Positions 1 to 64,000 of a DNA stretch of 64,000 bases are shown here, piece by piece. The stretch is from the NCBI GenBank assembly GCA_947631905.1, contig CANRND010000002.1:1-64000 (forward strand), read 5' to 3'. The position numbers were made by a program, and so were the translations under genes. Positions within the stretch are counted from its first letter, which is position 1. Every line of letters starts with the position of its first letter. Under the pieces are notes generated by a model. The model made no database searches, was not told the DNA's origin, and saw only the letters and a program-made list of their open reading frames with translations. The stretch comes from an uncultured Clostridia bacterium (GTDB taxonomy: Bacteria; Bacillota; Clostridia; Christensenellales; Borkfalkiaceae).

Positions 1-928
1 TAACTTTTTCCACCGTCTCCTCGATGCGGGCGGGGTGGATCCTGCCGTCGGCGATCAATTTTTCGAGGGTAAGGCGGGCGATCTCCCGTCTCACGGGGTC
101 GAAGCCAGACAAAATGACGACTTCGGGGGTATCGTCGATCACAAGTTCGATGCCCGTGGCATTTTCGAGTGCGCGGATATTTCTCCCCTCTCTGCCGATG
201 ATGCGCGCTTTCATATCGTCGTTGGGAAGCGGCACCACGGACACGGTGGATTCGGACGCATGGTCCGACGCGCAACGCTGGATGGCGAGGGAAATAATAT
301 TTTTGGCGTTGATCTCCGCCTCTTCCTTTGCCTGCGCTTCGAGGTTGCGCACCTGCACCGCGCAATCGCGGCGGGTCTCGTCGAGGATCTCGTCGGTGAG
401 CTGCTGCTTCGCCTCTTCGCGGGTGAGCTGGGCGATGCGTTCAAGCTCCTGCGTCATGAGTTCCTGCTGATGGGAGACCTGCTCCTGCATCTTATCGACC
501 TCTTCGGTCTTTTTGACGAGGTTCTTCTTCTGGTCTTCGAGGGACTGCTCTTTGCGGGAAATATCCGATTCCCGTTTTTCAAGCTGGTCCTCCTGCTTGT
601 TGAGGCGGGCTTCCTGCCGCTGTTGTTCAGCGCGCTTTTCGCGCATCTCCTGTTCGAAATCGTTTCTTCGCTTTTCTACCTGTTCCTTCGCCTCTAAAAT
701 CGTTTCCCGCTTCAACTGCTTGCAATCTTCTTTCGCTTTTGCAAGCATTTCTTCCACTTGCTGCGATGTTTCGTCGAGCTTTTGTGCATTTCTTTTTTTG
801 GAAACTTGTTTGAGAACGAGCCATGTTACCAAACCGCCGAGGCCGAGTCCCACAACGAGGAAAACGACGAATAAACCGGCGGCAAGTCCCACGCTCATAT
901 CAAGGAGCAGGCTAACAAATGTGTTCAT
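1..928 (-). CDS. rny: Ribonuclease Y (N-terminal part, cut by window edge)
   Basis: Membrane-anchored endoribonuclease that initiates mRNA decay in Firmicutes. The visible 309 residues begin with a hydrophobic anchor (about residues 5-38), continue as a long highly charged coiled coil rich in E, K, Q and R (about 40-200), and then enter the KH domain, recognised by [15 protein letters not shown] and the following ELVIDDTPE. The HD catalytic domain lies beyond the window start. The ATG at 928 is preceded by AAGGAGGCT at a good distance. A consensus promoter lies at 1007-1035, giving an untranslated leader of about 70 nt with a small GCCC/GGGC hairpin. Domain order and sequence are typical of the family; only the truncation limits the call. 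Confidence 0.95.
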
Positions 929-1006
929 AAGTAGCCTCCTTGCAATGATTTTTTTGACTTCTATTCTAAGACGCCCAAAAGGGCATAGTTAGACATTGTC
1001 GTTTGT

Positions 1007-1035
1007 ATTATACTATCTTTTGGCGCGCCTGTCAA
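1007..1035 (-). promoter_or_regulatory. Consensus sigma-A promoter of rny
   Basis: Reading the minus strand, TTGACA (1035-1030), a 17-bp spacer and TATAAT (1012-1007) are both perfect matches. Transcription should start near 1000. Confidence 0.8.
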
Positions 1036-1103
1036 TCAAATCACGGTCATATGTGGATACTATAAAAATTTTTTCGCCGTTTCGGCGGAAAAGCCGCGTA
1101 GGG

Positions 1104-1134
1104 AAAAAAGGCCTCGGGGAAGTTCCCCGAGGCC
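1104..1134 (-). terminator. Rho-independent terminator of the giant surface-protein gene
   Basis: Directly after the stop codon at 1143 the minus strand forms a near-perfect stem (GGCCTCGGGGAA / TTCCCCGAGGCC, 1110-1134) followed by six T residues. Confidence 0.9.
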
Positions 1135-1142
1135 TTTGTTTT

Positions 1143-4100
1143 TTATTCGCCGTCTCCCGACGCCGCGTCCTTATCCCGCTTGCGTTTGGAAGCTACGACG
1201 CCGATCGCCGCGCCGAGCAACGCCACCTGCACCACAAGGAGCATGATACATGCCGTGATGTCGAGCGGCTCTTCTTCCACATAGATGGGATATACGTCGT
1301 CGAGACCGTACCAATTCTGCGTTTCCTCTACGGTGACGCGCGCGTAGTACGTTCCCGCGGGCTGTTCGGAGATGTCGCCGTCGAGCGGCTGCGTGCAAGC
1401 CTCGTCGTAGTAGTATGCGATCGTCGGCTCACCGAACTTCGCAACGGGGCCTTCCACGTCGTTCACCGTATTGCCGAACTCCACGATCCACGCGTTCGGA
1501 GCTTTGATGATGTCCGCATGCAGGACGATCTCGGAAAGTTCGACGTTTCCTGCATCGGGGCCTTCGAGTTCGAGCTGTACGTAGACGCGTTTCGCCGTAC
1601 CGACGTTCTCGTCTTCGAAGCGTGCGGTGTAGCCCTTCACGCTCGCGTTGAAGCCGCTCAGCCAGCCGTAGCCGAGGACGGTGATCTCCGCGTCGGTGGT
1701 GCCGTCGTATACCTTGTCGAGCGCTTTAAGATATCTGCCCCATCCGCCATCGCCGTTCGGATCGATCGTCGCTTTGCGGATGTCCGCAGACAGCGTGAGC
1801 GTATCCTCTTCAAGGAAGTAATTCGTTGCGTCTTCCCCGAGCAACAGCACGAGCGCGGGATCGATATGCACAGTCACGGGTTTATCCGTTCCCACATTCG
1901 CATCCGCAAACGCGCCGCTCAGCAAGTTGTAATCCCCAGTCACCTTATCGCCGAAGTAGAGCGTGACGAGCGTTGCGCCCGAGAAGTCGAGCGTGGCGAG
2001 CGTGCCGCCGTCAAAGACCTTATCGTTTGCCGCGATCCCCTCTACATGGAGTCCGCGGGGAGCGACCGTGAACGTTGCGATGAGACGTTCGCCCGCATAG
2101 AGTTCCCACGTACCCGCGTCGAGATCGGGGGTAAGGTATTCGCTAAGGGCCTTGAACAGACTGGTGTCCGTCAGGGTGAAGTCGATGTGCGATTGCGCGC
2201 CCGTCGATTTTGTCAGTTCGAGACGGAAGCTGCCTGTAACGTTCGCCTGCGGCGCGTGGAACTGCTTGTCGGCGGGATCGGCGTACGTCCATCCTTCGAT
2301 CTGTGCCGCCACGCCCCAGACCGCGTACAGTTCGATGAGGCCTTTGCTATCGGCAGGAACGGGATACGTCGTGGTATAGAGGCCGTCCGCCGCCACGGCG
2401 AGAACGCCTGCAAGGCTCTTATCGAGCGTCCAGCCGAGGAAAGTAACATAGTCCTCTGCCTCCGCCTGTACATCGGGAAGAAGCGCATTCTGCCCTGCCG
2501 TGTAGGCGGTATCGGAGGGCATGCTCTGCGCATATCCGAGCGGATCGGCAAAGTGGATGACGTTGTCCTCCCAATCGGGCGTGCCGTTGCCGTTCACGTC
2601 GACGCCCCATACCGCATAGAAGTCGATATACTTGCCGTCTGCGTCTACGGCGCTCACGGTGTAAGCGTTCGTCAGTCTGCCGCCGTCGAGATACCTCGCG
2701 CTCGCCGCATAGTAATTTGCGGAAGTGGGATACCCTTCGGTGTAGAGGAAGTTCATGGGATCGTCGAAGTCGCGCGTCCAGCCGATGAGGGTGTACGTGA
2801 CGCCGCCAGACGTGAGCGACATTTCGTCGGAGAACGTATAGGTCTCGCCCGCCTTCAAAGTCACTCTGTCGGGCATGTGCGCGGAGACGCCTTCCGCACG
2901 CTGGGTGAAGCGGAGCGTGAAATCGTCCGTCCAATCCGGCTTTTCGTTGCGGTTGCCGTCTACGCCCCAGACCGCGTACATGGTGATGACGCGGTAGCGG
3001 GAATCCGAGAACTTCACCGTGTAAGGCCAATTTACGAGCTTGCCGCTGACGGCGCTGCCCGGATCGTCGAGATAGAGGTCTCCCGCAACCGTACGGTCGA
3101 ACGTCCAGCCGAACAGAACGTAATTCCTGCCGTTCACGGTCACCGAGCGGGTGGCGGGTTCCGTTACGGAATCGCCCGCTTTGAGGCCGCGACGCCGATC
3201 GAGAAGCGATTCGGGGCCGAACAGAGAGTAAAGTTCGAGCGTGTAATCCTCCGACCAGTCGGGGTTATCGTTTTCATTGCCGTCGATTGCCCATACCGCA
3301 TGCAACGTGATCACATTGCCGACTGCATCCGCGCCGTTGACGCGGTAGATACTGCTCAGATCGAAGTATTTGATCGTCGGCTCGTTTGTGAACAGATACG
3401 AGCTTGCGCTTTCGAGCGTCCATCCGATGAGAATGTAGCGCACGCCATTGTGCGAGATACTGACAACGGTATCTACGCCGAGCGCGATCTCCATGCCCGT
3501 CAGCTGGTTTTCGATGCTTCTGAATATCCTGGAAGTATCCCCTGACGTGAGACGGTCGTTCGTATCTTTTACGAATTTGACCGTATAGAAGTTTTCTTCC
3601 CAGTCGGGCGTGCCGTTATGGTTGTGGTCCTTGCCCCAGACCGCGTACAGCACGATCGTGCCGTCGCCGTCGGCGTCGTCTGCCGCAGACACGGTGTAAC
3701 TGCTTCCCGCCGCCAAATATGTGATTTCGGGTTCTGCCGTGTAGAGATAATTTTCACTTTCGTCGCGGTCGAGCGTCCAGCCGAGGAGCATGTAATGTTC
3801 GCCGTCGGGCGTATCGAGGGTGAGCGCGCCGAAGTCGAGGGAAACAATGCTGTTCACCGTGCGGTTCTCTTCCTCGGCGGGCATTCCGCTTGCCGTGCCG
3901 CCCGCCTCATTCACGAAGCGTACCATGAACAGATCGTTCCAGTCGGGCGTGCCGTTGCCGTTGGCGTCGATGCCCCATACCGCATAGAGAGTGACCTTAT
4001 TTTCGCTGTCCATCTTGGCAAGATCGACGGGATAGCCGCTCTCCGCCGTATACACTTCGCCGCCCAACGCGCCCGAGAGGCTACCGAAAGCGGAAGCCGT

Positions 4101-7100
4101 GGTGAATGCGTAGTAAGGGGAAGCCGTAGGCTTGACGCCCGCCCAACCGATGAGGGTGTAACTCACGCCGCCGAGCTTCATGCTCAGCGAATATGCCGCG
4201 AGATTGACCGTCATGCCCGCCTGCACGGACACTTCGTCGGGCATTCCGCCGTTCACCGAGGCGTTATCCAAAACGGAGCCCTCCGTTGCGTTTTCGAAGC
4301 GCACTGCATAGTGGCGGGAGAAATCAGGCGTGCCGTCGTGGTTGTTATCCACGGCCCAGACCGCATACGTCTTGATCACATGATCCGCTGTCGCATAATA
4401 AGGATCGACGTTATCGCTGTTGAAATAGCCGTTGAGCGCGAGCAAGGTACTGAGATCCGAGCAGAGGTGCCAACCGGGTTCATACGTCCAGCCGAGCAAC
4501 ACGTAGTCGTCGTTCCCGATCCTCAAATAAGGAACACTCTCAGGCTTATCCTCGGGCATGTCGAAGAGTTCGCCGAGCTTCTTCTCCGTATTGCGGGTGG
4601 CGTTCACAAATGCCTCGGCCGTGATCGGTTCGCCCTTATAGGTAAGGGTATAATCGCCCGAATAGCTGTCTGTGGGCAGGAACTCGATCGTATAGAGTTC
4701 GGTCTCTTTCCAGTCGGGCGTGCCGTCGCCCTTGCCGTCGTTGTCTCGGTCAACACCCCAAACCGCGTACAGTTCGATGATACTGTCGCCGTCGAAATCG
4801 TCGGCCGCCGCGATGGTATATTTCTGCTCCGCACCCTCGGCCGTCATCTGCATGATCTTGGCAAGATCGCTTACGGAAGGCGTCTCCTCATAGAGGTAAA
4901 TGCCGCTATTGAGCGTCCAGCCGAACGCGGTGAAGTTCTTGCCGCCGAGTTCGAGTTTGAGCGAAGCCGCAAGAGCAACTGCGGTCCCCTCTAAGCCGCT
5001 TTGATCCGTAGGAAGCGATCCCGTCAACGTACCCGTATCCGTTCCCGCATGGAACCTGACGGTAAACGTCTCGGCGTAGTCCGCCTTGCCGTTGCCGTTG
5101 CCGTCTTTCGCCCACACGGCGAAGAAGCGGATATACTTCTCCTCGTCGGCGTCGCCCGCCTTTACGGTGTAGCGCACGCCCGCCTCGAAGAAGTTATCTC
5201 CCTCGGGAGCTGCCGTTACGATCTCGCTCGGACCGCTGCGCCGCCAGCCGACAAGGGTATACCGGGTCGTTACGCCATCTTTCGTGATTTCAAGCGCGTT
5301 CGAAGCGAGAAGCACGATCTCCTTGTCCGCCTGCACGCCTGCCAAAAGGTAAGGAAGATTATTGCCGCCGACAAGTTCGTCCTCTTTAAGGCCATTGACA
5401 AATTCCACATAATAGAGCGTCTCTTCCCAATCGGCAATTCCGCTGTTGTTGGAGTCGAGACCCCAGACCGCGTACAGCGTGATGAGATTCTCGTCCCCTA
5501 TCCGCGTTGCGTTCTCCGCGGCCACGGTGTAGCTGTCTTTGAGGATCGCAAAGTCCGAAGGAGCTTCGTCGTAGATGTGGCTACCATCTTTCGTCGTCCA
5601 GCCGACGAGGACGTAGGTATTGGCGCCGACCGTAATGGAAATGCGCGAGCCGCTCAAACTGACGGTCAATCCGTTGACGATGTCGCCGACTTTCAATCCT
5701 GTGGTCTTAGAGCCGAAGAGACCAACGCCGCCCGTCGGTTTCACGCCGGAGCCGTTTTGGAGTTCGACCGAGAACAGGTCGTTCCAATCGGGCGAGCCGT
5801 CCTTGTTGCTGTCAATCCCCCAGACCGCGTACAGCATGATGTTGTTCGTCGCGTCTGCGTCGCTTGCCCGCACCGTATAGGTGTCGGTGTACAGAACGTA
5901 CGTGGGAGCGGTTTCATGGAGATGCGCTCCGGACGTGAGCGTCCAACCGATCAAGACGTAGGTCTTGCCGTTCAGTTCGAGGGAATAATTCATCTCAAGC
6001 GAAACTTTGTTCCCGCTCTCATCGAGAAGCTTCTCGCCGCTTATGGGTGGAACCGTGGGCATGGCTTCGGGGGTACTCGTGCCGCCCGATCCGTTGGAGA
6101 AAGTCACCGTGAACTCCTCGGTATAATCGGGCATCTTGTTGCCGCCGCCGCTCCGGTTGTCGTCTACCCCCCAAACCGCATACAGGGTGATGACGAAATC
6201 TTCCCCGAGGCCGTCTACTTCATCGTCTTTCGCCTTAACGGTGTACGTATCGCCCGCGACGAGAGACGACTTGATCTCATCGTAATCGCTCGCGGACGTG
6301 CAGAGGTAGGTCCCCTTTGTAAGCGTCCAGCCGAGGAGTTGATAGGTGTGTTCGCCCGAGACAAATCTACAATCCGCATATGTGCTGAGATTGACCGTAT
6401 CGTCCGTGAGCAGGTAGGTATACGTTGCGGGCAACATGCCGTTCTTTTCGGCGCCTTCTGCGTCCGCGCCCGCAACGAGCTTCACGATATAGGCGTTCTC
6501 CTCCCAATCTGGAATGCCGTTGCCGTTCGTATCCGCTCCCCAAACCGCATACAGAGTGATGTGGAGATCGGCTTCCGAGCTGTCGAGAAGGTCGTGCGCC
6601 GCGTTCACGGTGTAGCTGTCGCGGTAGACGGTGATATCGGGCATCTTGCCGTCTTTGCTCAAACTGTCGTCCTTTTCCGTCGTCCAGCCGATGAGAAGAT
6701 AGGTGATCCCCTCGTGCGTAAGCGAAATGCGCTTATCTACCTTGCTGTAATAGCCGTCGCCGAGCGTAACGCTGTTGCCGCGGAGTACGCCTTCGAACTT
6801 CTTGCCGAAGAGATCCTCCCCGCCCGTAACGGGATCGGTGTAAACGTTTGCAAGTTCAACAGTGTAGGTATCTTCCCTGAAATCGGCCTCGTCGTTGGAG
6901 TTGGTATCCTTTGCCCAGACCGCATAGAGAGTGATTACCTGCTCGTCGTCCGCATCGCTCACTTTTAAGGTATACGTGTTTCCTGCGGCGATGAAAGTTA
7001 CCGCTATCTGTTCGCTTTCTACTACATAACTCGTAAGCGCAACGGTGGACCAACCGACAAGGACGTATCTCACGCCGTCTTTCGTCATTGCGGAGACCGC

Positions 7101-10100
7101 AGGACCGGGGATCTCGCTACCGACGTCTTGGTTGCGGATCACAAACAAAAGTTTCGGCGTTCCCGTTTCCTCGGCGTTGACAAAGTTCACGGTGTAACTC
7201 TGCTTGTAGTCGGGTTCTCCGTCGCCCGTGCCGCCGTTTTCCGTATCGGCCGCCCAAACGGCGTAGAGTGTGACGTCTGCGGTCACTTGATAGCGTTCTC
7301 CCGTTGCGAAGAAAGATACGGTAGGCGCGCCCATCGTGCAGTAACCCGCGGGGTCGCTCAGTTCCACCGTCGTCCAACCGACGAGCAGATACTTCACGCC
7401 TTCCGCCGTCAAGGTGACGGGCGTACTGCTTTCGAGCGTGACGGAAGTATTCGCAAGGATGCCATCGACCGTCTTCGTAAACGCGGTTCCGTCGCCCGTC
7501 CAACCTGCAACTTCGCCTGCCGCCGAATTTTCATAGGTGATGGTATACTTCTCGTCCGCGTAGTCGGGCGTGCCGCTGTTGTTCTTATCGCATGCCCAAA
7601 CCGCGTAGAGAGTGATAACTTGCTTGCCATCGACCTGCGCGGCGTCTTTGGAAGCGACCGTATAGCTTCCGCCCGCCGCAACATACCAACTATCCGTAAA
7701 TTCGGGTGCGGGATCGGAATCAAAGAGATATGTTGCCAAGCCGCTCTTCGTCGTCCAACCGACGAGAACGTAAAGCGCTTTTTCCGTCGTTGCAAACGCG
7801 TAATCTTTCAGCAGGGTGACTTCCGTACCAACCGTAAGGCTGTTGATGGTGTAAGGCAGATCGTTCGGGGTAGGCGTGCCGTCCGCCGCACAGGTAAACC
7901 TGACGGAATAGGTCTGCTTGTAGTCGGGTTCTCCGTCGCCCTTGCCGCCGTCGTTATCCGCCGCCCAAACGGCATGGAGCGTGATGACGTTCCCGATTGC
8001 ATCATCTGCGTCCACGACATACTTTCCGTCTTCGAGTTTGACGGTCGGTTCGCCCGCAAAGTAGTAGTCTTTCGCCGTTTCCGCCGTCCAGCCGACGAAC
8101 ACGTAATTCACGCCGTCTTTTTGAGCGGTCTTTCCGTCAAGGTCTATCGGCAAAGTCACAGTCGTGCCGCTGAGATACGTCTTATCGTCCTTAGGCGCCG
8201 TGACGCCGTCCGCGTTCGTCTCGTAGATGATAGAATACTTTTCGTCTTCCCAGTCGGGTTCGCCGTTGCCCGTGCCGTCGTTGTTCATGTCGATCGCCCA
8301 AACGGCATGGAGCGTGATGACGTTCTTCGCGTCTACTTTCTTCGCGTCCGCGCCGTTTACGGTGTAGCTCTCGCCCAAGAGGGTCCCCGCTTTGGGTTCC
8401 TCGGTGAGGAGATAGCTATCCAACGTCTGCAACGTCCAACCGAGCAGGACGTAGTGCTTTTCTTCAACGTCGAGAGTGTAGCCCGTAGGCAACTGCACGG
8501 AAGAGCCGAGGTCGAGCAAGAGGTCTGCGGGAAGCGCAAACGGTTTCAACTCGCCGCCTGCTTTGCCTTGATCGTAATGAACGATGTACTGATGCAGGAA
8601 GTCGGGTTCGCCGTCGCCCTTGCCGCCGTCCTCGTTGTCGAGCGCCCAAACGGCGTAGAGGACAACGGGAGTTTTATCGTCTTTCCCGATCGTGTAGAAG
8701 CCGTCATAGAGCGTAAGTCCTTTATACACGGCAAGCGTTTCCACAAGCACATTCTTCTCGTCTTTCGTCCAACCGTAGAAGATATAATGTTTGCCGTCCG
8801 CCGAGGTATATACGGTCTCCGCGGGTGTAGGCGCGGTCGCCGTCATGCCGACGAGCAACGTGTTGCCCGCCGCGTCAGTCGTGACGTTCTTCCCGCTCTC
8901 TTCGGTGATCGCAGTCTGATAGGTATCTTTGAACGTGACGGTGTACGGGGTTTCGTCCCAATCGGGCGTGCCGTTGCCGTTGTTATCCTCTACCCAAACG
9001 GCGTAGAGGGTAATGAGCTTCGCCTCGTCCGCCGCGCTTACGGGGATCGAGAACGTACTGCCCGTGCGTTCATTATAGAACCCATCTTTGATCAATTCGT
9101 TGTAACTTTCCTCGCCGTCGATGCCGAAGAGGTAAGAGGTCCCCTCCTTGTTTTCGAGCGTCCAGCCTGCGAGCGTATAGCGTTTTACAAGGGTCGTAAT
9201 ATTCCCTTCTGCGTCGGTCTTGTACAGGCTCAGGGCATAGCCGTAGCCGTTCGAGTAAACGAGTTCGACCTTGTCGCCTTGCGCCGCCAAGCCGAAGCGG
9301 GACAGCGGCCAAGAAGGTCCGCTGATCTCATAGACATGATCATCGGGAGCCTTATCGCCGACAACATCCTGGAAGAGGACCGTATAGGTAGCCCAATCGG
9401 CAGTGTTATTGTTGTCGTTGTCGATCCCCCAAATGGCGTAGAACGTGATCTTGCCGTCCTTATCCGCATCCGCCGCAAGCACGGTGTATGCGCTGTCCGC
9501 ACCGTAGATGATGACGCTACCCGTGTTTTGGATATAGCTCTCCAAAGTATCGCACAGATAATTGTCACCTTTGTTCGCCGTGAGCGTCCAGCCCATGAGA
9601 ACGTAGTGCTTACCGTTCGCCTCTAACGTAGCGCCTTTGGGCAATGTCACCGTTTCGCCCACCGATTTCCCGGTCTCATCGGAGAATGTGGGAGTAGGAG
9701 TTCCCGATAGGGTCCCATTATCGTAATGGACGGTAAAGGTCTGCTTGTAGTCGGGTTCTGTATCGCCGTTGTCGTCTCTGCCCCAGATCGCGTAGAAAGT
9801 AATTACGCCGTTTTCGTCCGCGTCTTTGGGATCGAGGGTGTAAGAAGTCTCTTTCAGCGCGTCGGCATATCCGCTCTCATCGCTTTCATCTTCGCAGATG
9901 TGCGCCCCGGGCGTTCTCGTCCAGCCGAGGAGAGTATACTTCTTGCCGTCCTCCGTCGTGAGCGAGTAGCCTGTGAGCAACTCTTCCGTGGTGGGAGTTC
10001 CCTCTTTCCATTCGAGTTCGTCGCTGGACTGCGGCAGAGGGTTCTCCCCCTCCGCGTTGGTAGCCGTGCCTGTCGCGCCCGCTTCGAAGCGGAGCGTGAA

Positions 10101-13100
10101 TTTCTCCGCATAGTCCGGGGTGCCGTCCTCGTTCATATCGATCCCCCAGACCGCATGGAGGGTGATGATATGATCGGAATTTGCATCCTCCGCTTTGACG
10201 GTGTAGATGCCCTGCGCCTCAGTGAAGTCGGCAGGCACCTTTGTGCCGTCCTCGAAGAGGTAGCTCGTAAGCGCCTTTGCCGACCAGCCGATGAGCGTGT
10301 AATGCTTGCCACCGGCGTCGAGGGTGTAGTTCAAACGGGTGACGACTTCCGCGCCCACGGACTGATTTTCCACATCCTGCGGCAGATTGTCCGAAGCGAG
10401 CGTGCCTTCCACATCGTTATGATATGTTATGGTATAAGTTTGCGCGTAGTCGGGGATCTTATCGCCCGTGCCGCCGTTCTCGTTGTCCTCCGCCCAAACG
10501 GCGTAGAGGGTGATGACGTTCTCCTCGTCTGCAAGTTCAAGGACGTCGAGCGTATAGACATAGCCCGCCTCGAACATTCCGCCCGACTTCACATAGTTCC
10601 ATACGGGAGCGGAGTTGTAGAGGTGACTGCCTGCTTGCGTAGACCAGCCCACGAGGACATAGTGCTTGCCGTCCTTTGTTGCGGTGACGGTAAATGCGTT
10701 CTTCGAACCGTCCATGCCCGCAAGCGTAGCCGTAAGCCCTTCGAGAAGCTCTACTTCCTTTTCGGGGAGCGTACCGTCAACCGTAAGCGAACTGCCGTCT
10801 TGATAGACGATACTGAACTTCTTGTCTTCCCAATCGGGCTTGCCGTTGCCGTTTTCGTCGATGCCCCATACCGCATACAACTTGATGACATGATCGGAAT
10901 CCGAATAGCGCGTATAGAGGGTAAAGTTTTCTCCCGCTTTGGTGTAGTCCGTTTCGGGAACGTCAGCCTCCGACGTGAAGAAGTAGCCGCCCGTAAGCTC
11001 TTGTGCCGACCAGCCGAGCAGGGTGTAACGCTTACCCTCTCCCGTGAGAAGCGAGTAGCCCGTGCGGGTTTGAATTTCCGCGCCGATCTTTTGCCCGTTC
11101 AGCGTGTAAGGCAGATCGTCGGGCGAAAGCGTGCCGTTTTCGGGTTTTACGTATTGAACGGCATACTCCTGCAAATAGTCGGGAGTCTTATCGCCCTTGC
11201 CGTTCTCCTCGTTGTCCTCCGCCCAAACGGCATAGAGGGTGATGGTGTGTTTGTAGTCGCCGCCACCCGGGGACAAATTATCCTCGTCGAGCGTATACTC
11301 CGTGCCGACGGTATAATAATGTTTATCTTGCAAGCTCTTGGAAGTAGCGGGATCTTGATAGAACAGGTAGGCCGCGTCACCGTCCAACTCTGCCGCCGTC
11401 CACCCGACGAGCAGGTATCTGATCCCATCGACGGTGAGAGAATAGGTATACCCGCCGTCTTTGTCCTTGCCGGGCAGTGTTACGATTGCGCCTTTGAGCT
11501 GATCGTGTTCTGCAAGGGTTCCGAGAACTTCCGAGGTGAGATCGGTACCTGTGGTATGGCCCACTACCTCATAGATCACGTCGTAGCGGTCGAAATCGTC
11601 GTAGTCGGGCGTGCCGTTTTGGTTGGTATCGATCGCCCAAACCGCGTAGAGCGCGATCACGCCGTTCTCGTCGGCGTCCACAGGGTCTACCTTGTAGACG
11701 CGCATTTCGGCGGCTTCGAGATGGCAGTAGTAGAACTTGCTATTGTACTCGCCGTCGTAACGCCCGTACCGATCGGTAGAATTCGACTCGGTATCGGAAC
11801 CCCAAACATACTTTGCGTCTGCTTTCGTCGTCCAACCGATCAGGATATAGCTCACTCCGCCGATATTGGCGCGCAGATATTTCACATCCTGATCCGCCAT
11901 AGGATCGGTCACTTCAACGCCGCCCTGCAAGTCTTTTTGGGCCGCGGGCATGAACACCGCGCCCTCTAACGATACCGTGTTCCTGAACTCCACGGTGAAG
12001 TTCTCGGCGTAGTCCGCCGTGCCGTTGCCGTTTTCGTCGATCCCCCAGACCGCGTAGAACGTGATGGAGTATTGATACCCGTCCGTTCCCTCAGGTTTCG
12101 CGTCGTTCGAAGCGACTACATAATTGCCGCCGGCCGCGCAATACACCGCAAAGGACGGCGCGGCGTCGCAGAGATGACTGCCCTCTTGCGTGGTCCAACC
12201 GACGAGAACATACTTCTTGCCGCCGTCACCGGGGGTCGTAAGGGTGAGGGTCCCGTCCCGAACAAGCCCTTCGTCCAACGCAACGGTTTCCCCGAGCTTG
12301 TGGGCGCCGCCGTCTTTGGGCAGGTACCCCTCCTGCGAAAGCGTGCCATCGGTGCCGTTCTCATATTTGAGCGTGTACGTTTCCCTGTAATCGGGCGTTT
12401 CGTTGCCGTTGAGGTCGATGCCCCAAAGCGCGTAGAGGGTAATACAATCGTCTTTCACGTCGGACGCTTTCAGCTGGAAGCGTTCCAACGCGGCGTTATT
12501 TGCCGTGAACGTAGGCGGCGCGTCGTTGTAGAGATACTTCGTAGGAGTAAGGCTCAGGTCTTCCGTCGTCCAGCCGATGAGGACATACTCATTCCCGTTG
12601 ATTTGAAGACGGAATTTCTTCCCGTCCTCCGCGGTGTTCGACCAGTACGCCCACTCGCCGAGCCTGAACTCGGATCGCTTGGTATCATCCGTATGCACCG
12701 TTTGGTCGTTATAGGTCGGGATATTCAGCGTGCCGTCGGTTTTTGTATTCACGCCGACAAGCGTTCCTTCGCTCCCGTCGCCGAGCTTGAACTTGACGGG
12801 ATACTTCGTATCGTCCCAGTCGTAGTTGCCGTCGCCGTTGTTATCGAGCCCCCAAACCGCGTAGAACACGATACTGAGATCGCCCGTTTTCTCGCCTGTC
12901 GTCAAGTCGTCGGCGGCGTCCACGATGTAACCGTCGCGCTGGCCCGCTAAAACGAACTTTTGATAGGTCGCCTCATTCGATACGTCCTCTTCGACCAAAT
13001 AGAAGCTCTCGCTTGCGTTTTTCACGGTGGTGAAGCCGAGGAGGAGATACCTCTTCTGCGCGTCGCCTGCGCCCTTGACGAGGGAATAGAGACTGTTGCG

Positions 13101-16100
13101 GACGACGACCGAGGTGCCGATTCTCTGGTTCTTATAGATCAGATCGTACCACGCGGGGTCAATGGTAACGTCACTGGCGGCGGCGGTGGCGTCGTCGAGC
13201 TTGAACGTGACGGTAAATTCCTGCATGTAGTCGGGAACGCCGTTGTTGTTCGCGTCCGCAGCCCAAACCGCATTGAAGTCTACACTGCTACTGCTACCGT
13301 CCTCTTTTACGGGCGTGGTGTAGCTTCCCCCTACCGAATAGTACTTGTCGTTTCCGTAATACTCCGCGGGGGTTAGGTACTCTGCATTATATTGATAGAT
13401 GTACTCCTTATCCGTCGCGGTGGTCCAACCCACGAGGAGATAGGTGATCCCCTCTCTCGTGACTTTTACGGGATAGCGAGATTCTCCTTTCTCCGGGTCC
13501 GGGGAGCCATTATAGCCGGGAAGAGTGATCGTGCGGCCGCCGACAATGGTGGTCGAAGTTTGGCTCAGCCCCTGCCCGCCCTGATAGAACGGGAACGTCA
13601 TTCCGTCGACCGTAGGCGTCTCCGTAAACTCAACCGTGTTGACATATTGCAACGTAACCTGCGGGTCCTCCCAGTCGGCCTTGCCGTTGTCGTTCTCATC
13701 GAGCGCCCAAACGGCCCAGAGGGTGATGATCTGATCCTCTTTACTATCGGAATTTTCGTCGTCCGCCGCGCTCACGGTATAGAGATAGTCGCCCGCATAG
13801 AGCTGATTGTGCTTATGGCCCGAGTCCGTGTTGGGAGTAGGCGCAAAATCGGTGTGCAACGCCTCCAACGTGCTGTAAAGCCTTGCATTGTTGGGATCGG
13901 ACGTCCAACCCACGATGACGTAACGCCCCGGAACGGGTTTCACCCCGTCCTTATCGGTCATCTCCATAACTTCGATTTCGGCCTGGGTGAAAGTCACCGC
14001 GTAGCGGAAAGCGTTTTCCGTCGTCTCCGTGCCGGGCATTTCCGCGTTTTCCCCGCTGTAAAGCGGCATGTCGTTGAGCAGGTTGGCTACGGAGCTGGGC
14101 ATTAACACGTCGGTGAGTTTCTCGAGCGCGTCCTTATACTTGACGGTATAAGTCGTCGACTCCCAGTCGGCCTTGCCGTCGCTGTTCGTATCTTTCACCC
14201 ACACGCCGTAGAACGTGACGGTCTTGGTTTCCCCATCGGCGTCGGCCTTATCGATGAGATAATCGTTCCCCATGCCGTACACGGTTGCGCTCTTGAAGAA
14301 GTTCAGCTGTTCTACCGCTCCATCGAGGAAGTTGTCGGTGGCGTCTCCCGTCCAGTCGGTAGTCCAGCCGACGAGAACGTAAGTTATCCCCTTGTACTCA
14401 ATGGAATAATACCACTCACTTCCGTCTTCTCTCGTGGGCTTAGCGGGCAACGTGATCCAATCGCCCGCGTGCTTGCCCGCAACTTCTGCGGGGAACGTGG
14501 GAGTAGCCGTTTCTGTAATGTCCTTGCCGACGGAGTAGACTACTTTGAGTTCCTCCGTCCAGTCGGCAGTGCCGCTATTGTCGTTATCCTGCGCCCAGAC
14601 GGCGTAGAGGTAGATGTCGATCTCCGGCGTGTTTTTATCATCGCCCATGCCTTCGTCTTCGCAGTCCGAGTCTACCACTTTATAGAACTTTTCTACGGTG
14701 TTATCCTCGCTCGCCGCTGTGGACACATAGTAGATCTTTTGGTCGATCGCCGAGAAGTCACTGCTTTGGAAGAGCCAGCCGTTTTTATGATCGCCCGTAG
14801 GAGCTTGCCTCGTCCAACCGACGAGGACGAAGCTCGTTGCGCGGGGGGTGGCTTCAGGGTCTTTTTCTGCAAATTGCACCGAAATTCTGCGGGTCGTGAC
14901 GAGGGTAACGTCGTCGCCGTAGGAGATCTGCGTGTTCACGATGGGCAGGTTCGCCCCGGGCGATTTTTCGGTAACGCTGTCGTTTGTACCGACCGTAATG
15001 CCGTCCACAAAATGCACGCTGTGGCTGCGGTCCGCCGTAAGCCCGAACGATTCGGGATAGTACGTGCCGCTACCCTTTTGCGAGTCCTCTTTGGTCGCGC
15101 TGAGGTAGAAGTTCGTAGGATCGTGCAAGGTGGCTTTCATCCAATAGTTGCCGATGTCGTCCGAAGAGTCCCCGGGGAACGTCACGGCTTTATCAGATGT
15201 GTAAGTACCCTCGTTCCAGGTAAACGCTTCCCCGATCTTAAAGAACTCCACCTTGAAGAAGTTGTTTTCGTCCTGTGCGCCGCCCGTTACGGCCATCGTG
15301 AGCTTGCTCTTTAAGTCTTCGGGGCAACCCGGCTCCAAAGTCTTCCAATCAGGATTTTCCGTGCTGACTTGCAATTGCGGCGTTCCGCTCCCGTTCAACC
15401 ACGAGAACTTGATCGTGTACGTGCGGGTGCCTTTCTTCTTCAACGTGATATTCGCGTCGGTGACGGTGACGGTGATTTGCAGACGGTTCTTCGGATCGTA
15501 AACGAGGTTCACCGCTTCCATGAGAATGGTGAGCGCCGCCGCCGCAATGGTGTAAATCGCGCGTATGGAGGAAGTATCCGCCTCCGTTGCGCTCTTTACG
15601 AACTTAAAGTTCTGCGTGGAAAGTTGAAGCACCACGTCGTATGTGCCGACGTCCTCCACGAGGTTTCTCGAAGCAAGAATGGTCTTGAAATTGTAGTGCG
15701 TGGTTTCGTCGTCTCCGCGCGTGATGTAATAGTAGCCGCCTTTTTCCGCGTAGTCGCCCGGCGCGTCCGTTTCGCAAGCCCAACAATCCGTACCTACCTG
15801 CAATTTCTCGTCGTCTTTGTCGTCGTCTTTGAGGAAGTGGACGGTTGCGACCGTTGTGTCGCCTTGCTTAACGGTTACGGTGTAGCTCGCGCCCGTAAGC
15901 TCGATGCCCGAAGCGAAGAAGTCGAAATCGGCCACTTCGTCGAGATGTTCATAGCCGTCGTAGGCGGTTCTTGTGTAGTGTTGCGTTGCGGAAATCTCCA
16001 ACGGGGTGATGACGTAAACCGTTTTGGCGGCTTTCTTTTCCCCGATCGGAAGATCGCTTGCTTGCAAAGAATAAGTCGTTGCGGTAGCGTCTGTATTGTT

Positions 16101-19100
16101 GGTCCCGAGGGTGGCCGCGGAAACGAGCGTAGCGCCGGCCTCAGGCGCGGTCGTAGTAGGAGCTTCGGCGGTAGAGTCGAACACGAAGTTATTCGCGCCC
16201 TTGCCCACGAGGTACACTTCCACGTCGTAATCGTCCGCATAATACGGCAAGATATTACCGATCGCCGTTCCCGACGCGTCGCGCATTCTCACTTTGGTGG
16301 AGTCTTTTGCGTAAAGACTGCCCGTAGGCGTGAAGCGGACCGCAAACTCCGTTTCCCCGTTGTTCTGCGGAACCGTTACGCCGCTGAAAAGCTGGGTGAG
16401 ATCGGGCGCTTGCGCTCTGCGGTTATAGGTGGTGGAAGCGGGTTTTACGAGCTTGATCGTAGCAGGCGAAATGGTATACGGGATCGCAAGGCGTTTTTGG
16501 CTATTATACGCCGTACCCTGCGTGGTTTTACTGCCTCCATAGGTTTGCGTCTCCGCGCCCCACACAAAGTTGCCGCCCGTGAGGTCGATGAGGACATAAT
16601 ACGTTCCCGCGTCGGCATAGGCGTCGGTTTGGCCCGCAACGCTATCCAGATTATCGCCGCTGTTTATGTAACGTACCGTGTATTCGGTCCCCTCCGCAGG
16701 AGACAACGAGCGGTCGGGGTTCCCTGCTTGCAAGCCGAAGAAAGAGTTTGCGGAGAGTTCGGGGCGTTGCACATCGCGGTTGTAGGTAAACGATGTTTTG
16801 ATCCCGCCCGCATAAACCGTTGCGGGACTGACGACAAGGTCTTTTTTAGCCGTACCCTTTCCGCTGACAACGGTACTGTTGTACTCCGCGTCTTCCGCTT
16901 TGTATTCCCCGCCGCCTTGTTTTGTGTTATCGACCGTAAAGTCTTCCGTGTCCGTAAACACAAAGTTCGTGGAAGCGACATGTGCGGATACGCGGTAACT
17001 TCCCGCGTCGATGGGTACATCTTCCACCCAATTCGTTACCGTATCGCCCGAGAGCAAGCTGTAACGCAACACAATTCCCGTTACCGTAGACGGCAGAGGA
17101 GCTGTAAAGCCGCCCGAAGGCGTGAAGAGGCTCATTACACTCGTGTAATCGCTTACGTTTCGATAGGTGATCACGACGGGGTGCGGAAGCCTGTTATAGA
17201 CAAACTCACGTCCGTCTTCCGCAAACCGCGCTTCGATTTTGGCGGCATCGATGTAGAAGTCGATCGTGCGCGTGCCTGTGTAGTTCTTCGTAAATTCGCT
17301 CCCCTCGTCGGCAGGCATTGCCGAAAGCAACACGGCAGTGGGCGCGTCCGCGGTTGTAGCCGCTTTGTTGTTATCGTAACGCGCGAAATAGTCGTATCCC
17401 TCTTTGGGCTTCGTTGCACCGATGCCGATCACATATTGCACGGGCGTGACCGTCTTCAAAGACGTGGGGTTATCTTTGTCTTCCCGCGCCTTTTCCGACG
17501 GCTGGTCGACCGTATAGGAAAGCTCTACTGTGGGGCGGTATTCGTAGCCGGAATACGGGAAATGTTTCGGCTCATCTTCGTTGTAGGCTTCCCCGTTGAA
17601 CGTCGCGGCCATTGTGGAAATATCCCGTTGATTGATCGTGACGTCGAGGTTGCTCTCCTTATCGACGATGAAGTTGGTCACTTCGCCCGTTCCCGTCACG
17701 TCCGTGGTGGCGTGGGTCTGCATACTGTTGACGGTGAGAAGCCACATGACGCCGACGTCTTTCGGCGCAGTGTCAATGCTATTCACATTATCGAAATTCA
17801 CTGTGGTGAGCTTGTATGTACCTGCGTTAGCGCTCGACGTTTTGAACGCGTACATGCCCAAGCCGACTTTAATATTATTATTTTGGAATGTTTGGTCGGT
17901 GTAGGTAACGCTGATACTGACGATCGTATAGCGGTTTTTATAGAACGTGGCATCGCCGTAATATGTCCCCGTCGACTTACGCGTATCAATGCCTGCCCAC
18001 AAATCGTCAAGGGTGCGCTTGCCGTCGGGTGCGCCGGGGTAGGACATAGAGTACTTATCTTTGGCGTCCGGTGCCTTACCGTTATCATCATGCTGGTGTT
18101 CGATCAGATCCGCAGGCGTGGTGATACCGTCCTGCACGAGGAAGAAGATCGACTCGTACCACGCGTCATCGGCTCCTTGACCATCTCTCGGGGGCAGATA
18201 CCGCCCTCTGTCGTAATCGCCGCCGTCGTAAGTATAGGAAAGGCTTGCCGAGGCAGTAACTACCACGGGTACGATGCGGAAATACACATAGAACGCGCCG
18301 TCCTCATCGGTTTCGTCGTATTCTTCCCATGCGGTGCCCTGGCTGTTGGCGGACGTGTGTTGCGGCCTGGTTTCGGGCTTAAAGTTCTTATAGTTCTTCA
18401 TTTCGCCGCCGAACGTAATTTTCACGGCGAGGTTGTAGGGTGCGAAACTATAAGTTCCGAACGGAATGCCGTTTACGGTGTTATCCAGCCCGACAGACGC
18501 GTCGAGATAGTTGAATTGCCCCTCCCCCGAGGGTTTGTCGTTGAAAGCGGAGTATTTCACCGTGTAGTCTTTATCTCTTTCGAGCTGGACGGCGGCCGCG
18601 TTATTCCCCGAGAACAGAATGGTGGGCAAGACCGCTTGCGCGGAGAACTCATTCACCTTGAACTCGCCGCCCTCATATTTCCAACCGTAGCTATCGCCGT
18701 TGTAATACACGCTCTTGCTCTCGCCGAGGGAGACGGAAGTATTTCCGCCCGCAGGCGCGGGAGAAGAAGCGTCCATAAGCTCATACGGGTTGATGTCGGC
18801 GGGGTTGATCGTGAACCAATACGCCCACACATACGGCTGTTTCTCTTCGGTTGTGTCGATGTTGACGAGGTGTATCAGGTCTTTATCAAAGACGTAGTCG
18901 TATTCCTCGTAGTTGATATCGAGATCCAGCGTAACGACGACAATATAGGTACGCGCGTTGAGAGGTTGCTGTGGATCCCCGGGGATCTCGTTTGGCGAAC
19001 CGCTCTCCCCGTAGTTTTGCGCGGTGACCTCCTCAACGAGATCATACGCGTCGTTGTCATAGAACATATCTTGCGATAGAATATCAAGGGAGGGAACGTT

Positions 19101-22100
19101 GTTGCCTTTCCAAATATCCGCGTCGTCGTAGAGGAAATAGCGGAAGATGACGGCGTCATCGTTGACGGGGATGATATTGGTATCCGACGTGTTGTCGAAG
19201 TCGGCGATCTGCCTGTTTTCGTACACCGCGCCCGTATAACCGAGGCCTTTTTGCGCTTCGGATGTGAGTTCGACTTCGGCGTGCGCCGCCTCCACTTTTA
19301 AGCGCACTTCGGCGTTGAACGCGAAGTTGTTGGACGCAAAGAACACGCCCGTATCGTCGCTCAGTCCGTTGGTGGAACTTGCCACAAAGGTAACCAGGTA
19401 GGTTCCCGCGTGCTTCACGCCTTCGACATAAAGCCCCTCGGCAACTTCGCTGCCCGGTTTTTTGTGCATCGTTTTATATTCCACGCCGCCGCCGTTATGC
19501 GCGCCGAAATGGACGTCACGCGTGATCGAAACATCGACCGATTCACTGCCGCCCGTGATTTTGCTTTGCGTAACGCCGAAATATTGGTTGGAATAGCGGA
19601 ATTGCATGACATAGCCGTTGAATTGGCTCTTGCGTATGAAGAGGCAATCGCCCGGCTTTTCGGGGTCGACCACCCGGACGTAATCATCGGTTTCAACCAA
19701 AATACCCTCGGGGAGGCGGTCACGGACATAGCTTTCGCCGCCTTCCTTTTCATAAATTTTTATAAGCTCGGAGCCTTTGACGGGGGCTTCGAAGTCGGCG
19801 GAAAGGATGGGATAGTAGTATCCGCCGCAATAGATGAAGTAAGGCGCGTTAGGCTCGAAGTTTTTGGTGCGATCGTTGCCGATGTCCCAGGTGAACTTAT
19901 CGTCCTGCTTCCATGCGAGCGGCTCACGCTTCGTGACGTCCGTGCCGCTGAAATAGCATTCGCGCGTTGCCTCGACGCCGACTTGCTTGATAAAGATCTT
20001 GAACGTGGGGTTGGAATACACCGCCGTTTCGTCCCCCCCCGACGACTTGTACAGGAAAGAATAGAGACCCGCATAGGAAAGGCTCTCATCCGTCGCCTTG
20101 ATGGCCTTGTACATTTTATCGCTGTTGGGAACCTTTGCGTTTTCGACCGTCTCCCCCTCGTTGGTGAAAACGAGGTCCTCGTTCCCCAGCTTAAAGCGGA
20201 AGTTGGCCATATGGAACGTACTCTCGATTTCAAACGACTCATTGCTCCCCTTTACATGCCATAAGGCGAGCGGGTCGCCGGTGATTGTGCCGTCATCGGT
20301 ACTACGAAACGAACTGTAAACCGAAACGCTTGTTACGTTGAGCATGCTGTACTCGAAATCGAGCGAACCCGCCGCCACAACGAAGTTATCTTTCAGAATG
20401 TCAAGCAGATTTTTGGTCTTTCTCTTGTCCGAAAGTTCTACTTCTTCGCCGTCGATTTGGGTACCGTCCGTGACTTTTTTCAGGGCGTCTTTGTAGTCGC
20501 TGGTACGGTTGGGATTTTTGTAGTAGAAATCGACGGCTCCGCCATCATGCACGACGACGCGGAGATCGGACAGTTGGGGTGCGCCCACGTCGTTGGTGTC
20601 GGCGTCGATGCCTTTCCCCTCGATGACCCATGTAAGGCCGCTCGGCGAAGCTTTTTGATTTTTCAGCATGCCCTCGGTACTCGACATCTGAACGGAATAA
20701 TCTGGATTATCCGACGTGAAGAAGTAATGCGCGGGAAGAGAATTGTGGCTCACTACTGTCTCGCCCGTAGTCTTGTTCGTATAATTCGTTGTGAAAACGA
20801 GATCCTGCTCGGAATTGAACGGCTCGTTTGCCGCCTGCATGGTGACGCCGATTTTGGCGACGATGCCTTTTTCAATCAGCGGACCCGAAATAATGATTTT
20901 GGAGTTGGAGTTCCATTCTACGCTGTAATTCGTGGAAGCCGGCGCGCCGTCACCCGTTCCAACCTGATTGGAGGTATTTTCATTAGGATTTTGATGGTCC
21001 GTATCTTTTGTCATCTCCTGCATGGGAAGGTGCAGGTTGTCTGCGCGCGTATCTTGGCCCGTAGTTGACGTGTATGTAATATCTGTGGTTGTTGTGGGCG
21101 GGTTCTCGCTCGCTTTGCCTTGATAGTTGTTTACCGTGTTATCGCGGTAATTATCGACGATCTGCAATGCGCCGCGGAAACCGATGCGCGCGCCCGTGCC
21201 GCCGACGAATACGCCGCCGCCTCCGCCGAATGGCGCAAAGGAAGTGGCCTGCCCGCCGGGGGCCCCGTAAGTATGGTTGCCTTTGATGGTGACGCCGGCG
21301 AGGGTACCGATTGCCGACCCCTGGATGTAAAGCCCGCCGCCGGGGCCATAAGAATAGTTGCCGACGATTTCGCCGCCATAGAGGTTGCAATACGCTTTGG
21401 TGCGGAGCGCGATGCCGCCACCGTAGTTTTCGATCGCGCGGAATTGCCGCAATCCGTTTTCACGAAGGTCGTTAGACTGTTCCAACGTGAGTTTCCCTGC
21501 GCCGCCGTAGTTGTAGCCGATAACGCCGTTGTACACGGAGAGGACGCCCGCACTTGCGTCCGCCAAATAGATCCCGCCGCCGATGCGGTAAGCCTGGTTG
21601 TTGATGATGTAGCCGTCGAACATCGTGAGGGACGCGTTGGTGAGGATATATGCCGCGCCGCCGTACTGCGAGGCGGCTGTGTTCCCTTTCACCGTTCCGC
21701 TGTGGATGACGAGGTCGGAATAACCGTACATGTGGAATGCCGCGCCTTTCGCCTCGTTATCGCTGGGTACGGAATTTTTTCGGTCCTCTGTGTGACGGTC
21801 ATCCCCCGTTACGTTCAATTTGAGATTTTCATAGTTGTTTGTCCCGACTGTTCCTGTGTTACCCTCCGTTGCTTTACGCCCATTGCCCGTATCTTTTGTG
21901 AACTGGTGGGTGACGTAACCGCCCGTAATGGTGCCTTTGTGGTCGGTGGTGAGCCCGCCCTCTGCGCCATAGTTTTTAGCGGGGTTGTTTTTGTTCTCAC
22001 CTGAAATGTGCGAATCGGAGGCGTTTTCAAACGCCGTGCTGTCGTACACTTCGAGGCGGGAAAATTCATTCACGCAGAATACCGAGCCGAAATATTGATA

Positions 22101-23684
22101 AGCGCTGTCTTGTTCATTTTTATCATAATCAGCCGAAAGCGCGCGGTCGATGGTATGCCCGTTCAGGTCAAGTACGATGTAAGAGCCGATCGGCACATTG
22201 AGCCTGCCGTTGGAAAATGCGCACAGCTCATTGAAAACCTGAAACGGCGTGAAACCCGTGTAATAAGGCTCGGAGGCGGCGTCGTAATAGACGGTGTAAC
22301 CGTCACTACTCTTCTCCTCAGTGTGATATTTGTTTTCCTTCTTCTCCTCGGTGTAGGTGGTGTTCTCCTTGTAGAACTCGTAATTCCCGCCGTTCTTCTT
22401 CTCGCTGGTATACACGTAGTCGAACGACGTCGTTTTGCCGTTAACGGTGTAGATATTCGTCGTAATATCTTTCGCTTTCCAGTCGCAGTTCATGCGGACG
22501 GTGACGTACTGGCCCATGAGCTTCGCCCCGCCGTAAGCGCCCGTTGTGCCGTAGCCGTCGTATCTTCCGTTCTCGATAAAGTAGTTGCCGCGGTACACGG
22601 GACCGTGGATGTCGAGCGTGCCGCCCTCAGCTTCCGCCTTGATCGGGGTTGCTTTGGGATCGTAGCGGGAATATTTTACCTCGTGTCCACCGACTTTGGA
22701 CGTTTCGACTGTACCGTCATCTTTCGTCGTCATCTGCTTCGTGTCGGTATGATAATAATAGGAGCCGTTATCGTTGACGAAAAAGTGCGCGAACCGCTTA
22801 ACTTTTCCGTCGCTCTGCAAATATTCTTCGTTTCCGTCCTTGCCTTCTGCGTATTTTTCCCAAACGCCGTACTTCTCCTCTTGGGAATTGTAAACGACGC
22901 TCCCATTCGTTTTTTCTTCTTCCGTAAGGACTGTGCGGAAAATGTAGTCGCCCTCCTCAAAGGCGTACATGGTGGTATCGGGAATGACTTCCGTATCTTT
23001 CCAACGGCCATTATCCAGATTGGAGACGAGCGGAATGCTCTCCGCAGGGCCGATGTGCTGGGTGAACAGCACGGCGTCCGACCAAACGCGCGCGGCAGTG
23101 CCTTCGTCGTTGACGTTGAACACGAGTTCTTTCCCCTCGCGGAACCCGTATTTGCGCGCAAGCTCTTGCGCCACAGAATCGAAATAGACGGCATTGCCGT
23201 TGGAATCGACGTAGATCGCATATTCTACGTTGTCAACGATCTTGCTTTCACGCTTGTATGTAAAAGTGGGCGACTGCTCCAAAATGGTGTTGCCGCCGTC
23301 GTCTTTGAGCGTTGAATTTACCGCGGTTTTGATATACTGAGGCGTTATTGTATCCGTCTTATCTCCCGAAGTGATACCTTTACCCGTATTATAACTTGTC
23401 GCATCGACATAATCGCCCGTGACCGCCGCGCTCCAATTGAACCGTCCGCCGTCTTTGAGATTTTCACCCGTAGCGTCCCACGAAATAAGCGTGTGGAGCG
23501 GGTGCTTCCCGATGTTGGCGTTCAAAATACTGCTGAACTCCACACCGGTCGCGGAGACCCGCGTGAACGGCTCCGTAAACTCCATTAACGAAATCCCCGC
23601 CGCAAGACAGATCGCGGCGATCGGCAATGTGCAACCGATCAGCCACTTCCTCGTCTTTTTGTAGGTAGCGGAATATGCTTTCAT
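1143..23684 (-). CDS. Giant InlB-repeat/MBG surface protein, about 7,513 residues
   Basis: One open frame of 22.5 kb. ATG 23684 is preferred over an ATG 12 codons upstream because GGAGG sits 9 nt before it. Residues 1-36 are a signal peptide or anchor (basic start, hydrophobic 14-34). About 640-850 has the G/N-rich beta-helix pattern with repeated GGG-I-Y and NYSYGPGGGLYI-like strings. About 1450-2850 holds MBG-like domains with Y-N/D-G/R motifs. About 2885-7130 holds roughly 34 InlB B-repeats (Listeria-Bacteroides type), each about 125 residues with a [YL]-V-L-[VI]-GWT core and an [IV]-TLYAVWG end, joined by D-x-N-x-NG-x-PD loops. About 7210-7390 resembles YDG domains (KVFDG, KVYDGTTD). The end has one membrane helix and the tail KRKRDKDAASGDGE, with no LPxTG. 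It is probably an adhesin or surface rod; ligand unknown. Confidence 0.9.
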   Translation of the reverse strand: MKAYSATYKKTRKWLIGCTLPIAAICLAAGISLMEFTEPFTRVSATGVEFSSILNANIGKHPLHTLISWDATGENLKDGGRFNWSAAVTGDYVDATSYNTGKGITSGDKTDTITPQYIKTAVNSTLKDDGGNTILEQSPTFTYKRESKIVDNVEYAIYVDSNGNAVYFDSVAQELARKYGFREGKELVFNVNDEGTAARVWSDAVLFTQHIGPAESIPLVSNLDNGRWKDTEVIPDTTMYAFEEGDYIFRTVLTEEEKTNGSVVYNSQEEKYGVWEKYAEGKDGNEEYLQSDGKVKRFAHFFVNDNGSYYYHTDTKQMTTKDDGTVETSKVGGHEVKYSRYDPKATPIKAEAEGGTLDIHGPVYRGNYFIENGRYDGYGTTGAYGGAKLMGQYVTVRMNCDWKAKDITTNIYTVNGKTTSFDYVYTSEKKNGGNYEFYKENTTYTEEKKENKYHTEEKSSDGYTVYYDAASEPYYTGFTPFQVFNELCAFSNGRLNVPIGSYIVLDLNGHTIDRALSADYDKNEQDSAYQYFGSVFCVNEFSRLEVYDSTAFENASDSHISGENKNNPAKNYGAEGGLTTDHKGTITGGYVTHQFTKDTGNGRKATEGNTGTVGTNNYENLKLNVTGDDRHTEDRKNSVPSDNEAKGAAFHMYGYSDLVIHSGTVKGNTAASQYGGAAYILTNASLTMFDGYIINNQAYRIGGGIYLADASAGVLSVYNGVIGYNYGGAGKLTLEQSNDLRENGLRQFRAIENYGGGIALRTKAYCNLYGGEIVGNYSYGPGGGLYIQGSAIGTLAGVTIKGNHTYGAPGGQATSFAPFGGGGGVFVGGTGARIGFRGALQIVDNYRDNTVNNYQGKASENPPTTTTDITYTSTTGQDTRADNLHLPMQEMTKDTDHQNPNENTSNQVGTGDGAPASTNYSVEWNSNSKIIISGPLIEKGIVAKIGVTMQAANEPFNSEQDLVFTTNYTNKTTGETVVSHNSLPAHYFFTSDNPDYSVQMSSTEGMLKNQKASPSGLTWVIEGKGIDADTNDVGAPQLSDLRVVVHDGGAVDFYYKNPNRTSDYKDALKKVTDGTQIDGEEVELSDKRKTKNLLDILKDNFVVAAGSLDFEYSMLNVTSVSVYSSFRSTDDGTITGDPLALWHVKGSNESFEIESTFHMANFRFKLGNEDLVFTNEGETVENAKVPNSDKMYKAIKATDESLSYAGLYSFLYKSSGGDETAVYSNPTFKIFIKQVGVEATRECYFSGTDVTKREPLAWKQDDKFTWDIGNDRTKNFEPNAPYFIYCGGYYYPILSADFEAPVKGSELIKIYEKEGGESYVRDRLPEGILVETDDYVRVVDPEKPGDCLFIRKSQFNGYVMQFRYSNQYFGVTQSKITGGSESVDVSITRDVHFGAHNGGGVEYKTMHKKPGSEVAEGLYVEGVKHAGTYLVTFVASSTNGLSDDTGVFFASNNFAFNAEVRLKVEAAHAEVELTSEAQKGLGYTGAVYENRQIADFDNTSDTNIIPVNDDAVIFRYFLYDDADIWKGNNVPSLDILSQDMFYDNDAYDLVEEVTAQNYGESGSPNEIPGDPQQPLNARTYIVVVTLDLDINYEEYDYVFDKDLIHLVNIDTTEEKQPYVWAYWFTINPADINPYELMDASSPAPAGGNTSVSLGESKSVYYNGDSYGWKYEGGEFKVNEFSAQAVLPTILFSGNNAAAVQLERDKDYTVKYSAFNDKPSGEGQFNYLDASVGLDNTVNGIPFGTYSFAPYNLAVKITFGGEMKNYKNFKPETRPQHTSANSQGTAWEEYDETDEDGAFYVYFRIVPVVVTASASLSYTYDGGDYDRGRYLPPRDGQGADDAWYESIFFLVQDGITTPADLIEHQHDDNGKAPDAKDKYSMSYPGAPDGKRTLDDLWAGIDTRKSTGTYYGDATFYKNRYTIVSISVTYTDQTFQNNNIKVGLGMYAFKTSSANAGTYKLTTVNFDNVNSIDTAPKDVGVMWLLTVNSMQTHATTDVTGTGEVTNFIVDKESNLDVTINQRDISTMAATFNGEAYNEDEPKHFPYSGYEYRPTVELSYTVDQPSEKAREDKDNPTSLKTVTPVQYVIGIGATKPKEGYDYFARYDNNKAATTADAPTAVLLSAMPADEGSEFTKNYTGTRTIDFYIDAAKIEARFAEDGREFVYNRLPHPVVITYRNVSDYTSVMSLFTPSGGFTAPLPSTVTGIVLRYSLLSGDTVTNWVEDVPIDAGSYRVSAHVASTNFVFTDTEDFTVDNTKQGGGEYKAEDAEYNSTVVSGKGTAKKDLVVSPATVYAGGIKTSFTYNRDVQRPELSANSFFGLQAGNPDRSLSPAEGTEYTVRYINSGDNLDSVAGQTDAYADAGTYYVLIDLTGGNFVWGAETQTYGGSKTTQGTAYNSQKRLAIPYTISPATIKLVKPASTTYNRRAQAPDLTQLFSGVTVPQNNGETEFAVRFTPTGSLYAKDSTKVRMRDASGTAIGNILPYYADDYDVEVYLVGKGANNFVFDSTAEAPTTTAPEAGATLVSAATLGTNNTDATATTYSLQASDLPIGEKKAAKTVYVITPLEISATQHYTRTAYDGYEHLDEVADFDFFASGIELTGASYTVTVKQGDTTVATVHFLKDDDKDDEKLQVGTDCWACETDAPGDYAEKGGYYYITRGDDETTHYNFKTILASRNLVEDVGTYDVVLQLSTQNFKFVKSATEADTSSIRAIYTIAAAALTILMEAVNLVYDPKNRLQITVTVTDANITLKKKGTRTYTIKFSWLNGSGTPQLQVSTENPDWKTLEPGCPEDLKSKLTMAVTGGAQDENNFFKVEFFKIGEAFTWNEGTYTSDKAVTFPGDSSDDIGNYWMKATLHDPTNFYLSATKEDSQKGSGTYYPESFGLTADRSHSVHFVDGITVGTNDSVTEKSPGANLPIVNTQISYGDDVTLVTTRRISVQFAEKDPEATPRATSFVLVGWTRQAPTGDHKNGWLFQSSDFSAIDQKIYYVSTAASEDNTVEKFYKVVDSDCEDEGMGDDKNTPEIDIYLYAVWAQDNDNSGTADWTEELKVVYSVGKDITETATPTFPAEVAGKHAGDWITLPAKPTREDGSEWYYSIEYKGITYVLVGWTTDWTGDATDNFLDGAVEQLNFFKSATVYGMGNDYLIDKADADGETKTVTFYGVWVKDTNSDGKADWESTTYTVKYKDALEKLTDVLMPSSVANLLNDMPLYSGENAEMPGTETTENAFRYAVTFTQAEIEVMEMTDKDGVKPVPGRYVIVGWTSDPNNARLYSTLEALHTDFAPTPNTDSGHKHNQLYAGDYLYTVSAADDENSDSKEDQIITLWAVWALDENDNGKADWEDPQVTLQYVNTVEFTETPTVDGMTFPFYQGGQGLSQTSTTIVGGRTITLPGYNGSPDPEKGESRYPVKVTREGITYLLVGWTTATDKEYIYQYNAEYLTPAEYYGNDKYYSVGGSYTTPVKEDGSSSSVDFNAVWAADANNNGVPDYMQEFTVTFKLDDATAAASDVTIDPAWYDLIYKNQRIGTSVVVRNSLYSLVKGAGDAQKRYLLLGFTTVKNASESFYLVEEDVSNEATYQKFVLAGQRDGYIVDAADDLTTGEKTGDLSIVFYAVWGLDNNGDGNYDWDDTKYPVKFKLGDGSEGTLVGVNTKTDGTLNIPTYNDQTVHTDDTKRSEFRLGEWAYWSNTAEDGKKFRLQINGNEYVLIGWTTEDLSLTPTKYLYNDAPPTFTANNAALERFQLKASDVKDDCITLYALWGIDLNGNETPDYRETYTLKYENGTDGTLSQEGYLPKDGGAHKLGETVALDEGLVRDGTLTLTTPGDGGKKYVLVGWTTQEGSHLCDAAPSFAVYCAAGGNYVVASNDAKPEGTDGYQYSITFYAVWGIDENGNGTADYAENFTVEFRNTVSLEGAVFMPAAQKDLQGGVEVTDPMADQDVKYLRANIGGVSYILIGWTTKADAKYVWGSDTESNSTDRYGRYDGEYNSKFYYCHLEAAEMRVYKVDPVDADENGVIALYAVWAIDTNQNGTPDYDDFDRYDVIYEVVGHTTGTDLTSEVLGTLAEHDQLKGAIVTLPGKDKDGGYTYSLTVDGIRYLLVGWTAAELDGDAAYLFYQDPATSKSLQDKHYYTVGTEYTLDEDNLSPGGGDYKHTITLYAVWAEDNEENGKGDKTPDYLQEYAVQYVKPENGTLSPDDLPYTLNGQKIGAEIQTRTGYSLLTGEGKRYTLLGWSAQELTGGYFFTSEADVPETDYTKAGENFTLYTRYSDSDHVIKLYAVWGIDENGNGKPDWEDKKFSIVYQDGSSLTVDGTLPEKEVELLEGLTATLAGMDGSKNAFTVTATKDGKHYVLVGWSTQAGSHLYNSAPVWNYVKSGGMFEAGYVYTLDVLELADEENVITLYAVWAEDNENGGTGDKIPDYAQTYTITYHNDVEGTLASDNLPQDVENQSVGAEVVTRLNYTLDAGGKHYTLIGWSAKALTSYLFEDGTKVPADFTEAQGIYTVKAEDANSDHIITLHAVWGIDMNEDGTPDYAEKFTLRFEAGATGTATNAEGENPLPQSSDELEWKEGTPTTEELLTGYSLTTEDGKKYTLLGWTRTPGAHICEDESDESGYADALKETSYTLDPKDADENGVITFYAIWGRDDNGDTEPDYKQTFTVHYDNGTLSGTPTPTFSDETGKSVGETVTLPKGATLEANGKHYVLMGWTLTANKGDNYLCDTLESYIQNTGSVIIYGADSAYTVLAADADKDGKITFYAIWGIDNDNNNTADWATYTVLFQDVVGDKAPDDHVYEISGPSWPLSRFGLAAQGDKVELVYSNGYGYALSLYKTDAEGNITTLVKRYTLAGWTLENKEGTSYLFGIDGEESYNELIKDGFYNERTGSTFSIPVSAADEAKLITLYAVWVEDNNGNGTPDWDETPYTVTFKDTYQTAITEESGKNVTTDAAGNTLLVGMTATAPTPAETVYTSADGKHYIFYGWTKDEKNVLVETLAVYKGLTLYDGFYTIGKDDKTPVVLYAVWALDNEDGGKGDGEPDFLHQYIVHYDQGKAGGELKPFALPADLLLDLGSSVQLPTGYTLDVEEKHYVLLGWTLQTLDSYLLTEEPKAGTLLGESYTVNGADAKKVDAKNVITLHAVWAIDMNNDGTGNGEPDWEDEKYSIIYETNADGVTAPKDDKTYLSGTTVTLPIDLDGKTAQKDGVNYVFVGWTAETAKDYYFAGEPTVKLEDGKYVVDADDAIGNVITLHAVWAADNDGGKGDGEPDYKQTYSVRFTCAADGTPTPNDLPYTINSLTVGTEVTLLKDYAFATTEKALYVLVGWTTKSGLATYLFDSDPAPEFTDSWYVAAGGSYTVASKDAAQVDGKQVITLYAVWACDKNNSGTPDYADEKYTITYENSAAGEVAGWTGDGTAFTKTVDGILANTSVTLESSTPVTLTAEGVKYLLVGWTTVELSDPAGYCTMGAPTVSFFATGERYQVTADVTLYAVWAADTENGGTGDGEPDYKQSYTVNFVNAEETGTPKLLFVIRNQDVGSEIPGPAVSAMTKDGVRYVLVGWSTVALTSYVVESEQIAVTFIAAGNTYTLKVSDADDEQVITLYAVWAKDTNSNDEADFREDTYTVELANVYTDPVTGGEDLFGKKFEGVLRGNSVTLGDGYYSKVDKRISLTHEGITYLLIGWTTEKDDSLSKDGKMPDITVYRDSYTVNAAHDLLDSSEADLHITLYAVWGADTNGNGIPDWEENAYIVKLVAGADAEGAEKNGMLPATYTYLLTDDTVNLSTYADCRFVSGEHTYQLLGWTLTKGTYLCTSASDYDEIKSSLVAGDTYTVKAKDDEVDGLGEDFVITLYAVWGVDDNRSGGGNKMPDYTEEFTVTFSNGSGGTSTPEAMPTVPPISGEKLLDESGNKVSLEMNYSLELNGKTYVLIGWTLTSGAHLHETAPTYVLYTDTYTVRASDADATNNIMLYAVWGIDSNKDGSPDWNDLFSVELQNGSGVKPTGGVGLFGSKTTGLKVGDIVNGLTVSLSGSRISITVGANTYVLVGWTTKDGSHIYDEAPSDFAILKDSYTVAAENATRIGDENLITLYAVWGLDSNNSGIADWEETLYYVEFVNGLKEDELVGGNNLPYLLAGVQADKEIVLLASNALEITKDGVTTRYTLVGWRRSGPSEIVTAAPEGDNFFEAGVRYTVKAGDADEEKYIRFFAVWAKDGNGNGKADYAETFTVRFHAGTDTGTLTGSLPTDQSGLEGTAVALAASLKLELGGKNFTAFGWTLNSGIYLYEETPSVSDLAKIMQMTAEGAEQKYTIAAADDFDGDSIIELYAVWGVDRDNDGKGDGTPDWKETELYTIEFLPTDSYSGDYTLTYKGEPITAEAFVNATRNTEKKLGELFDMPEDKPESVPYLRIGNDDYVLLGWTYEPGWHLCSDLSTLLALNGYFNSDNVDPYYATADHVIKTYAVWAVDNNHDGTPDFSRHYAVRFENATEGSVLDNASVNGGMPDEVSVQAGMTVNLAAYSLSMKLGGVSYTLIGWAGVKPTASPYYAFTTASAFGSLSGALGGEVYTAESGYPVDLAKMDSENKVTLYAVWGIDANGNGTPDWNDLFMVRFVNEAGGTASGMPAEEENRTVNSIVSLDFGALTLDTPDGEHYMLLGWTLDRDESENYLYTAEPEITYLAAGSSYTVSAADDADGDGTIVLYAVWGKDHNHNGTPDWEENFYTVKFVKDTNDRLTSGDTSRIFRSIENQLTGMEIALGVDTVVSISHNGVRYILIGWTLESASSYLFTNEPTIKYFDLSSIYRVNGADAVGNVITLHAVWAIDGNENDNPDWSEDYTLELYSLFGPESLLDRRRGLKAGDSVTEPATRSVTVNGRNYVLFGWTFDRTVAGDLYLDDPGSAVSGKLVNWPYTVKFSDSRYRVITMYAVWGVDGNRNEKPDWTDDFTLRFTQRAEGVSAHMPDRVTLKAGETYTFSDEMSLTSGGVTYTLIGWTRDFDDPMNFLYTEGYPTSANYYAASARYLDGGRLTNAYTVSAVDADGKYIDFYAVWGVDVNGNGTPDWEDNVIHFADPLGYAQSMPSDTAYTAGQNALLPDVQAEAEDYVTFLGWTLDKSLAGVLAVAADGLYTTTYPVPADSKGLIELYAVWGVAAQIEGWTYADPADKQFHAPQANVTGSFRLELTKSTGAQSHIDFTLTDTSLFKALSEYLTPDLDAGTWELYAGERLIATFTVAPRGLHVEGIAANDKVFDGGTLATLDFSGATLVTLYFGDKVTGDYNLLSGAFADANVGTDKPVTVHIDPALVLLLGEDATNYFLEEDTLTLSADIRKATIDPNGDGGWGRYLKALDKVYDGTTDAEITVLGYGWLSGFNASVKGYTARFEDENVGTAKRVYVQLELEGPDAGNVELSEIVLHADIIKAPNAWIVEFGNTVNDVEGPVAKFGEPTIAYYYDEACTQPLDGDISEQPAGTYYARVTVEETQNWYGLDDVYPIYVEEEPLDITACIMLLVVQVALLGAAIGVVASKRKRDKDAASGDGE
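2290..15030 (-). repeat. Protein-level tandem repeat array (about 34 InlB-type units)
   Basis: Within the giant gene, about 34 units of roughly 100-150 codons follow each other. Each has a beta-strand start (T-V-x-F), a GWT motif in the middle, YAVW near the end and an acidic D-x-N-x-NG-x-x-D linker. The DNA of the units has diverged: only short blocks around the YAVW and GWT codons recur, so this is not a recent DNA amplification. The count was made by eye from the YAVW-type motifs. Confidence 0.85.
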
Positions 23685-23740
23685 CCTATTTTTCCTCCAT
23701 TCGCTTCGTCTATTTTTCATTTTTTTGGTTTTTGATTTGT

Positions 23741-23810
23741 CGCCCCTCCTTTGGAGGGCTTTCTTTTCTCGCCCCCTCCTTTGGAGGGGGGTAGGGGGGT
23801 GGGCGCCTCG
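23741..23810. repeat. GC-rich intergenic repeat, copy 1
   Basis: Two CCCTCC-TTT-GGAGGG hairpins in tandem followed by GGGTAGGGGGGTGGGCG. A nearly identical 70-bp copy in the same orientation lies at 24278-24347. The element is in the leader of the giant gene. Confidence 0.75.
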
Positions 23811-23909
23811 GTTCTCGCGGTCCCTGCCATTTTATGCCTTTGCGGCGTTTTTCAGTACGCCGCGCCCTGCCGCGGTTTAGCGGTATTTCTGTTAATCGCT
23901 TTTTCCGCC

Positions 23910-23960
23910 GCCGCCTCCCAAAGAGGCGGCGGAAGCGCCCTTTGCATAGCAATGGGCGCC
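23910..23960 (-). other. Two strong hairpins in the giant-gene leader
   Basis: CCGCCGCCTC / GAGGCGGCGG (about 23911-23935) and the adjoining GCGCCC-TTGC / GCAA-GGGCGC (about 23936-23960) are inverted repeats within the predicted 5' leader. No known riboswitch consensus was recognised. Confidence 0.5.
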
Positions 23961-24028
23961 GCAAAAGGCATCATGCCTCGTGCGCGCGCGATTTCGACAG
24001 AATACGACACTACACCACTTTGATAAAT

Positions 24029-24057
24029 ATTTTAGACCCGCTCATTTTAGTTGTCAA
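24029..24057 (-). promoter_or_regulatory. Promoter of the giant surface-protein gene
   Basis: On the minus strand TTGACA (24057-24052), a 17-bp spacer and TAAAAT (24034-24029). Transcription near 24022 would give a leader of about 340 nt before the ATG at 23684. Confidence 0.65.
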
Positions 24058-24189
24058 GCGTTTGAAACGCATTTTTTTGAATTTTTTATACATTTTTAAT
24101 GGGAACGTATGCCGTTTTTGTTCATTAGTTAACAATTTTGGCCCTTTTTTCCGCCCTTTTTGCCCCTTTTTTGCCCACCCGTATGCGAT

Positions 24190-24233
24190 AAAACGCGATA
24201 CGTATTGCGTTTTATCAATACGTATCGCGTTTT
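24190..24233. repeat. Perfect 18-bp inverted repeat
   Basis: AAAACGCGATACGTATTG (24190-24207) is repeated exactly in inverted form at 24216-24233, with an 8-nt loop. Each arm contains ATACGTAT, itself self-complementary. It lies in the noncoding stretch between the giant gene and the small lipoprotein gene and has no T-tract typical of a terminator. Confidence 0.85.
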
Positions 24234-24277
24234 CCGTCTGCATTTTTCGTTTTTTTGTTGCGGCCGCCCGCTTTTCT

Positions 24278-24437
24278 CGCCCTCCCCTTTGGAGGGCTTT
24301 CTTTTCTTGCCCCCTCCTTTGGAGGGGGGTAGGGGGGTGGGTGCCTCCCCCGCGTTTCTCGCCCGCCCCCGCAACGCGGGGGACAGCTCCTACCGCTTTT
24401 TTCGCCCGCCCCCGCAACGCGGGGGAGGACTCCTAAA
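24278..24437. repeat. GC-rich intergenic repeats (copy 2 plus CCCCCGCAACGCGGGGG units)
   Basis: 24278-24347 duplicates the element at 23741-23810. It is followed by two tandem units carrying CCCCCGC-AAC-GCGGGGG hairpins (about 24362-24383 and 24403-24426). No gene was seen in 24058-24437. Confidence 0.75.
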
Positions 24438-24836
24438 TCACACCGCGCGGAACTCCGCCTGCAACAGTTTCCCGCCGAACGGCAGTTCCATGATCACCGC
24501 CCCCGCTTCGTACAAAAATACGTAGCGTTTCTTTTCGCCGCCCGCTTCCGCCGAAAAAATTGCCCGATCTCCCGCTATTTCGTATTCCCCAGAATACTCC
24601 CCCTCACCCGCGTCCGTCTGTGCGTACGACAAGGTGAAATCTCCGTAATACCCGAGGTTGAGCTTCATATATTCAAACCCGCCGAGCAGATCCTCTCCCC
24701 CCAACAGCAGTTTTTTGCATTTGTATTCCCCCGCATACGGGCGCGTGATGTCGCGCAAAGAATCCATTTCTTCCACATTGCAACCCGTAAACGCCAAAGC
24801 GCATATCAGCGCAAACGCACACAAAATCTTTTTCAT
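24438..24836 (-). CDS. Small predicted lipoprotein
   Basis: 132 residues. The N-terminus MKKILCAFALICALAFTGC is a lipoprotein signal with lipobox FTGC, so the mature protein should be tethered outside the membrane through Cys19. The rest is short, beta-rich in appearance and lacks motifs I recognise; it resembles the small lipocalin-like or META-type secreted domains in size only. No clear Shine-Dalgarno precedes the ATG. It is the last gene before the repeat-rich gap and is separated from the next gene by a hairpin. Function unknown. Confidence 0.7.
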   Translation of the reverse strand: MKKILCAFALICALAFTGCNVEEMDSLRDITRPYAGEYKCKKLLLGGEDLLGGFEYMKLNLGYYGDFTLSYAQTDAGEGEYSGEYEIAGDRAIFSAEAGGEKKRYVFLYEAGAVIMELPFGGKLLQAEFRAV

Positions 24837-24883
24837 ATCAAGAGTATGCGCAACCCCGCCGCTTTTATCTTAGATGAAAATGA

Positions 24884-24912
24884 GGGCGCGCCGCTTTTTA
24901 AGCGGCGCGCCC
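24884..24912 (-). terminator. Hairpin terminator after the C_GCAxxG gene
   Basis: GGGCGCGCCGCTT / AAGCGGCGCGCCC forms a very stable stem right after the stop at 24930, followed on the minus strand by a loosely T-rich stretch. Confidence 0.65.
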
Positions 24913-24929
24913 GATCCCCCCTTTCCCGC

Positions 24930-25376
24930 TTACAGGGCCTTGCCCCGTTCGCGCAAAAGTTCCTCTAAAATTTCAGCCGCCCCGTAAACCAACTCGGGAC
25001 AGGGACGCTTTTGGTAATACGCCGCGGTGCGCTCATCCGCCTGCGCGGAAGTATCCGCCCGAACGCCCGCCCCCGTAAGCAATTCCCCGCAGACGCAACT
25101 GCCGAACCGCTCGCGGAACCGCCGCGCATACTCCTGCACGAGCGCGTAAAGCTCGCTTTTGGAAAGCTCTTCAAACGCCAGCCCGAGCGCCATGACCGCG
25201 CCCGACACCCCGCCGCAGGTGAGCCGCAAGCGGCCCATTCCCCCGCCGAACGGACGGGAAATGTTTTCAAGCGTGCCGCGGTCGGCGGAAAGTCCGTCCG
25301 CAAACGCAAGCAATACCGCCTGCGCGCAACTGTGTCCGCCCAAAAAATTTTCTTTTGCCCGCTCCGCGTTCGTCAT
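24930..25376 (-). CDS. C_GCAxxG_C_C family protein
   Basis: 148 residues. The signature GGHSCAQAVLLAF near the N-terminus, followed by CGGVSGAVMALGLAF and the late pair C-V-C (FGSCVCGEL), matches the C_GCAxxG_C_C family, a putative redox or metal-binding family often found beside other genes of unknown role. The ATG at 25376 overlaps the TGA of the upstream MBL-fold gene as ATGA, so the two are translationally coupled; an ATG four codons earlier lies inside that gene and is less likely. Cysteines are conserved in position, so it is probably functional. Biochemical role unknown. Confidence 0.85.
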   Translation of the reverse strand: MTNAERAKENFLGGHSCAQAVLLAFADGLSADRGTLENISRPFGGGMGRLRLTCGGVSGAVMALGLAFEELSKSELYALVQEYARRFRERFGSCVCGELLTGAGVRADTSAQADERTAAYYQKRPCPELVYGAAEILEELLRERGKAL

Positions 25377-26155
25377 ATTTCGTACCACTCCCCCTCTTCC
25401 GGCACGATCGCGCGCGCCTCGGGCAGATATTTTTTAACCGTTTCGACGAATTTTTTCGTCTTTACCGCGTGCGTGAGCGGCGGAAATGCGTCGTCGAAAT
25501 GGTCGATCATCACGGCTTTGGGCGAAAATTCTTTCAAAAACGGGATCATATAACGGTGCATGCGGGCGCGCCCCTGGAAGGGGAACACCAACAGATCGGC
25601 GCCGTCGGGATATTCGGTATTCGCATCGAACCCCGCCGAGCCGAGTACCATGATCTTTTTGCCTTCCGCGGAAAATTCGAGCGCGAGAATGTCGTTTTCT
25701 TTGATCTTGAACCGCTTGGTCGCTTTGAGGAGGCGCACGCCGTCCTTAAAGTGGCAAAAATAGGTGGCGGGATCGAGCGCCACGGAGAGAACGGTGGGTG
25801 CGTCGAACTTGCAATGGCGGCTCTGGAAAGTACGTACGGTAACGTCCCCCACCGTGACCCGCTCGTTGGCGGCAAGCGGGATCAGCCTGCCGTCGGGGAT
25901 GCCGTTTGCCTGCGCAATGGCGATCCCGCGCTCGGAGACGAAAACCTTTTTCAAGCCCGCTTCGAGAAAAACACCGATGTCGGAAAAATGGTCCAGATGC
26001 GGATGGGTGATGAACGCCGCGTCCGCCGAAGCCGCTTCTTCCACGGGAAGCGGCGGGAGTTTATGATTATATTGTTTCAGATAAGGATCGACGAGAATAC
26101 GGGCGTTCCCCGCCTCGATAAAAAGGGACGCCGTTCCGTACCACTTGATTCTCAT
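25373..26155 (-). CDS. UlaG-like metallo-beta-lactamase-fold hydrolase
   Basis: 260 residues. The metal motif THPHLDHFSD (about residues 56-65), an early WYG-ASLFIEAG strand, a later F-Q-SRHCKFD and a C-terminal IDHFDDAFPP are typical of UlaG-like MBL-fold metal-dependent hydrolases. The start is taken at ATG 26155 because GGAGAG lies 8-9 nt upstream; an ATG five codons earlier lacks a site. Substrate cannot be inferred. It forms a two-gene operon with the C_GCAxxG protein through an ATGA overlap, which suggests joint function. Confidence 0.85.
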   Translation of the reverse strand: MRIKWYGTASLFIEAGNARILVDPYLKQYNHKLPPLPVEEAASADAAFITHPHLDHFSDIGVFLEAGLKKVFVSERGIAIAQANGIPDGRLIPLAANERVTVGDVTVRTFQSRHCKFDAPTVLSVALDPATYFCHFKDGVRLLKATKRFKIKENDILALEFSAEGKKIMVLGSAGFDANTEYPDGADLLVFPFQGRARMHRYMIPFLKEFSPKAVMIDHFDDAFPPLTHAVKTKKFVETVKKYLPEARAIVPEEGEWYEI

Positions 26156-26475
26156 GCAGATACTCTCCACGGTAAAAACTTATGGGGAACGGCGCTTACA
26201 CGAAAAGCGCGGCCGCGCTAAGACGAACCGACTGCCGCCGCCTTTATATCCGCCCGCAAAACGGCGTTCGCACTTCTGCCGCTCTGCAAGTCCCCCCGCG
26301 GGATCTCCCGAAAAAGATACCGCGTACTATTATACCATTTCGTTTTCCACATTGCAATCCTTTTTGGGAAAGAAAGCGGGGCGGGAACAAAATTTTTTCG
26401 CCGTGCGCCCGCTTTCGGGCGGGAAAAGCGGGCGCACGGCGCGGCTTTGCGTCCGCCATCCGAGAACGCCGCGCA

Positions 26476-26502
26476 TAAAAAATCCCCCGCGGAAAGCGGG
26501 GG
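26476..26502 (-). terminator. Rho-independent terminator of the LRR lipoprotein gene
   Basis: CCCCCGC / GCGGGGG stem (26484-26502) followed on the minus strand by ATTTTTT. The rest of 26156-26475 shows nothing gene-like. Confidence 0.9.
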
Positions 26503-26517
26503 AAATCGGAACGTTCG

Positions 26518-28302
26518 TTATGCGGTCTTTCTCGACCAGTAGTAGATGGAATTTACCTCCGTCAGCTGTCTTGCCGCCAAAGCGGGCGTGGCAAGTTCGC
26601 TCGCGGGAACCTCGGTGGAACCGTCCATGCTGGTGGACGCGGCGCGCGACCAGCCCTCTTTCACTTTGAAGTCGGCGGATTTAAGCGCCGTACAACCGAC
26701 AAAGGCGGAGCTTCCGATCGTGACCGTTTTTGCGGGAATGACGATGCTTTCCAGCAAGGAGCAATTAAAGAAAGAGTAGTTCCCGAAAGATGTGAGGTCG
26801 CTCTCTTCGGGGATCGTGACCGTTTGAAGCTGTCTGCAATCGGAGAACGCTTCGTCGCCGATATATTTGAGGGACGCGGGCAACCCGACCGACGTAATAG
26901 CGCGGGCCTTGAACGCTCCCGCACCGATCTGCGTAACGCCCTCGGGGATGACGATCTCTCCCTCCAAAGCGTCGGGGACAAAACGGATCTTCGTTTTATC
27001 CTTATCGTAAAGGACGCCGCTTTCGGAGGCATAAGAAGAATTCTGTTCGTTGACCGTCACCTTTTTGAGGCCGTGGCAATCTCCAAACACATGGTCCTCG
27101 ATCGACCGTACCGAGGCGGGAAGAATGATCTCTTCGATATTCGCGCAATGCGAGAACATATAGTTGTAGAGAGCGTCGCCGCCCGTAAATTCCACCGTTT
27201 TCAAGCTCGCGGGTACGCTGCTGCCCGTGCCGGTGCAATTCGTCGCACCGAACAGGAAGCCGAGATAGCTGTCGCCCGTCAGCCTTTGGGTCACGGGGTC
27301 AATGCTCGGTTTTTGCAAGTCCTCCTGCCATGTGTTGGCAAGCACGAGCTTTTGAAGAGAAGCGCAACCTGCGAGCGCCCCCTGCCCGATCTCCGTTTCG
27401 CCGCCCTGTACGGTAAATTCGGTGAGCGAAACGCAGTCTTTGAACGCTTGGTCGCCGATCCTTTCCACATTTGCGCCCACGGTGACTTTTTGCAATTTGC
27501 CACAACCCGCGAAATCGCCGTTTGCGATCTGTATGACGGTTTCGGGGATCACGACTTCTCCTTCGAGCGCGGCGGGGACATGGAGGAATTTCGTCATTTG
27601 GTTATCGTAGAGGATCCCGCCCGCCGACTTATAATAGGCGTTGCCGTCTTCGACGGAAATGGATCTAAGGGATGTGCAACCCGAAAACGCCCCGCCCTGC
27701 AAACCCGTCAGAGAGAGCGGAAGGGCGATCTGCTCCAACGCGGAGCAATTCTTGAAAGCGTCCGCTTCGATCTCTGAGAGCGAAGCGGGAAGAGAAATGC
27801 TCTTCATTGTGCGTTGTTCGAGAAAAGCCGATTTGGCGATCCGCGTGACGGGATACCCCACATAGCGATCGGGAATGACGACCTGTTCGGGCGCGGAACC
27901 TAAGATGCCCGTTACCGTGAACGACTGCTTGTCCTCGTTCATCTCATATTGCAGTGCGCCCGTCCCCTTTTTGTCGTATTCGCAAACGGAACAGAACTCG
28001 CCCGAAAATACATGTTCGCCCTCCTCGAACTTCTGCTTACAGCTCAGGCACTCTTTCCAGTGCTTTGTGCCGTCGGCAGAATAAGCAACGGAAAGATTAT
28101 GGGGTGTGGGAGATACCTGACGGGTCTGGTATTCTTCACAGATCTTGCAGTCCCGCCGCTCCGTACCCTCTCTGGTGCAGGTGGCGGGGACGAGGACCGT
28201 CCATTCGCCGAACTCGTGCTTATGCGAGCAACCCGCGGCCGTGCCGAACAGCAAACTTGTACCCAAAACAAGAACAGTCGCCCAAGATAATATTTTTTTC
28301 AT
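26518..28302 (-). CDS. BspA-like leucine-rich-repeat lipoprotein
   Basis: 594 residues. It begins with a lipoprotein signal ending in lipobox TAAGC, followed by a Cys/His-rich segment (HKHEFGEWTVLVPATCTREG, with later CKICEEYQ and CSVCEYDKK) common in secreted proteins of gut Clostridia. From about residue 110 to 560 there are repeated LRR_5 units of the type A-F-x-x-C-x-x-L-x-x-[IV]-x-[IL]-P-x-x-[VL]-x-x-I. Such proteins are surface-exposed adhesion or binding proteins. GGAGGT lies 5 nt before ATG 28302, and a strong terminator follows the gene, so it is probably monocistronic. Ligand unknown. Confidence 0.9.
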   Translation of the reverse strand: MKKILSWATVLVLGTSLLFGTAAGCSHKHEFGEWTVLVPATCTREGTERRDCKICEEYQTRQVSPTPHNLSVAYSADGTKHWKECLSCKQKFEEGEHVFSGEFCSVCEYDKKGTGALQYEMNEDKQSFTVTGILGSAPEQVVIPDRYVGYPVTRIAKSAFLEQRTMKSISLPASLSEIEADAFKNCSALEQIALPLSLTGLQGGAFSGCTSLRSISVEDGNAYYKSAGGILYDNQMTKFLHVPAALEGEVVIPETVIQIANGDFAGCGKLQKVTVGANVERIGDQAFKDCVSLTEFTVQGGETEIGQGALAGCASLQKLVLANTWQEDLQKPSIDPVTQRLTGDSYLGFLFGATNCTGTGSSVPASLKTVEFTGGDALYNYMFSHCANIEEIILPASVRSIEDHVFGDCHGLKKVTVNEQNSSYASESGVLYDKDKTKIRFVPDALEGEIVIPEGVTQIGAGAFKARAITSVGLPASLKYIGDEAFSDCRQLQTVTIPEESDLTSFGNYSFFNCSLLESIVIPAKTVTIGSSAFVGCTALKSADFKVKEGWSRAASTSMDGSTEVPASELATPALAARQLTEVNSIYYWSRKTA

Positions 28303-28410
28303 ACGTTACCTCCGTGCGGAGTGTTTTTTACACTTTTATTCAGTATACCACTTCTCCCAAAAAAATTCAACCGTTTCACCCAACTTTCATCAAAGTAAAA
28401 AATCGGAAAA

Positions 28411-28440
28411 GCCGCCGCGTACCGAGCGGTACGCGGCGGC
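28411..28440 (-). terminator. Rho-independent terminator of the ferritin-like gene
   Basis: GCCGCCGCGTACC / GGTACGCGGCGGC stem followed on the minus strand by TTTTCCGATTTTTT. Confidence 0.9.
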
Positions 28441-28454
28441 TTCCTTTCCGCAGA

Positions 28455-29705
28455 TCATTTGCCCTTGACGCGGGCGACGTCGAGGTTGTCCTTTTTTCTG
28501 TCCGAAAGCGCCTTTATGGGGTGTTCCTTGTTCTGGATGCGATAGTCCTGCCCCCGTTCGCCGACGAGCTTTTCAACGCACAGGTGAGTGCCGTGGGTTT
28601 CGGGCTTGCCGCCGTGGATGCGGGAATTATAGGAGAAGAAGCGGAAACTGTCGGGGACTTTTTCAAGTTCTTCCCAGCCCTCTTCCACGCCCGTGAGGCG
28701 CACGCTCTTCAACACTTCGCGCACATATTCCTTTTGCGGGCGGAATTTGAGTAATTCGGGGAACTCCCCGCCCTCGGGCAATACCTGTTGCCAGACCTTT
28801 CCGCCGTACGTTTTGAGAAGATCGGCGGCCTCGTGCAGGTGCGCGACTTCCTCCTCGAAGTGCATTTCCCAAATGGCCTTGATGCGCTCGTCTTTCTCGT
28901 CCTCGTAGCAGGAGTAGTAGAGATAGCATTCGGTGTACTCATTCATGAGCAGGTTTTCCCACCAGCTCATGCAGGGGTCTTTCAAAGAGCCGTACCCCGT
29001 GACGTGCTGTTCCTCGATCATGGCGATCTCGTTGTACAGTTTTCTGCCGAGGTTGGTGGCGTACAGGTTGCCGACGTTCATATAGAAGTTCATCGTCTGC
29101 TGTTCCGCCGCCGTGATGATGTTGATGTTGAGTTTGGTTTTGAGGTCGTTGAGATAGCAGTTGATATAAAAATCCACGTCGTCGTAGGGGTGGCGGTATT
29201 CTGCGACGGTGGGACGGCCCGGCATGATCTCGGTGTAGTCGCCCACGAGCTTAGCGGGGTCCCCTCCCTTTTCGAGTTCCATGAGGTCGGAATAGCGGTA
29301 GAGGTGGTCGAAGTCTTCGAGGAGCGCGAAGTCGAGCTGTTTTTTCACATAGCTGTTCTTTTCGGTGATCGCAAGCGCGGCGGTGAGATCGACGGCGAGC
29401 TGTTCATAGCCGATGGTGTGTTCCAGAATCGTTTCGTTCGCGGGCTTCAAACTCGCCACCCGCTTCTGCTGGATCTGTTCCCCCCTGCGCATGTACGCAA
29501 GGCGCCGCCTTACGTCGTTGTTGGAGCAATGGCGGGTGAACGAATTCCCGAAGCGCACGCTCTCGAACTCGGTCCCCGACATCAGAATGACGCGGAGACG
29601 GGTATAGGGGTCCACGGTGTTTTTGTCGTAGGGCTTTACGAGTACCTTGTTCCAGCCTGTAAAAATCTTGTCCGCTTTTTGCGGCTTTACTTCAAACGGA
29701 TTCAT
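28455..29705 (-). CDS. Ferritin-like (di-iron four-helix-bundle) domain protein, function unknown
   Basis: 416 residues. No signal peptide. The protein contains helices with carboxylate/histidine patterns of ferritin-like proteins: E-x-x-IGYEQLAVDL and FALLEDFDHLYRY in the first half, then NEIAMIEEQHVTGY, NEYTECYLYYSCYEDE and EMHFEEEVAHLHEA in the second. This looks like one or two di-iron bundles. GGAGGAT lies just before ATG 29705, favouring it over an ATG 20 codons upstream. Divergent from mtnN, and followed by a terminator. A role in oxygen or metal handling is inference from the fold. Confidence 0.65.
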   Translation of the reverse strand: MNPFEVKPQKADKIFTGWNKVLVKPYDKNTVDPYTRLRVILMSGTEFESVRFGNSFTRHCSNNDVRRRLAYMRRGEQIQQKRVASLKPANETILEHTIGYEQLAVDLTAALAITEKNSYVKKQLDFALLEDFDHLYRYSDLMELEKGGDPAKLVGDYTEIMPGRPTVAEYRHPYDDVDFYINCYLNDLKTKLNINIITAAEQQTMNFYMNVGNLYATNLGRKLYNEIAMIEEQHVTGYGSLKDPCMSWWENLLMNEYTECYLYYSCYEDEKDERIKAIWEMHFEEEVAHLHEAADLLKTYGGKVWQQVLPEGGEFPELLKFRPQKEYVREVLKSVRLTGVEEGWEELEKVPDSFRFFSYNSRIHGGKPETHGTHLCVEKLVGERGQDYRIQNKEHPIKALSDRKKDNLDVARVKGK

Positions 29706-29759
29706 TTGATCCTCCTTTTGCGCTGTTATGGACGGATACAAAAAGAAGTATACAAGTTC

Positions 29760-29788
29760 TTGCAATTTGCCTCCCTTTTTGTTATAAT
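29760..29788 (+). promoter_or_regulatory. Promoter of mtnN
   Basis: TTGCAA (29760-29765), 17-bp spacer, TATAAT (29783-29788), 25 nt before the ATG. Confidence 0.7.
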
Positions 29789-29812
29789 AGAAAAAAACAA
29801 TGCGGGGTCAAT

Positions 29813-30469
29813 ATGATCGGTTGCGTCATTGCTATGGACAGAGAGGCGGAACTCCTGCTCGATCAAATGGAGATCGAAAATACCCAAACGCTGTTCGGGA
29901 AGACGGTACATAGCGGGAAAGCGTTTGGGCATGAGGTCGTTCTCGTCACTTGCGGCGTGGGGAAAGTGAATGCCACGGCGGGCGCGTGCGCCGCCATTCA
30001 GATGGGCGCGGACGTTATTTTGAACTTCGGCGCGGCGGGAGGACTCTCCGACCGCACCGAACTTACCGAAGTGTATCTCATCGACAAGGCAGTGCAATAC
30101 GATTTCGACTGCACCCAGCTCAACGGGCTTCCCGTGGGGACCCTCGACGGCGAGACGGAGAACTTTTTGCCCCTCTTCTGCCCTCCCGCCCTTTCATATC
30201 CCCGCCGCACGCTCGGCACGGGCGACCGGTTCAACGACTCTCCCGCGGACCACGCGCTTCTTCTCTCGCTCGGGTGCGATATCCGCGAAATGGAGGCGGG
30301 AGCGATCGCCGAGGTATGCAAATATGCGGGCGTTCCCTTTGTGAGTGTGAAAGCGATCTCGGACGTGTATGGCTCGGGTTCGACCACCGAGATGTTCCGC
30401 AAGAACTGCGCCTTTGCCCTGCTCAACTTGAAAGCTCACCTCAAAGAAATTTTGGACAGTTTGGAGTAA
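29813..30469 (+). CDS. mtnN: 5'-methylthioadenosine/S-adenosylhomocysteine nucleosidase
   Basis: 218 residues, slightly shorter than usual (about 230). It cleaves adenine from S-adenosylhomocysteine and methylthioadenosine in the cytosol. Visible family features are the N-terminal IAMDREAELL with the catalytic-type Glu11, CGVGKVNATAGA, the NFGAAGGLSD nucleoside-phosphorylase loop, MEAGAIAEVC (ribose-binding Glu) and VSVKAISD with the catalytic Asp. Its S-ribosylhomocysteine product is the substrate of LuxS, encoded 250 bp downstream on the same strand, so the two steps of the LuxS-type activated methyl cycle are together. The ribosome site is weak (GGGG). Confidence 0.93.
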   Translation: MIGCVIAMDREAELLLDQMEIENTQTLFGKTVHSGKAFGHEVVLVTCGVGKVNATAGACAAIQMGADVILNFGAAGGLSDRTELTEVYLIDKAVQYDFDCTQLNGLPVGTLDGETENFLPLFCPPALSYPRRTLGTGDRFNDSPADHALLLSLGCDIREMEAGAIAEVCKYAGVPFVSVKAISDVYGSGSTTEMFRKNCAFALLNLKAHLKEILDSLE

Positions 30470-30562
30470 GGCAACGCGAATAGATCCCCCTTTTCGGCTC
30501 GCTACGCTCGCCACTTTCCCTTTCAGGGACAGCAAGAGGCAAGTGCAACACCATTCCCAAAC

Positions 30563-30666
30563 TGTCATTTCGACCAAGCCGCGTAAGCGGTGCGTGGAGA
30601 AATCTCCACCGCATTATAATAAGGTGAGATTTCTCGACTACGCCTGCGGCTCCGCTCGAAATGACA
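30563..30666. repeat. Intergenic palindromic repeat, copy 1
   Basis: The ends TGTCATTTCGA (30563-30573) and TCGAAATGACA (30656-30666) are exact inverted repeats. Inside are two self-complementary blocks, GGAGAAATCTCC and GAGATTTCTC. A partial relative is at 45496-45561. The rest of the 250-bp gap between mtnN and luxS shows no gene. Confidence 0.8.
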
Positions 30667-30719
30667 TATTTAGAATGCACGGGGCGAAATGACATATTCA
30701 GATCAAAGGAACAAGCCAT

Positions 30720-31151
30720 ATGGAAAAAATCGCATCTTTTCAAAAAAATCACGACGTGTTGCAACCGGGGCTGCATATGTTCCCGCCCGCAAACAATGTG
30801 ACAACGTTCGACCTGCGTTTCAAAAAGCCCAACGCGGGAGACTATCTCACTCCCGACGCTCTCCACTCCGTCGAACACATGCTGGCGACGGTCCTGCGCA
30901 ACAGCCGCGAAAAGGAGAACATCGTCTACTTCGGCCCGATGGGGTGCAGAACGGGGTTCTATCTTCTCACCGTGAATTTGAGCTACGCGGAAGTTCTCTC
31001 CCTCCTCAAAGAGTGCATTCCCGTTGCGCTTGCTCTCGAAGAGGTGCCGGGCGCGAAGCGGGAGGAGTGCGGGAATTACCTCGCGCACGACCTCGCGGGC
31101 GCAAAGGAAGAACTTACTAAATATTTGAAGATATTAAACGATATAGAATGA
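30720..31151 (+). CDS. luxS: S-ribosylhomocysteine lyase (autoinducer-2 synthesis)
   Basis: 143 residues. Converts S-ribosylhomocysteine to homocysteine and DPD, the AI-2 precursor. The metal-binding HSVEHMLATVLR motif (His49, His53), the active-site FGPMGCRTGFYL (Cys76) and the third metal ligand in REECGNYLAHDL (Cys117) are all present, so the enzyme should be active. It is slightly shorter than typical LuxS (about 150-160). AAGGA precedes the ATG. It lies downstream of mtnN, with a palindromic repeat between them, so cotranscription is uncertain. Confidence 0.96.
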   Translation: MEKIASFQKNHDVLQPGLHMFPPANNVTTFDLRFKKPNAGDYLTPDALHSVEHMLATVLRNSREKENIVYFGPMGCRTGFYLLTVNLSYAEVLSLLKECIPVALALEEVPGAKREECGNYLAHDLAGAKEELTKYLKILNDIE

Positions 31152-31193
31152 CCCAACCGCTTAGGCGGTGCGGTTAGCCCGGAGAAAAAACAT

Positions 31194-31862
31194 ATGATAG
31201 ATTTAGGCGATTGGAATGAAGTCCTCAAACCCCTTTTTGCGGACGAACGCTATCTGAAAATACGGGAATTTTTGAAGTACGAATACTCTCACTATATCGT
31301 CTATCCCGACATGTACGACCTTTACAACTGCTTCCGCTACACGCCCTATGCGAACGTGAAAGCGGTACTTCTCGGGCAGGACCCCTATCACGAGCCGGGG
31401 CAGGCGCACGGGCTGTGTTTTTCGGTGAAAGAGGGCGTGAGAAAGCCGCCGTCCCTCGAAAACATGCTCAAAGAACTCAAAGATGATTTGGGGTTCGACC
31501 CGCCGCGATCGGGCGACCTCACAAAGTGGGCAAAAGAGGGGGTGCTTCTTCTCAACACTTCCCTCTCCGTGCGGGAACATCAGGCCAACTCGCACGCAAA
31601 TTGCGGGTGGAGCTGGTTCACCGACAGCGTGATCGAACTTCTGAGCAAGCAAAAGGAACATCTCGTGTTTCTGCTCTGGGGCGGGAACGCGCGCAAAAAA
31701 GTCCCCCTTATCGACAGAAGCAAGCACCTCGTTTTGGAATGCGCCCATCCCTCTCCCCTCTCGGCGTTTAACGGGTTTTTCGGGTGCCGCCACTATTCCA
31801 AAACGAACGATTATCTCGTAGCGCACGGGATCGCTCCCGTCGACTGGAATTTGAATGAATAG
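31194..31862 (+). CDS. ung: Uracil-DNA glycosylase, family 1
   Basis: 222 residues, normal length. Removes uracil from DNA. The water-activating motif GQDPYHEPGQAHGLCFSV (about residues 60-77), LLLNTSLSVREHQANSH, VFLLWGGNARKK and the DNA-intercalating loop HPSPLSA are all present. It follows luxS by 42 nt and precedes a lipoprotein gene by 10 nt, so it probably lies in one plus-strand transcription unit with them. Confidence 0.96.
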   Translation: MIDLGDWNEVLKPLFADERYLKIREFLKYEYSHYIVYPDMYDLYNCFRYTPYANVKAVLLGQDPYHEPGQAHGLCFSVKEGVRKPPSLENMLKELKDDLGFDPPRSGDLTKWAKEGVLLLNTSLSVREHQANSHANCGWSWFTDSVIELLSKQKEHLVFLLWGGNARKKVPLIDRSKHLVLECAHPSPLSAFNGFFGCRHYSKTNDYLVAHGIAPVDWNLNE

Positions 31863-31872
31863 GAGGAAATGT

Positions 31873-32757
31873 ATGAAAAAAACCGCATGTATGGCGGCCG
31901 CCGTGCTGTTTGCCGCGCTCGGCATATGTTGCGCCTGCGGCGAAAAGGAATCCGCGCCCATAAAGACCGAGGCAGAGCCGCAGTATACGGTCTCGGACGA
32001 ACATCTCACGCTGGACGCAAACGGCGATCTATTTACCTCCGCCGCGGTGACAAAACGGGAAACGCTTGACGGCAAGCTCTTCTATTGGCTCGGCTCATCC
32101 GTTACCTACGGCGCCTCTTCCGGCGGGGAGAGCATGGCGGAGTTTCTCTCCGCGCTCACGGGCTGTACGAGCGTGAAAGAGGCGGTGTCTGGGACGACGA
32201 TCTTCGACGACGGCGGAGACGGCGATTCGGGCGCAAAGTCCTATACCCGCCGCATGATAAACAGCACGGCGTTCGACAAGGAGGCCATCCCCGACGCGTT
32301 CATCTGCCAGATCTCCACCAACGACTGCACGAACAACCGCCTTACAAAGCGCGGCGAGATGCTCGAACGGGTCCCCCGCTACCCCGAGGACTGCGACCGA
32401 AGCACCACGCTCGGCGGCGTGGAGTACATCATCCGCTACGTGACGGATACATGGGGCTGCCCCGTGTACTTTTACTCGGGCGCTTACTTCGGCGACAGCG
32501 GCGCGCGCGCCAACTCCAACCCCAAAGGCTCGGAGTACGGAAAACTCGTGGAGCAGGTGAAAGAAATCGCGCAAAAGTGGTACGACGAAGGCTATGAAGT
32601 GAAAGTTATCGACCTGTACGGGGACGAAGATTTCAACGCCGCCGTATCGGACGAATACTACAAGTGGTGTACGAGCGACCCCATCCATCCGAAGAAAGCG
32701 GGCTATCTCAACTGGTGGACCCCCTACTTCGAAGCGTTTCTTCTGAACAACCTTTGA
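31873..32757 (+). CDS. SGNH/GDSL-hydrolase lipoprotein
   Basis: 294 residues. The start at 31873 has AGGAGG six nt upstream. A signal peptide of about 20 residues ends in a Cys-rich lipobox region (GICCAC), indicating a membrane-anchored extracellular protein. The catalytic pattern of SGNH hydrolases is visible: WLGSSVTYGAS (block I, Ser), ISTNDCTNN (block III-type Asn) and DPIHPKKAGY (Asp-x-x-His). Likely an esterase or deacetylase acting on surface or dietary glycan, but the substrate is not evident. The gene is closed by a strong hairpin. Confidence 0.85.
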   Translation: MKKTACMAAAVLFAALGICCACGEKESAPIKTEAEPQYTVSDEHLTLDANGDLFTSAAVTKRETLDGKLFYWLGSSVTYGASSGGESMAEFLSALTGCTSVKEAVSGTTIFDDGGDGDSGAKSYTRRMINSTAFDKEAIPDAFICQISTNDCTNNRLTKRGEMLERVPRYPEDCDRSTTLGGVEYIIRYVTDTWGCPVYFYSGAYFGDSGARANSNPKGSEYGKLVEQVKEIAQKWYDEGYEVKVIDLYGDEDFNAAVSDEYYKWCTSDPIHPKKAGYLNWWTPYFEAFLLNNL

Positions 32758-32769
32758 TCGGTGCAAAAT

Positions 32770-32810
32770 GGCGGCGCCCGAGCTATTTGCTCGGGCGCCG
32801 CCGTTTATTT
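32770..32810. terminator. Bidirectional terminator, left copy of an identical pair
   Basis: GGCGGCGCCCGAGC / GCTCGGGCGCCGCC with loop TATTT (32770-32802), then GTTTATTT. It lies between converging genes. The same hairpin, loop included, recurs at 34381-34415. Confidence 0.88.
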
Positions 32811-32833
32811 ACTCTTCGGTTAAAAAATCAAAA

Positions 32834-33478
32834 TTATGTTTGAAAGCAGATCGCGGGACGGGTCAAAAACCAGTCAATACTCGGGTCTGCCCTCAAACGG
32901 TCGTCGCTCGCGGAAATAAAACGAACTCCTCCATTATTCTCAACGGTACGGGTAAGCCAAGAGTGTGTCGTACGTTCCGAAGAAAACAGGCTTTTCCCAA
33001 AAGATTTAAGGTGCGAAAACATCTCCCGCAAATTTCCATTATCGCCATAATATTTAGCGTCTTCCAACCTCGCTGTTCTGTAATACTTTACACTTTGTTT
33101 GTGTGCATAGTCGCTTTCGTAGCATTTGCGCTGCGTGGGAGACAGATACCGATTGACCTCTTCCACACTCAAAAGAAAGACGTTGTCCCATGTGTCGTTG
33201 CCGACGCTGTTTGCAGAAAAATTCGTCACGATCCTCTTCTTTTCCGCACTCGTGAACGCATTTTGGTAGAACTCGCCGTTGAGCCAGCTTCTGATCTCGC
33301 TCTCCTCCCAAGTGATGTGTGGGGACTCCCACCCTCTCGAATCGAACGGACGGCCAAATTCCAGCCCGTGCGTACTCAACGCAAGCACGCAGCCATATCG
33401 GTCGGGTTCTTCGAGACAGACCCATTCGATCTCCTCGCCCTGCCATCTGCCAAAGTTGAACCGTTCACCTTCTAACAT
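32834..33478 (-). CDS. DUF6273-like protein
   Basis: 214 residues, no signal peptide. The pattern FGRWQGEEIEWVCLEE, then ALSTHGLEFGRPF, ITWEESEIRSWLNGEFYQNA and FTSAEKKRI, with a C-terminal VRFISASDD / RPAICF-type end, fits the DUF6273 domain, which is widespread in gut Clostridia and of unknown function. It is the last gene of the three-gene operon behind the 34103-34131 promoter and starts 14 nt inside the end of the JAMM gene. Base composition is visibly less GC-rich than in neighbouring operons, suggesting a separate origin. Confidence 0.7.
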   Translation of the reverse strand: MLEGERFNFGRWQGEEIEWVCLEEPDRYGCVLALSTHGLEFGRPFDSRGWESPHITWEESEIRSWLNGEFYQNAFTSAEKKRIVTNFSANSVGNDTWDNVFLLSVEEVNRYLSPTQRKCYESDYAHKQSVKYYRTARLEDAKYYGDNGNLREMFSHLKSFGKSLFSSERTTHSWLTRTVENNGGVRFISASDDRLRADPSIDWFLTRPAICFQT

Positions 33479-33911
33479 AATTGATCATCTCCTCGGGTTC
33501 TGATACCGCTTTTTTCAAACAGTTATAAAATACAAGGTTCCAAACGCCGTCTTGTTGTGCGGCGACCGCAAAATACAGCTCTTTGATCTGAGGATTCGCC
33601 GCAACGATTGCTTCTGCATAGTCAGTGTCCCCGCGGGAGAGCCGCAATACCCCGTTCGGGTGGCTGTGCGCGATCCCCGCAAAGGCGATCCCCTCCCGCG
33701 CCCATTCCGCAATGGCGGCATTGAGAAAGGAGACGTTCGGACGGTACTCCGTGGACGAGGTATGGTCCTCCGCCAGAAAGCGGCAGACCGCCCCGTCCCG
33801 CATTCCGAAAATACCCCCCGACTCCACGGGCGCACGGGAAAAGAACGCCTTCATTTCTTCGTAAACATCGCGCAAAATCTTCAACTTAGCTGTGATAATG
33901 GCTGCAAGCAA
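33465..33911 (-). CDS. JAMM/MPN-type (Mov34-PAD1, prokaryotic JAB) metalloprotease
   Basis: 148 residues if started at TTG 33911; an ATG at 33854 is an alternative. The zinc-binding JAMM motif is complete: Glu30 in PVESGGIFG, then HSHP (His82, His84) and Asp95 in LSRGD, giving the E...HxHx(10)D spacing. Such proteins are isopeptidases or peptidases, and in bacteria often act on ubiquitin-like or sulfur-carrier tails, but no such partner is adjacent. It overlaps the upstream Cys-rich gene by 26 nt and the downstream DUF6273 gene by 14 nt. It is cytosolic by sequence. Confidence 0.8.
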   Translation of the reverse strand: MLAAIITAKLKILRDVYEEMKAFFSRAPVESGGIFGMRDGAVCRFLAEDHTSSTEYRPNVSFLNAAIAEWAREGIAFAGIAHSHPNGVLRLSRGDTDYAEAIVAANPQIKELYFAVAAQQDGVWNLVFYNCLKKAVSEPEEMINYVRR

Positions 33912-34071
33912 TGTCGCTCGCCTTGCGGGTGTAGCTGTTGTAGTAACCGCACCAACACTTGCCGTAAGAGGTCTTTGCGGGATTGAAATAGGAACAGTCG
34001 CCGCAGTATGCGGTGCAGCATTTGCCTTCGGGCAATTTTACAGGTTTTTCTTTCGTGGATCGTGTTTTCAT
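33886..34071 (-). CDS. Cys-rich 61-residue miniprotein, putative metal binder
   Basis: 61 residues from ATG 34071, chosen because GGAGG lies 6 nt upstream; a longer version would begin inside the operator. It has seven cysteines: Cys18-Cys19, Cys23-x-x-Cys26, Cys39-x-Cys41 and Cys56-x-His58, which suggests one or two zinc or iron-sulfur sites. Lys/Arg-rich N-terminus. First gene of the operon that also encodes the JAMM and DUF6273 proteins. I do not recognise a named family. Confidence 0.75.
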   Translation of the reverse strand: MKTRSTKEKPVKLPEGKCCTAYCGDCSYFNPAKTSYGKCWCGYYNSYTRKASDIACSHYHS

Positions 34072-34102
34072 AATTTCCTCCAATAAAATAATATCTGTCT
34101 TA

Positions 34103-34131
34103 ATCATACATCATTTTATGATGTATGTCAA
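34103..34131 (-). promoter_or_regulatory. Perfect promoter of the Cys-rich/JAMM/DUF6273 operon
   Basis: Minus strand: TTGACA (34131-34126), 17-bp spacer, TATGAT (34108-34103). The whole spacer is covered by the palindrome at 34105-34127. Confidence 0.8.
34105..34127. promoter_or_regulatory. Operator-like palindrome between the divergent genes
   Basis: CATACATCAT-TTT-ATGATGTATG: perfect 10-bp arms around a 3-bp centre, positioned between and overlapping the -35 and -10 boxes of the minus-strand operon. A degenerate relative, TTTTACATCAGTTTGTGATAAAA (split as TTTTACATCA and TGTGATAAAA), is at 34135-34157, just before the XRE gene. The XRE protein is the obvious candidate ligand. Confidence 0.75.
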
Positions 34132-34164
34132 TGGTTTTACATCAGTTTGTGATAAAAAATACAT

Positions 34165-34374
34165 ATGGAGATCGCCAAAAAAATCGGCTATAACATAAAA
34201 CAAGCCCGCAAAGAAATGAAAATGACGCAAAGAGAAGTGGCGGAGCGGCTCATGATGACCCAACAACAGTACAGCCGCTTTGAAAACGGCGTGTTCGAAC
34301 TGAACTATGAACAGATCTTGCAGCTTTGCGCGCTCTATGAGATCACTCCCAACGATGTATTCGATATGAATTGA
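34165..34374 (+). CDS. XRE-family HTH regulator, single domain
   Basis: 69 residues, almost entirely a Cro/CI-type helix-turn-helix: IGYNIKQARKEMKMTQREVA then QQQYSRFENGVFELNYEQI. Such small proteins bind palindromes as dimers. It is transcribed away from the Cys-rich/JAMM/DUF6273 operon, and the operator-like palindromes lie between them, so autoregulation plus control of that operon is likely. No good Shine-Dalgarno precedes the ATG, so expression may be low. It ends just before the second copy of the repeated terminator. Confidence 0.85.
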   Translation: MEIAKKIGYNIKQARKEMKMTQREVAERLMMTQQQYSRFENGVFELNYEQILQLCALYEITPNDVFDMN

Positions 34375-34380
34375 ACAATA

Positions 34381-34425
34381 CGGCGGCGCCCGAGCTATTT
34401 GCTCGGGCGCCGCCGTTTATTTTTA
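34381..34425. terminator. Bidirectional terminator, right copy of an identical pair
   Basis: CGGCGGCGCCCGAGC / GCTCGGGCGCCGCCG with loop TATTT (34381-34415), then TTTATTTTTATT. Identical in stem and loop to 32770-32802. It serves the XRE gene and, on the other strand, clpC. Confidence 0.88.
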
Positions 34426-36927
34426 TTCTTCCGTAAAGGTGAGTTCGCCGTTCTCCTCGTCGATGATGACCGTGCCGCCGACGGGCAGGTTCCCCATCAA
34501 AATTTCTTCGGAGAGACGGTCCTCAATGAGCTTTCTTACGGTGCGCTTCAACGGCCGCGCGCCGTACTCCTCGCTGTACCCCTCGTCCACAAGTTTGTTG
34601 CGGGCGCGGTTGCTCACCTTGATGTTGATCTCCCGCTCTTTGAGCTGTTTTTGCAGGTTTTGGATGATCTTATCGCAGATGCGGGCGGCGTCCTCTTTGG
34701 AGAGCTTGTGGAAGATGATAGTCTCGTCCAGACGGTTCAAAAATTCGGGGCGGAACTTCTGCCTGAGCGCCTCCTGGATGTTCTCTTTCATCGTCTCGTA
34801 CTCGTTCTCCTCCTCCGCCGTGCGGAAGCCGAGCAGTCCGACCTCTTTCACCTGGTGCGCGCCGACGTTGCTCGTCATGATGAGTACGGTATTCTTGAAC
34901 GAGACGACCCTCCCCTTGCTGTCCGTGAGCCGCCCGTCGTCGAGGATCTGCAACAGAATGTTGAAAACCTCGGGGTGCGCCTTTTCGATCTCATCGAAGA
35001 GTACCACGGCGTAGGGTGTTTTGCGGATGCGCTCGGTGAGCGTGCCTGACGTGTCCTCATACCCGACGTAACCGGGAGGTGCGCCGATGAGTTTGGAAGT
35101 GGAATGCTTCTCCATATATTCGGACATATCGAGGCGGATCATCAGCCGCTCGTCCCCGAACAGGCTCTCGGCAAGCGCCTTGCAAAGGTCGGTCTTGCCC
35201 ACGCCCGTGGGACCGACGAAAATAAACGAACCGATGGGACGGTTGGGGTCTTTCAGCCCCGCCCGTGCGCGGCGGATCGCTTTCGCCACGGCAGTGACCG
35301 CCTCTTCCTGCCCCACGATACGCTCGTGGAGTTCTTCTTCGAGGTGCATGAGCCGTTCGCTCTCCGCCTCGGTGAGTTTGACGACGGGGACCCCCGTCCA
35401 GCTTGAAACGATGGCGGCGATCTCCTCCGCGCCGATGGAGAGGTGCGCCGAATTGCGCTCGCTGCTCCACTTCTCCTTGATCTCTCTGATCTCCGCCGTC
35501 AATGTGTCGATCTCCCGCGAAAATTCCGCGGCGCGGGAATAGTCTTTCCAGCCCGCCGCCTTGTCCCGCTCGGCCGTTGCGCGGGCGAGCCGCTCTTCGC
35601 GCTCCCTCAGCTCGCTCGGCCCCGTGTAGGCGAGGAGCCGCTGGTGGGAAGCCGCCTCGTCGATGAGGTCGATCGCCTTGTCGGGCAAGAAACGGTCGGT
35701 GATGTAGCGGTCGGAGAGCCTCGCCGCCGCCTCGATCGCCTCGTCCGTGATGACGATGCCGTGGTGCGCCTCGTATTTATCTTTGAGGCCGTGCAGAATG
35801 GTGATCGTATCCTCCACGCTCGGCTGGTCCACCGTGACGGGAGTAAACCGCCGTTCGAGCGCAGGATCCTTTTCAATGAACTTGCGGTATTCTTCGAGCG
35901 TGGTCGCGCCGATCGTCTGCAATTCGCCGCGCGCGAGCATGGGTTTTAAGATATTGGAAGCGTCGAGCGGGCTATCCGCCGAGGCCCCCGCGCCGACGAT
36001 GGTATGGATCTCATCGATGAACAAAATGATGTCCCTGTTGGCGATGATCTCATCCATGACTTTTTTAATGCGTTCCTCGAACTCGCCGCGGTATTTCGTC
36101 CCCGCGAGCATGCTCGTGATGTTGAGGGAGAACACCATTTTGCCGCGGAGCGGTTCGGGGACGTCCCCCGCCACGATCGCCCGCGCCAGCCCCTCCACGA
36201 CCGCGCTCTTGCCGACGCCCGGTTCGCCCACGAGAACGGGATTGTTCTTCGTTCTGCGAGAGAGGATCTGGATGACCTTTTCGATCTCGTTCTGCCGCCC
36301 GATGACGGGGTCGAGCTTCCCCTCCCGCGCCTTTTTGGTGAGATCGTCGCCGTGGCGCATCACCTCTTCGGGAAGGGTCCCCTGTTGCGCGTTCCGCGGA
36401 ACGGACTCCGCGGACGAAAACGCGTCCGGCGGCTCGTAAAAGCGGGGCGCGGAGCGAGGGACCTCGAAAAACTTGATCCGCTCGCCGTTCTCGTCCACGG
36501 GGAGAGCGATCTCCTCCGTGCGCTTTTTCAGCGCCGCAATGTCCGTCCCTATCATTTTGAGGATCTTGACCGCGAGACAGTCCTCCATCATGAGAATGGC
36601 GAGAAGGGCATGCTCCGTACCCGTGAGCGCCTTGTAGTTCCCGCCCTCCACGCTCAGTTCCACGGCGAGTTCCAGCACCCGCTTGGTGCGGGGCGTGTAG
36701 CCGTGGATGCGCGCGTTCCTGTCGATACTGCGCTTGAAAATGGCGACGTATTGGTTTTTATCGACCCCCGCCTCCATGAGCAGTTTCCCCGCCGCGCTGT
36801 CCTCCACGGCGATCAGCCCCATCATAAGATGTTCGCTGCCGACATAGCCTGTTTTGCAAGTCTTCTCCAACTCTTCCGCAAGTTCGATCGCCTCGCGCAG
36901 ATGGTCGGAAAAATGCGATGTATCCAT
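34423..36927 (-). CDS. clpC: ATP-dependent Clp protease ATPase subunit ClpC
   Basis: 834 residues, standard size. Hsp100 unfoldase that delivers substrates, including arginine-phosphorylated proteins, to ClpP. Visible order: two Clp_N repeats (about 3-140), AAA+ domain 1 with GEPGVGKS (about 230) and Walker B ILFIDEIHT, a middle coiled coil (about 420-480), AAA+ domain 2 with GPTGVGKT and VVLFDEIEKAHP, and the ClpP-docking loop in EVGLLGFRT. It is last in the DUF1653-mcsA-mcsB-clpC operon, 12 nt after mcsB, with AGAGGAGA before the ATG. Confidence 0.97.
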   Translation of the reverse strand: MDTSHFSDHLREAIELAEELEKTCKTGYVGSEHLMMGLIAVEDSAAGKLLMEAGVDKNQYVAIFKRSIDRNARIHGYTPRTKRVLELAVELSVEGGNYKALTGTEHALLAILMMEDCLAVKILKMIGTDIAALKKRTEEIALPVDENGERIKFFEVPRSAPRFYEPPDAFSSAESVPRNAQQGTLPEEVMRHGDDLTKKAREGKLDPVIGRQNEIEKVIQILSRRTKNNPVLVGEPGVGKSAVVEGLARAIVAGDVPEPLRGKMVFSLNITSMLAGTKYRGEFEERIKKVMDEIIANRDIILFIDEIHTIVGAGASADSPLDASNILKPMLARGELQTIGATTLEEYRKFIEKDPALERRFTPVTVDQPSVEDTITILHGLKDKYEAHHGIVITDEAIEAAARLSDRYITDRFLPDKAIDLIDEAASHQRLLAYTGPSELREREERLARATAERDKAAGWKDYSRAAEFSREIDTLTAEIREIKEKWSSERNSAHLSIGAEEIAAIVSSWTGVPVVKLTEAESERLMHLEEELHERIVGQEEAVTAVAKAIRRARAGLKDPNRPIGSFIFVGPTGVGKTDLCKALAESLFGDERLMIRLDMSEYMEKHSTSKLIGAPPGYVGYEDTSGTLTERIRKTPYAVVLFDEIEKAHPEVFNILLQILDDGRLTDSKGRVVSFKNTVLIMTSNVGAHQVKEVGLLGFRTAEEENEYETMKENIQEALRQKFRPEFLNRLDETIIFHKLSKEDAARICDKIIQNLQKQLKEREINIKVSNRARNKLVDEGYSEEYGARPLKRTVRKLIEDRLSEEILMGNLPVGGTVIIDEENGELTFTEE

Positions 36928-36939
36928 ATCTTCTCCTCT

Positions 36940-38037
36940 TTACTCTTTCGGGAATAAATGATCGCGCAGTTCTTCGTCGAGCATACACATGCGCCTGAGC
37001 GCCCTGCCCGCATACTGTGCGCGGAAAACGTCCTGCTCTTCCCCGGTGAGCGTCTGCGCCGCAAGCGCCCCGAGATTTGCGGGACGGGTGGCGACGAGCA
37101 ACATGTCCAGCCCGCTCATCTCCCCCTCCAACATGCCGAGCGCCACCCCGAGCTTTACGTCGGAGAGCCGCTCCAAAAATTCATGTGCGTCGATCTGCAT
37201 GCAATTCGTGAGAATGCCGTAGGAGCGCAAAATGCGGTCGGCAAGCGCCGTGCCGCCCTCCGCAAGGAGCATGTTGCGTTCCACGATCTCGTCCTCCACA
37301 AGATCGTTGACGGCGTTTTCCACATCGGAAAGAATGTCCGTCTCGCGCGCGCCCAGCGTGCGTTCGTTGCTGATCTGGTAGAGGTCGCCCTCCGCGCCGC
37401 TCCCCTCGCCGAACATCCCGCGCACGGTAAGCCCCGCGCTTTTGAGATTGGCGATGATGCCGCGCATTCTGCCTCTTCTCGACAGCGCGGGCAAAAACAG
37501 CATCACCGAGGCGCGCAATCCCGTGCCGAGGTTGGTGGGACAGGCGGTGAGATAGCCGAGTTCTTTATCGCAGGCGAACGGAATGGTCTCGGCAATGATC
37601 TCGTCGATGCCCGAGAGCCGCTCGTATCCCCGTTTGAGGTCGAACCCGCGCACAAAATACTGCTCGCGGATATGGTCCTCCTCGTTGATCATGATCGAAA
37701 CGTTCTCCGCAAGGATGTCGTCCAGCTCTTTCTCGAACGTACGGCTCGGGCCGTTCGGCCGCGAGAAAAGCACTGCGGAGATTGCGCGGTTTTTCCAAAG
37801 GTCGCGGCTGATGAGGTACCGTTCGATATAAAGTTCCGCCTGTTCTTCGGAAACGCCGTCCATATAATGCAATTCGAAAGCGTCTACCTCGCGGAGCGCC
37901 GCGGAGACGATGCTCACGATCTCGCGTGCGGAAGCCCTGTCGAGACGGCGGGGAAAGGGATAATCGGCGAAGTTGCGCGCAAGGCGGATGCGTGTGGAGA
38001 CGGCGACGTTTTCGTAACGGATGGCGCTCTCTTTCAC
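36940..38037 (-). CDS. mcsB: Protein arginine kinase McsB
   Basis: 365 residues. Phosphorylates arginines to mark proteins for ClpC. Motifs of the phosphagen-kinase-like catalytic domain are visible: STRIRLARNFADYPFP near the N-terminus, EDHIREQ, ACPTNLGTGLRASVMLFLP, and GEGSGAEGDLYQISNERTLG. The C-terminal helical domain (McsB family) follows. The start is GTG 38037, which overlaps the mcsA stop as GTGA and is preceded by GGAGGAGG; longer readings of this frame would run through mcsA. Tight coupling with mcsA fits its role as McsB activator. Confidence 0.95.
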   Translation of the reverse strand: MKESAIRYENVAVSTRIRLARNFADYPFPRRLDRASAREIVSIVSAALREVDAFELHYMDGVSEEQAELYIERYLISRDLWKNRAISAVLFSRPNGPSRTFEKELDDILAENVSIMINEEDHIREQYFVRGFDLKRGYERLSGIDEIIAETIPFACDKELGYLTACPTNLGTGLRASVMLFLPALSRRGRMRGIIANLKSAGLTVRGMFGEGSGAEGDLYQISNERTLGARETDILSDVENAVNDLVEDEIVERNMLLAEGGTALADRILRSYGILTNCMQIDAHEFLERLSDVKLGVALGMLEGEMSGLDMLLVATRPANLGALAAQTLTGEEQDVFRAQYAGRALRRMCMLDEELRDHLFPKE

Positions 38038-38354
38038 CTTTCCTCCTCCTCGCGGCGGGTGCGGTTGCTCTCTTTGAGCCGCTGTTTGAGCTCCTCCGCT
38101 TCCGCGTACCTGCGCTCCCGCATCGCCCGTTCGATCTCCTCTTTGAGATGTTGCTGTTCGAGCATAAAGGAATATTTTTCCTCTTTGACGGCGGGAATGT
38201 CCCCCTCGTGGCGGGTCTTGCCCTGCACGCGGAGGACGGCGGAAAGGATCTCGTCGCGGAAGACGCGGTAACACTCCGCGCAGCCCAAAAGCCCTGTGCG
38301 GCGAAACTCTTCGATTGTCGTCCCGCAACGGGGACAAACGGTGAATTTATCCAT
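38034..38354 (-). CDS. mcsA: McsA-like zinc-finger/UVR activator of McsB (short form)
   Basis: 106 residues, shorter than typical McsA (about 180). It has one zinc knuckle, CPRCGTTIEEFRRTGLLGC followed by AECYRVF, and a C-terminal UVR motif (LKEEIERAMRERRYAEAEEL). Usual McsA has a second Cys-pair region before this, which is missing here. Start at ATG 38354 overlaps the DUF1653 stop by 8 nt. It lies directly before mcsB with a GTGA overlap. Role as McsB adaptor is from family knowledge and context. Confidence 0.9.
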   Translation of the reverse strand: MDKFTVCPRCGTTIEEFRRTGLLGCAECYRVFRDEILSAVLRVQGKTRHEGDIPAVKEEKYSFMLEQQHLKEEIERAMRERRYAEAEELKQRLKESNRTRREEEER

Positions 38355-38580
38355 TCTCTGCTTCTTCGAAACGATAAAATTGCCCCGCGTCGGGATATTT
38401 TTCGCGGTCCACGGGAGAGAGGAACATTTCGAGCGGGCGGACAAAAAGTTCCCGCTCTCCGTAGAGGGCGCGGTACACCACGAGCCGTTCGCGCGTTTCG
38501 GAATGGGTGGCGATCCCCTCCACGTAATAATATTTCCCCTTGAAATGGCGGTACACGCCGTGAATTTTCAGTTCTCTCAT
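38347..38580 (-). CDS. DUF1653 protein
   Basis: 77 residues. The HGVYRHFKGKYYYVEGIATHSE start, followed by LVVYRALYGERELFVRPLEMF, is the DUF1653 pattern, a small single-domain cytosolic protein of unknown function. It overlaps mcsA by 8 nt, so it is cotranslated with the protein-quality-control operon. In classical Firmicutes this first position is occupied by the repressor CtsR, which was not found here. Confidence 0.85.
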   Translation of the reverse strand: MRELKIHGVYRHFKGKYYYVEGIATHSETRERLVVYRALYGERELFVRPLEMFLSPVDREKYPDAGQFYRFEEAENG

Positions 38581-38631
38581 GATTTTTGCCGAGCGCCGCT
38601 TGCGTACAACGGTGGCGTTCCCGTTCCTATG

Positions 38632-39642
38632 TTATTCCGCGCACTTGTCGGGAAAATTCTCTTTGATGTACTCGTATGCGCCGTCGGGGCGGGGAAAATC
38701 ATATGCGCCGTAGAGGCATTCCGCGCGGATGATCTCCTGTTTTTCCGCTTCCGCCGCCGAGAGGGACCCGATCTCCTCCCATTTGAGGAAAAAGCTGTCC
38801 CGCGAGGAGAGTTCCGCAAGGTACAGCCCCTCACGGTACACGGCGAACACCCGCTTGCCCCTTTGGTAGGAAGCGATCGCGCGGAGAACGATGTAACCGC
38901 CCACCACGATGACGGGCGCGCCGATCGCCGTCATATAAAACAACAACCCTACGCCGCCGCCCGTGAGAAGCGCGCCGAGCAACAGCATCCACAGCGCACG
39001 CCTGCGCTTTCCGCGGTCGGGAAGATCGAATTTCCGCATACGGGTGAACTTTTTCGCCCCTTCTTCCTCTTTGCGCCGTTCGCCGAGAAGCAGAAGCCCG
39101 TGCCGTTCCAAAGCCCGGCAGAGCCGCTCTTTTGCGTCCGTTTGGACGAGAACGGGCGGCTCGTTCTTTTTGGCTTTTTTGAGGAGATAGCTTGCGGGGA
39201 TCTCCATGAGAACGCTCCATTCCCCCTTTTCCCGCGGTTTGCGGCGGGTGCATACGGAGACGAAGCGGATCTCTTCGTAAGGGACCTCGACCCGACGCTC
39301 TTTGTTGTGGATACTAAGGACGCTCTCCCCGAACGTTGCGAGCGTATCTTCCCCGATAAAAAAGCTCTCCTCGCCGTCCGAACGCTCCAACGCGTCCCTC
39401 TCCCGCGCGAGCCACAGATCTCCCCTCTTGACCGCAAAAAAGCCCGCGGCCCCGAAAAGGGCCGCCCCGCCCGTGAATGCGCCGCTGAGAATGCCCAAAA
39501 GGAACATCTGCTCGTTGCCGAGGCCGAACATGATGAGCGAGACGACAAGCCCCGCCATGCAAAGGAGGGCAAAGACGATAAAGACCCATCCGAACGCACC
39601 CCAAACTTTTCCGAAACGATGACAGCGTTTGCTTTCTTCCAT
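38632..39642 (-). CDS. Membrane protein of unknown function
   Basis: 336 residues. Two hydrophobic helices near the N-terminus (about 18-38 and 45-70), then a soluble stretch of mixed strand and charged residues (about 75-215), two more helices (about 217-255) and a cytosolic C-terminal domain of about 80 residues. The two soluble parts resemble PH-like or bPH-type domains in pattern (VYREGLYLAEL...), but I cannot assign a family. AGAGGT precedes the ATG. It lies 3 nt after the XRE regulator gene, so the two form one operon. Confidence 0.6.
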   Translation of the reverse strand: MEESKRCHRFGKVWGAFGWVFIVFALLCMAGLVVSLIMFGLGNEQMFLLGILSGAFTGGAALFGAAGFFAVKRGDLWLARERDALERSDGEESFFIGEDTLATFGESVLSIHNKERRVEVPYEEIRFVSVCTRRKPREKGEWSVLMEIPASYLLKKAKKNEPPVLVQTDAKERLCRALERHGLLLLGERRKEEEGAKKFTRMRKFDLPDRGKRRRALWMLLLGALLTGGGVGLLFYMTAIGAPVIVVGGYIVLRAIASYQRGKRVFAVYREGLYLAELSSRDSFFLKWEEIGSLSAAEAEKQEIIRAECLYGAYDFPRPDGAYEYIKENFPDKCAE

Positions 39643-39645
39643 GAT

Positions 39646-40260
39646 TTACCTCTTGAAACGGGCGCCGCGCCGCCATGCAAAATAGACGAGCGTGAGCGCT
39701 TGCAGAGGAATCCCGATCAAAAAGAGATACCACAGGTTTTGCGTCCCGCCCGTAAATGCGAAGATCACGAGATAGACGCAGGCGATCGCCGTCCAGATAA
39801 GAACGGAAATGGAGATGATGCGGATCCATTTCCAGTGCCAGATGCAACTGAAAACGAGTACGACAATCGACGACGCGGGTACGGCAAAGAGAAAAGCGAG
39901 CCACATGAAATCGAGTTCGGGACCGAAAAGTCCCAAGAAAACAAAGCAGATCACGGCGACAAGCCAGCATATCCCCACCGAACAGAGGACGGTGAGAAAA
40001 CGGTTGCGCCGCTTTGCGCTTCTCGGCAGGACCTCTTTTTCCACATGTTCGTGGACGAGATCGTCGAGCGAGACGCCGAACAGCTCTGCGAGCTGTAACA
40101 AAATGCGCACGTCGGGGATCCCGTTCCCCTGCTCCCATTTCGAGATGGACTTATCGGAATAATTCAGCTTTTCCGCAAGCTCGAGTTGTGTCATGTTGGC
40201 GTCCTTTCTCAGCCGCGTGATGTTTTTCCCGATGATCTCGGCCAAAACTTCTTCTTCCAT
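39646..40260 (-). CDS. XRE-family HTH regulator with membrane domain
   Basis: 204 residues. Residues 9-64 are an HTH domain (IGKNITRLRKDANMTQLELA, then SDKSISKWEQGNGIPDV), followed by a basic linker and four hydrophobic helices (about 90-185). This HTH-plus-membrane arrangement is common in Firmicutes and suggests a membrane-tethered regulator of its own operon. The ATG at 40260 has no ribosome site; it lies 7 nt after a perfect TATAAT, so the mRNA is probably leaderless. It precedes the membrane protein gene at 38632-39642. Confidence 0.85.
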   Translation of the reverse strand: MEEEVLAEIIGKNITRLRKDANMTQLELAEKLNYSDKSISKWEQGNGIPDVRILLQLAELFGVSLDDLVHEHVEKEVLPRSAKRRNRFLTVLCSVGICWLVAVICFVFLGLFGPELDFMWLAFLFAVPASSIVVLVFSCIWHWKWIRIISISVLIWTAIACVYLVIFAFTGGTQNLWYLFLIGIPLQALTLVYFAWRRGARFKR

Positions 40261-40267
40261 GTCTATT

Positions 40268-40295
40268 ATTATAGCAAAATTTAAGACAATGTCAA
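40268..40295 (-). promoter_or_regulatory. Promoter of the membrane-XRE operon, leaderless arrangement
   Basis: Minus strand: TTGACA (40295-40290), 16-bp spacer, TATAAT (40273-40268), then 7 nt to ATG 40260. Confidence 0.75.
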
Positions 40296-40300
40296 CAATT

Positions 40301-40335
40301 CTACTGTGAGTAGAGTATGAAATTTTCACTCTACT
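40301..40335. promoter_or_regulatory. Cluster of AGTAG/CTACT inverted repeats upstream of the promoter
   Basis: CTACT (40301-40305) faces AGTAG (40309-40313), and AGTAGAG (40309-40315) faces CTCTACT (40329-40335). These half-sites lie 6-40 bp upstream of the -35 box, where an operator for the XRE protein could be. Confidence 0.5.
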
Positions 40336-40377
40336 TGACCGATTTCCACGGATAGAGCCGATTTTCGCATCAGTAGG

Positions 40378-40522
40378 TTGTTTTTTGGGGCTTCCTCGGT
40401 TAGAATATGACTTGAAAACGCGGCGACGCGTTCCCAACCGATAAAACGCGCGGAGTCCCAGCTTCGGCGTTTTGATACTCTCCGGATGGCGGACTTTCCG
40501 AAAGGAAATTCCGCCATTTTTT
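40378..40522 (+). ncRNA. Possible small RNA with own promoter and terminator
   Basis: TTGTTT (40378-40383), 17 bp and TAGAAT (40401-40406) could form a promoter. The transcript from about 40413 would contain ACGCG/CGCGT and AAAACGC/GCGTTTT stems and end at a terminator hairpin (GGCGGA / TCCGCC, about 40489-40516) followed by ATTTTTT. There is no coding frame in it, and no known RNA family was recognised. Weak call. Confidence 0.35.
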
Positions 40523-40531
40523 GCGCAACGC

Positions 40532-40560
40532 TTGACAGCCCGCTTTGCGCATGTTATAAT
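40532..40560 (+). promoter_or_regulatory. Consensus promoter of the 40598 membrane protein gene
   Basis: TTGACA (40532-40537), 17-bp spacer, TATAAT (40555-40560). Confidence 0.85.
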
Positions 40561-40597
40561 ATATGAAACAAAAATTTCAGGATCAAGGAGTTGTGTT

Positions 40598-41125
40598 ATG
40601 GACGGTTACGGAAACGGGATCCCCCAACGCGAGGAACCCGAAGAAAACGGCGCGCCGGGCGGCAAATTTAACGCTCTTCTCACGATCATCCCCGCTTGCG
40701 CGTTTGCGCTCTATTCTCTGCTCTTATTTCTGCTTTTCCTTGCGCCCGTAGTTTCTTATTCGGGGTTCGGCAATGTCTCCGTCAATGTGTACCAGGCCGA
40801 TTTCGGCGTCTGCACGGCGCTCATCGTATTTGCGGCGTTTTCGCTTGCGGCTTCGCTGTTCGGGCTTCTGACTCTGCCCCTGCCCTTTTTGGACCTCGGC
40901 AAGAAATATCCGATCTTTGTCACCCTCAGAAAAGTCTGGTGCGTTCTGCCCCTCTTTTTCTACTTTCTCATCTACTCTCTCTCCTGCGCGCTGACGGGGG
41001 CGTCCTCCGTCACCGCATCCGCTATGGGAGCTTCGAGTGTGGCTCCCGCGCTCATTCTTTCCTTTACGATCGTTTTCGCGCTTTTGCACATCGTGTGTCT
41101 GCTCCTCCCCAAATTCAAACATTGA
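40598..41125 (+). CDS. Four-helix membrane protein of unknown function
   Basis: 175 residues. Hydrophilic N-terminus of about 25 residues, then four hydrophobic helices (about 28-52, 70-95, 105-130, 143-170), Gly/Ala/Leu-rich with few charges. AAGGAG lies 7 nt before ATG 40598. It is monocistronic, with a perfect sigma-A promoter upstream and a terminator downstream. I recognise no family. Confidence 0.65.
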   Translation: MDGYGNGIPQREEPEENGAPGGKFNALLTIIPACAFALYSLLLFLLFLAPVVSYSGFGNVSVNVYQADFGVCTALIVFAAFSLAASLFGLLTLPLPFLDLGKKYPIFVTLRKVWCVLPLFFYFLIYSLSCALTGASSVTASAMGASSVAPALILSFTIVFALLHIVCLLLPKFKH

Positions 41126-41137
41126 CCTAAAAAGCCG

Positions 41138-41167
41138 AAAGGACAGGCAAGCCGCCTGTCCTTTTTT
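41138..41167 (+). terminator. Bidirectional terminator between converging genes
   Basis: AAAGGACAGGC / GCCTGTCCTTT stem followed by T residues. It serves the 40598 gene and, on the opposite strand, the rubrerythrin gene. Confidence 0.88.
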
Positions 41168-41189
41168 CTTTGGTATTTCTTTTGTGAGA

Positions 41190-41708
41190 TCAGAAATAGC
41201 GCTTCAAGAGGCCCTTAAAGCCCGCGCCGTGGCGCGCTTCGTCTTTCGCCATTTCGTGAACGGTATCGTGGATGGCGTCGTAGCCGAGTTCTTTCGCCCG
41301 CTTTGCAAGCATGAGCTTGCCCTCGCACGCGCCCGCTTCCGCCGCCGCGCGGAGTTCGAGGTTCTTCTTGGTGGAATCGGTGACGACTTCGCCGAGAAGT
41401 TCTGCAAATTTGCTCGCATGTTCCGCTTCCTCATACGCATAACGCTTGTAGGCCTCGGCGATTTCGGGATAGCCCTCGCGCTCGGCGACCCGCGCCATCG
41501 CAAGATACATGCCCACCTCGCAGCATTCCCCCTGGAAGTTGGCGCGAAGCCCGTCCATCACTTCCTTGTCCTCCACCACGCCGTCGCCGACATGATGTTC
41601 ACAGGCGAACTTCGCCTCCTCGATGGGAACAAACTTGGTCGCCTTGCAAACGGGGCAGACTTCCACATCGTCTGCGACGATCTCGCCGCACACAGCACAT
41701 CTTTTCAT
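41190..41708 (-). CDS. Reverse rubrerythrin (rubredoxin domain first)
   Basis: 172 residues. A rubredoxin-like Fe(SCys)4 site at the N-terminus (Cys4-x-x-Cys7, Cys18-x-x-Cys21) precedes a ferritin-like di-iron domain with [41 protein letters not shown] and DEARHGAGF. This is the order of 'reverse' rubrerythrin, an oxidative-stress peroxidase of anaerobic clostridia. The start is ATG 41708, with GGAGG about 8 nt upstream; an ATG 5 codons earlier overlaps that site. Expression from the promoter at 41740-41768. Confidence 0.93.
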
Positions 41709-41739
41709 TTTGTTTTCCTCCATAAAGATTTTCGCCCGT

Positions 41740-41768
41740 ATTATATCACACCCGACGGGCTTTTTCAA
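41740..41768 (-). promoter_or_regulatory. Promoter of reverse rubrerythrin
   Basis: Minus strand: TTGAAA (41768-41763), 17-bp spacer, TATAAT (41745-41740). Confidence 0.7.
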
Positions 41769-41794
41769 GAAGTTTTCCGCGATTTTTTTGCGTG

Positions 41795-42430
41795 TCACAA
41801 AATTTTTACGAGGCGGGAAAAGTTTTCCGCAAACTCCGTTGCGCCCGCCGCCGCGAGCTGTTCTTTCGTGCGGTAGCCCCACAGCGCCGCGATCCCCCGC
41901 ATCCCGGCGTTCTTTGCGGTAAGCACGTCCGTCTCCCCGTCTCCGACGAATACACAGTCTTTCAAAGAGATCCGAAGCGAGAGCGCGGCGTAACGCGTGA
42001 GCGAGGGGTCGGGCTTTACGGGGAACATGCCGCTGTCGCCGCCCACGAAATCGAAAAAGTTTTCGGGGAAGAAAGCCCTGAGGCACCCGAGCGTCGCCGC
42101 CTGCGGCTTATTGGTGATCACCGCGAGCTTGTATCCCGCGGCTTTCAGACTGCTCAGCGCCTCCGTCTCCCCCTCGTAGAGGGAGGTGCGGGAATTGTCG
42201 CTCCCCGAAAAAGAGGCAAGAAACTGCGCGTAACACCCGTCCGCGTCTTCCGCCCCCGCAGGGAGCGCCCGCTCGATGAGTTTTCGCGCGCCGTCGCCGA
42301 CATAGGCTTTGGTCTGCTCCTCGGAAATTTCGGGATAGCCGCGCGAGACGAGCATTTGGTTGACATGGTAGCGGATGTCGCCCAGCGTATTGCAGAGGGT
42401 GCCGTCGAGGTCGAAAAAGATCGCTTTCAT
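41795..42430 (-). CDS. HAD-superfamily hydrolase, phosphoglycolate phosphatase-like
   Basis: 211 residues. HAD motifs: [11 protein letters not shown] (nucleophile Asp and acid/base Asp), AVITNKP, Lys in FPVKPDPS, and [16 protein letters not shown]. The cap domain is of the C1 alpha-helical type (residues 15-80), as in Gph and PpaX. Physiological substrate cannot be read from the sequence. ATG 42430 overlaps the argS stop as TGATG, so it is translated with argS. Confidence 0.88.
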
Positions 42431-44109
42431 CACATCTTCTCCGGCACGCCGATGCCGAGCAGGGTGAGCGCGTTCGTGAGCGCGGTGAGCGTGGCTTTCG
42501 TGAGCGCCAGGCGGAACGCCCTGCTCTCCCCGCTCTCCGCCTGCAAAATTTTGCACCCGAAGTAGAATTTGTTGAATTTCTGCGCCGTGTCCACGGCATA
42601 ACGGGCGATGAAGCTGGGTTCATACTTCTCCGCCGCCTCTTTTACGGTGTCGGGGAAGTCCGCAAGCGCTTTCACGAGTTCGAACTCTTCCGCGCACAGT
42701 TCGGGGACCGTGAACTCCCCAGCCTCTCCCGCCTTGGAAAGCACGGAAGACGCGCGGGCGCAGGTGTACTGCACATACACGCTCGTTTCCCCGTCGAAAT
42801 TGAGTGCCTTATCGTAGGAAAAAACGATGTCTTTAATCTTATTGTTGTAGAGCGCACCGAACATCACCGCGCCCACGCCCACTTTCTCGGCGACTTCCTC
42901 CTTGTTTTCAAGCGCGGGGTTCTTTTCGGTGATGATGGAAAGCGCTTTCTCCACGCAACGGCCTATGACGTCTTCGAGCCAGACGACCTTTCCCTGCCGC
43001 GTGGACATCGCGCCGTCTTCGAGGCTCACCATGCCGTAGGCGACGTGGACCAAATCTTTCGCCCATTCCTTGCCCATCAGCTCGATGACTTTGAAGAGCT
43101 GCTTAAAATGCAGGTTCTGCTGGTAGGCGACGACGTAGAGACACTTGTCAAAATCGTAGACTTGCTTGCGGTAAAAGGCCGCGGCGAGGTCGCGGGTGCC
43201 GTAGAGGGACGCTCCGTCCGAGCGCAACACGATAAACGGCGTCATACCGTAGGGTTCTAAATCGACCACCTGCGCCCCGCGGCTCTCCACAAGCAGGCCC
43301 TTTTCTTTCAATTCGTCGATGACGGGTCCCATTTTGTCGATGTAAAAGCTCTCGCCCGCATAGCTGTCGAAGGTGACGTGGAGCTTTTCATAGATCGTCT
43401 GCACATAGTCGAGGGTGAGCTGTTTGAACCATTGGAACAGCCCCGCCGCCTCTTCGTCCCCGCTCTCGATGAGGCGGAAATATTCGCGCGCTTCGGCTTC
43501 CATCTCCTCGGTGGCCTCGTTGTTGAAGCGCACATAGAGATCGTTGATGGCATGGATGCCCCCTTTTTGCACGTCCTCTTTGTTTCCCCAATGCTTATAG
43601 GCGGAAATGAGCTTGCCGAACTGCGTGCCGTAGTCCCCGAGGTGGTTGATCCCCACGGTTTTATACCCCAAAAACTGAAAAATGCGGTAGAGCGTGCCGC
43701 CCAGCACGGTGGTGGAGAGATGCCCGATATGAAAGGGTTTTGCGATGTTCACCGAGGAATAGTCGATGCAGACGGTCTTGCCCGCGCCGATCGGGGAAGA
43801 GCCGTACTTTTCCCCCTCTTTTTGGATGCGGGAGAGCGTTTCCGCCGCAAGCCCCCTGCGGTCCACCCTGAAGTTGAGATACCCGTTCACCGCCGCAACC
43901 CCCGAAATGACGCCGTCGGCGGGATAGCGCGCCGCAAGTTCCTGCGCGATAAGGGCGGGAGACTTCCGCATGAGTTTTGCGAATTTGAAACACGGAAGCG
44001 CGTAGTCCCCGAGGGAAGTATCGGGCGGGACGGTGATGCTCTCCGCGATCTCCTCCCTGCTCACGCCCTCGACGGGCAAACGCTGTGCAATGTAGGCTTT
44101 ATAATCCAT
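42430..44109 (-). CDS. argS: Arginyl-tRNA synthetase
   Basis: 559 residues, normal length. Class I aminoacyl-tRNA synthetase that charges tRNA-Arg. The HIGH motif appears as PFHIGHLSTTVLGG, followed by INHLGDYGTQFGKLI typical of ArgRS; the KMSKS equivalent is MSTRQGKVV. The N-terminal Add-1 domain and C-terminal DALR anticodon-binding domain (ITVQYTCAR-like YVQYTCARASSVL, then FYFGCKIL) are present. ATG 44109 is preceded by AAGGAGCG. Divergent from ychF and coupled with the following HAD gene. Confidence 0.97.
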   Translation of the reverse strand: MDYKAYIAQRLPVEGVSREEIAESITVPPDTSLGDYALPCFKFAKLMRKSPALIAQELAARYPADGVISGVAAVNGYLNFRVDRRGLAAETLSRIQKEGEKYGSSPIGAGKTVCIDYSSVNIAKPFHIGHLSTTVLGGTLYRIFQFLGYKTVGINHLGDYGTQFGKLISAYKHWGNKEDVQKGGIHAINDLYVRFNNEATEEMEAEAREYFRLIESGDEEAAGLFQWFKQLTLDYVQTIYEKLHVTFDSYAGESFYIDKMGPVIDELKEKGLLVESRGAQVVDLEPYGMTPFIVLRSDGASLYGTRDLAAAFYRKQVYDFDKCLYVVAYQQNLHFKQLFKVIELMGKEWAKDLVHVAYGMVSLEDGAMSTRQGKVVWLEDVIGRCVEKALSIITEKNPALENKEEVAEKVGVGAVMFGALYNNKIKDIVFSYDKALNFDGETSVYVQYTCARASSVLSKAGEAGEFTVPELCAEEFELVKALADFPDTVKEAAEKYEPSFIARYAVDTAQKFNKFYFGCKILQAESGESRAFRLALTKATLTALTNALTLLGIGVPEKM

Positions 44110-44169
44110 AGTACGCTCCTTAATTTCCCCCATTATATAACTTTTTGTTGCAATCGGCAAGTCTTTCGG

Positions 44170-44198
44170 TTGTCAAATACGGAAAATTATGGTAGAAT
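44170..44198 (+). promoter_or_regulatory. Promoter of ychF
   Basis: TTGTCA (44170-44175), 17-bp spacer, TAGAAT (44193-44198), 27 nt before the ATG. Confidence 0.65.
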
Positions 44199-44225
44199 GA
44201 CTCTGTTCATTGCAAGGAGACCCAT

Positions 44226-45326
44226 ATGAAATTAGGCGTTGTAGGACTTCCGAACGTCGGCAAATCGACGTTATTCAATGCGATCACCCATGCGGGCGCG
44301 GAGGCGGCAAATTATCCTTTCTGCACCATCGAACCCAACGTGGGGGTGGTCGCCGTTCCCGACGAGCGGCTCGACAAGCTCGCCGCACTCTATTCGAGCA
44401 AAAAAATCACCCCCGCCGTCGTGGAATTTGTGGACATCGCGGGGCTTGTAAAGGGCGCCAGCCGCGGCGAGGGGTTGGGGAACAAGTTCCTCTCCCATAT
44501 CCGCGAAGTGGACGCGATCGTGCATGTGGTGCGCTGTTTCGAGGACGAAAACGTGACCCATGTGGAAAATTCCGTCGATCCCGTGCGGGACATCGAGACC
44601 ATCAATCTGGAACTCATCTTGGCCGACATCGAGGCGGTGCAGAAAAAACAGGACCGTATCCGCAGTGCGGCAAGGGGCGGCGCGGACAAGAACGCCGCCG
44701 CGGAATTTGCTTTCCTCGAAAAGTTGCTCGCCCACCTCGAAGCGGAACAGCCCGCAAGCGGCTACCCCTGCACCGAGGAAGAACAGCCCATGCTCGACGA
44801 TCTGTTTCTGCTCTCGGCTAAGCCCGTGATCTACTGCGCGAACATTGCGGAAAAGGACATGGGCGAGGACGAGGACAAAATTCCTTTTGTCGTGCAGGTG
44901 AAAGCATATGCGGCAAAGCACAAAGCGGGAGTCATCGTCATCTGCGCCAAAACGGAGGAGGAACTCTCCGAGATGGAGGAAGAGGACCGCGCGATGTTCC
45001 TCGAAGAGTTCGGCTTAAAAGAGAGCGGCCTAAGCAAACTCATCAAGGCGAGCTACTCCCTGTTGGGGCTTATCTCCTACCTCACCGCGGGCGAAAAAGA
45101 GACGCGGGCGTGGACGATCGTAAAGGGAACGAAAGCGCCGCAGGCTGCGGGAAAGATCCACTCCGATTTCGAAAAGGGATTTATCCGCGCCGAAGTCGTG
45201 GAATGGGAGACTCTTCTTGAATGCGGCGGTCTTGCGGGTGCGCGCGAAAAGGGCAAGGTGCGCTCCGAGGGCAAGGACTACGTGATGAAAGACGGCGACG
45301 TGGTGCTGTTTCGGTTTAATGTGTAA
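44226..45326 (+). CDS. ychF: Redox-regulated ATPase/GTPase YchF (Obg family)
   Basis: 366 residues, typical length. The G1 loop [28 protein letters not shown] (switch I), [22 protein letters not shown] (switch II) and the C-terminal TGS domain (about residues 280-366, with [19 protein letters not shown]) identify it. Binds the ribosome and hydrolyses nucleotides; considered a translation or stress factor. AAGGAG precedes ATG 44226. It is divergent from argS. Confidence 0.97.
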
Positions 45327-45668
45327 TATATTTCGCGGAAAATCTTGCTTCGCAATCTTTTCCGCGAGGAAACATACTTGTTTGTTTTAACTTGCTTGTC
45401 ATCTCATTGGTTTCATCGGACAAGAAGTTGCAAGTATGCAACAAATGCTGTCGCGCAGCGAAGAAGCGTGGTTCTTCTCACGCAAAATTCCAAATTGTCA
45501 TTTCGAGTGGAGCGAAGCGGAATCGAGAAATCTCTACCTTAGTCTTAATAATGTGAGATTTAAGAACGCCACACCTTCTACCCCCCCTCCCACGGAGGGG
45601 GGTTAAGGGGTGGGCGAGGAATTGCCGCCCGCGGACTTTCGTCCGCGGGCGGCACGCCTTTACTCTTT
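45327..45668. repeat. Gene-free, repeat-rich intergenic region
   Basis: 45496-45561 carries a degraded copy of the TGTCATTTCGA palindromic element (first copy at 30563-30666). 45580-45617 carries a CCCTCC-GGAGGG element related to 23741-23810. 45624-45653 is a perfect hairpin GCCGCCCGCGGAC / GTCCGCGGGCGGC that could end transcription of the 45669 gene. No convincing gene was seen. Confidence 0.6.
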
Positions 45669-45812
45669 TTACGATTCACTCGACGAGGCGATGTTTTCCT
45701 CGTCGGGATTTCCGGCGTCGGGCAGGATCATGCAGTAGCGCGGATTGTGCGCATAGCCCGTATTGTCCCGCTCGCCCTTGCCGCTGTTGTTGTGCTTGAC
45801 TTTCTTCGGCAT
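45669..45812 (-). CDS. Small 47-residue protein
   Basis: Starts at ATG 45812 with AGGGGAGGGG just upstream and ends at TAA 45671-45669. The sequence has a basic first half (MPKKVKHNNSGKGERDN) and an acidic Ser-rich end (DEENIASSSES), with no hydrophobic stretch, so it should be small, soluble and disordered. A hairpin follows at 45624-45653. No family recognised. Confidence 0.55.
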   Translation of the reverse strand: MPKKVKHNNSGKGERDNTGYAHNPRYCMILPDAGNPDEENIASSSES

Positions 45813-45855
45813 ATTCCCCTCCCCTTTCAGTATGCGCGGAAAGAAAGAGGGTATG

Positions 45856-46069
45856 CGTACCCCCTCCCCTACCCCTCCCCCGCGCGGAACGCGCGGGGGA
45901 GGGCGAGAATCAGCGCCGCATTGCGCCGCTTATGGGACAACGCAACAGCCACTTGCTCGTCTCAAAAGCAAGCAAGACAAGAAGCGCGAGGCTTTCCGAA
46001 GGGAGTGTACCCGGTCGTACATGACCGAGGAAAACGCAGCGCGACGCCGTATTGCGCCGCTTATGGGAC
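45856..46069. repeat. GC-rich element and 18-bp direct repeat
   Basis: 45856-45906 is an inverted-orientation relative of the CCCTCC/GGAGGG family with a CCGCGC/GCGCGG stem. TTGCGCCGCTTATGGGAC occurs at 45921-45938 and again at 46052-46069, 131 bp apart. The latter is just beyond the CotF stop codon. No gene is seen in 45813-46075. Confidence 0.65.
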
Positions 46070-46075
46070 GAGCAT

Positions 46076-46366
46076 TTACTGCGCGATCTGCTTCTGGACC
46101 TTGGAAAACGTCTCCGTCTTTTGGTCGACGAGCATTTTTTCGGCGGGCTGGACCTGATAGTAGCCGCGAGAGAGCATCTGTTCGAATACGTTGAACTGCG
46201 TCTCCGCGCTCGCGGCGTAATTTTTGAGGATCGCCTTGCGGAACGGCTGGCAGCTCCCCTCCGTGAGCGCGACCGAATAGTAGCTCATGAGCAGCTTTTC
46301 GGTATCGAGCATATCTTGAAGCGCGTCTTTTTCGTTGAGCGTGGTGTCCTGTTTGCTCTGTTTCAT
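46076..46366 (-). CDS. CotF-family spore coat protein
   Basis: 96 residues. The pattern DTEKLLMSYYSVALTEGSCQPFRKA and NYAASAETQFNVFEQMLSRGYYQVQPA is the coat F (CotF) signature found in Bacilli and Clostridia, a helical ferritin-like bundle. It points to a spore-forming lineage or at least retained coat genes. ATG 46366 overlaps the stop of the upstream small gene as ATGA, so the two are translationally coupled. Start and length fit the family's compact members. Confidence 0.9.
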   Translation of the reverse strand: MKQSKQDTTLNEKDALQDMLDTEKLLMSYYSVALTEGSCQPFRKAILKNYAASAETQFNVFEQMLSRGYYQVQPAEKMLVDQKTETFSKVQKQIAQ

Positions 46367-46557
46367 GATTTCCCTCCCAAAATAGCATAGAGCGCGTTGA
46401 ACCGCTCGGCATGCGCGCCTGCGATCGCCTCCATTTCCTGCGCAAGCGCCGCGTCCGTGAGCGTGTTGGCGTAAATTCTCGCCTTTTTACACGCCATTTC
46501 TTCCGCCGTGAGTACGTGCGTCAGCACATCCAAATCTTTTGCCGTTAAATTGGTCAT
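46363..46557 (-). CDS. Small helical protein paired with CotF
   Basis: 64 residues. All-helical in appearance (TAKDLDVLTHVLTAEEMACKKA, then HAERFNALYAIL) with the look of half a ferritin-like or coat-F-like bundle. AAGGAGGT precedes ATG 46557, and its stop overlaps the CotF start as ATGA. In clostridia two small coat-F-like proteins are often encoded together, so a spore coat role is inferred, not shown. Confidence 0.6.
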   Translation of the reverse strand: MTNLTAKDLDVLTHVLTAEEMACKKARIYANTLTDAALAQEMEAIAGAHAERFNALYAILGGKS

Positions 46558-46618
46558 GAAAAAACCTCCTTGCGGCTGTTATTGCCGTCGGAGGCGACAT
46601 TTATACAAGAATTTCAAA

Positions 46619-46650
46619 GCCCGCCCGCCGCAAAATTGCGGCGGGCGGGC
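46619..46650 (-). terminator. Terminator hairpin after the lipoprotein gene
   Basis: GCCCGCCCGCCGCAA / TTGCGGCGGGCGGGC is a perfect stem just past the stop at 46656, with a T-rich minus-strand tail (TTTGAAATTCTT). Confidence 0.75.
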
Positions 46651-46655
46651 GCAGG

Positions 46656-47237
46656 TTATTCGGACGGTTCCTCTTGAACAACGCAATGACTCACAATGGC
46701 GAAACCGAGGTCGATCGTTACATTGCACTCCAATTCATGAAAGGTAAAATAGGTATCACTGTACCGAATATCTATTCTTTTCCCGTCGAGCAGGTTCCCC
46801 TCTTCATCGATCTTGTTCCCCCACACGAAGATGTAACTTCCCCCAAATCCCGTTTGATAGTCGGACAGCTGTCCTCTGTCCGCAAGCAGTTCATATTTGG
46901 GCATAGCGCCGAAAAAGCTGCTTATCTCCTCTCCCTCATATCCAAAATACGCAAACCCACGGGAGCCGAGATATTGATAGACCGTTTCGAGATAGTTCTG
47001 ATAGTCCTCCTGCGAGGTGCGGAAGTGATAGATCTTCCCGTATTCTTTGACCCCCGCCTCACAGACGATCCGCGGCAGATCGGGCACGAGCGCGTTATCG
47101 AGTACTTTCTGCGCAAAAAAGGCGTCCTTGCTCGGCTTTGTTTTCCATGGGTAAAGGCGGGAACAGCCGCAGAGCGTCCCCGAAAACAGCAACACTGCCG
47201 AAAGCGCAAAAGCAGAAATTTTCATTCTCTTTTTCAT
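46656..47237 (-). CDS. Predicted lipoprotein, unknown function
   Basis: 193 residues from ATG 47237, chosen because GGGGAGGGG lies immediately upstream. Signal peptide with lipobox LCGC (Cys at about residue 23). The mature part has aromatic-rich stretches (FAYFGYEGEEISSFFG, GFGGSYIFVWGNK, YFTFHELECNVTIDL) that suggest a beta-rich extracytoplasmic domain, but no family was recognised. It lies 14 nt after the XRE membrane regulator gene, suggesting an operon. Confidence 0.65.
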   Translation of the reverse strand: MKKRMKISAFALSAVLLFSGTLCGCSRLYPWKTKPSKDAFFAQKVLDNALVPDLPRIVCEAGVKEYGKIYHFRTSQEDYQNYLETVYQYLGSRGFAYFGYEGEEISSFFGAMPKYELLADRGQLSDYQTGFGGSYIFVWGNKIDEEGNLLDGKRIDIRYSDTYFTFHELECNVTIDLGFAIVSHCVVQEEPSE

Positions 47238-47251
47238 TTTCCCCTCCCCGA

Positions 47252-47905
47252 TCAACCGAACAAAAGGATCCAGATTGCGCCCATGATGGAAGAGACGAAA
47301 AACCAGAGCATGAGAAACGCGGTGACCGTGACGGCGAGAATGACAATGCCCAAGACCGCAAAGAAGCCGCCCCTCCTGCCGAGCCACCTCTTTGTACACA
47401 GCCCCGCAACGGAGAGGAGAAGCCCCAGCCCCATGCAGACAAGCACAAAAAGGGCGCGAGACTTGGGGATATCGAGCTCGGGATCGTTCCTGAAAAGGGG
47501 TAAAAATATTCCGAAAAAGATGATCCCGACCGAGGCCGCGGCAAACAAAAACCCAAAAATGCAGAGAGGATTCCACTTTTTGGAAACGTCCCTCTTCGGT
47601 TTCTTCGTCGGCTGCGCTTCCGAAATTTCTTCGCTATGTACCGTTTCCGTTTCGGGCAGTTCCGTGGGAGGCTCCGCGGGCGTTTCTTCTGTCGGCGCGC
47701 CTGCGTTCTCTCTGCCGAACAGTAGCTCGTCGGCGGAAACCGAGAAGAGTTTGCACAGTTCGAGTACCTTGTCCGTTTCGGGGAACGCCGCATCCTGCTC
47801 CCACTTGCTCACCGCCTGGCGGGATACGCCGAGCCGGTCCGCAAGTTCCTCCTGCGTAAAGCCCGCTTTTTTGCGATATCCGAAAATTCTTTCTCCTGTC
47901 GTCAT
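47252..47905 (-). CDS. XRE-family HTH regulator with membrane domain
   Basis: 217 residues from ATG 47905, which has AGGAGG just upstream; an ATG six codons earlier lacks a site. Residues 5-60 are an HTH (RIFGYRKKAGFTQEELADRL, then SRQAVSKWEQDAAF), followed by a Pro/Glu/Thr-rich linker of about 45 residues and three hydrophobic helices (about 115-215). It probably senses a signal at the membrane and regulates its own operon, which includes the downstream lipoprotein. Confidence 0.85.
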   Translation of the reverse strand: MTTGERIFGYRKKAGFTQEELADRLGVSRQAVSKWEQDAAFPETDKVLELCKLFSVSADELLFGRENAGAPTEETPAEPPTELPETETVHSEEISEAQPTKKPKRDVSKKWNPLCIFGFLFAAASVGIIFFGIFLPLFRNDPELDIPKSRALFVLVCMGLGLLLSVAGLCTKRWLGRRGGFFAVLGIVILAVTVTAFLMLWFFVSSIMGAIWILLFG

Positions 47906-47994
47906 ATGCCCTCCTGACTCCATTTTAGCAAAAAAACGGCGAAACCGCCACCATTTCGGCGTTGCGATTTGTCAACTGCGGGTTGCGTTTTGCG

Positions 47995-48624
47995 CTATTT
48001 GCCGATTTTGAAGGCAGAAGGACACCACGGCGCAAGCGTGCAATGGGCGCAGTCGGGCTTTTGGGAATGGCAGACCTTTCTCCCGTGCCAGATGAGCCAG
48101 TGGTGCGCCTCGGACCATTTCTCTTTGGGAATGACCTTCATCAGGCCCTCTTCCACTTTTTCGGGCGTTTTGCCGACGGCCAGCTCCGTTCTGTTTGCGA
48201 CGCGGAACACATGCGTATCCACGGCGATCGCGTCCCCGCCGAACGCCACCGAATAGACGACGTTTGCCGTCTTTCTGCCCACTCCCGCGAGCGATTGCAG
48301 GTCCTCCAAATTATCGGGAACTTGTCCGCCGAATTTTTCGGTAATGTCGCGCGAGGCGGAGAGGATGTGCGCCGCCTTGTTGCGGTAGAACCCGCACGAA
48401 AAGATGTATTTTTCAAGTTCTTCCTGCGAGAGCGCGAGCATTTTTTCGGGCGTGTTGTGATCGCGGAATAAAACTTCCGTCACCTTGTTCACGCGTTCAT
48501 CGGTACACTGCGCAGAGAGAATGACCGCCACGAGCAGTTCATACGGCGTATGAAAGCGGAGCGCGGGCCTTGCATCGGGATACAGGCGGTTGAGTTCCGC
48601 CAAAATCTGTTCGATCCTATCCAT
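47995..48624 (-). CDS. nth: Endonuclease III
   Basis: 209 residues, normal length. DNA glycosylase/AP lyase acting on oxidised pyrimidines. The helix-hairpin-helix LAGVGRKTANVV with catalytic Lys, the catalytic Asp in VDTHVFRVANR, and the C-terminal 4Fe-4S ligands C-x6-C-x2-C-x5-C (CHSQKPDCAHCTLAPWC) are complete. ATG 48624 lies 6 nt downstream of a TATAAT box, so the message is likely leaderless; no ribosome site is visible. Confidence 0.96.
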   Translation of the reverse strand: MDRIEQILAELNRLYPDARPALRFHTPYELLVAVILSAQCTDERVNKVTEVLFRDHNTPEKMLALSQEELEKYIFSCGFYRNKAAHILSASRDITEKFGGQVPDNLEDLQSLAGVGRKTANVVYSVAFGGDAIAVDTHVFRVANRTELAVGKTPEKVEEGLMKVIPKEKWSEAHHWLIWHGRKVCHSQKPDCAHCTLAPWCPSAFKIGK

Positions 48625-48630
48625 ACCCGC

Positions 48631-48659
48631 ATTATAACACATTTACGCGCGTTTGACAA
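48631..48659 (-). promoter_or_regulatory. Promoter of nth, leaderless arrangement
   Basis: Minus strand: TTGTCA (48659-48654), 17-bp spacer, TATAAT (48636-48631), then 6 nt to ATG 48624. Confidence 0.7.
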
Positions 48660-48671
48660 GCGCATGCGGTT

Positions 48672-48914
48672 TCAGAGATAGCCGAACCTGCCGCCGTTGT
48701 TTTTCATGAACCCCGAAAAGGAAGAATAATTCCGCTTTGCGAGGCAGGCGCGGGCGCGGGCGAGAAAGACGTCCTCGAACTTTGCCGAGACGCCGCACCC
48801 CACCCCCGCCTCTTTGGGGGTGTTTACCGCCTGCGCGGGAACGCCGTTCCCCTTTAAGACGGAAATATATTCGAGCGTCTGCGCCCGTGAACGGAAAACA
48901 GCCAACATTGTCAT
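48672..48914 (-). CDS. DUF3343 putative sulfur/selenium carrier-like protein
   Basis: 80 residues from ATG 48914, with GAGGA upstream. A short DUF3343-type fold: AVFRSRAQTLEYISVLKGNG with TPKEAGVGCGVSAKFED, ending in SSFSGFMKNNGGRFGYL. The GxGCG Cys is the conserved site. It is divergent from and 54 bp away from a cysteine desulfurase gene, consistent with a proposed role in sulfur or selenium handover; this is an inference from context. Confidence 0.75.
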   Translation of the reverse strand: MTMLAVFRSRAQTLEYISVLKGNGVPAQAVNTPKEAGVGCGVSAKFEDVFLARARACLAKRNYSSFSGFMKNNGGRFGYL

Positions 48915-48968
48915 AATTTGTCCTCTTTTTGCGTAAAAATAATCGGAAAATGCCATTCGGAGCCTGAT

Positions 48969-50090
48969 ATGATCTATCTCGATAACGCCGCTACGGGGGG
49001 ATATAAGCCCGCCATTGTACAAAACGCCGTGCTTGCCACCATGAAAGTGTGCGCCAACCCCGGAAGGAGCGGACACCGCCTCTCCCTCGCCTGCGCGGAG
49101 CGGGTGCTTGCCTGCCGCGAACTGCTCTCCGAGCTGTTCGGGGGATACGGCTTCGAGCGCGTGGCGTTTACGCGGAGCTGTACCGAAGCGCTCAACGTTG
49201 CGCTCATCGGGACCCTCCAAAAGGGCGACCATGTGGTGACCACCTGCCTTGAACACAACTCGGTGCTTCGTCCCCTGCACGTCCTGCAAGAGGCGGGCGT
49301 CATCACTTATGACGTCGCCCCTCTCACAAACGGCCGCCTCGACCCCGCCGCGGTCTCTTCCCTCGTGAAAGAAAATACCCGCATGTGCGTGGTGACGACC
49401 GCGTCCAACGTGACGGGAGAAGCGCCCGATCTCAAAGCGATCAGAGCGCGGCTCCCCGAACATGTGTTGCTCGTTGCAGACGGCGCGCAAGGGGGCGGAC
49501 ATCTCCCCATACATATGCGGGAATGGGGCCTCGACGCCCTCGCCTTAGCGGGACACAAGGGGCTTTTCGCCATTCAGGGGGCCGCCGCCCTCCTCTTTTC
49601 CGAGCGCATGGACCCCCGCCCGCTCCTCTTCGGGGGGACGGGAAGCGAGAGCTTCAACCTCAATATGCCGCAATTTTATCCCGACCGTTTGGAAGCGGGA
49701 ACGCTCTCTTACCCCGCGATCTGCTCCCTGTTCGAGGGCGCGCTCCTCGTAAAAGCGCACCGCAAAGAGTACGCGGAGAAGCTGTTCGAGCTGACGGCGG
49801 TACTGCACGCCGCACTGCTCCCGCTGAAAGGCTTCCGTCTCTTCTTTGTGCCGAACCCCTGCGGGATCGCCGCGTTCGCGCACGAAAGTCTGTCCTCGGA
49901 GGAGCTTGCGGGCATTCTCTCCGAACGGTTCGACATTGCGGTACGGGGCGGACTGCATTGCGCGCCGCTCGTCCATAGGGCGCTCGGCACGTTCCCCGAG
50001 GGACTCGTCCGCGCCTCATTTTCCCCCATGCAATCGCTCAAAGACGTGGACGCGCTCGTGCGCGCGCTCAAACAGATCACATGTTTTTGA
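48969..50090 (+). CDS. Cysteine desulfurase, PLP-dependent class V
   Basis: 373 residues from ATG 48969, preceded by GGAG. Takes sulfur (or selenium) from cysteine. IYLDNAATGGYKP at the start, EHNSVLRPLHVL (PLP-site His), the PLP-Lys in LALAGHKGLFAIQG and the catalytic-loop Cys in VRGGLHCAPLVHRALG are visible. The family is the SufS-like/'cysteine desulfurase family protein' type, often found with DUF3343. No iron-sulfur scaffold is adjacent. The 3' end overlaps the convergent gene at 50077-50337 by 14 nt. Confidence 0.93.
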   Translation: MIYLDNAATGGYKPAIVQNAVLATMKVCANPGRSGHRLSLACAERVLACRELLSELFGGYGFERVAFTRSCTEALNVALIGTLQKGDHVVTTCLEHNSVLRPLHVLQEAGVITYDVAPLTNGRLDPAAVSSLVKENTRMCVVTTASNVTGEAPDLKAIRARLPEHVLLVADGAQGGGHLPIHMREWGLDALALAGHKGLFAIQGAAALLFSERMDPRPLLFGGTGSESFNLNMPQFYPDRLEAGTLSYPAICSLFEGALLVKAHRKEYAEKLFELTAVLHAALLPLKGFRLFFVPNPCGIAAFAHESLSSEELAGILSERFDIAVRGGLHCAPLVHRALGTFPEGLVRASFSPMQSLKDVDALVRALKQITCF

Positions 50091-50337
50091 GTTGCTCGAC
50101 GAGCTTTTTGAGCTTTTTCCGCTTGGGACCGTCCAGCATGGGCGCAAACTGGCTGTAAAACAGATCGATCTGTTCGTTGGTGAGCGTGCCGTTCTTCTTC
50201 CCCTCCGCCGCGCGGGCAAAAATATCCCGCGTAAGCTCGTTTTCGTTCTTTCCATTGTAGCTTGCGGCGATCGTCTCCGCCTCTTTCGTCCAGTCCGTCT
50301 GCCGCGGTTTTTGCGAGTAACTTGCAAAGTCGTCCAT
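50077..50337 (-). CDS. Small helical protein of unknown function
   Basis: 86 residues from ATG 50337, chosen for AGAGGT upstream. N-terminal MDDFASYSQKPRQTDWTKEA, then a Lys/Glu-rich helical stretch and a basic C-terminal helix (KRKKLKKLVEQLKN). No signal peptide. It is divergent from the gene at 50405. No family recognised. Confidence 0.55.
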   Translation of the reverse strand: MDDFASYSQKPRQTDWTKEAETIAASYNGKNENELTRDIFARAAEGKKNGTLTNEQIDLFYSQFAPMLDGPKRKKLKKLVEQLKNM

Positions 50338-50404
50338 AGAAATACCTCTCTGCACCCATTTTATGAAAGGAACCCGCGTTTTGCGCACGGCATAAACTGG
50401 TGGC

Positions 50405-50656
50405 ATGGAAATGCTCATCGTTTTGCTTCTGCTCACTTACGCGGAAAAGGATGAAGAATTTAAAAAGCGGCTCTTGAAAGTGCTTGCGTTCTACCGAGAG
50501 AACAGGGCGCTCCTCACGGCGTTCGGCGTTCCCGCGGAGGATAAAAGCGGCGCGGAAAAAGGCGCGGAAAAAAACGAACCTGCGCAAAATAAAAACTCCC
50601 CTCCGTCCGGAGGAGAGAATTTACGCATACTCGAAGAATTTTTGAAAAAGGCCTAA
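50405..50656 (+). CDS. Small protein with hydrophobic N-terminus
   Basis: 83 residues. An initial hydrophobic segment (MEMLIVLLLLTYA) is followed by an amphipathic KDEEFKKRLLKVLAFYREN helix and a low-complexity Glu/Lys/Asn/Pro linker, ending with a short helix. The ribosome site is weak. Start could be at the second Met. It overlaps the end of the S41 protease gene by 4 nt at 3' ends. Function unknown. Confidence 0.5.
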   Translation: MEMLIVLLLLTYAEKDEEFKKRLLKVLAFYRENRALLTAFGVPAEDKSGAEKGAEKNEPAQNKNSPPSGGENLRILEEFLKKA

Positions 50657-52044
50657 GCGCACACCCGAGAGACGACCTCTTTCAGCATGGGGTCTTGTGC
50701 GCCCTGCACGCGGGGGGCGGGAATGGGGATCGCGCCGTCTTCGGGAACCACCCCCACGCCGTGGATGCACCTGCCCGACACGGGCCAATTCACCGTGGCC
50801 GTCGTCATTTTCATCGCCGCTCCCGACGCGGTCTCGAAATGGGACTGCATGATCCCCTTTCCGAACGTTTTGGCAACGCCGTTCTCGTCTTCCCGCAAAA
50901 AGATGTCCGAAAAGGCACAGGTCCCGTAGTCCACAAGCGCCCCGATCAGGCATTCCGAAGCCGAGGCGGTGTGTTCGTCCGCAAGCAGATATACATGGGA
51001 ATCGGCACTGAAATAATTGCCGAAGTCGTTCTGCACACAGACGTAGCGCGTGATTTGCCCGCTCCGCGACTTCGTCACGGTGACGACGGGGTTCTTGCCT
51101 GTGGCGTTCCGCATGAGGTGGGAGGCGACGTCGCCCAAAATGCCGAGATACCCGCCGCCGTTGGAGCGCAGGTCGAGAATAAGGTTCGTTCTCCCGCGTT
51201 CTTTCATTGTTTTGAGAAGTTCGGCAAACTCCTGCGGCGTGTTGTTGCCGCTGAATTCGTCGAGACGGAGATAGGCGGTCGTTGCGTCCAACCCTTCCAG
51301 CGGCTCGTGCGTTTCGGTGAGCGCGGGGGTCTTGCCCTCGCCGCAAAAGCGGAAGCCCGTTTCGCTGTCGCGGTAGCTGACGAAAGACGCCTGGTAGCTC
51401 TTCCGCTCCAAAGTGAAATCCGCCGCGTCGGAGCCGTCCTCTTCAAAGCCGCAGCGCAGGACGAACGTCCCTTTGCAGGAAGCGAGAAAGGCCTTAAATT
51501 CCTTGTACGTTCCCTCGGTAAGTTCGCTTTCGGAAGGACCGAACGCGAAAATATACATGCCGCCCGCAAGGCCCGCGTTGAGCGCGGGAGAATTGCCCAC
51601 GACGGAAAAGATCTGCGCGGTCTCGTCGTCTTTTTGTTCCAGCGAAAAGGTTACGCCAACGCCCGTATTTTCGCCCGCGCCCTGCGCAAGGTAGGCGCGG
51701 TATTCGTCGGCGGAGTAATATCTCGTATAGGGATCGAGCGAAAGGGAATTATAGAGATTTTCATAAAGTTCCGCCTCGTCCACGGGCAGGTAATAATTTT
51801 TTTCGAGGACGGACTTTGCCCAAAGATAGGTGCGCACCTCTTCGTCGAGCGTATAATACTGCCCGTACCAGCCGCCGAGAAACGCCGCGACGGCGATGAT
51901 AACGGCGCCGAGTACCAAAGCGACGATGCGCGCCGCCTTTTTTCCCTTGCCTGCGGGCGCGGGCGCGGGAGCGGGCGTCTCGGGACGGCTTTCGGAAGAA
52001 GAGGACGGCGCGTCGAAAAATTCATCCTTTTCGTTGTTTTCCAT
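50653..52044 (-). CDS. S41-family carboxy-terminal processing protease
   Basis: 463 residues. A Ser/Pro/Ala-rich cytosolic leader, one membrane helix (about residues 38-60), a PDZ-like region (TGVGVTFSLEQ..., SPALNAGLAGG) and the S41 catalytic domain. Conserved signatures are TNLILDLRSNGGGYL and ADEHTASASECLIGAL with the nucleophile Ser; the general-base Lys is in AKTFGKGIMQS. Likely an extracytoplasmic protease. AAGGAG precedes ATG 52044. It is 10 nt downstream of the CdaR-like regulator gene, hence one operon. Confidence 0.93.
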   Translation of the reverse strand: MENNEKDEFFDAPSSSSESRPETPAPAPAPAGKGKKAARIVALVLGAVIIAVAAFLGGWYGQYYTLDEEVRTYLWAKSVLEKNYYLPVDEAELYENLYNSLSLDPYTRYYSADEYRAYLAQGAGENTGVGVTFSLEQKDDETAQIFSVVGNSPALNAGLAGGMYIFAFGPSESELTEGTYKEFKAFLASCKGTFVLRCGFEEDGSDAADFTLERKSYQASFVSYRDSETGFRFCGEGKTPALTETHEPLEGLDATTAYLRLDEFSGNNTPQEFAELLKTMKERGRTNLILDLRSNGGGYLGILGDVASHLMRNATGKNPVVTVTKSRSGQITRYVCVQNDFGNYFSADSHVYLLADEHTASASECLIGALVDYGTCAFSDIFLREDENGVAKTFGKGIMQSHFETASGAAMKMTTATVNWPVSGRCIHGVGVVPEDGAIPIPAPRVQGAQDPMLKEVVSRVCA

Positions 52045-52054
52045 ACAAAACTCC

Positions 52055-53008
52055 TTATTGCAATAATTTATAGAGGATGGTGATCACGCGGAACGTGACC
52101 GCGTCCGAAAATTTTCGGATATTCAGACCCGTGAGCCGTTCGATCTTATCGAGGCGGTACATGAGGGTGTTGCGGTGCATGTAAAGGTTGCGGGAAGTTT
52201 CCGAGAGGTTGAGGCTGTTTTCGAGAAATTCCTCCGCGGTACCGATCATGTCCTCGTCGGAAAAAACCTCTTTCGCACCCGTGATATGGAACTGCTCCAT
52301 ATATTCTTTGCGCTTGCTTTCGGGGAGGTCTTCGAGCATCTTGATGAGAAGGTACTCCCTGTAAGTATGGACCTCTCCTTTCGATCTCAAAAGTCCGCTC
52401 ATGCGCATTGCGGTCGCCGCTTGAAGATAGGATTCCGCAATTTCCGTAAAACTTTTCACTTCGCACCCGATCCCCACGTTTGCTTTAACGCCGAGTTCCT
52501 CGTAGAGGGACTGCACGAGAAAGCTCCCGAGTTCCACGGGAAGCTGGGTCTCGTCGCGGAACACCGCCACCGCAAGGCGGGTATCGTCCATCATCACGAC
52601 GAGATCGTTGGTCTCCGCGAGACAGCTCTCGATGTGCGAAAATGCCTCCGCAATGCGGCGGTCCACCATGACGTCGAGCGCGTAGCAGGGGGCATCCTGC
52701 ACATTATATTTCGTCATAAAACGGTAGATATAGCGCCTGTTGCCCTCGCCGAGCAAAATATTTTTCAGATAGGCGCTCTTATCGGGCAAAAACTGCGGAT
52801 CGGCGCTCTCCACAAGATAAGAGACGAGCTTTGCGGTCCGCTCCGCCTGCTCCCCTTTCCCCGCGACGTACGCGCTGTATTTTTCGCCGCAATATTCGAC
52901 GGAAAATTCCGTCTCCTCTCCGCCCAAAGGCTTTAACCGCACTTCCGTTCCCGTCTTATCGTAAATATCTTTGAAAATAAGATCGAGTTCCGCACTTTCT
53001 CCGCTCAT
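52055..53008 (-). CDS. CdaR/PucR-type transcriptional regulator
   Basis: 317 residues from ATG 53008 with GAGGAGA upstream. The C-terminal part has the PucR-like HTH (LNLSETSRNLYMHRNTLMYRLDKIERLTG) preceded by a GGDEF-like/CdaR central region (VGIGCEVKSFTEIAESYLQA). This fits regulators of the CdaR family that control sugar diacid or purine pathways; here it precedes an S41 protease, so the regulated process is unclear. Confidence 0.85.
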   Translation of the reverse strand: MSGESAELDLIFKDIYDKTGTEVRLKPLGGEETEFSVEYCGEKYSAYVAGKGEQAERTAKLVSYLVESADPQFLPDKSAYLKNILLGEGNRRYIYRFMTKYNVQDAPCYALDVMVDRRIAEAFSHIESCLAETNDLVVMMDDTRLAVAVFRDETQLPVELGSFLVQSLYEELGVKANVGIGCEVKSFTEIAESYLQAATAMRMSGLLRSKGEVHTYREYLLIKMLEDLPESKRKEYMEQFHITGAKEVFSDEDMIGTAEEFLENSLNLSETSRNLYMHRNTLMYRLDKIERLTGLNIRKFSDAVTFRVITILYKLLQ

Positions 53009-53159
53009 ATTCTCTCCTCGTCTTTCTCCCGCCGCCGCGGCGTTTGGAATATTATACCATGCACGAAACCGTTTTTCAAGGGTTTTCACGAATTCCGCAC
53101 AAACTCATCGCTTCTTTCTCAAATTCCCAAAATACGACCCTTTCCCCCTCGGCGAGATG

Positions 53160-53188
53160 TTGACACTCCCCCGCCGCAGTGCTATAAT
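53160..53188 (+). promoter_or_regulatory. Consensus promoter of the 53220 membrane protein gene
   Basis: TTGACA (53160-53165), 17-bp spacer, TATAAT (53183-53188). Confidence 0.85.
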
Positions 53189-53219
53189 GATGGAACAAAG
53201 TTTTTTCGGGGGTGAAGAT

Positions 53220-54284
53220 ATGAGGAGCGATGCCGCCGCGGCGAAGAGCCTTCTGTCCGATCGCACCAAAGAGGAAAGGGAAATCAAGTCTGACAAGCGA
53301 CGTTTGAACGCGTCCTTTTATATGGTCTGCTCCGCTCTCTTCGGCGCGATCTCCGTCTTGGGGCTTTTCTTCGGCTTCTTTATGCGGGGATCGGTCGGCG
53401 CGCTCATCGCGGGCGGGGAACCCATTTTGCGCGGCTCCTACCTCGGCGTGATCGTGGAAGTCATCCGCGGGAGTATCGCTCTCCCCAAACCATCGGGATA
53501 TACTCTCTCCGAACAGTTGCCCGTTTTTCTCTATTTTGCGATCTATGCGCTCGCCGCGGGCGTTCTGCTTTCTCTCGTTCTCTCCGTTCTCACCTTTCTG
53601 AAAGCGGGATCGGCGCGCTTTTTCTGCACGCTGAACGGATTTCTCACCCTCTTTTTATACGGGACCTTGTGCGTCGCGGGCGTGCTGCTCGGCTCGATCC
53701 GCCAGGAACTGTACTCGTGGAGGCAAGTCGACCTGCCCTCCCTTACCGCCGCCCTTCTCGCTTTCGGCGTGTTTGCCGCTATGGCGATCGCCCACCGCGG
53801 CGCAAGGGGTGCGGTGAACGCCCTCCTGCTCCTTATCAACGCTTCCTCCGTCTGCGCGTTTATCTTTCCCCATACCCCGCTTCTTGACGATCTCAACGGG
53901 ATCGCCGTCGGCGGAACGGGTATGGCGAAACGCATTTTAATGGGATTTTTCATCCTCGTCACGGTGGCGAACCTTGTTCTCTCCGTATTGCGGTTGGAGC
54001 GGCCCCGCGCGCAGGCGATGGACATTTTCCGCTTCGGCGTGCAGCTTGTGGCGGCGCTCGGGCTTGCCGCCGCCTATCTCGCCGAGGGAAGCGTGGCCGA
54101 TTTCTTTACGGCACAACCCCTTGCTTCGGTGTTCTTGTTGCTCTCTCCCCTCTGCGCCCTCCTCACCGCCGCGTTCGCGTTTACCTTCCGCCGCAGGGAG
54201 GAAAAGGACGCGCCCGCTGAGGAACGCCCCGCCGCGCCCTTGCCCGAACAGACGGAGGCGCTCGCCGAACAGCCGCAAAAGTGA
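53220..54284 (+). CDS. Polytopic membrane protein of unknown function
   Basis: 354 residues from ATG 53220, preceded by GGGGGTG. A charged cytosolic start of about 35 residues is followed by about eight hydrophobic helices spread over residues 38-330, with a Glu/Pro/Ala-rich cytosolic tail (EERPAAPLPEQTEAL). It is monocistronic, with a strong promoter and terminator. No transporter or enzyme motif was recognised. Confidence 0.6.
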   Translation: MRSDAAAAKSLLSDRTKEEREIKSDKRRLNASFYMVCSALFGAISVLGLFFGFFMRGSVGALIAGGEPILRGSYLGVIVEVIRGSIALPKPSGYTLSEQLPVFLYFAIYALAAGVLLSLVLSVLTFLKAGSARFFCTLNGFLTLFLYGTLCVAGVLLGSIRQELYSWRQVDLPSLTAALLAFGVFAAMAIAHRGARGAVNALLLLINASSVCAFIFPHTPLLDDLNGIAVGGTGMAKRILMGFFILVTVANLVLSVLRLERPRAQAMDIFRFGVQLVAALGLAAAYLAEGSVADFFTAQPLASVFLLLSPLCALLTAAFAFTFRRREEKDAPAEERPAAPLPEQTEALAEQPQK

Positions 54285-54329
54285 CCGTTTGCACCCGCAA
54301 TACCGAACAATACAATACCGAAAACACGA

Positions 54330-54351
54330 AAGGGAGGCGTTTGCCTCCCTT
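54330..54351. terminator. Bidirectional terminator between converging genes
   Basis: AAGGGAGGC / GCCTCCCTT with a short loop. It lies between the 53220 gene and the end of the sigma-factor operon. Confidence 0.8.
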
Positions 54352-54361
54352 AAACTTTGGA

Positions 54362-54718
54362 TCAGCGTACTTTCAGAAATACGGTGATGCCGTCTTTTTC
54401 GCTGTAAGTGCGGCGTTCGCAATAAGCGTCCACGAGATACAGCCCCCTGCCGCACTCGGCGTACAGGTCGGCGCAGGAACTCTTTTCGGGCGGACGGTAG
54501 GGATGATCGCTCTGCACGCAGATACGGATCTCGTTTCCCGCCCGCTCCACGCGGAAGCGCGCCCGTCCGCCGCCGTGTTGCAACACGTTGGAAAGCAGCT
54601 CTGTCGCCACCAGTTTACTGTTGAACACCGTCTCTTCGGAGAACTCGTTCCCGAAAGCGACGCACATCTCTTGCAGCGCCTTGCGCAGCGCGTTGTAGTC
54701 GCCGATCTCGAAGTACAT
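54362..54718 (-). CDS. HATPase-type anti-sigma factor/kinase (RsbW/SpoIIAB-like)
   Basis: 118 residues. GHKL ATPase-fold: the N box VATELLSNVLQHGGG contains the required Asn, and the G2-type box AECGRGLYLVDAYCE is intact, so it should bind ATP. Such proteins bind a sigma factor and phosphorylate a STAS antagonist. Start at ATG 54718 overlaps the sigma-factor stop as TGATG. It is the fourth gene of the partner-switching operon. Confidence 0.85.
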   Translation of the reverse strand: MYFEIGDYNALRKALQEMCVAFGNEFSEETVFNSKLVATELLSNVLQHGGGRARFRVERAGNEIRICVQSDHPYRPPEKSSCADLYAECGRGLYLVDAYCERRTYSEKDGITVFLKVR

Positions 54719-55449
54719 CAATCCACCGCACTCTTTCTGAGGTTCTCTTTCAGTTTCTCCAAAATTTTGCGTTCCATGCGGGAAACGTGCATCTGCGTGA
54801 CGTTGAGCCGCCGCGCCGTCTCCGACTGGGAAAGTTCCTTGCCGAAACGGCACGCAACGATCTGCCGCTCCTCCTCCGTGAGGTCTTTGAGCGCCGAACG
54901 GATCGCGTCCTTGCGCTCCAAATGTTCAAATTCATCCTCGGGCGAGGCGATCAGCTCATAGTAGCTCGCCCCGTCCTCGTTCTCGCCGTCCGCGGGACGG
55001 TCGAGCGACACCACGCCGCCCGATTCCATCGCCGTAACGACTTCTTCTTCCGTGACGCCCAGCGCGGTTGCGATCTCGCACGGGGAGGGATTTCTGCCCG
55101 TCTGCGAGAAAATCTCGTCCGCCGTTTTCCGCACGCTCTGGCGGAGTTCGGAGACCCGTCTCGGCAGATGGACGAGGCGGGAGCGGTCGCGGAAGTAATT
55201 TTTGATCTCCCCTGCAATTGTCGGCGTGATGAACGTGGAAAATTTGACCCCTTTCGACCCGTCGAAGCGGTCTACGCCTTTGATGAGCGCAAGCGAAGCG
55301 ATCTGGTAGAGGTCGTCGAACTCCACGCCTCTGCCCACGAACTTTTTTGCGATCATCGCCGCAATGGGGAGATACCGCTCCACGATTTGGTTGCGGAGCG
55401 CAAGATCGCCGCTCGCACGATAGGTTGCGAAAAGTTCCGTCTCGTCCAT
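54718..55449 (-). CDS. RNA polymerase sigma factor, sigma-B/F/G subfamily
   Basis: 243 residues. Region 2 is seen in RNQIVERYLPIAAMIAKKF and EFDDLYQIASLALIKGVDRFD; KFSTFITPTIAGEIKNYFRD and LVHLPRRVSELRQ are typical of the SigB/SigF/SigG group; region 4 ends in QSETARRLNVTQMHVSRME. ATG 55449 overlaps the previous stop as TAATG. It is flanked by two HATPase genes and follows a STAS gene, so it is controlled by partner switching. Whether it is sporulation or stress sigma cannot be decided from sequence alone. Confidence 0.93.
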   Translation of the reverse strand: MDETELFATYRASGDLALRNQIVERYLPIAAMIAKKFVGRGVEFDDLYQIASLALIKGVDRFDGSKGVKFSTFITPTIAGEIKNYFRDRSRLVHLPRRVSELRQSVRKTADEIFSQTGRNPSPCEIATALGVTEEEVVTAMESGGVVSLDRPADGENEDGASYYELIASPEDEFEHLERKDAIRSALKDLTEEERQIVACRFGKELSQSETARRLNVTQMHVSRMERKILEKLKENLRKSAVD

Positions 55450-55805
55450 TACAGACCCTTAAACCCGAAAGAGATGCGGGCGCCGTTTTCCGTATGCTCC
55501 GTCACGAGATCGTCCACAAGCGCAGTCAAAAGCGCAACGGAGATCTCCTCTTCCGTCGTTTTTTCGGCGGGGACGCCGCCGCCCTCGCCCGAAATTTCGA
55601 TTTTCAGCCCGTCTTCACGGGAAAAGACGATCTTGGCGCGCCCGCACCCCGCGTGCAGGAGAAGAAGCAGGCTCTCCGTAACGCAGACCTTGCAGTCCTC
55701 GCAGGCGTCGAGTCCGAACCCGACAAGGGAGCAGACGCCCCCCACCGCCAACCGTACCGTCGTCATGATCTCCCTTCCGAGAGGAAATTCCATCGTAAGC
55801 AGCAT
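55449..55805 (-). CDS. Degenerate HATPase-like anti-sigma protein
   Basis: 118 residues from ATG 55805 (TGATG overlap, GGAG upstream). The pattern FPLGREIMTTVRLAVGG, then CEDCKVCVTESLLLLLHAG, IEISGEGGG and VALLTALVDDLVTE aligns by eye with SpoIIAB/RsbW, but the N-box Asn (E-x-x-x-N in functional kinases) is replaced by Leu in TESLLLLLH, and the glycine box is poor. So it may have lost ATP binding and kinase activity while keeping partner binding. It lies second in the operon, between the STAS and sigma genes, where the anti-sigma kinase normally sits. Confidence 0.7.
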   Translation of the reverse strand: MLLTMEFPLGREIMTTVRLAVGGVCSLVGFGLDACEDCKVCVTESLLLLLHAGCGRAKIVFSREDGLKIEISGEGGGVPAEKTTEEEISVALLTALVDDLVTEHTENGARISFGFKGL

Positions 55806-56110
55806 CACTCTATCTCCATGATCGTATCGAGCGCGCAGATGACGAACAGCTTTTTGAGCCGCGGTTGCATCCTGACGAGCTTCATGCCGTGTCCGTCCCC
55901 GCGGACATGCTTCAAGATCTTGACAAACGTTCCGAGCGTGGTGGAATCGATGAACGTCAGCGCCGCGCAGTCGAATACGATGTCCCCCTTGTCCGCTTCA
56001 TACGCGGCAAGTACGGCGGTATAAAATTCCTCCGCGTTTTTGGAGTCGATCTCCCCGCTCAACGAAAACGTCAGCACGGGTTCTGTTTTGAGAATGGTAA
56101 CTTCCTGCAT
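55805..56110 (-). CDS. STAS-domain anti-sigma factor antagonist
   Basis: 101 residues from ATG 56110 with GGAGGAAG upstream. RsbV/SpoIIAA-like: FSLSGEIDSKNAEEF, DIVFDCAALTFIDSTTLGTFVKI with the phospho-Ser in IDSTTLG, and KLVRMQPRLKKLFVICALD. First gene of the operon. When dephosphorylated it would capture the HATPase and free the sigma factor. Confidence 0.93.
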   Translation of the reverse strand: MQEVTILKTEPVLTFSLSGEIDSKNAEEFYTAVLAAYEADKGDIVFDCAALTFIDSTTLGTFVKILKHVRGDGHGMKLVRMQPRLKKLFVICALDTIMEIE

Positions 56111-56141
56111 AGCTTCCTCCGGGCATTTGACCCTTTTCTCT

Positions 56142-56169
56142 ATTATAACACCGCTAAATGCGGTTTCAA
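56142..56169 (-). promoter_or_regulatory. Sigma-A-type promoter of the partner-switching operon
   Basis: Minus strand: TTGAAA (56169-56164), 16-bp spacer, TATAAT (56147-56142). No GTTTAA-like sigma-B signature is evident. Confidence 0.6.
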
Positions 56170-56175
56170 ACATAT

Positions 56176-56961
56176 TTACAAAATTTCATTGATACTTTCA
56201 AGGACCAGATCGGGGCGGTCGGGGAAATTTTTCATGGTTGCGCGCGTCGTTTCGCCCGACAGCACCAGCACGCTCTTCATACCGTTGTTGGCGGCAAACC
56301 GCACGTCGGTGTGCATCCTGTCCCCGATCATGCACATCTTCTCCCGCGGAACGCCCAAAAGCGCGGAAAGCTCCTCCCCCATCGGCGTGAACGGCTTGCC
56401 GACGATGAGATCGGGCTTCCGCCCCGAGGAACGCTCGAACATGGCGAGAAAGGAGCCGACGTCGGGCATGGGAACGGTGTCGGTGGGACACACGTCGTCG
56501 GGGTGGGTGGCGATAAAGAGGGTATCCCGTTTCAGGAACGCGTCGAATTTTTTGATCTTTTCAAACGTCAGTTCCACGTCGTAGGCAAGCACGCATATCT
56601 CGGGCGTTTCGCCGTCGAGCAAGATCCCCGCCGCCGCAAATTCTTTCCGGAGCGCTTCTGTGCCGAGAAGATACACCCGCCTGTGGGCATAGCGTTTTTT
56701 GAGATGGGAAAGGGTCGCCATGCCCGAAGTGTAAACGCGGTCGCCCTCCCCCCAAAGCGCGATACGGGTGAGCTTTTTGCGGTATTCTTCCTCGGTTTTC
56801 GAAGAATTGTTCGTGAGAAAGACGAGCTTTTTCCCCCGCTCCCGCAATTTTTCAAGGGTTGCCGCCGCCGCTCCGATCGGCGTTTCTCCGAGGTAGACGG
56901 TGCCGTCCAGATCGAGCAGTACGACCTCAATCCCGTTTAAGAGTTCTTCCTTTGTCATCAT
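56176..56961 (-). CDS. HAD-IIA (NagD/AraL-like) phosphatase
   Basis: 261 residues. LLDLDGTVYLGETPI at the N-terminus, KLVFLTNNSSKT, the C2-cap region, and IVGKPFTPMGEEL with GDRMHTDVRFAANNGM are typical of the NagD-type subfamily. Acts on small phosphate esters. The gene overlaps the previous one by 35 nt, which suggests they work together. NagD-like AraL next to AraM (a glycerol-1-phosphate dehydrogenase) is a known pairing in Bacillus, but assignment here is tentative. Confidence 0.9.
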   Translation of the reverse strand: MMTKEELLNGIEVVLLDLDGTVYLGETPIGAAAATLEKLRERGKKLVFLTNNSSKTEEEYRKKLTRIALWGEGDRVYTSGMATLSHLKKRYAHRRVYLLGTEALRKEFAAAGILLDGETPEICVLAYDVELTFEKIKKFDAFLKRDTLFIATHPDDVCPTDTVPMPDVGSFLAMFERSSGRKPDLIVGKPFTPMGEELSALLGVPREKMCMIGDRMHTDVRFAANNGMKSVLVLSGETTRATMKNFPDRPDLVLESINEIL

Positions 56962-57997
56962 GCCATTCCATAAGCCCGAAGTCGCGGATCACGGCGGAAA
57001 GTCCGCTTCCCGCACACTCGGGCAACCATCCGAGAATTTTTCTGTCGGCCGTTTCGGGCAGGGAAAGCCCGTTTAAACCGCAAAGGCGGGAACGGTCCTC
57101 TTCCCGTCTTGAAAGATACCCCGAGAACTCGCGCGTAAAGCGGGCGCGGATGCGTTCTAAGATCATGGCGCGCGCCGCATATTCCTCGGGCGTGGGAATG
57201 GAAATTTCGGCAAATTCCACGCCCGCCCGCGCCGCCCGCGCCCTGTAATCGGGCGTGACATAGCGCCGCGGCTTTCCTTTCCCGAAAAACGCCGCATACA
57301 GGGAGGAAAGAAGCAGGTAGGCGCTCCACGCGGGGCAGGCTTCCTCCCGCAAAAGGGAGGCGAGTATGATCCCCTCTCCCGCGTAACCGCCCTCGCTCTC
57401 TTCGCGCCGCGCGCGGGCGTTTTCCGCGACGATCTCCTCCGCCGTTGCGGGCGTTCCCGCCTCGATCCCGCGGCGGGGGATCCCGAACGCAGTGAGCGCT
57501 TCCGCCTCGGAAAACGCAAGACGGGTGAGCAAAAGCCGCGCGGCTCCCTCCGTGAGCGTGGGCGAAATGCGCTCCGTATCGCACAAGACTTCTCCCTCTT
57601 TTAAGGAAGAGATTACCCGCTCGTCCCCGAGCAGAATTTCACCGCTCTTCTCAAACGCGCCGTCGAGCGAGGCGGTTTTGGGAAAGAGCGTACAGGGGAT
57701 CTGCCGCACGTCGGCAAAATAGCGCCCCGCAAAGAGCGCCTCTTTGCCGCCCGAAACGACAACGCGGGAAACGCCGTCGGGCATTGCGAACAGCGGCAGG
57801 GTATCGCCGTCGAAGATCATCGAGATCGCACGCGGCGAAGAAGAAAACTCCGAAAGCGAGCCGTCGTCCGACAGCAACAGCACCTTGCCCGCGGAACATG
57901 CAAGCGCATGCCGCACTCCCTCCCCAAACGTGCAAAACACCACTCCTTCGTGTTCCTCTCCGTTCCTCATTGGCAGGGAATTTGCGGCAAGACGCAT
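56927..57997 (-). CDS. Divergent dehydroquinate-synthase/glycerol-1-P-dehydrogenase-like protein
   Basis: 356 residues from ATG 57997 with GGAGGT upstream. The first half resembles an NAD-binding Rossmann fold (AGKVLLLSDDGSL, VVVSGGKEALFAGRYFADV) with the SLDGAF motif (TASLDGAFE) that echoes the S-x-DG of AraM-like enzymes. The C-terminal half is helical and Arg/Ala-rich. The metal-binding His/Asp of active enzymes could not be found, so activity is uncertain. Overlap of 35 nt with the following NagD-like gene supports a shared pathway. Confidence 0.4.
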   Translation of the reverse strand: MRLAANSLPMRNGEEHEGVVFCTFGEGVRHALACSAGKVLLLSDDGSLSEFSSSPRAISMIFDGDTLPLFAMPDGVSRVVVSGGKEALFAGRYFADVRQIPCTLFPKTASLDGAFEKSGEILLGDERVISSLKEGEVLCDTERISPTLTEGAARLLLTRLAFSEAEALTAFGIPRRGIEAGTPATAEEIVAENARARREESEGGYAGEGIILASLLREEACPAWSAYLLLSSLYAAFFGKGKPRRYVTPDYRARAARAGVEFAEISIPTPEEYAARAMILERIRARFTREFSGYLSRREEDRSRLCGLNGLSLPETADRKILGWLPECAGSGLSAVIRDFGLMEWHDDKGRTLKRD

Positions 57998-58018
57998 GTC
58001 CGACCTCCCTATGTTTTG

Positions 58019-58960
58019 TCAGATAAAAAATTCGATCGCGCTTGCGGCGTACCCGAACAGCACGCCGAGCAAAAACGTTGCGCCCAAAATGAGCAGGTTG
58101 CGCTTCCACTTCTTTCCGTCGCGGAAGAGAATGAACACGCCGAACCCCGCGTTGGTGACAAGACCGCCCAAAAGCGCGGAAAATCCGATGCCCCCGAGCG
58201 CGTACGTTTCGGCAAGTACCACGCTCGAAGCGCAATTCGGCACGAGTCCGACGAGTGCGGCGAACAGGGGGCGGTACCAATACCCCGCGCCCTGCATAAA
58301 TCCGATGACCTTTTCCTGCCCGATGAAATAAAACAGGAGCCCAAACGCGACGTTGAAAACAAACACGACGGCCGCTACTTCGAGCGCATGCAGAAGCGGC
58401 GAAAAGAGGTAGACCGTCCACTTGCTCTCATGCTTATGCTCGCATACGGACGGCTCGTCCGCGCCGTGTTCCTCCCCGCACATATGTCCGTCGTGTTCCT
58501 CTTCTCCCTCGTGCGCGGCATGTTCCCCGCCGCCTTGCGGGAGGGGCGGAGCCGTGCGGAAGCGCTTTGCGACAAGATCGACAAGGTAGCCCACCCCCAC
58601 CGCAAGCACAAACTTCGAGCCGAGAAGGGCAAGAATGGTATACGTCTTTTCAAGGGGCGGGAGCGAGGAGAGCGCGAGAACGAGGAGCGCTTCGTCGCTG
58701 GTTGCGATAAATACGGCAAGCAGGGTGCCGACGGTGAGATACCCTTTGCGGTAGAGCTTGCTTGCCATTACGGAAAACCCGCACATGGGAAGCAGCCCCG
58801 CCGCGCCGCCGATGAGCGGGGCAAATTTGCCCGTGATCGCCCTGCCGAGCCGCCCCACCGCGGTTTTGTGTTCCAAAAGTTCGATGAGAATGTAGAGGAG
58901 GAACAGAAACGGCAACAGTTTCAGCGCGTCTAAAAAGCCGTCGAGAAAGACATCGCCCAT
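58019..58960 (-). CDS. ArsP_2-type putative metal/metalloid exporter with His-rich loop
   Basis: 313 residues. About eight membrane helices in two halves. Helical motifs include LPFLFLLYILIELLEH, IGGAAGLLPMCGFS and, in the second half, GLVPNCASSVVLAE, a duplicated LxPxCxxS pattern of the ArsP_2 (putative arsenic or manganese efflux) family. Between them lies a cytosolic loop with a dense His/Glu/Cys cluster (HAAHEGEEEHDGHMCGEEHG, then CEHKHE), likely for metal binding. AAGGAGG precedes the ATG. Confidence 0.8.
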   Translation of the reverse strand: MGDVFLDGFLDALKLLPFLFLLYILIELLEHKTAVGRLGRAITGKFAPLIGGAAGLLPMCGFSVMASKLYRKGYLTVGTLLAVFIATSDEALLVLALSSLPPLEKTYTILALLGSKFVLAVGVGYLVDLVAKRFRTAPPLPQGGGEHAAHEGEEEHDGHMCGEEHGADEPSVCEHKHESKWTVYLFSPLLHALEVAAVVFVFNVAFGLLFYFIGQEKVIGFMQGAGYWYRPLFAALVGLVPNCASSVVLAETYALGGIGFSALLGGLVTNAGFGVFILFRDGKKWKRNLLILGATFLLGVLFGYAASAIEFFI

Positions 58961-58990
58961 AGCTTTTCCTCCTTTGAAAAAATCATCTCT

Positions 58991-59019
58991 ATCTTACATG
59001 TTTTCACGGCGTTTGTCAA
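58991..59019 (-). promoter_or_regulatory. Promoter of the ArsP_2-like transporter gene
   Basis: Minus strand: TTGACA (59019-59014), 17-bp spacer, TAAGAT (58996-58991). Confidence 0.7.
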
Positions 59020-59036
59020 CCGTTTCGGGGCAGAGG

Positions 59037-59062
59037 AAGAGCGCCCCTTTCGGAGCGCTCTT
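59037..59062 (-). terminator. Hairpin after the MsmX-type ATPase gene
   Basis: AAGAGCGC (59037-59044) faces GCGCTCTT (59055-59062), just beyond the stop at 59083. The minus-strand tail TTCCTCT is only partly T-rich. Confidence 0.6.
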
Positions 59063-59082
59063 TGGTAAATTTCCGCGAAAAA

Positions 59083-60474
<1,392 letters not shown>

Positions 60475-60503
60475 AATTTCCTCCAAAATCAATTTCTGTT
60501 ACT

Positions 60504-60532
60504 ATTTTACAACTTTCCGCGGCAAAATGCAA
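60504..60532 (-). promoter_or_regulatory. Promoter of the MsmX-type ATPase gene
   Basis: Minus strand: TTGCAT (60532-60527), 17-bp spacer, TAAAAT (60509-60504). Confidence 0.6.
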
Positions 60533-60589
60533 TGGGCAATTATTACAAACATCCCCCGCGAGATTGTATATTTTGCACAAGGGGGGAAA

Positions 60590-60627
60590 ACGTGGGCGCG
60601 GCGGCATTACTGCCGCCGCGCCCACGT
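60590..60627 (-). terminator. Rho-independent terminator after the alpha-galactosidase gene
   Basis: ACGTGGGCGCGGCGGCA / TGCCGCCGCGCCCACGT is a perfect 17-bp stem with a 4-nt loop, followed on the minus strand by TTTTCCCCCC. Confidence 0.85.
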
Positions 60628-60641
60628 GCGATTTTTCCGTT

Positions 60642-62807
60642 TTAAGCCTCTTTCAGGTGCCATACAAAGCAACCGAAATCGGGCAGGCGGGGCAGGAGCA
60701 AGCCCGCGTTCATGAGCGTATCCCCGCGCGCCGCATAGCCGAGTTCTTCCACCAGATAGCGCTTACCTGCGTCGAGGCCTTTGAGACGGATGCGGTGGTC
60801 CGTATCGGCGGGGACGGCATGGATCTGCATCCCCACGACGATCGCGCGCGATTTTTCTTTCGACACGACCGCAACGCAGAATCTGTTGCCTTTGAACGGA
60901 TCGGAGATGCGGTAGAGGTCTCCCGACTGCACGAGCGGTTCGCTTTCACGGTAGGCGGCGATCTGCGCCCGCACGGCCGCTTTCTCCTCCTCGGTAAGGG
61001 CGCCGAGGTCGAGTTCATAGCCGAACGCCCCGAGCGAAGCGATTGCGCCGCGCGTGAAGAAGGGCGTGGTCCTGCCCGTTTGGTGGTTGGGGCAGACCGA
61101 GACGTGGCAACTCATGGCGGAGAGCGGATAGCAATAGGAAGTCCCCCACTGGATCTTGACGCGCTCGAAAGCGTCGGTATCGTCGCTCGTCCAGAACTGC
61201 GGGAAGTAGTAGAGCATGCCCGCATCGAAGCGTCCGCCGCCGCCCGAACAGCCCTCGAAAAATACCTGCGGGAACGCTTTTGTCAGGCGATCCGCAAGGG
61301 AGTAAACTCCCAAAATGTAGCGGTGCGCAAACTCCCCTTGCCTGTCCGCGGGGAGTTCCGCAGAGAAAAATTCCGTGATGTGGCGGTTCATGTCCCACTT
61401 CACATAGCTCACGCCGTACCGCCCGAGAATATCCGCCATACGGGAAAAGACGTGGTCCACGATCTCTTTCCTCGTCATGTCGAGGACAAGCTGGTTGCGG
61501 CCCGTGCAACGGGGAGCCTTGCCGATCGCCCAATCGGGGTGGACGCGGTACAGATCGCTGTCCTCGGAGATCATTTCGGGTTCGAACCAAAGCCCGAACT
61601 TCAAACCTTTCTCGCGGCAATGGTCGACGATGGGCGCTAAGCCCCCGCTGAGCTTCTTTTCGTTGACAAACCAATCGCCTAAACCCGAGGTGTCGTCGTT
61701 GCGCTTTCCGAACCATCCGTCGTCCAACACGAGGGTGTCTATGCCGAGTTCCGCCGCCCTGTCCGCAAGCGCGCAGAGCTTTTCGCGGTTGAAATCGAAG
61801 TAGGTCGCCTCCCAGTTGTTGACGACAACGGGACGGGGCGCATGGACATATGCGGGCGGAAGAATGTAACCCCGCAAGAAATCGGCGTATTCGCGGGAGA
61901 GCTGTCCTATCCCTCCCTCCGTGCGACAAAGGAGGGCCTGCGGCGTAATAAACTCTTCGCCCCCCTCCAATTTCGCGCGGAAGCCGAGGTCGTTTATGCC
62001 GCCTTGCAGGCGGACGCTCCCCGTCTGCGAAGTTTCGGCGGAGAGTAAAAAGGAGCCGCTGTATACGAGCAATGCGCCGACCGCTTCGCCGCGGTCCTCG
62101 TCCGCGTCTTTGGAAAGAAGGGCGAGGAAAGGATTCATCTGGTGGGAAGAAGCCCCGCGCGAGGAAGAAACGGAATAAGCGCCGTGGCCGAGCGGGGTGC
62201 GTTCGGGCATGCGCTCCGCGCAGTGCCTGCCTTGCAGACAGACCGCGTCGTACCCCCCCTCTTCGAGGTCGAGGCAGAAAGAGTACGCCCGCGGTAAAAA
62301 TATAGGGTCCTTTCCGCGGTTGCGGATGACGGCGTTGCGCGCGATTACGTCCGAATCTTCGAAGAGGGAATAATTGAGAACAATCTCCGCGTCGGACAAC
62401 ACGTCGCGGAGGGTGATTTCGAGCGTCTCTTTCCCTTTCCGCGCGCAGGGAAGTCCTCCGAGCGCGGGTACGCCCGCATAAATGCGGTGGCCCGCGTAAT
62501 GAAACCTGCTTGCGCGGGAACCGTCTTGCCTTTCGATGATGACGGAGGGCGCGCGGAAATCTCCCTGCCCGTAACTGCCGTATTCCTGCGCGGCGATGTC
62601 GAGCGAGAACCAATGGTCGCTGTCCGGAGGGGTGGGCGCAAAGCTGACGGGGCGGGTGCGCATGTCAAAGGCGCGCAAGTCGTCCTCCCCCACCCGTCCG
62701 CCGAAGTGCAGATCTGTCAGATAGCCGTTCGGGTCAATCCAAAGCACGCAGGAAAAACTCTTTCCATGCAGAAAAAAACAGTTCGTTTTGCGGTCAAAAA
62801 CAATCAT
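60642..62807 (-). CDS. Alpha-galactosidase, GH36
   Basis: 721 residues from ATG 62807 with GAGGAT upstream. Hydrolyses alpha-1,6-galactosides such as raffinose and melibiose. The beta-sandwich N-terminal domain is followed by the (beta/alpha)8 barrel with LVLDDGWFGKR, FGLWFEPEM, YVKWDMNRHIT (catalytic nucleophile Asp, about residue 470) and FEGCSGGGGRFD (acid/base Asp, about 520). No signal peptide, so it acts inside on imported oligosaccharides. It follows nanE in the same direction. Confidence 0.95.
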   Translation of the reverse strand: MIVFDRKTNCFFLHGKSFSCVLWIDPNGYLTDLHFGGRVGEDDLRAFDMRTRPVSFAPTPPDSDHWFSLDIAAQEYGSYGQGDFRAPSVIIERQDGSRASRFHYAGHRIYAGVPALGGLPCARKGKETLEITLRDVLSDAEIVLNYSLFEDSDVIARNAVIRNRGKDPIFLPRAYSFCLDLEEGGYDAVCLQGRHCAERMPERTPLGHGAYSVSSSRGASSHQMNPFLALLSKDADEDRGEAVGALLVYSGSFLLSAETSQTGSVRLQGGINDLGFRAKLEGGEEFITPQALLCRTEGGIGQLSREYADFLRGYILPPAYVHAPRPVVVNNWEATYFDFNREKLCALADRAAELGIDTLVLDDGWFGKRNDDTSGLGDWFVNEKKLSGGLAPIVDHCREKGLKFGLWFEPEMISEDSDLYRVHPDWAIGKAPRCTGRNQLVLDMTRKEIVDHVFSRMADILGRYGVSYVKWDMNRHITEFFSAELPADRQGEFAHRYILGVYSLADRLTKAFPQVFFEGCSGGGGRFDAGMLYYFPQFWTSDDTDAFERVKIQWGTSYCYPLSAMSCHVSVCPNHQTGRTTPFFTRGAIASLGAFGYELDLGALTEEEKAAVRAQIAAYRESEPLVQSGDLYRISDPFKGNRFCVAVVSKEKSRAIVVGMQIHAVPADTDHRIRLKGLDAGKRYLVEELGYAARGDTLMNAGLLLPRLPDFGCFVWHLKEA

Positions 62808-62829
62808 ATCATCCTCACAAATAATGTTT

Positions 62830-62900
62830 CGCCTCCGATCCCCTTTTAAAGGATGGGAGGCGGTTGCTTGCTCCCCGCGCGTCTGAGCTCCGCGGGGAGC
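62830..62900. other. Two stem-loops between nanE and the galactosidase gene
   Basis: GCTCCCCGCG (62870-62879) faces CGCGGGGAGC (62891-62900), and CGCCTCC-ATCC / GGAT-GGAGGCG forms a second stem (about 62830-62861). Neither has a T-tract on the minus strand, so mRNA processing or partial termination in the operon leader is more likely than full termination. Confidence 0.5.
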
Positions 62901-62914
62901 GGTAAAATTTTTTG

Positions 62915-63625
62915 TTACGCGCGGCTCTCTTCTCCGAAGCATTCGTTTTGGCGGAATACATCCACGAAATAGCCCGTGATGTTCTGCGGGCGGGTGATCG
63001 CCGCGCCGATGATAACATGCTCGATGCCGAGATCGAGGATCGCATTCAGTTCCGCAAAGGAATGGATACCCCCCTCGGCGATGATGCGCGACGTTTTGAT
63101 CTCCCGTTTGAGCAAGGCGCAGAAGCCGAAATCGGGGATGGGGATCTCCTTTGTCTCCTCCGTGTAACTGCGCAGGGTTGTGGAGATATACTCAAATCCC
63201 AGCTTTTCCGCATGGATCGCGTCCTCAAACGTCGCCACGTCTGCGACGAGCGGCTTTTTCGTGTGAGCGCGCGCGTATTCCACCAAAGATTCGAGGGTGA
63301 CCCCGCCGGGACGGCGGCGGAGCGTGGCGTCCATAGCGATCACGGCGCATTTGGAGGAAATGAGCGCTTTCAATTCCGCAAGCGTAGGCGTAATATAAAC
63401 GGGCGAGTCCGCATATGTCTTTTTGATCAGCCCGATGATGGGCAATTTGCCCCGAAGATGAGCGTGGATGGCGTTGATGTCTTTCACGGTGTTGGCGCGG
63501 ATGCCGACCGCTCCGCCCTGCCGAGCCGCTTCCGCCATTTTCGGCATCGACTTGCCGCCGTAAAGAGGCTCGTCTTTCAGCGCCTGGCAGGAGACGATCA
63601 GGCCCCTCGGTAAAATGGGTTGCAT
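62915..63625 (-). CDS. nanE: N-acetylmannosamine-6-phosphate 2-epimerase
   Basis: 236 residues. Converts ManNAc-6-P to GlcNAc-6-P in sialic acid or ManNAc catabolism. The TIM-barrel motifs LIVSCQALKDEPL, GIRANTVKDI, IGLIKKTY (catalytic Lys), AMDATLRRRP, ADVATFEDA and RIIAEGGIHSF are typical. AAGGAG precedes ATG 63625. No nanA or nanK is in view. It sits between a glycosidase-like gene and the galactosidase gene on the same strand. Confidence 0.95.
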   Translation of the reverse strand: MQPILPRGLIVSCQALKDEPLYGGKSMPKMAEAARQGGAVGIRANTVKDINAIHAHLRGKLPIIGLIKKTYADSPVYITPTLAELKALISSKCAVIAMDATLRRRPGGVTLESLVEYARAHTKKPLVADVATFEDAIHAEKLGFEYISTTLRSYTEETKEIPIPDFGFCALLKREIKTSRIIAEGGIHSFAELNAILDLGIEHVIIGAAITRPQNITGYFVDVFRQNECFGEESRA

Positions 63626-63652
63626 AGCTACTCTCCTTAATGTTATTCCGTC

Positions 63653-64000
63653 TTATTTCCCGTCTGCTTTCTTAAATCCGTTGCGGAACGCCTCGTGCGT
63701 CGCTTTCAAGTCGTTATATTCGCCGTTGGGGTTGGCAAACTGCAAGCGGTTGATGACCCCCGTGGCTCTGCCCGTTTCGGGATCGTATTCGTAATCGTTG
63801 CAGTTAAACCATATCAGTCCTTTGATCTGTTTGGCATAGGCCATAGGTTTTTCCGCGTAGAGTTCGTTGAACATCCCCTCTACCCACTTCGCCTGTGCGC
63901 CGCCGTTTCTGCCCAAAACCATGCCCGCGCTTGCGTCGGCGTCGCCGCCCGAGCCGCAGGCAAACTCACCGATGATCATTCCCCATTCGGAGAAGTAATC
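63653..64000 (-). CDS. C-terminal part of a glycoside hydrolase, possibly GH26-like (cut by window edge)
   Basis: 115 residues visible; the frame stays open past 64000. The segment W-G-MIIGEFACGSGGDAD places a Glu at a beta-strand end as in clan A catalytic nucleophiles, followed by GAQAKWVEGMFNEL, IKGLIWFNCNDYEYD and a C-terminal helix. The pattern recalls GH26 beta-mannanases, but without the rest of the barrel this stays provisional. It precedes nanE by 27 nt, suggesting one glycan-use operon. Confidence 0.5.
   Translation of the reverse strand, partial: DYFSEWGMIIGEFACGSGGDADASAGMVLGRNGGAQAKWVEGMFNELYAEKPMAYAKQIKGLIWFNCNDYEYDPETGRATGVINRLQFANPNGEYNDLKATHEAFRNGFKKADGK

Follow-up and report, generated by a model that had tools for sequence, protein, structure and literature searches.

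What kind of unit is formed by the XRE regulator, Cys-rich mini-protein, JAMM metalloprotease and DUF6273 protein encoded side by side at positions 32834 to 34374 of a 64,000-nucleotide stretch of DNA from an uncultured Clostridia bacterium (the window)? The first-pass annotation took the four genes for a candidate new system and pointed to ImmA/IrrE switches, in which a protease cleaves the repressor encoded beside it. We asked which of these genes belong together in other genomes and what controls them.

Layout and borders of the window cassette

All four predicted open reading frames, including the seven-Cys protein of 61 residues, are present and intact, with the XRE gene on the plus strand diverging from the Cys-rich, JAMM and DUF6273 genes on the minus strand. 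The features of the cassette and its surroundings are the following.

31855-32757, plus strand: GDSL-hydrolase gene, convergent neighbour on one side of the cassette
32764..32810, no strand assigned: bidirectional hairpin terminator, left copy of a 47-nt direct repeat (repeat pair 96% identical)
32834..33478, minus strand: DUF6273 protein, 214 aa (Pfam PF19789, 60.7 bits against a cut-off of 23.5), the third and variable cargo gene
33465..33911, minus strand: predicted stand-alone JAMM metalloprotease, 148 aa from the first TTG (by motif, model and Foldseek)
33886..34071, minus strand: 61-aa Cys-rich mini-protein, seven Cys, with a CxDC...C...C core and an LPEGK motif
34103..34131, minus strand: predicted operon promoter TTGACA-17-TATGAT, its 17-nt spacer inside the XRE operator
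34107..34125, no strand assigned: putative operator O1, palindrome TACATCA-N5-TGATGTA
34138..34156, no strand assigned: putative operator O2, two mismatches, 31 nt from O1 and just upstream of the XRE start
34165..34374, plus strand: single-domain XRE of 69 aa, predicted repressor (HTH_3)
34376..34422, no strand assigned: right copy of the 47-nt terminator repeat, in common with the convergent clpC-like gene
34423-36927, minus strand: clpC-like gene, convergent neighbour on the other side of the cassette

The lower GC content reported earlier was borne out, since the cassette has 48.6% GC compared with 60.2% in the clpC-like gene, 58.4% in the GDSL gene and 56.2% in the window as a whole. The operon had also been described as overlapping throughout, which holds for the JAMM and DUF6273 genes (14 nt) but is uncertain for the Cys-rich and JAMM genes, whose overlap depends on the JAMM start chosen; relatives point to a TTG near 33881, which would give 138 aa and follow the Cys-rich stop directly. 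Two kinds of element had been overlooked. One is the pair of operators in the intergenic region that separates the XRE gene from the operon; the other is the pair of 47-nt hairpin terminators that bracket the cassette, with an exact stem pattern that the genome contains nowhere else.

A rabbit-gut Clostridia MAG (L006), the closest relative that has a named record, carries the same four genes at the same chromosomal site, and its cassette is provided with its own matched hairpin pair, different in sequence from that of the window. To follow the site itself, ten genomes of the same genus were searched with the clpC-like protein. A uracil-DNA-glycosylase gene (Pfam UDG) adjoins the GDSL gene in the window, and in five of the ten genomes this gene lies 100-750 nt from clpC, leaving no room for the cassette there; no GDSL homologue was found at the site in these five, and only three of them have a hairpin at it. 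In the other five genomes the uracil-DNA-glycosylase gene fell outside the fetched stretch, and they are uninformative on the site.

Searches of 301 family, 396 order and 291 class genomes, together with a named genome collection (three loci) and phage records (one record), yielded 15 loci with a short JAMM frame, the window included, spread across the bacterial class. The cassette is supported as real and patchily distributed: of the 301 family genomes, five have JAMM matches at E<=1e-3, and one of these matches is a JAMM-ThiF fusion. The four-gene set recurred in part: a Cys-rich ORF adjoins the JAMM gene at all 15 loci, whereas a divergent XRE heads the operon at 11 and DUF6273 stands beside the pair at three (the window and L006, which are orthologous, and L044, which is independent). 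The four-gene system was therefore rejected as the unit, and the cassette consists of two overlapping conserved modules, the JAMM/Cys-rich pair and the XRE with its promoter.

The DUF6273 protein has no transmembrane segment by hydropathy in the window; its L006 counterpart matches PF19789 with 58.8 bits, and the genome of the window has four DUF6273 domain matches in three ORFs. In PMC10743442, DUF6273 is reported to resemble a C-type lectin domain or fold. The third gene of the window shares the PF19789 match with the DUF6273/C-type-lectin-like proteins treated in that paper, and differs from them in its lack of a transmembrane segment and in the confinement of DUF6273 to three of the 15 loci.

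A probable XRE promoter lock with putatively exchangeable cargo

Control of the cassette by the XRE through its operators is strongly suggested by their position. The protein matches HTH_3 well above threshold (E 2.6e-14; 53.4 bits against a cut-off of 23), and palindromes of the same class as O1 were found in L006, L002 and L022. One further perfect operator with a two-mismatch partner at the same spacing (G000:C1:122149-122198) is present in the genome of the window, flanked by genes for a paralogous XRE and for a protein of 144 aa predicted to have two transmembrane segments; no JAMM was found at this second locus. Other types of XRE, with other palindromes in the same 17-nt spacer position, occur in L007/L008 and L016, and a spacer palindrome with 5-nt arms was recognized by eye in L003/L004. 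L020 and L041 depart from this arrangement, with a palindrome next to or across the promoter rather than inside the spacer, and in L041 a 320-aa gene stands between the promoter and the JAMM/Cys-rich pair. The four JAMM/Cys-rich loci out of 15 in which no adjacent XRE was recognized are L018, L042, L043 and L044.

Between the window and L007 the JAMM proteins are 60% identical and the Cys-rich proteins 73-74%, compared with 20% for the XREs. A single MAG bin yielded both L006, with an XRE of the window type and DUF6273, and L008, with another XRE and a five-TM protein. Judging from these comparisons, both the XRE and the third gene can be exchanged around the JAMM/Cys-rich pair.

The promoter and operator were then combined into a 29-nt pattern, which was searched with up to three mismatches in the 301 family genomes and was detected at 52 places in 48 of them; the reversed pattern used as a control gave none among the matches listed. 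A divergent XRE with the same signature accompanies the pattern at 36 of the 38 places with at most two mismatches (one of the two exceptions being at a contig edge) and at 41 of the 52 with at most three. In all, 42 further XREs behind this pattern carry the QQxYSxFExG signature, and among the 43 XREs, those of L006 and L050 included, pairwise identity ranges from 43 to 97% with a median of 61%. Cargo was called at 31 of these 43 loci and none at 12, with the proviso that calls need a Shine-Dalgarno-like match and may err, and that at JAMM loci the Cys-rich protein was counted and the JAMM was not. The cargo count excludes these 12 loci, together with the 11 places at which the pattern lacks an XRE (nine of them with three mismatches); 35 cargo proteins from 31 cassettes fell into 28 clusters by BLASTP, suggesting that the cargo behind one and the same lock is mostly unrelated.

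A Pfam scan of 30 proteins, including three neighbours from JAMM loci and two proteins (L116 and L121) from places where the pattern has no XRE, gave no match for many of them. Among those recognized, there are leucine-rich-repeat lipoproteins (L104, L110 and L121), zinc ribbons with DUF4190 or transmembrane segments, a TIR/TPR protein as cargo of the XRE lock (L102), DUF6273 (L122), DUF6809 (L094) and LytTR (L109). A membrane or signal segment was predicted in 21 of the 35 cargo proteins by simple hydropathy, a proportion that has no background rate for comparison. Should the lock work as drawn, the 29-nt signature would give searchable access to dozens of functionally uncharacterized cargo proteins.

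Whether this diversity reflects exchange at fixed sites was examined in eight pairs from four sites (L045/L109; L095/L096/L097; L124/L125/L127; L087/L088). In all eight, the XRE-promoter segment and the right neighbour align and the DNA between them differs. Homology breaks off at +29 to +44 relative to the -35 element, which is not proof of a recombination point, because an end at the -10 element is also expected from selection on the XRE and promoter alone. On the left, the alignment continues past the XRE into the flank in five pairs, two of these being shifted, and fails to do so in L045/L109, L096/L097 and L095/L097; one cargo gene is common to L096/L097 and another to L095/L097. Two of the pairs, L045/L109 and L087/L088, oppose a cargo to an interval in which none was called and are not replacements: L109 conserves the XRE and promoter of L045 at 94% and lacks 998 nt with the Cys-rich gene, the JAMM gene and the repeats. 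In the same-site pairs either state, with or without a given cargo, may be the older. Across genera, L096 and L115 have flanks and promoter in common and different cargo, and L093 and L099 share only the left flank and XRE.

At the borders, direct repeats of at least 28 nt bracket seven of 29 XREs, compared with six of 188 control genes of at least 100 aa and with two of 109 genes in a second control of 60-120 aa. Five of the six are themselves cargo genes in these cassettes, and Fisher gives 4e-4 for the first comparison with them included and 3e-6 with them removed. The test drew on 46 loci, and the 29 XREs are those that a simple gene caller picked up; most of them have no bracketing repeat. 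The L107 repeat, of 124 nt, includes the last codons and the terminator of the neighbouring gene. Such border repeats are compatible with an insertion event that duplicated a terminator, or with a loss in which two terminators recombined. No recombinase or integrase was noticed by eye in the cassettes.

The same observations could be read as ordinary local regulation, with vertically inherited small XREs controlling whichever gene adjoins them and with normal gene turnover. Some sites do appear vertical, as L104/L106 align throughout (85%) and have the same cargo, L123/L126 align into theirs, and the window and L006 occupy one site. Also in keeping with local regulation, no vehicle is known: viral contigs contained no relatives of the JAMM, the Cys-rich protein or the XRE, plasmids contained no JAMM and only two XREs (44 and 46% identity), and the phage collection gave a single 4-kb record, L016 (MT839708), filed as 'Bacteriophage sp.', in which the genes around the XRE/JAMM/Cys-rich set look chromosomal, one being a serine dehydratase by Pfam. 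On these grounds a phage or plasmid origin was rejected. One further match from the viral search, L039, covers 33 residues inside a 373-aa ORF and was taken for chance. Local regulation is nonetheless unlikely to account for the cassettes, given that the same XRE class has different cargo at the same site, that the same cargo occurs with unrelated XREs, and that bracketing repeats are enriched, including a copy of a neighbour's 3' end and terminator.

We consider it probable, from the sequence comparisons, that the window cassette exemplifies a repressor-locked slot for cargo, loaded in this case with JAMM, Cys-rich and DUF6273 genes. The XRE would bind the palindrome covering the -35/-10 spacer of a near-consensus promoter and so keep the downstream operon silent, and the second operator, at the XRE's own start, would let it repress itself. 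The cargo downstream of the start site varies between species and the XRE, promoter and neighbours stay, cargo presumably being exchanged by recombination. Failure of repression, through stochastic loss of the XRE, stress or entry into a cell without it, would then release a burst of the pair.

More tentatively, the fixed XRE and promoter could constitute a reloadable slot that serves the whole family of gut Clostridia, with cargo such as the JAMM/Cys-rich pair, zinc-ribbon membrane proteins, leucine-rich-repeat lipoproteins, the TIR protein and DUF6273 moved in and out by recombination in the interval from the transcription start to the downstream terminator and kept silent until the lock fails, an accessory reserve comparable to integrons but with a repressor, not an integrase, at its base. 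Integron gene cassettes, phage morons and accessory-gene hotspots likewise hold unrelated cargo at a fixed place, in some cases with border hairpins. They differ from the lock in that its platform is a repressor with a promoter, its border hairpins are terminators and no integrase was noticed. If the lock works as drawn, it would be a compact and reusable way to hold silent, exchangeable accessory genes. In the titles and abstracts searched, among which subscription journals are thinly covered, there was no description of lock cassettes or of the JAMM/Cys-rich pairing.

The JAMM protease and its Cys-rich partner

The JAMM motif reported as complete in the window protein (E30, H82xH84 and D95, to which S92 can be added) was confirmed, and its E, HxH, S and D residues follow the canonical spacing and are invariant in the 14 full-length JAMM sequences aligned, window included. 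The Pfam Prok-JAB score is just under the cut-off (23.0 against 25), and the best PDB sequence match reaches 24.7 bits. With an AF2 model (pLDDT 73.9), Foldseek returned 130 PDB matches at E<=0.001, and the 50 listed all have JAMM/MPN-type titles; E was 4.8e-5 for 5LDA and 2.5e-5 for 6FNO. The model thus assigns the protein a JAB/MPN fold, and it is a predicted JAMM/MPN+ metalloprotease. It has the fold and the complete motif in common with Pyrococcus furiosus JAMM1 (PDB 5LD9/5LDA, in complex with SAMP2) and an archaeal Rpn11 homologue (6FNO), and differs from both in being paired with a Cys-rich mini-protein.

This pairing is constant enough that the stand-alone JAMM and the Cys-rich mini-protein form a conserved module. 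The partners have 49-66 residues, four invariant cysteines in all 15 and an LPEGK-like motif in most, and both gene orders, Cys-JAMM and JAMM-Cys, occur. With the same motif, which was written after seeing the 15 members and is fitted to them, no Cys-rich ORF was found at the 19 loci of other JAMM matches or in 316 kb of the 49 loci L087-L135. The class of short JAMMs was likewise defined after the searches, and its frames (at most 190 aa) separate cleanly from the 19 others (at least 251 aa), of which only L005, L019 and L021 were identified, as ThiF fusions. The possibility that the JAMM is a stand-alone housekeeping gene, named earlier as the case against a cassette, was not seen among the 15 short JAMMs. 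Two matches of the Cys-rich search were dropped, L013 for its four internal stops and L015 as a chance match in a housekeeping region.

A predicted membrane protein adjoins the pair at eight of the 15 loci (L007, L008, L016, L018, L041, L042, L043 and L044, the last at 0.7 kb). At L018, a same-strand ORF upstream of the JAMM (2449-2835) contains two C-x2-C...C...C units and has no Pfam match, which suggests that the mini-protein is a repeatable domain. At L052, two TIR genes, one with MORN repeats (5778-6545) and one with NB-ARC and TPR (11108-13525), lie about 5 kb or less from a JAMM/Cys-rich pair, and a third ORF (13880-14485) is TIR-like by eye and has no Pfam match. At L054 a same-strand run of genes with mostly zinc-ribbon-like starts stands beside the pair (8021-15871), and the gene adjoining the JAMM has two DUF6273 stretches. 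At L022 the JAMM frame is cut short (1474-1665) and the XRE and Cys-rich genes are intact.

The mini-protein probably binds metal through its four cysteines and is most likely an adaptor or regulator of the protease; the DUF6273 protein might be a sensor or a target. An identity as a HiPIP-like iron-sulphur protein, suggested by a resemblance of the mini-protein to that family, was discarded, none of the five Cys-rich proteins scanned, window included, having a Pfam match, and its fold model was unusable (pLDDT 41). A constant partner offers a concrete place to seek the substrate or regulator of a bacterial stand-alone JAMM protease outside ubiquitin-like operons.

A small, patchy and tightly coupled pair found together at 15 of 15 loci, with an autoregulatory XRE layout, would also suit a toxin-antitoxin-like arrangement in which the JAMM is a toxic protease, the Cys-rich protein its inhibitor and the XRE an autoregulator, and the truncated JAMM of L022 beside its retained partner has the appearance of an antitoxin relic. 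We judge this improbable nevertheless, in view of the two gene orders, the four pairs without a recognized XRE and the other cargo behind the same XRE, which shows no comparable pair.

Cleavage of the XRE repressor by the JAMM, inducing the operon, was the switch suggested by analogy with ImmA/IrrE, and it lost its support. In the ImmR/ImmA and IrrE/DdrO switches an XRE repressor gene lies near a metalloprotease gene, as it does in the window, and a single-domain XRE without a sensor needs some means of relief. The window protease, however, belongs to another family (Prok-JAB and RadC were its only Pfam matches, with none to an ImmA/IrrE-type peptidase), has no constant XRE partner and lies behind the promoter presumed to be repressed, and the same XRE class precedes many cargos without a protease. 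Since the XRE has been swapped (20%) while the JAMM and Cys-rich proteins stay 60-74% alike, and since a single-domain XRE has its operator in the protease's own promoter, the protease is most unlikely to have been built to cut the repressor. Equally hard to credit is a ubiquitin-like role, with the mini-protein as a modifier matured or removed by the JAMM, for despite the closeness of the fold to Rpn11 homologues and the SAMP2-binding Pyrococcus JAMM1, no E1, E2 or ubiquitin-like gene was recognized when the ORF lists for the 15 loci, whose neighbours were Pfam-scanned in part, were read by eye, the 15 mini-proteins have no conserved C-terminus and no terminal GG, and no fold model was obtained for the mini-protein.

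Apart from the repressor-locked slot, the searches revealed JAMM-ThiF (E1-like) fusion genes in three genera (L005, L019 and L021; ThiF 100-104 bits), each accompanied at its locus by an ORF in which units of 12-19 aa are repeated in tandem, with the form EL(I/V)(S/A)DV(T/E)FHG(G/D).

L005, 891-1343 and 1450-2916: JAMM-ThiF gene and tandem-repeat ORF share the locus
L019, 959-1423 and 1501-3279: JAMM-ThiF gene and tandem-repeat ORF share the locus
L021, 71-codon frame on the plus strand and 1447-3360: JAMM-ThiF gene and tandem-repeat ORF share the locus

The repeat units resemble a poly-peptide precursor with GG-like ends, which the JAMM could cut and the E1-like domain could activate, and these loci are a candidate system in their own right.
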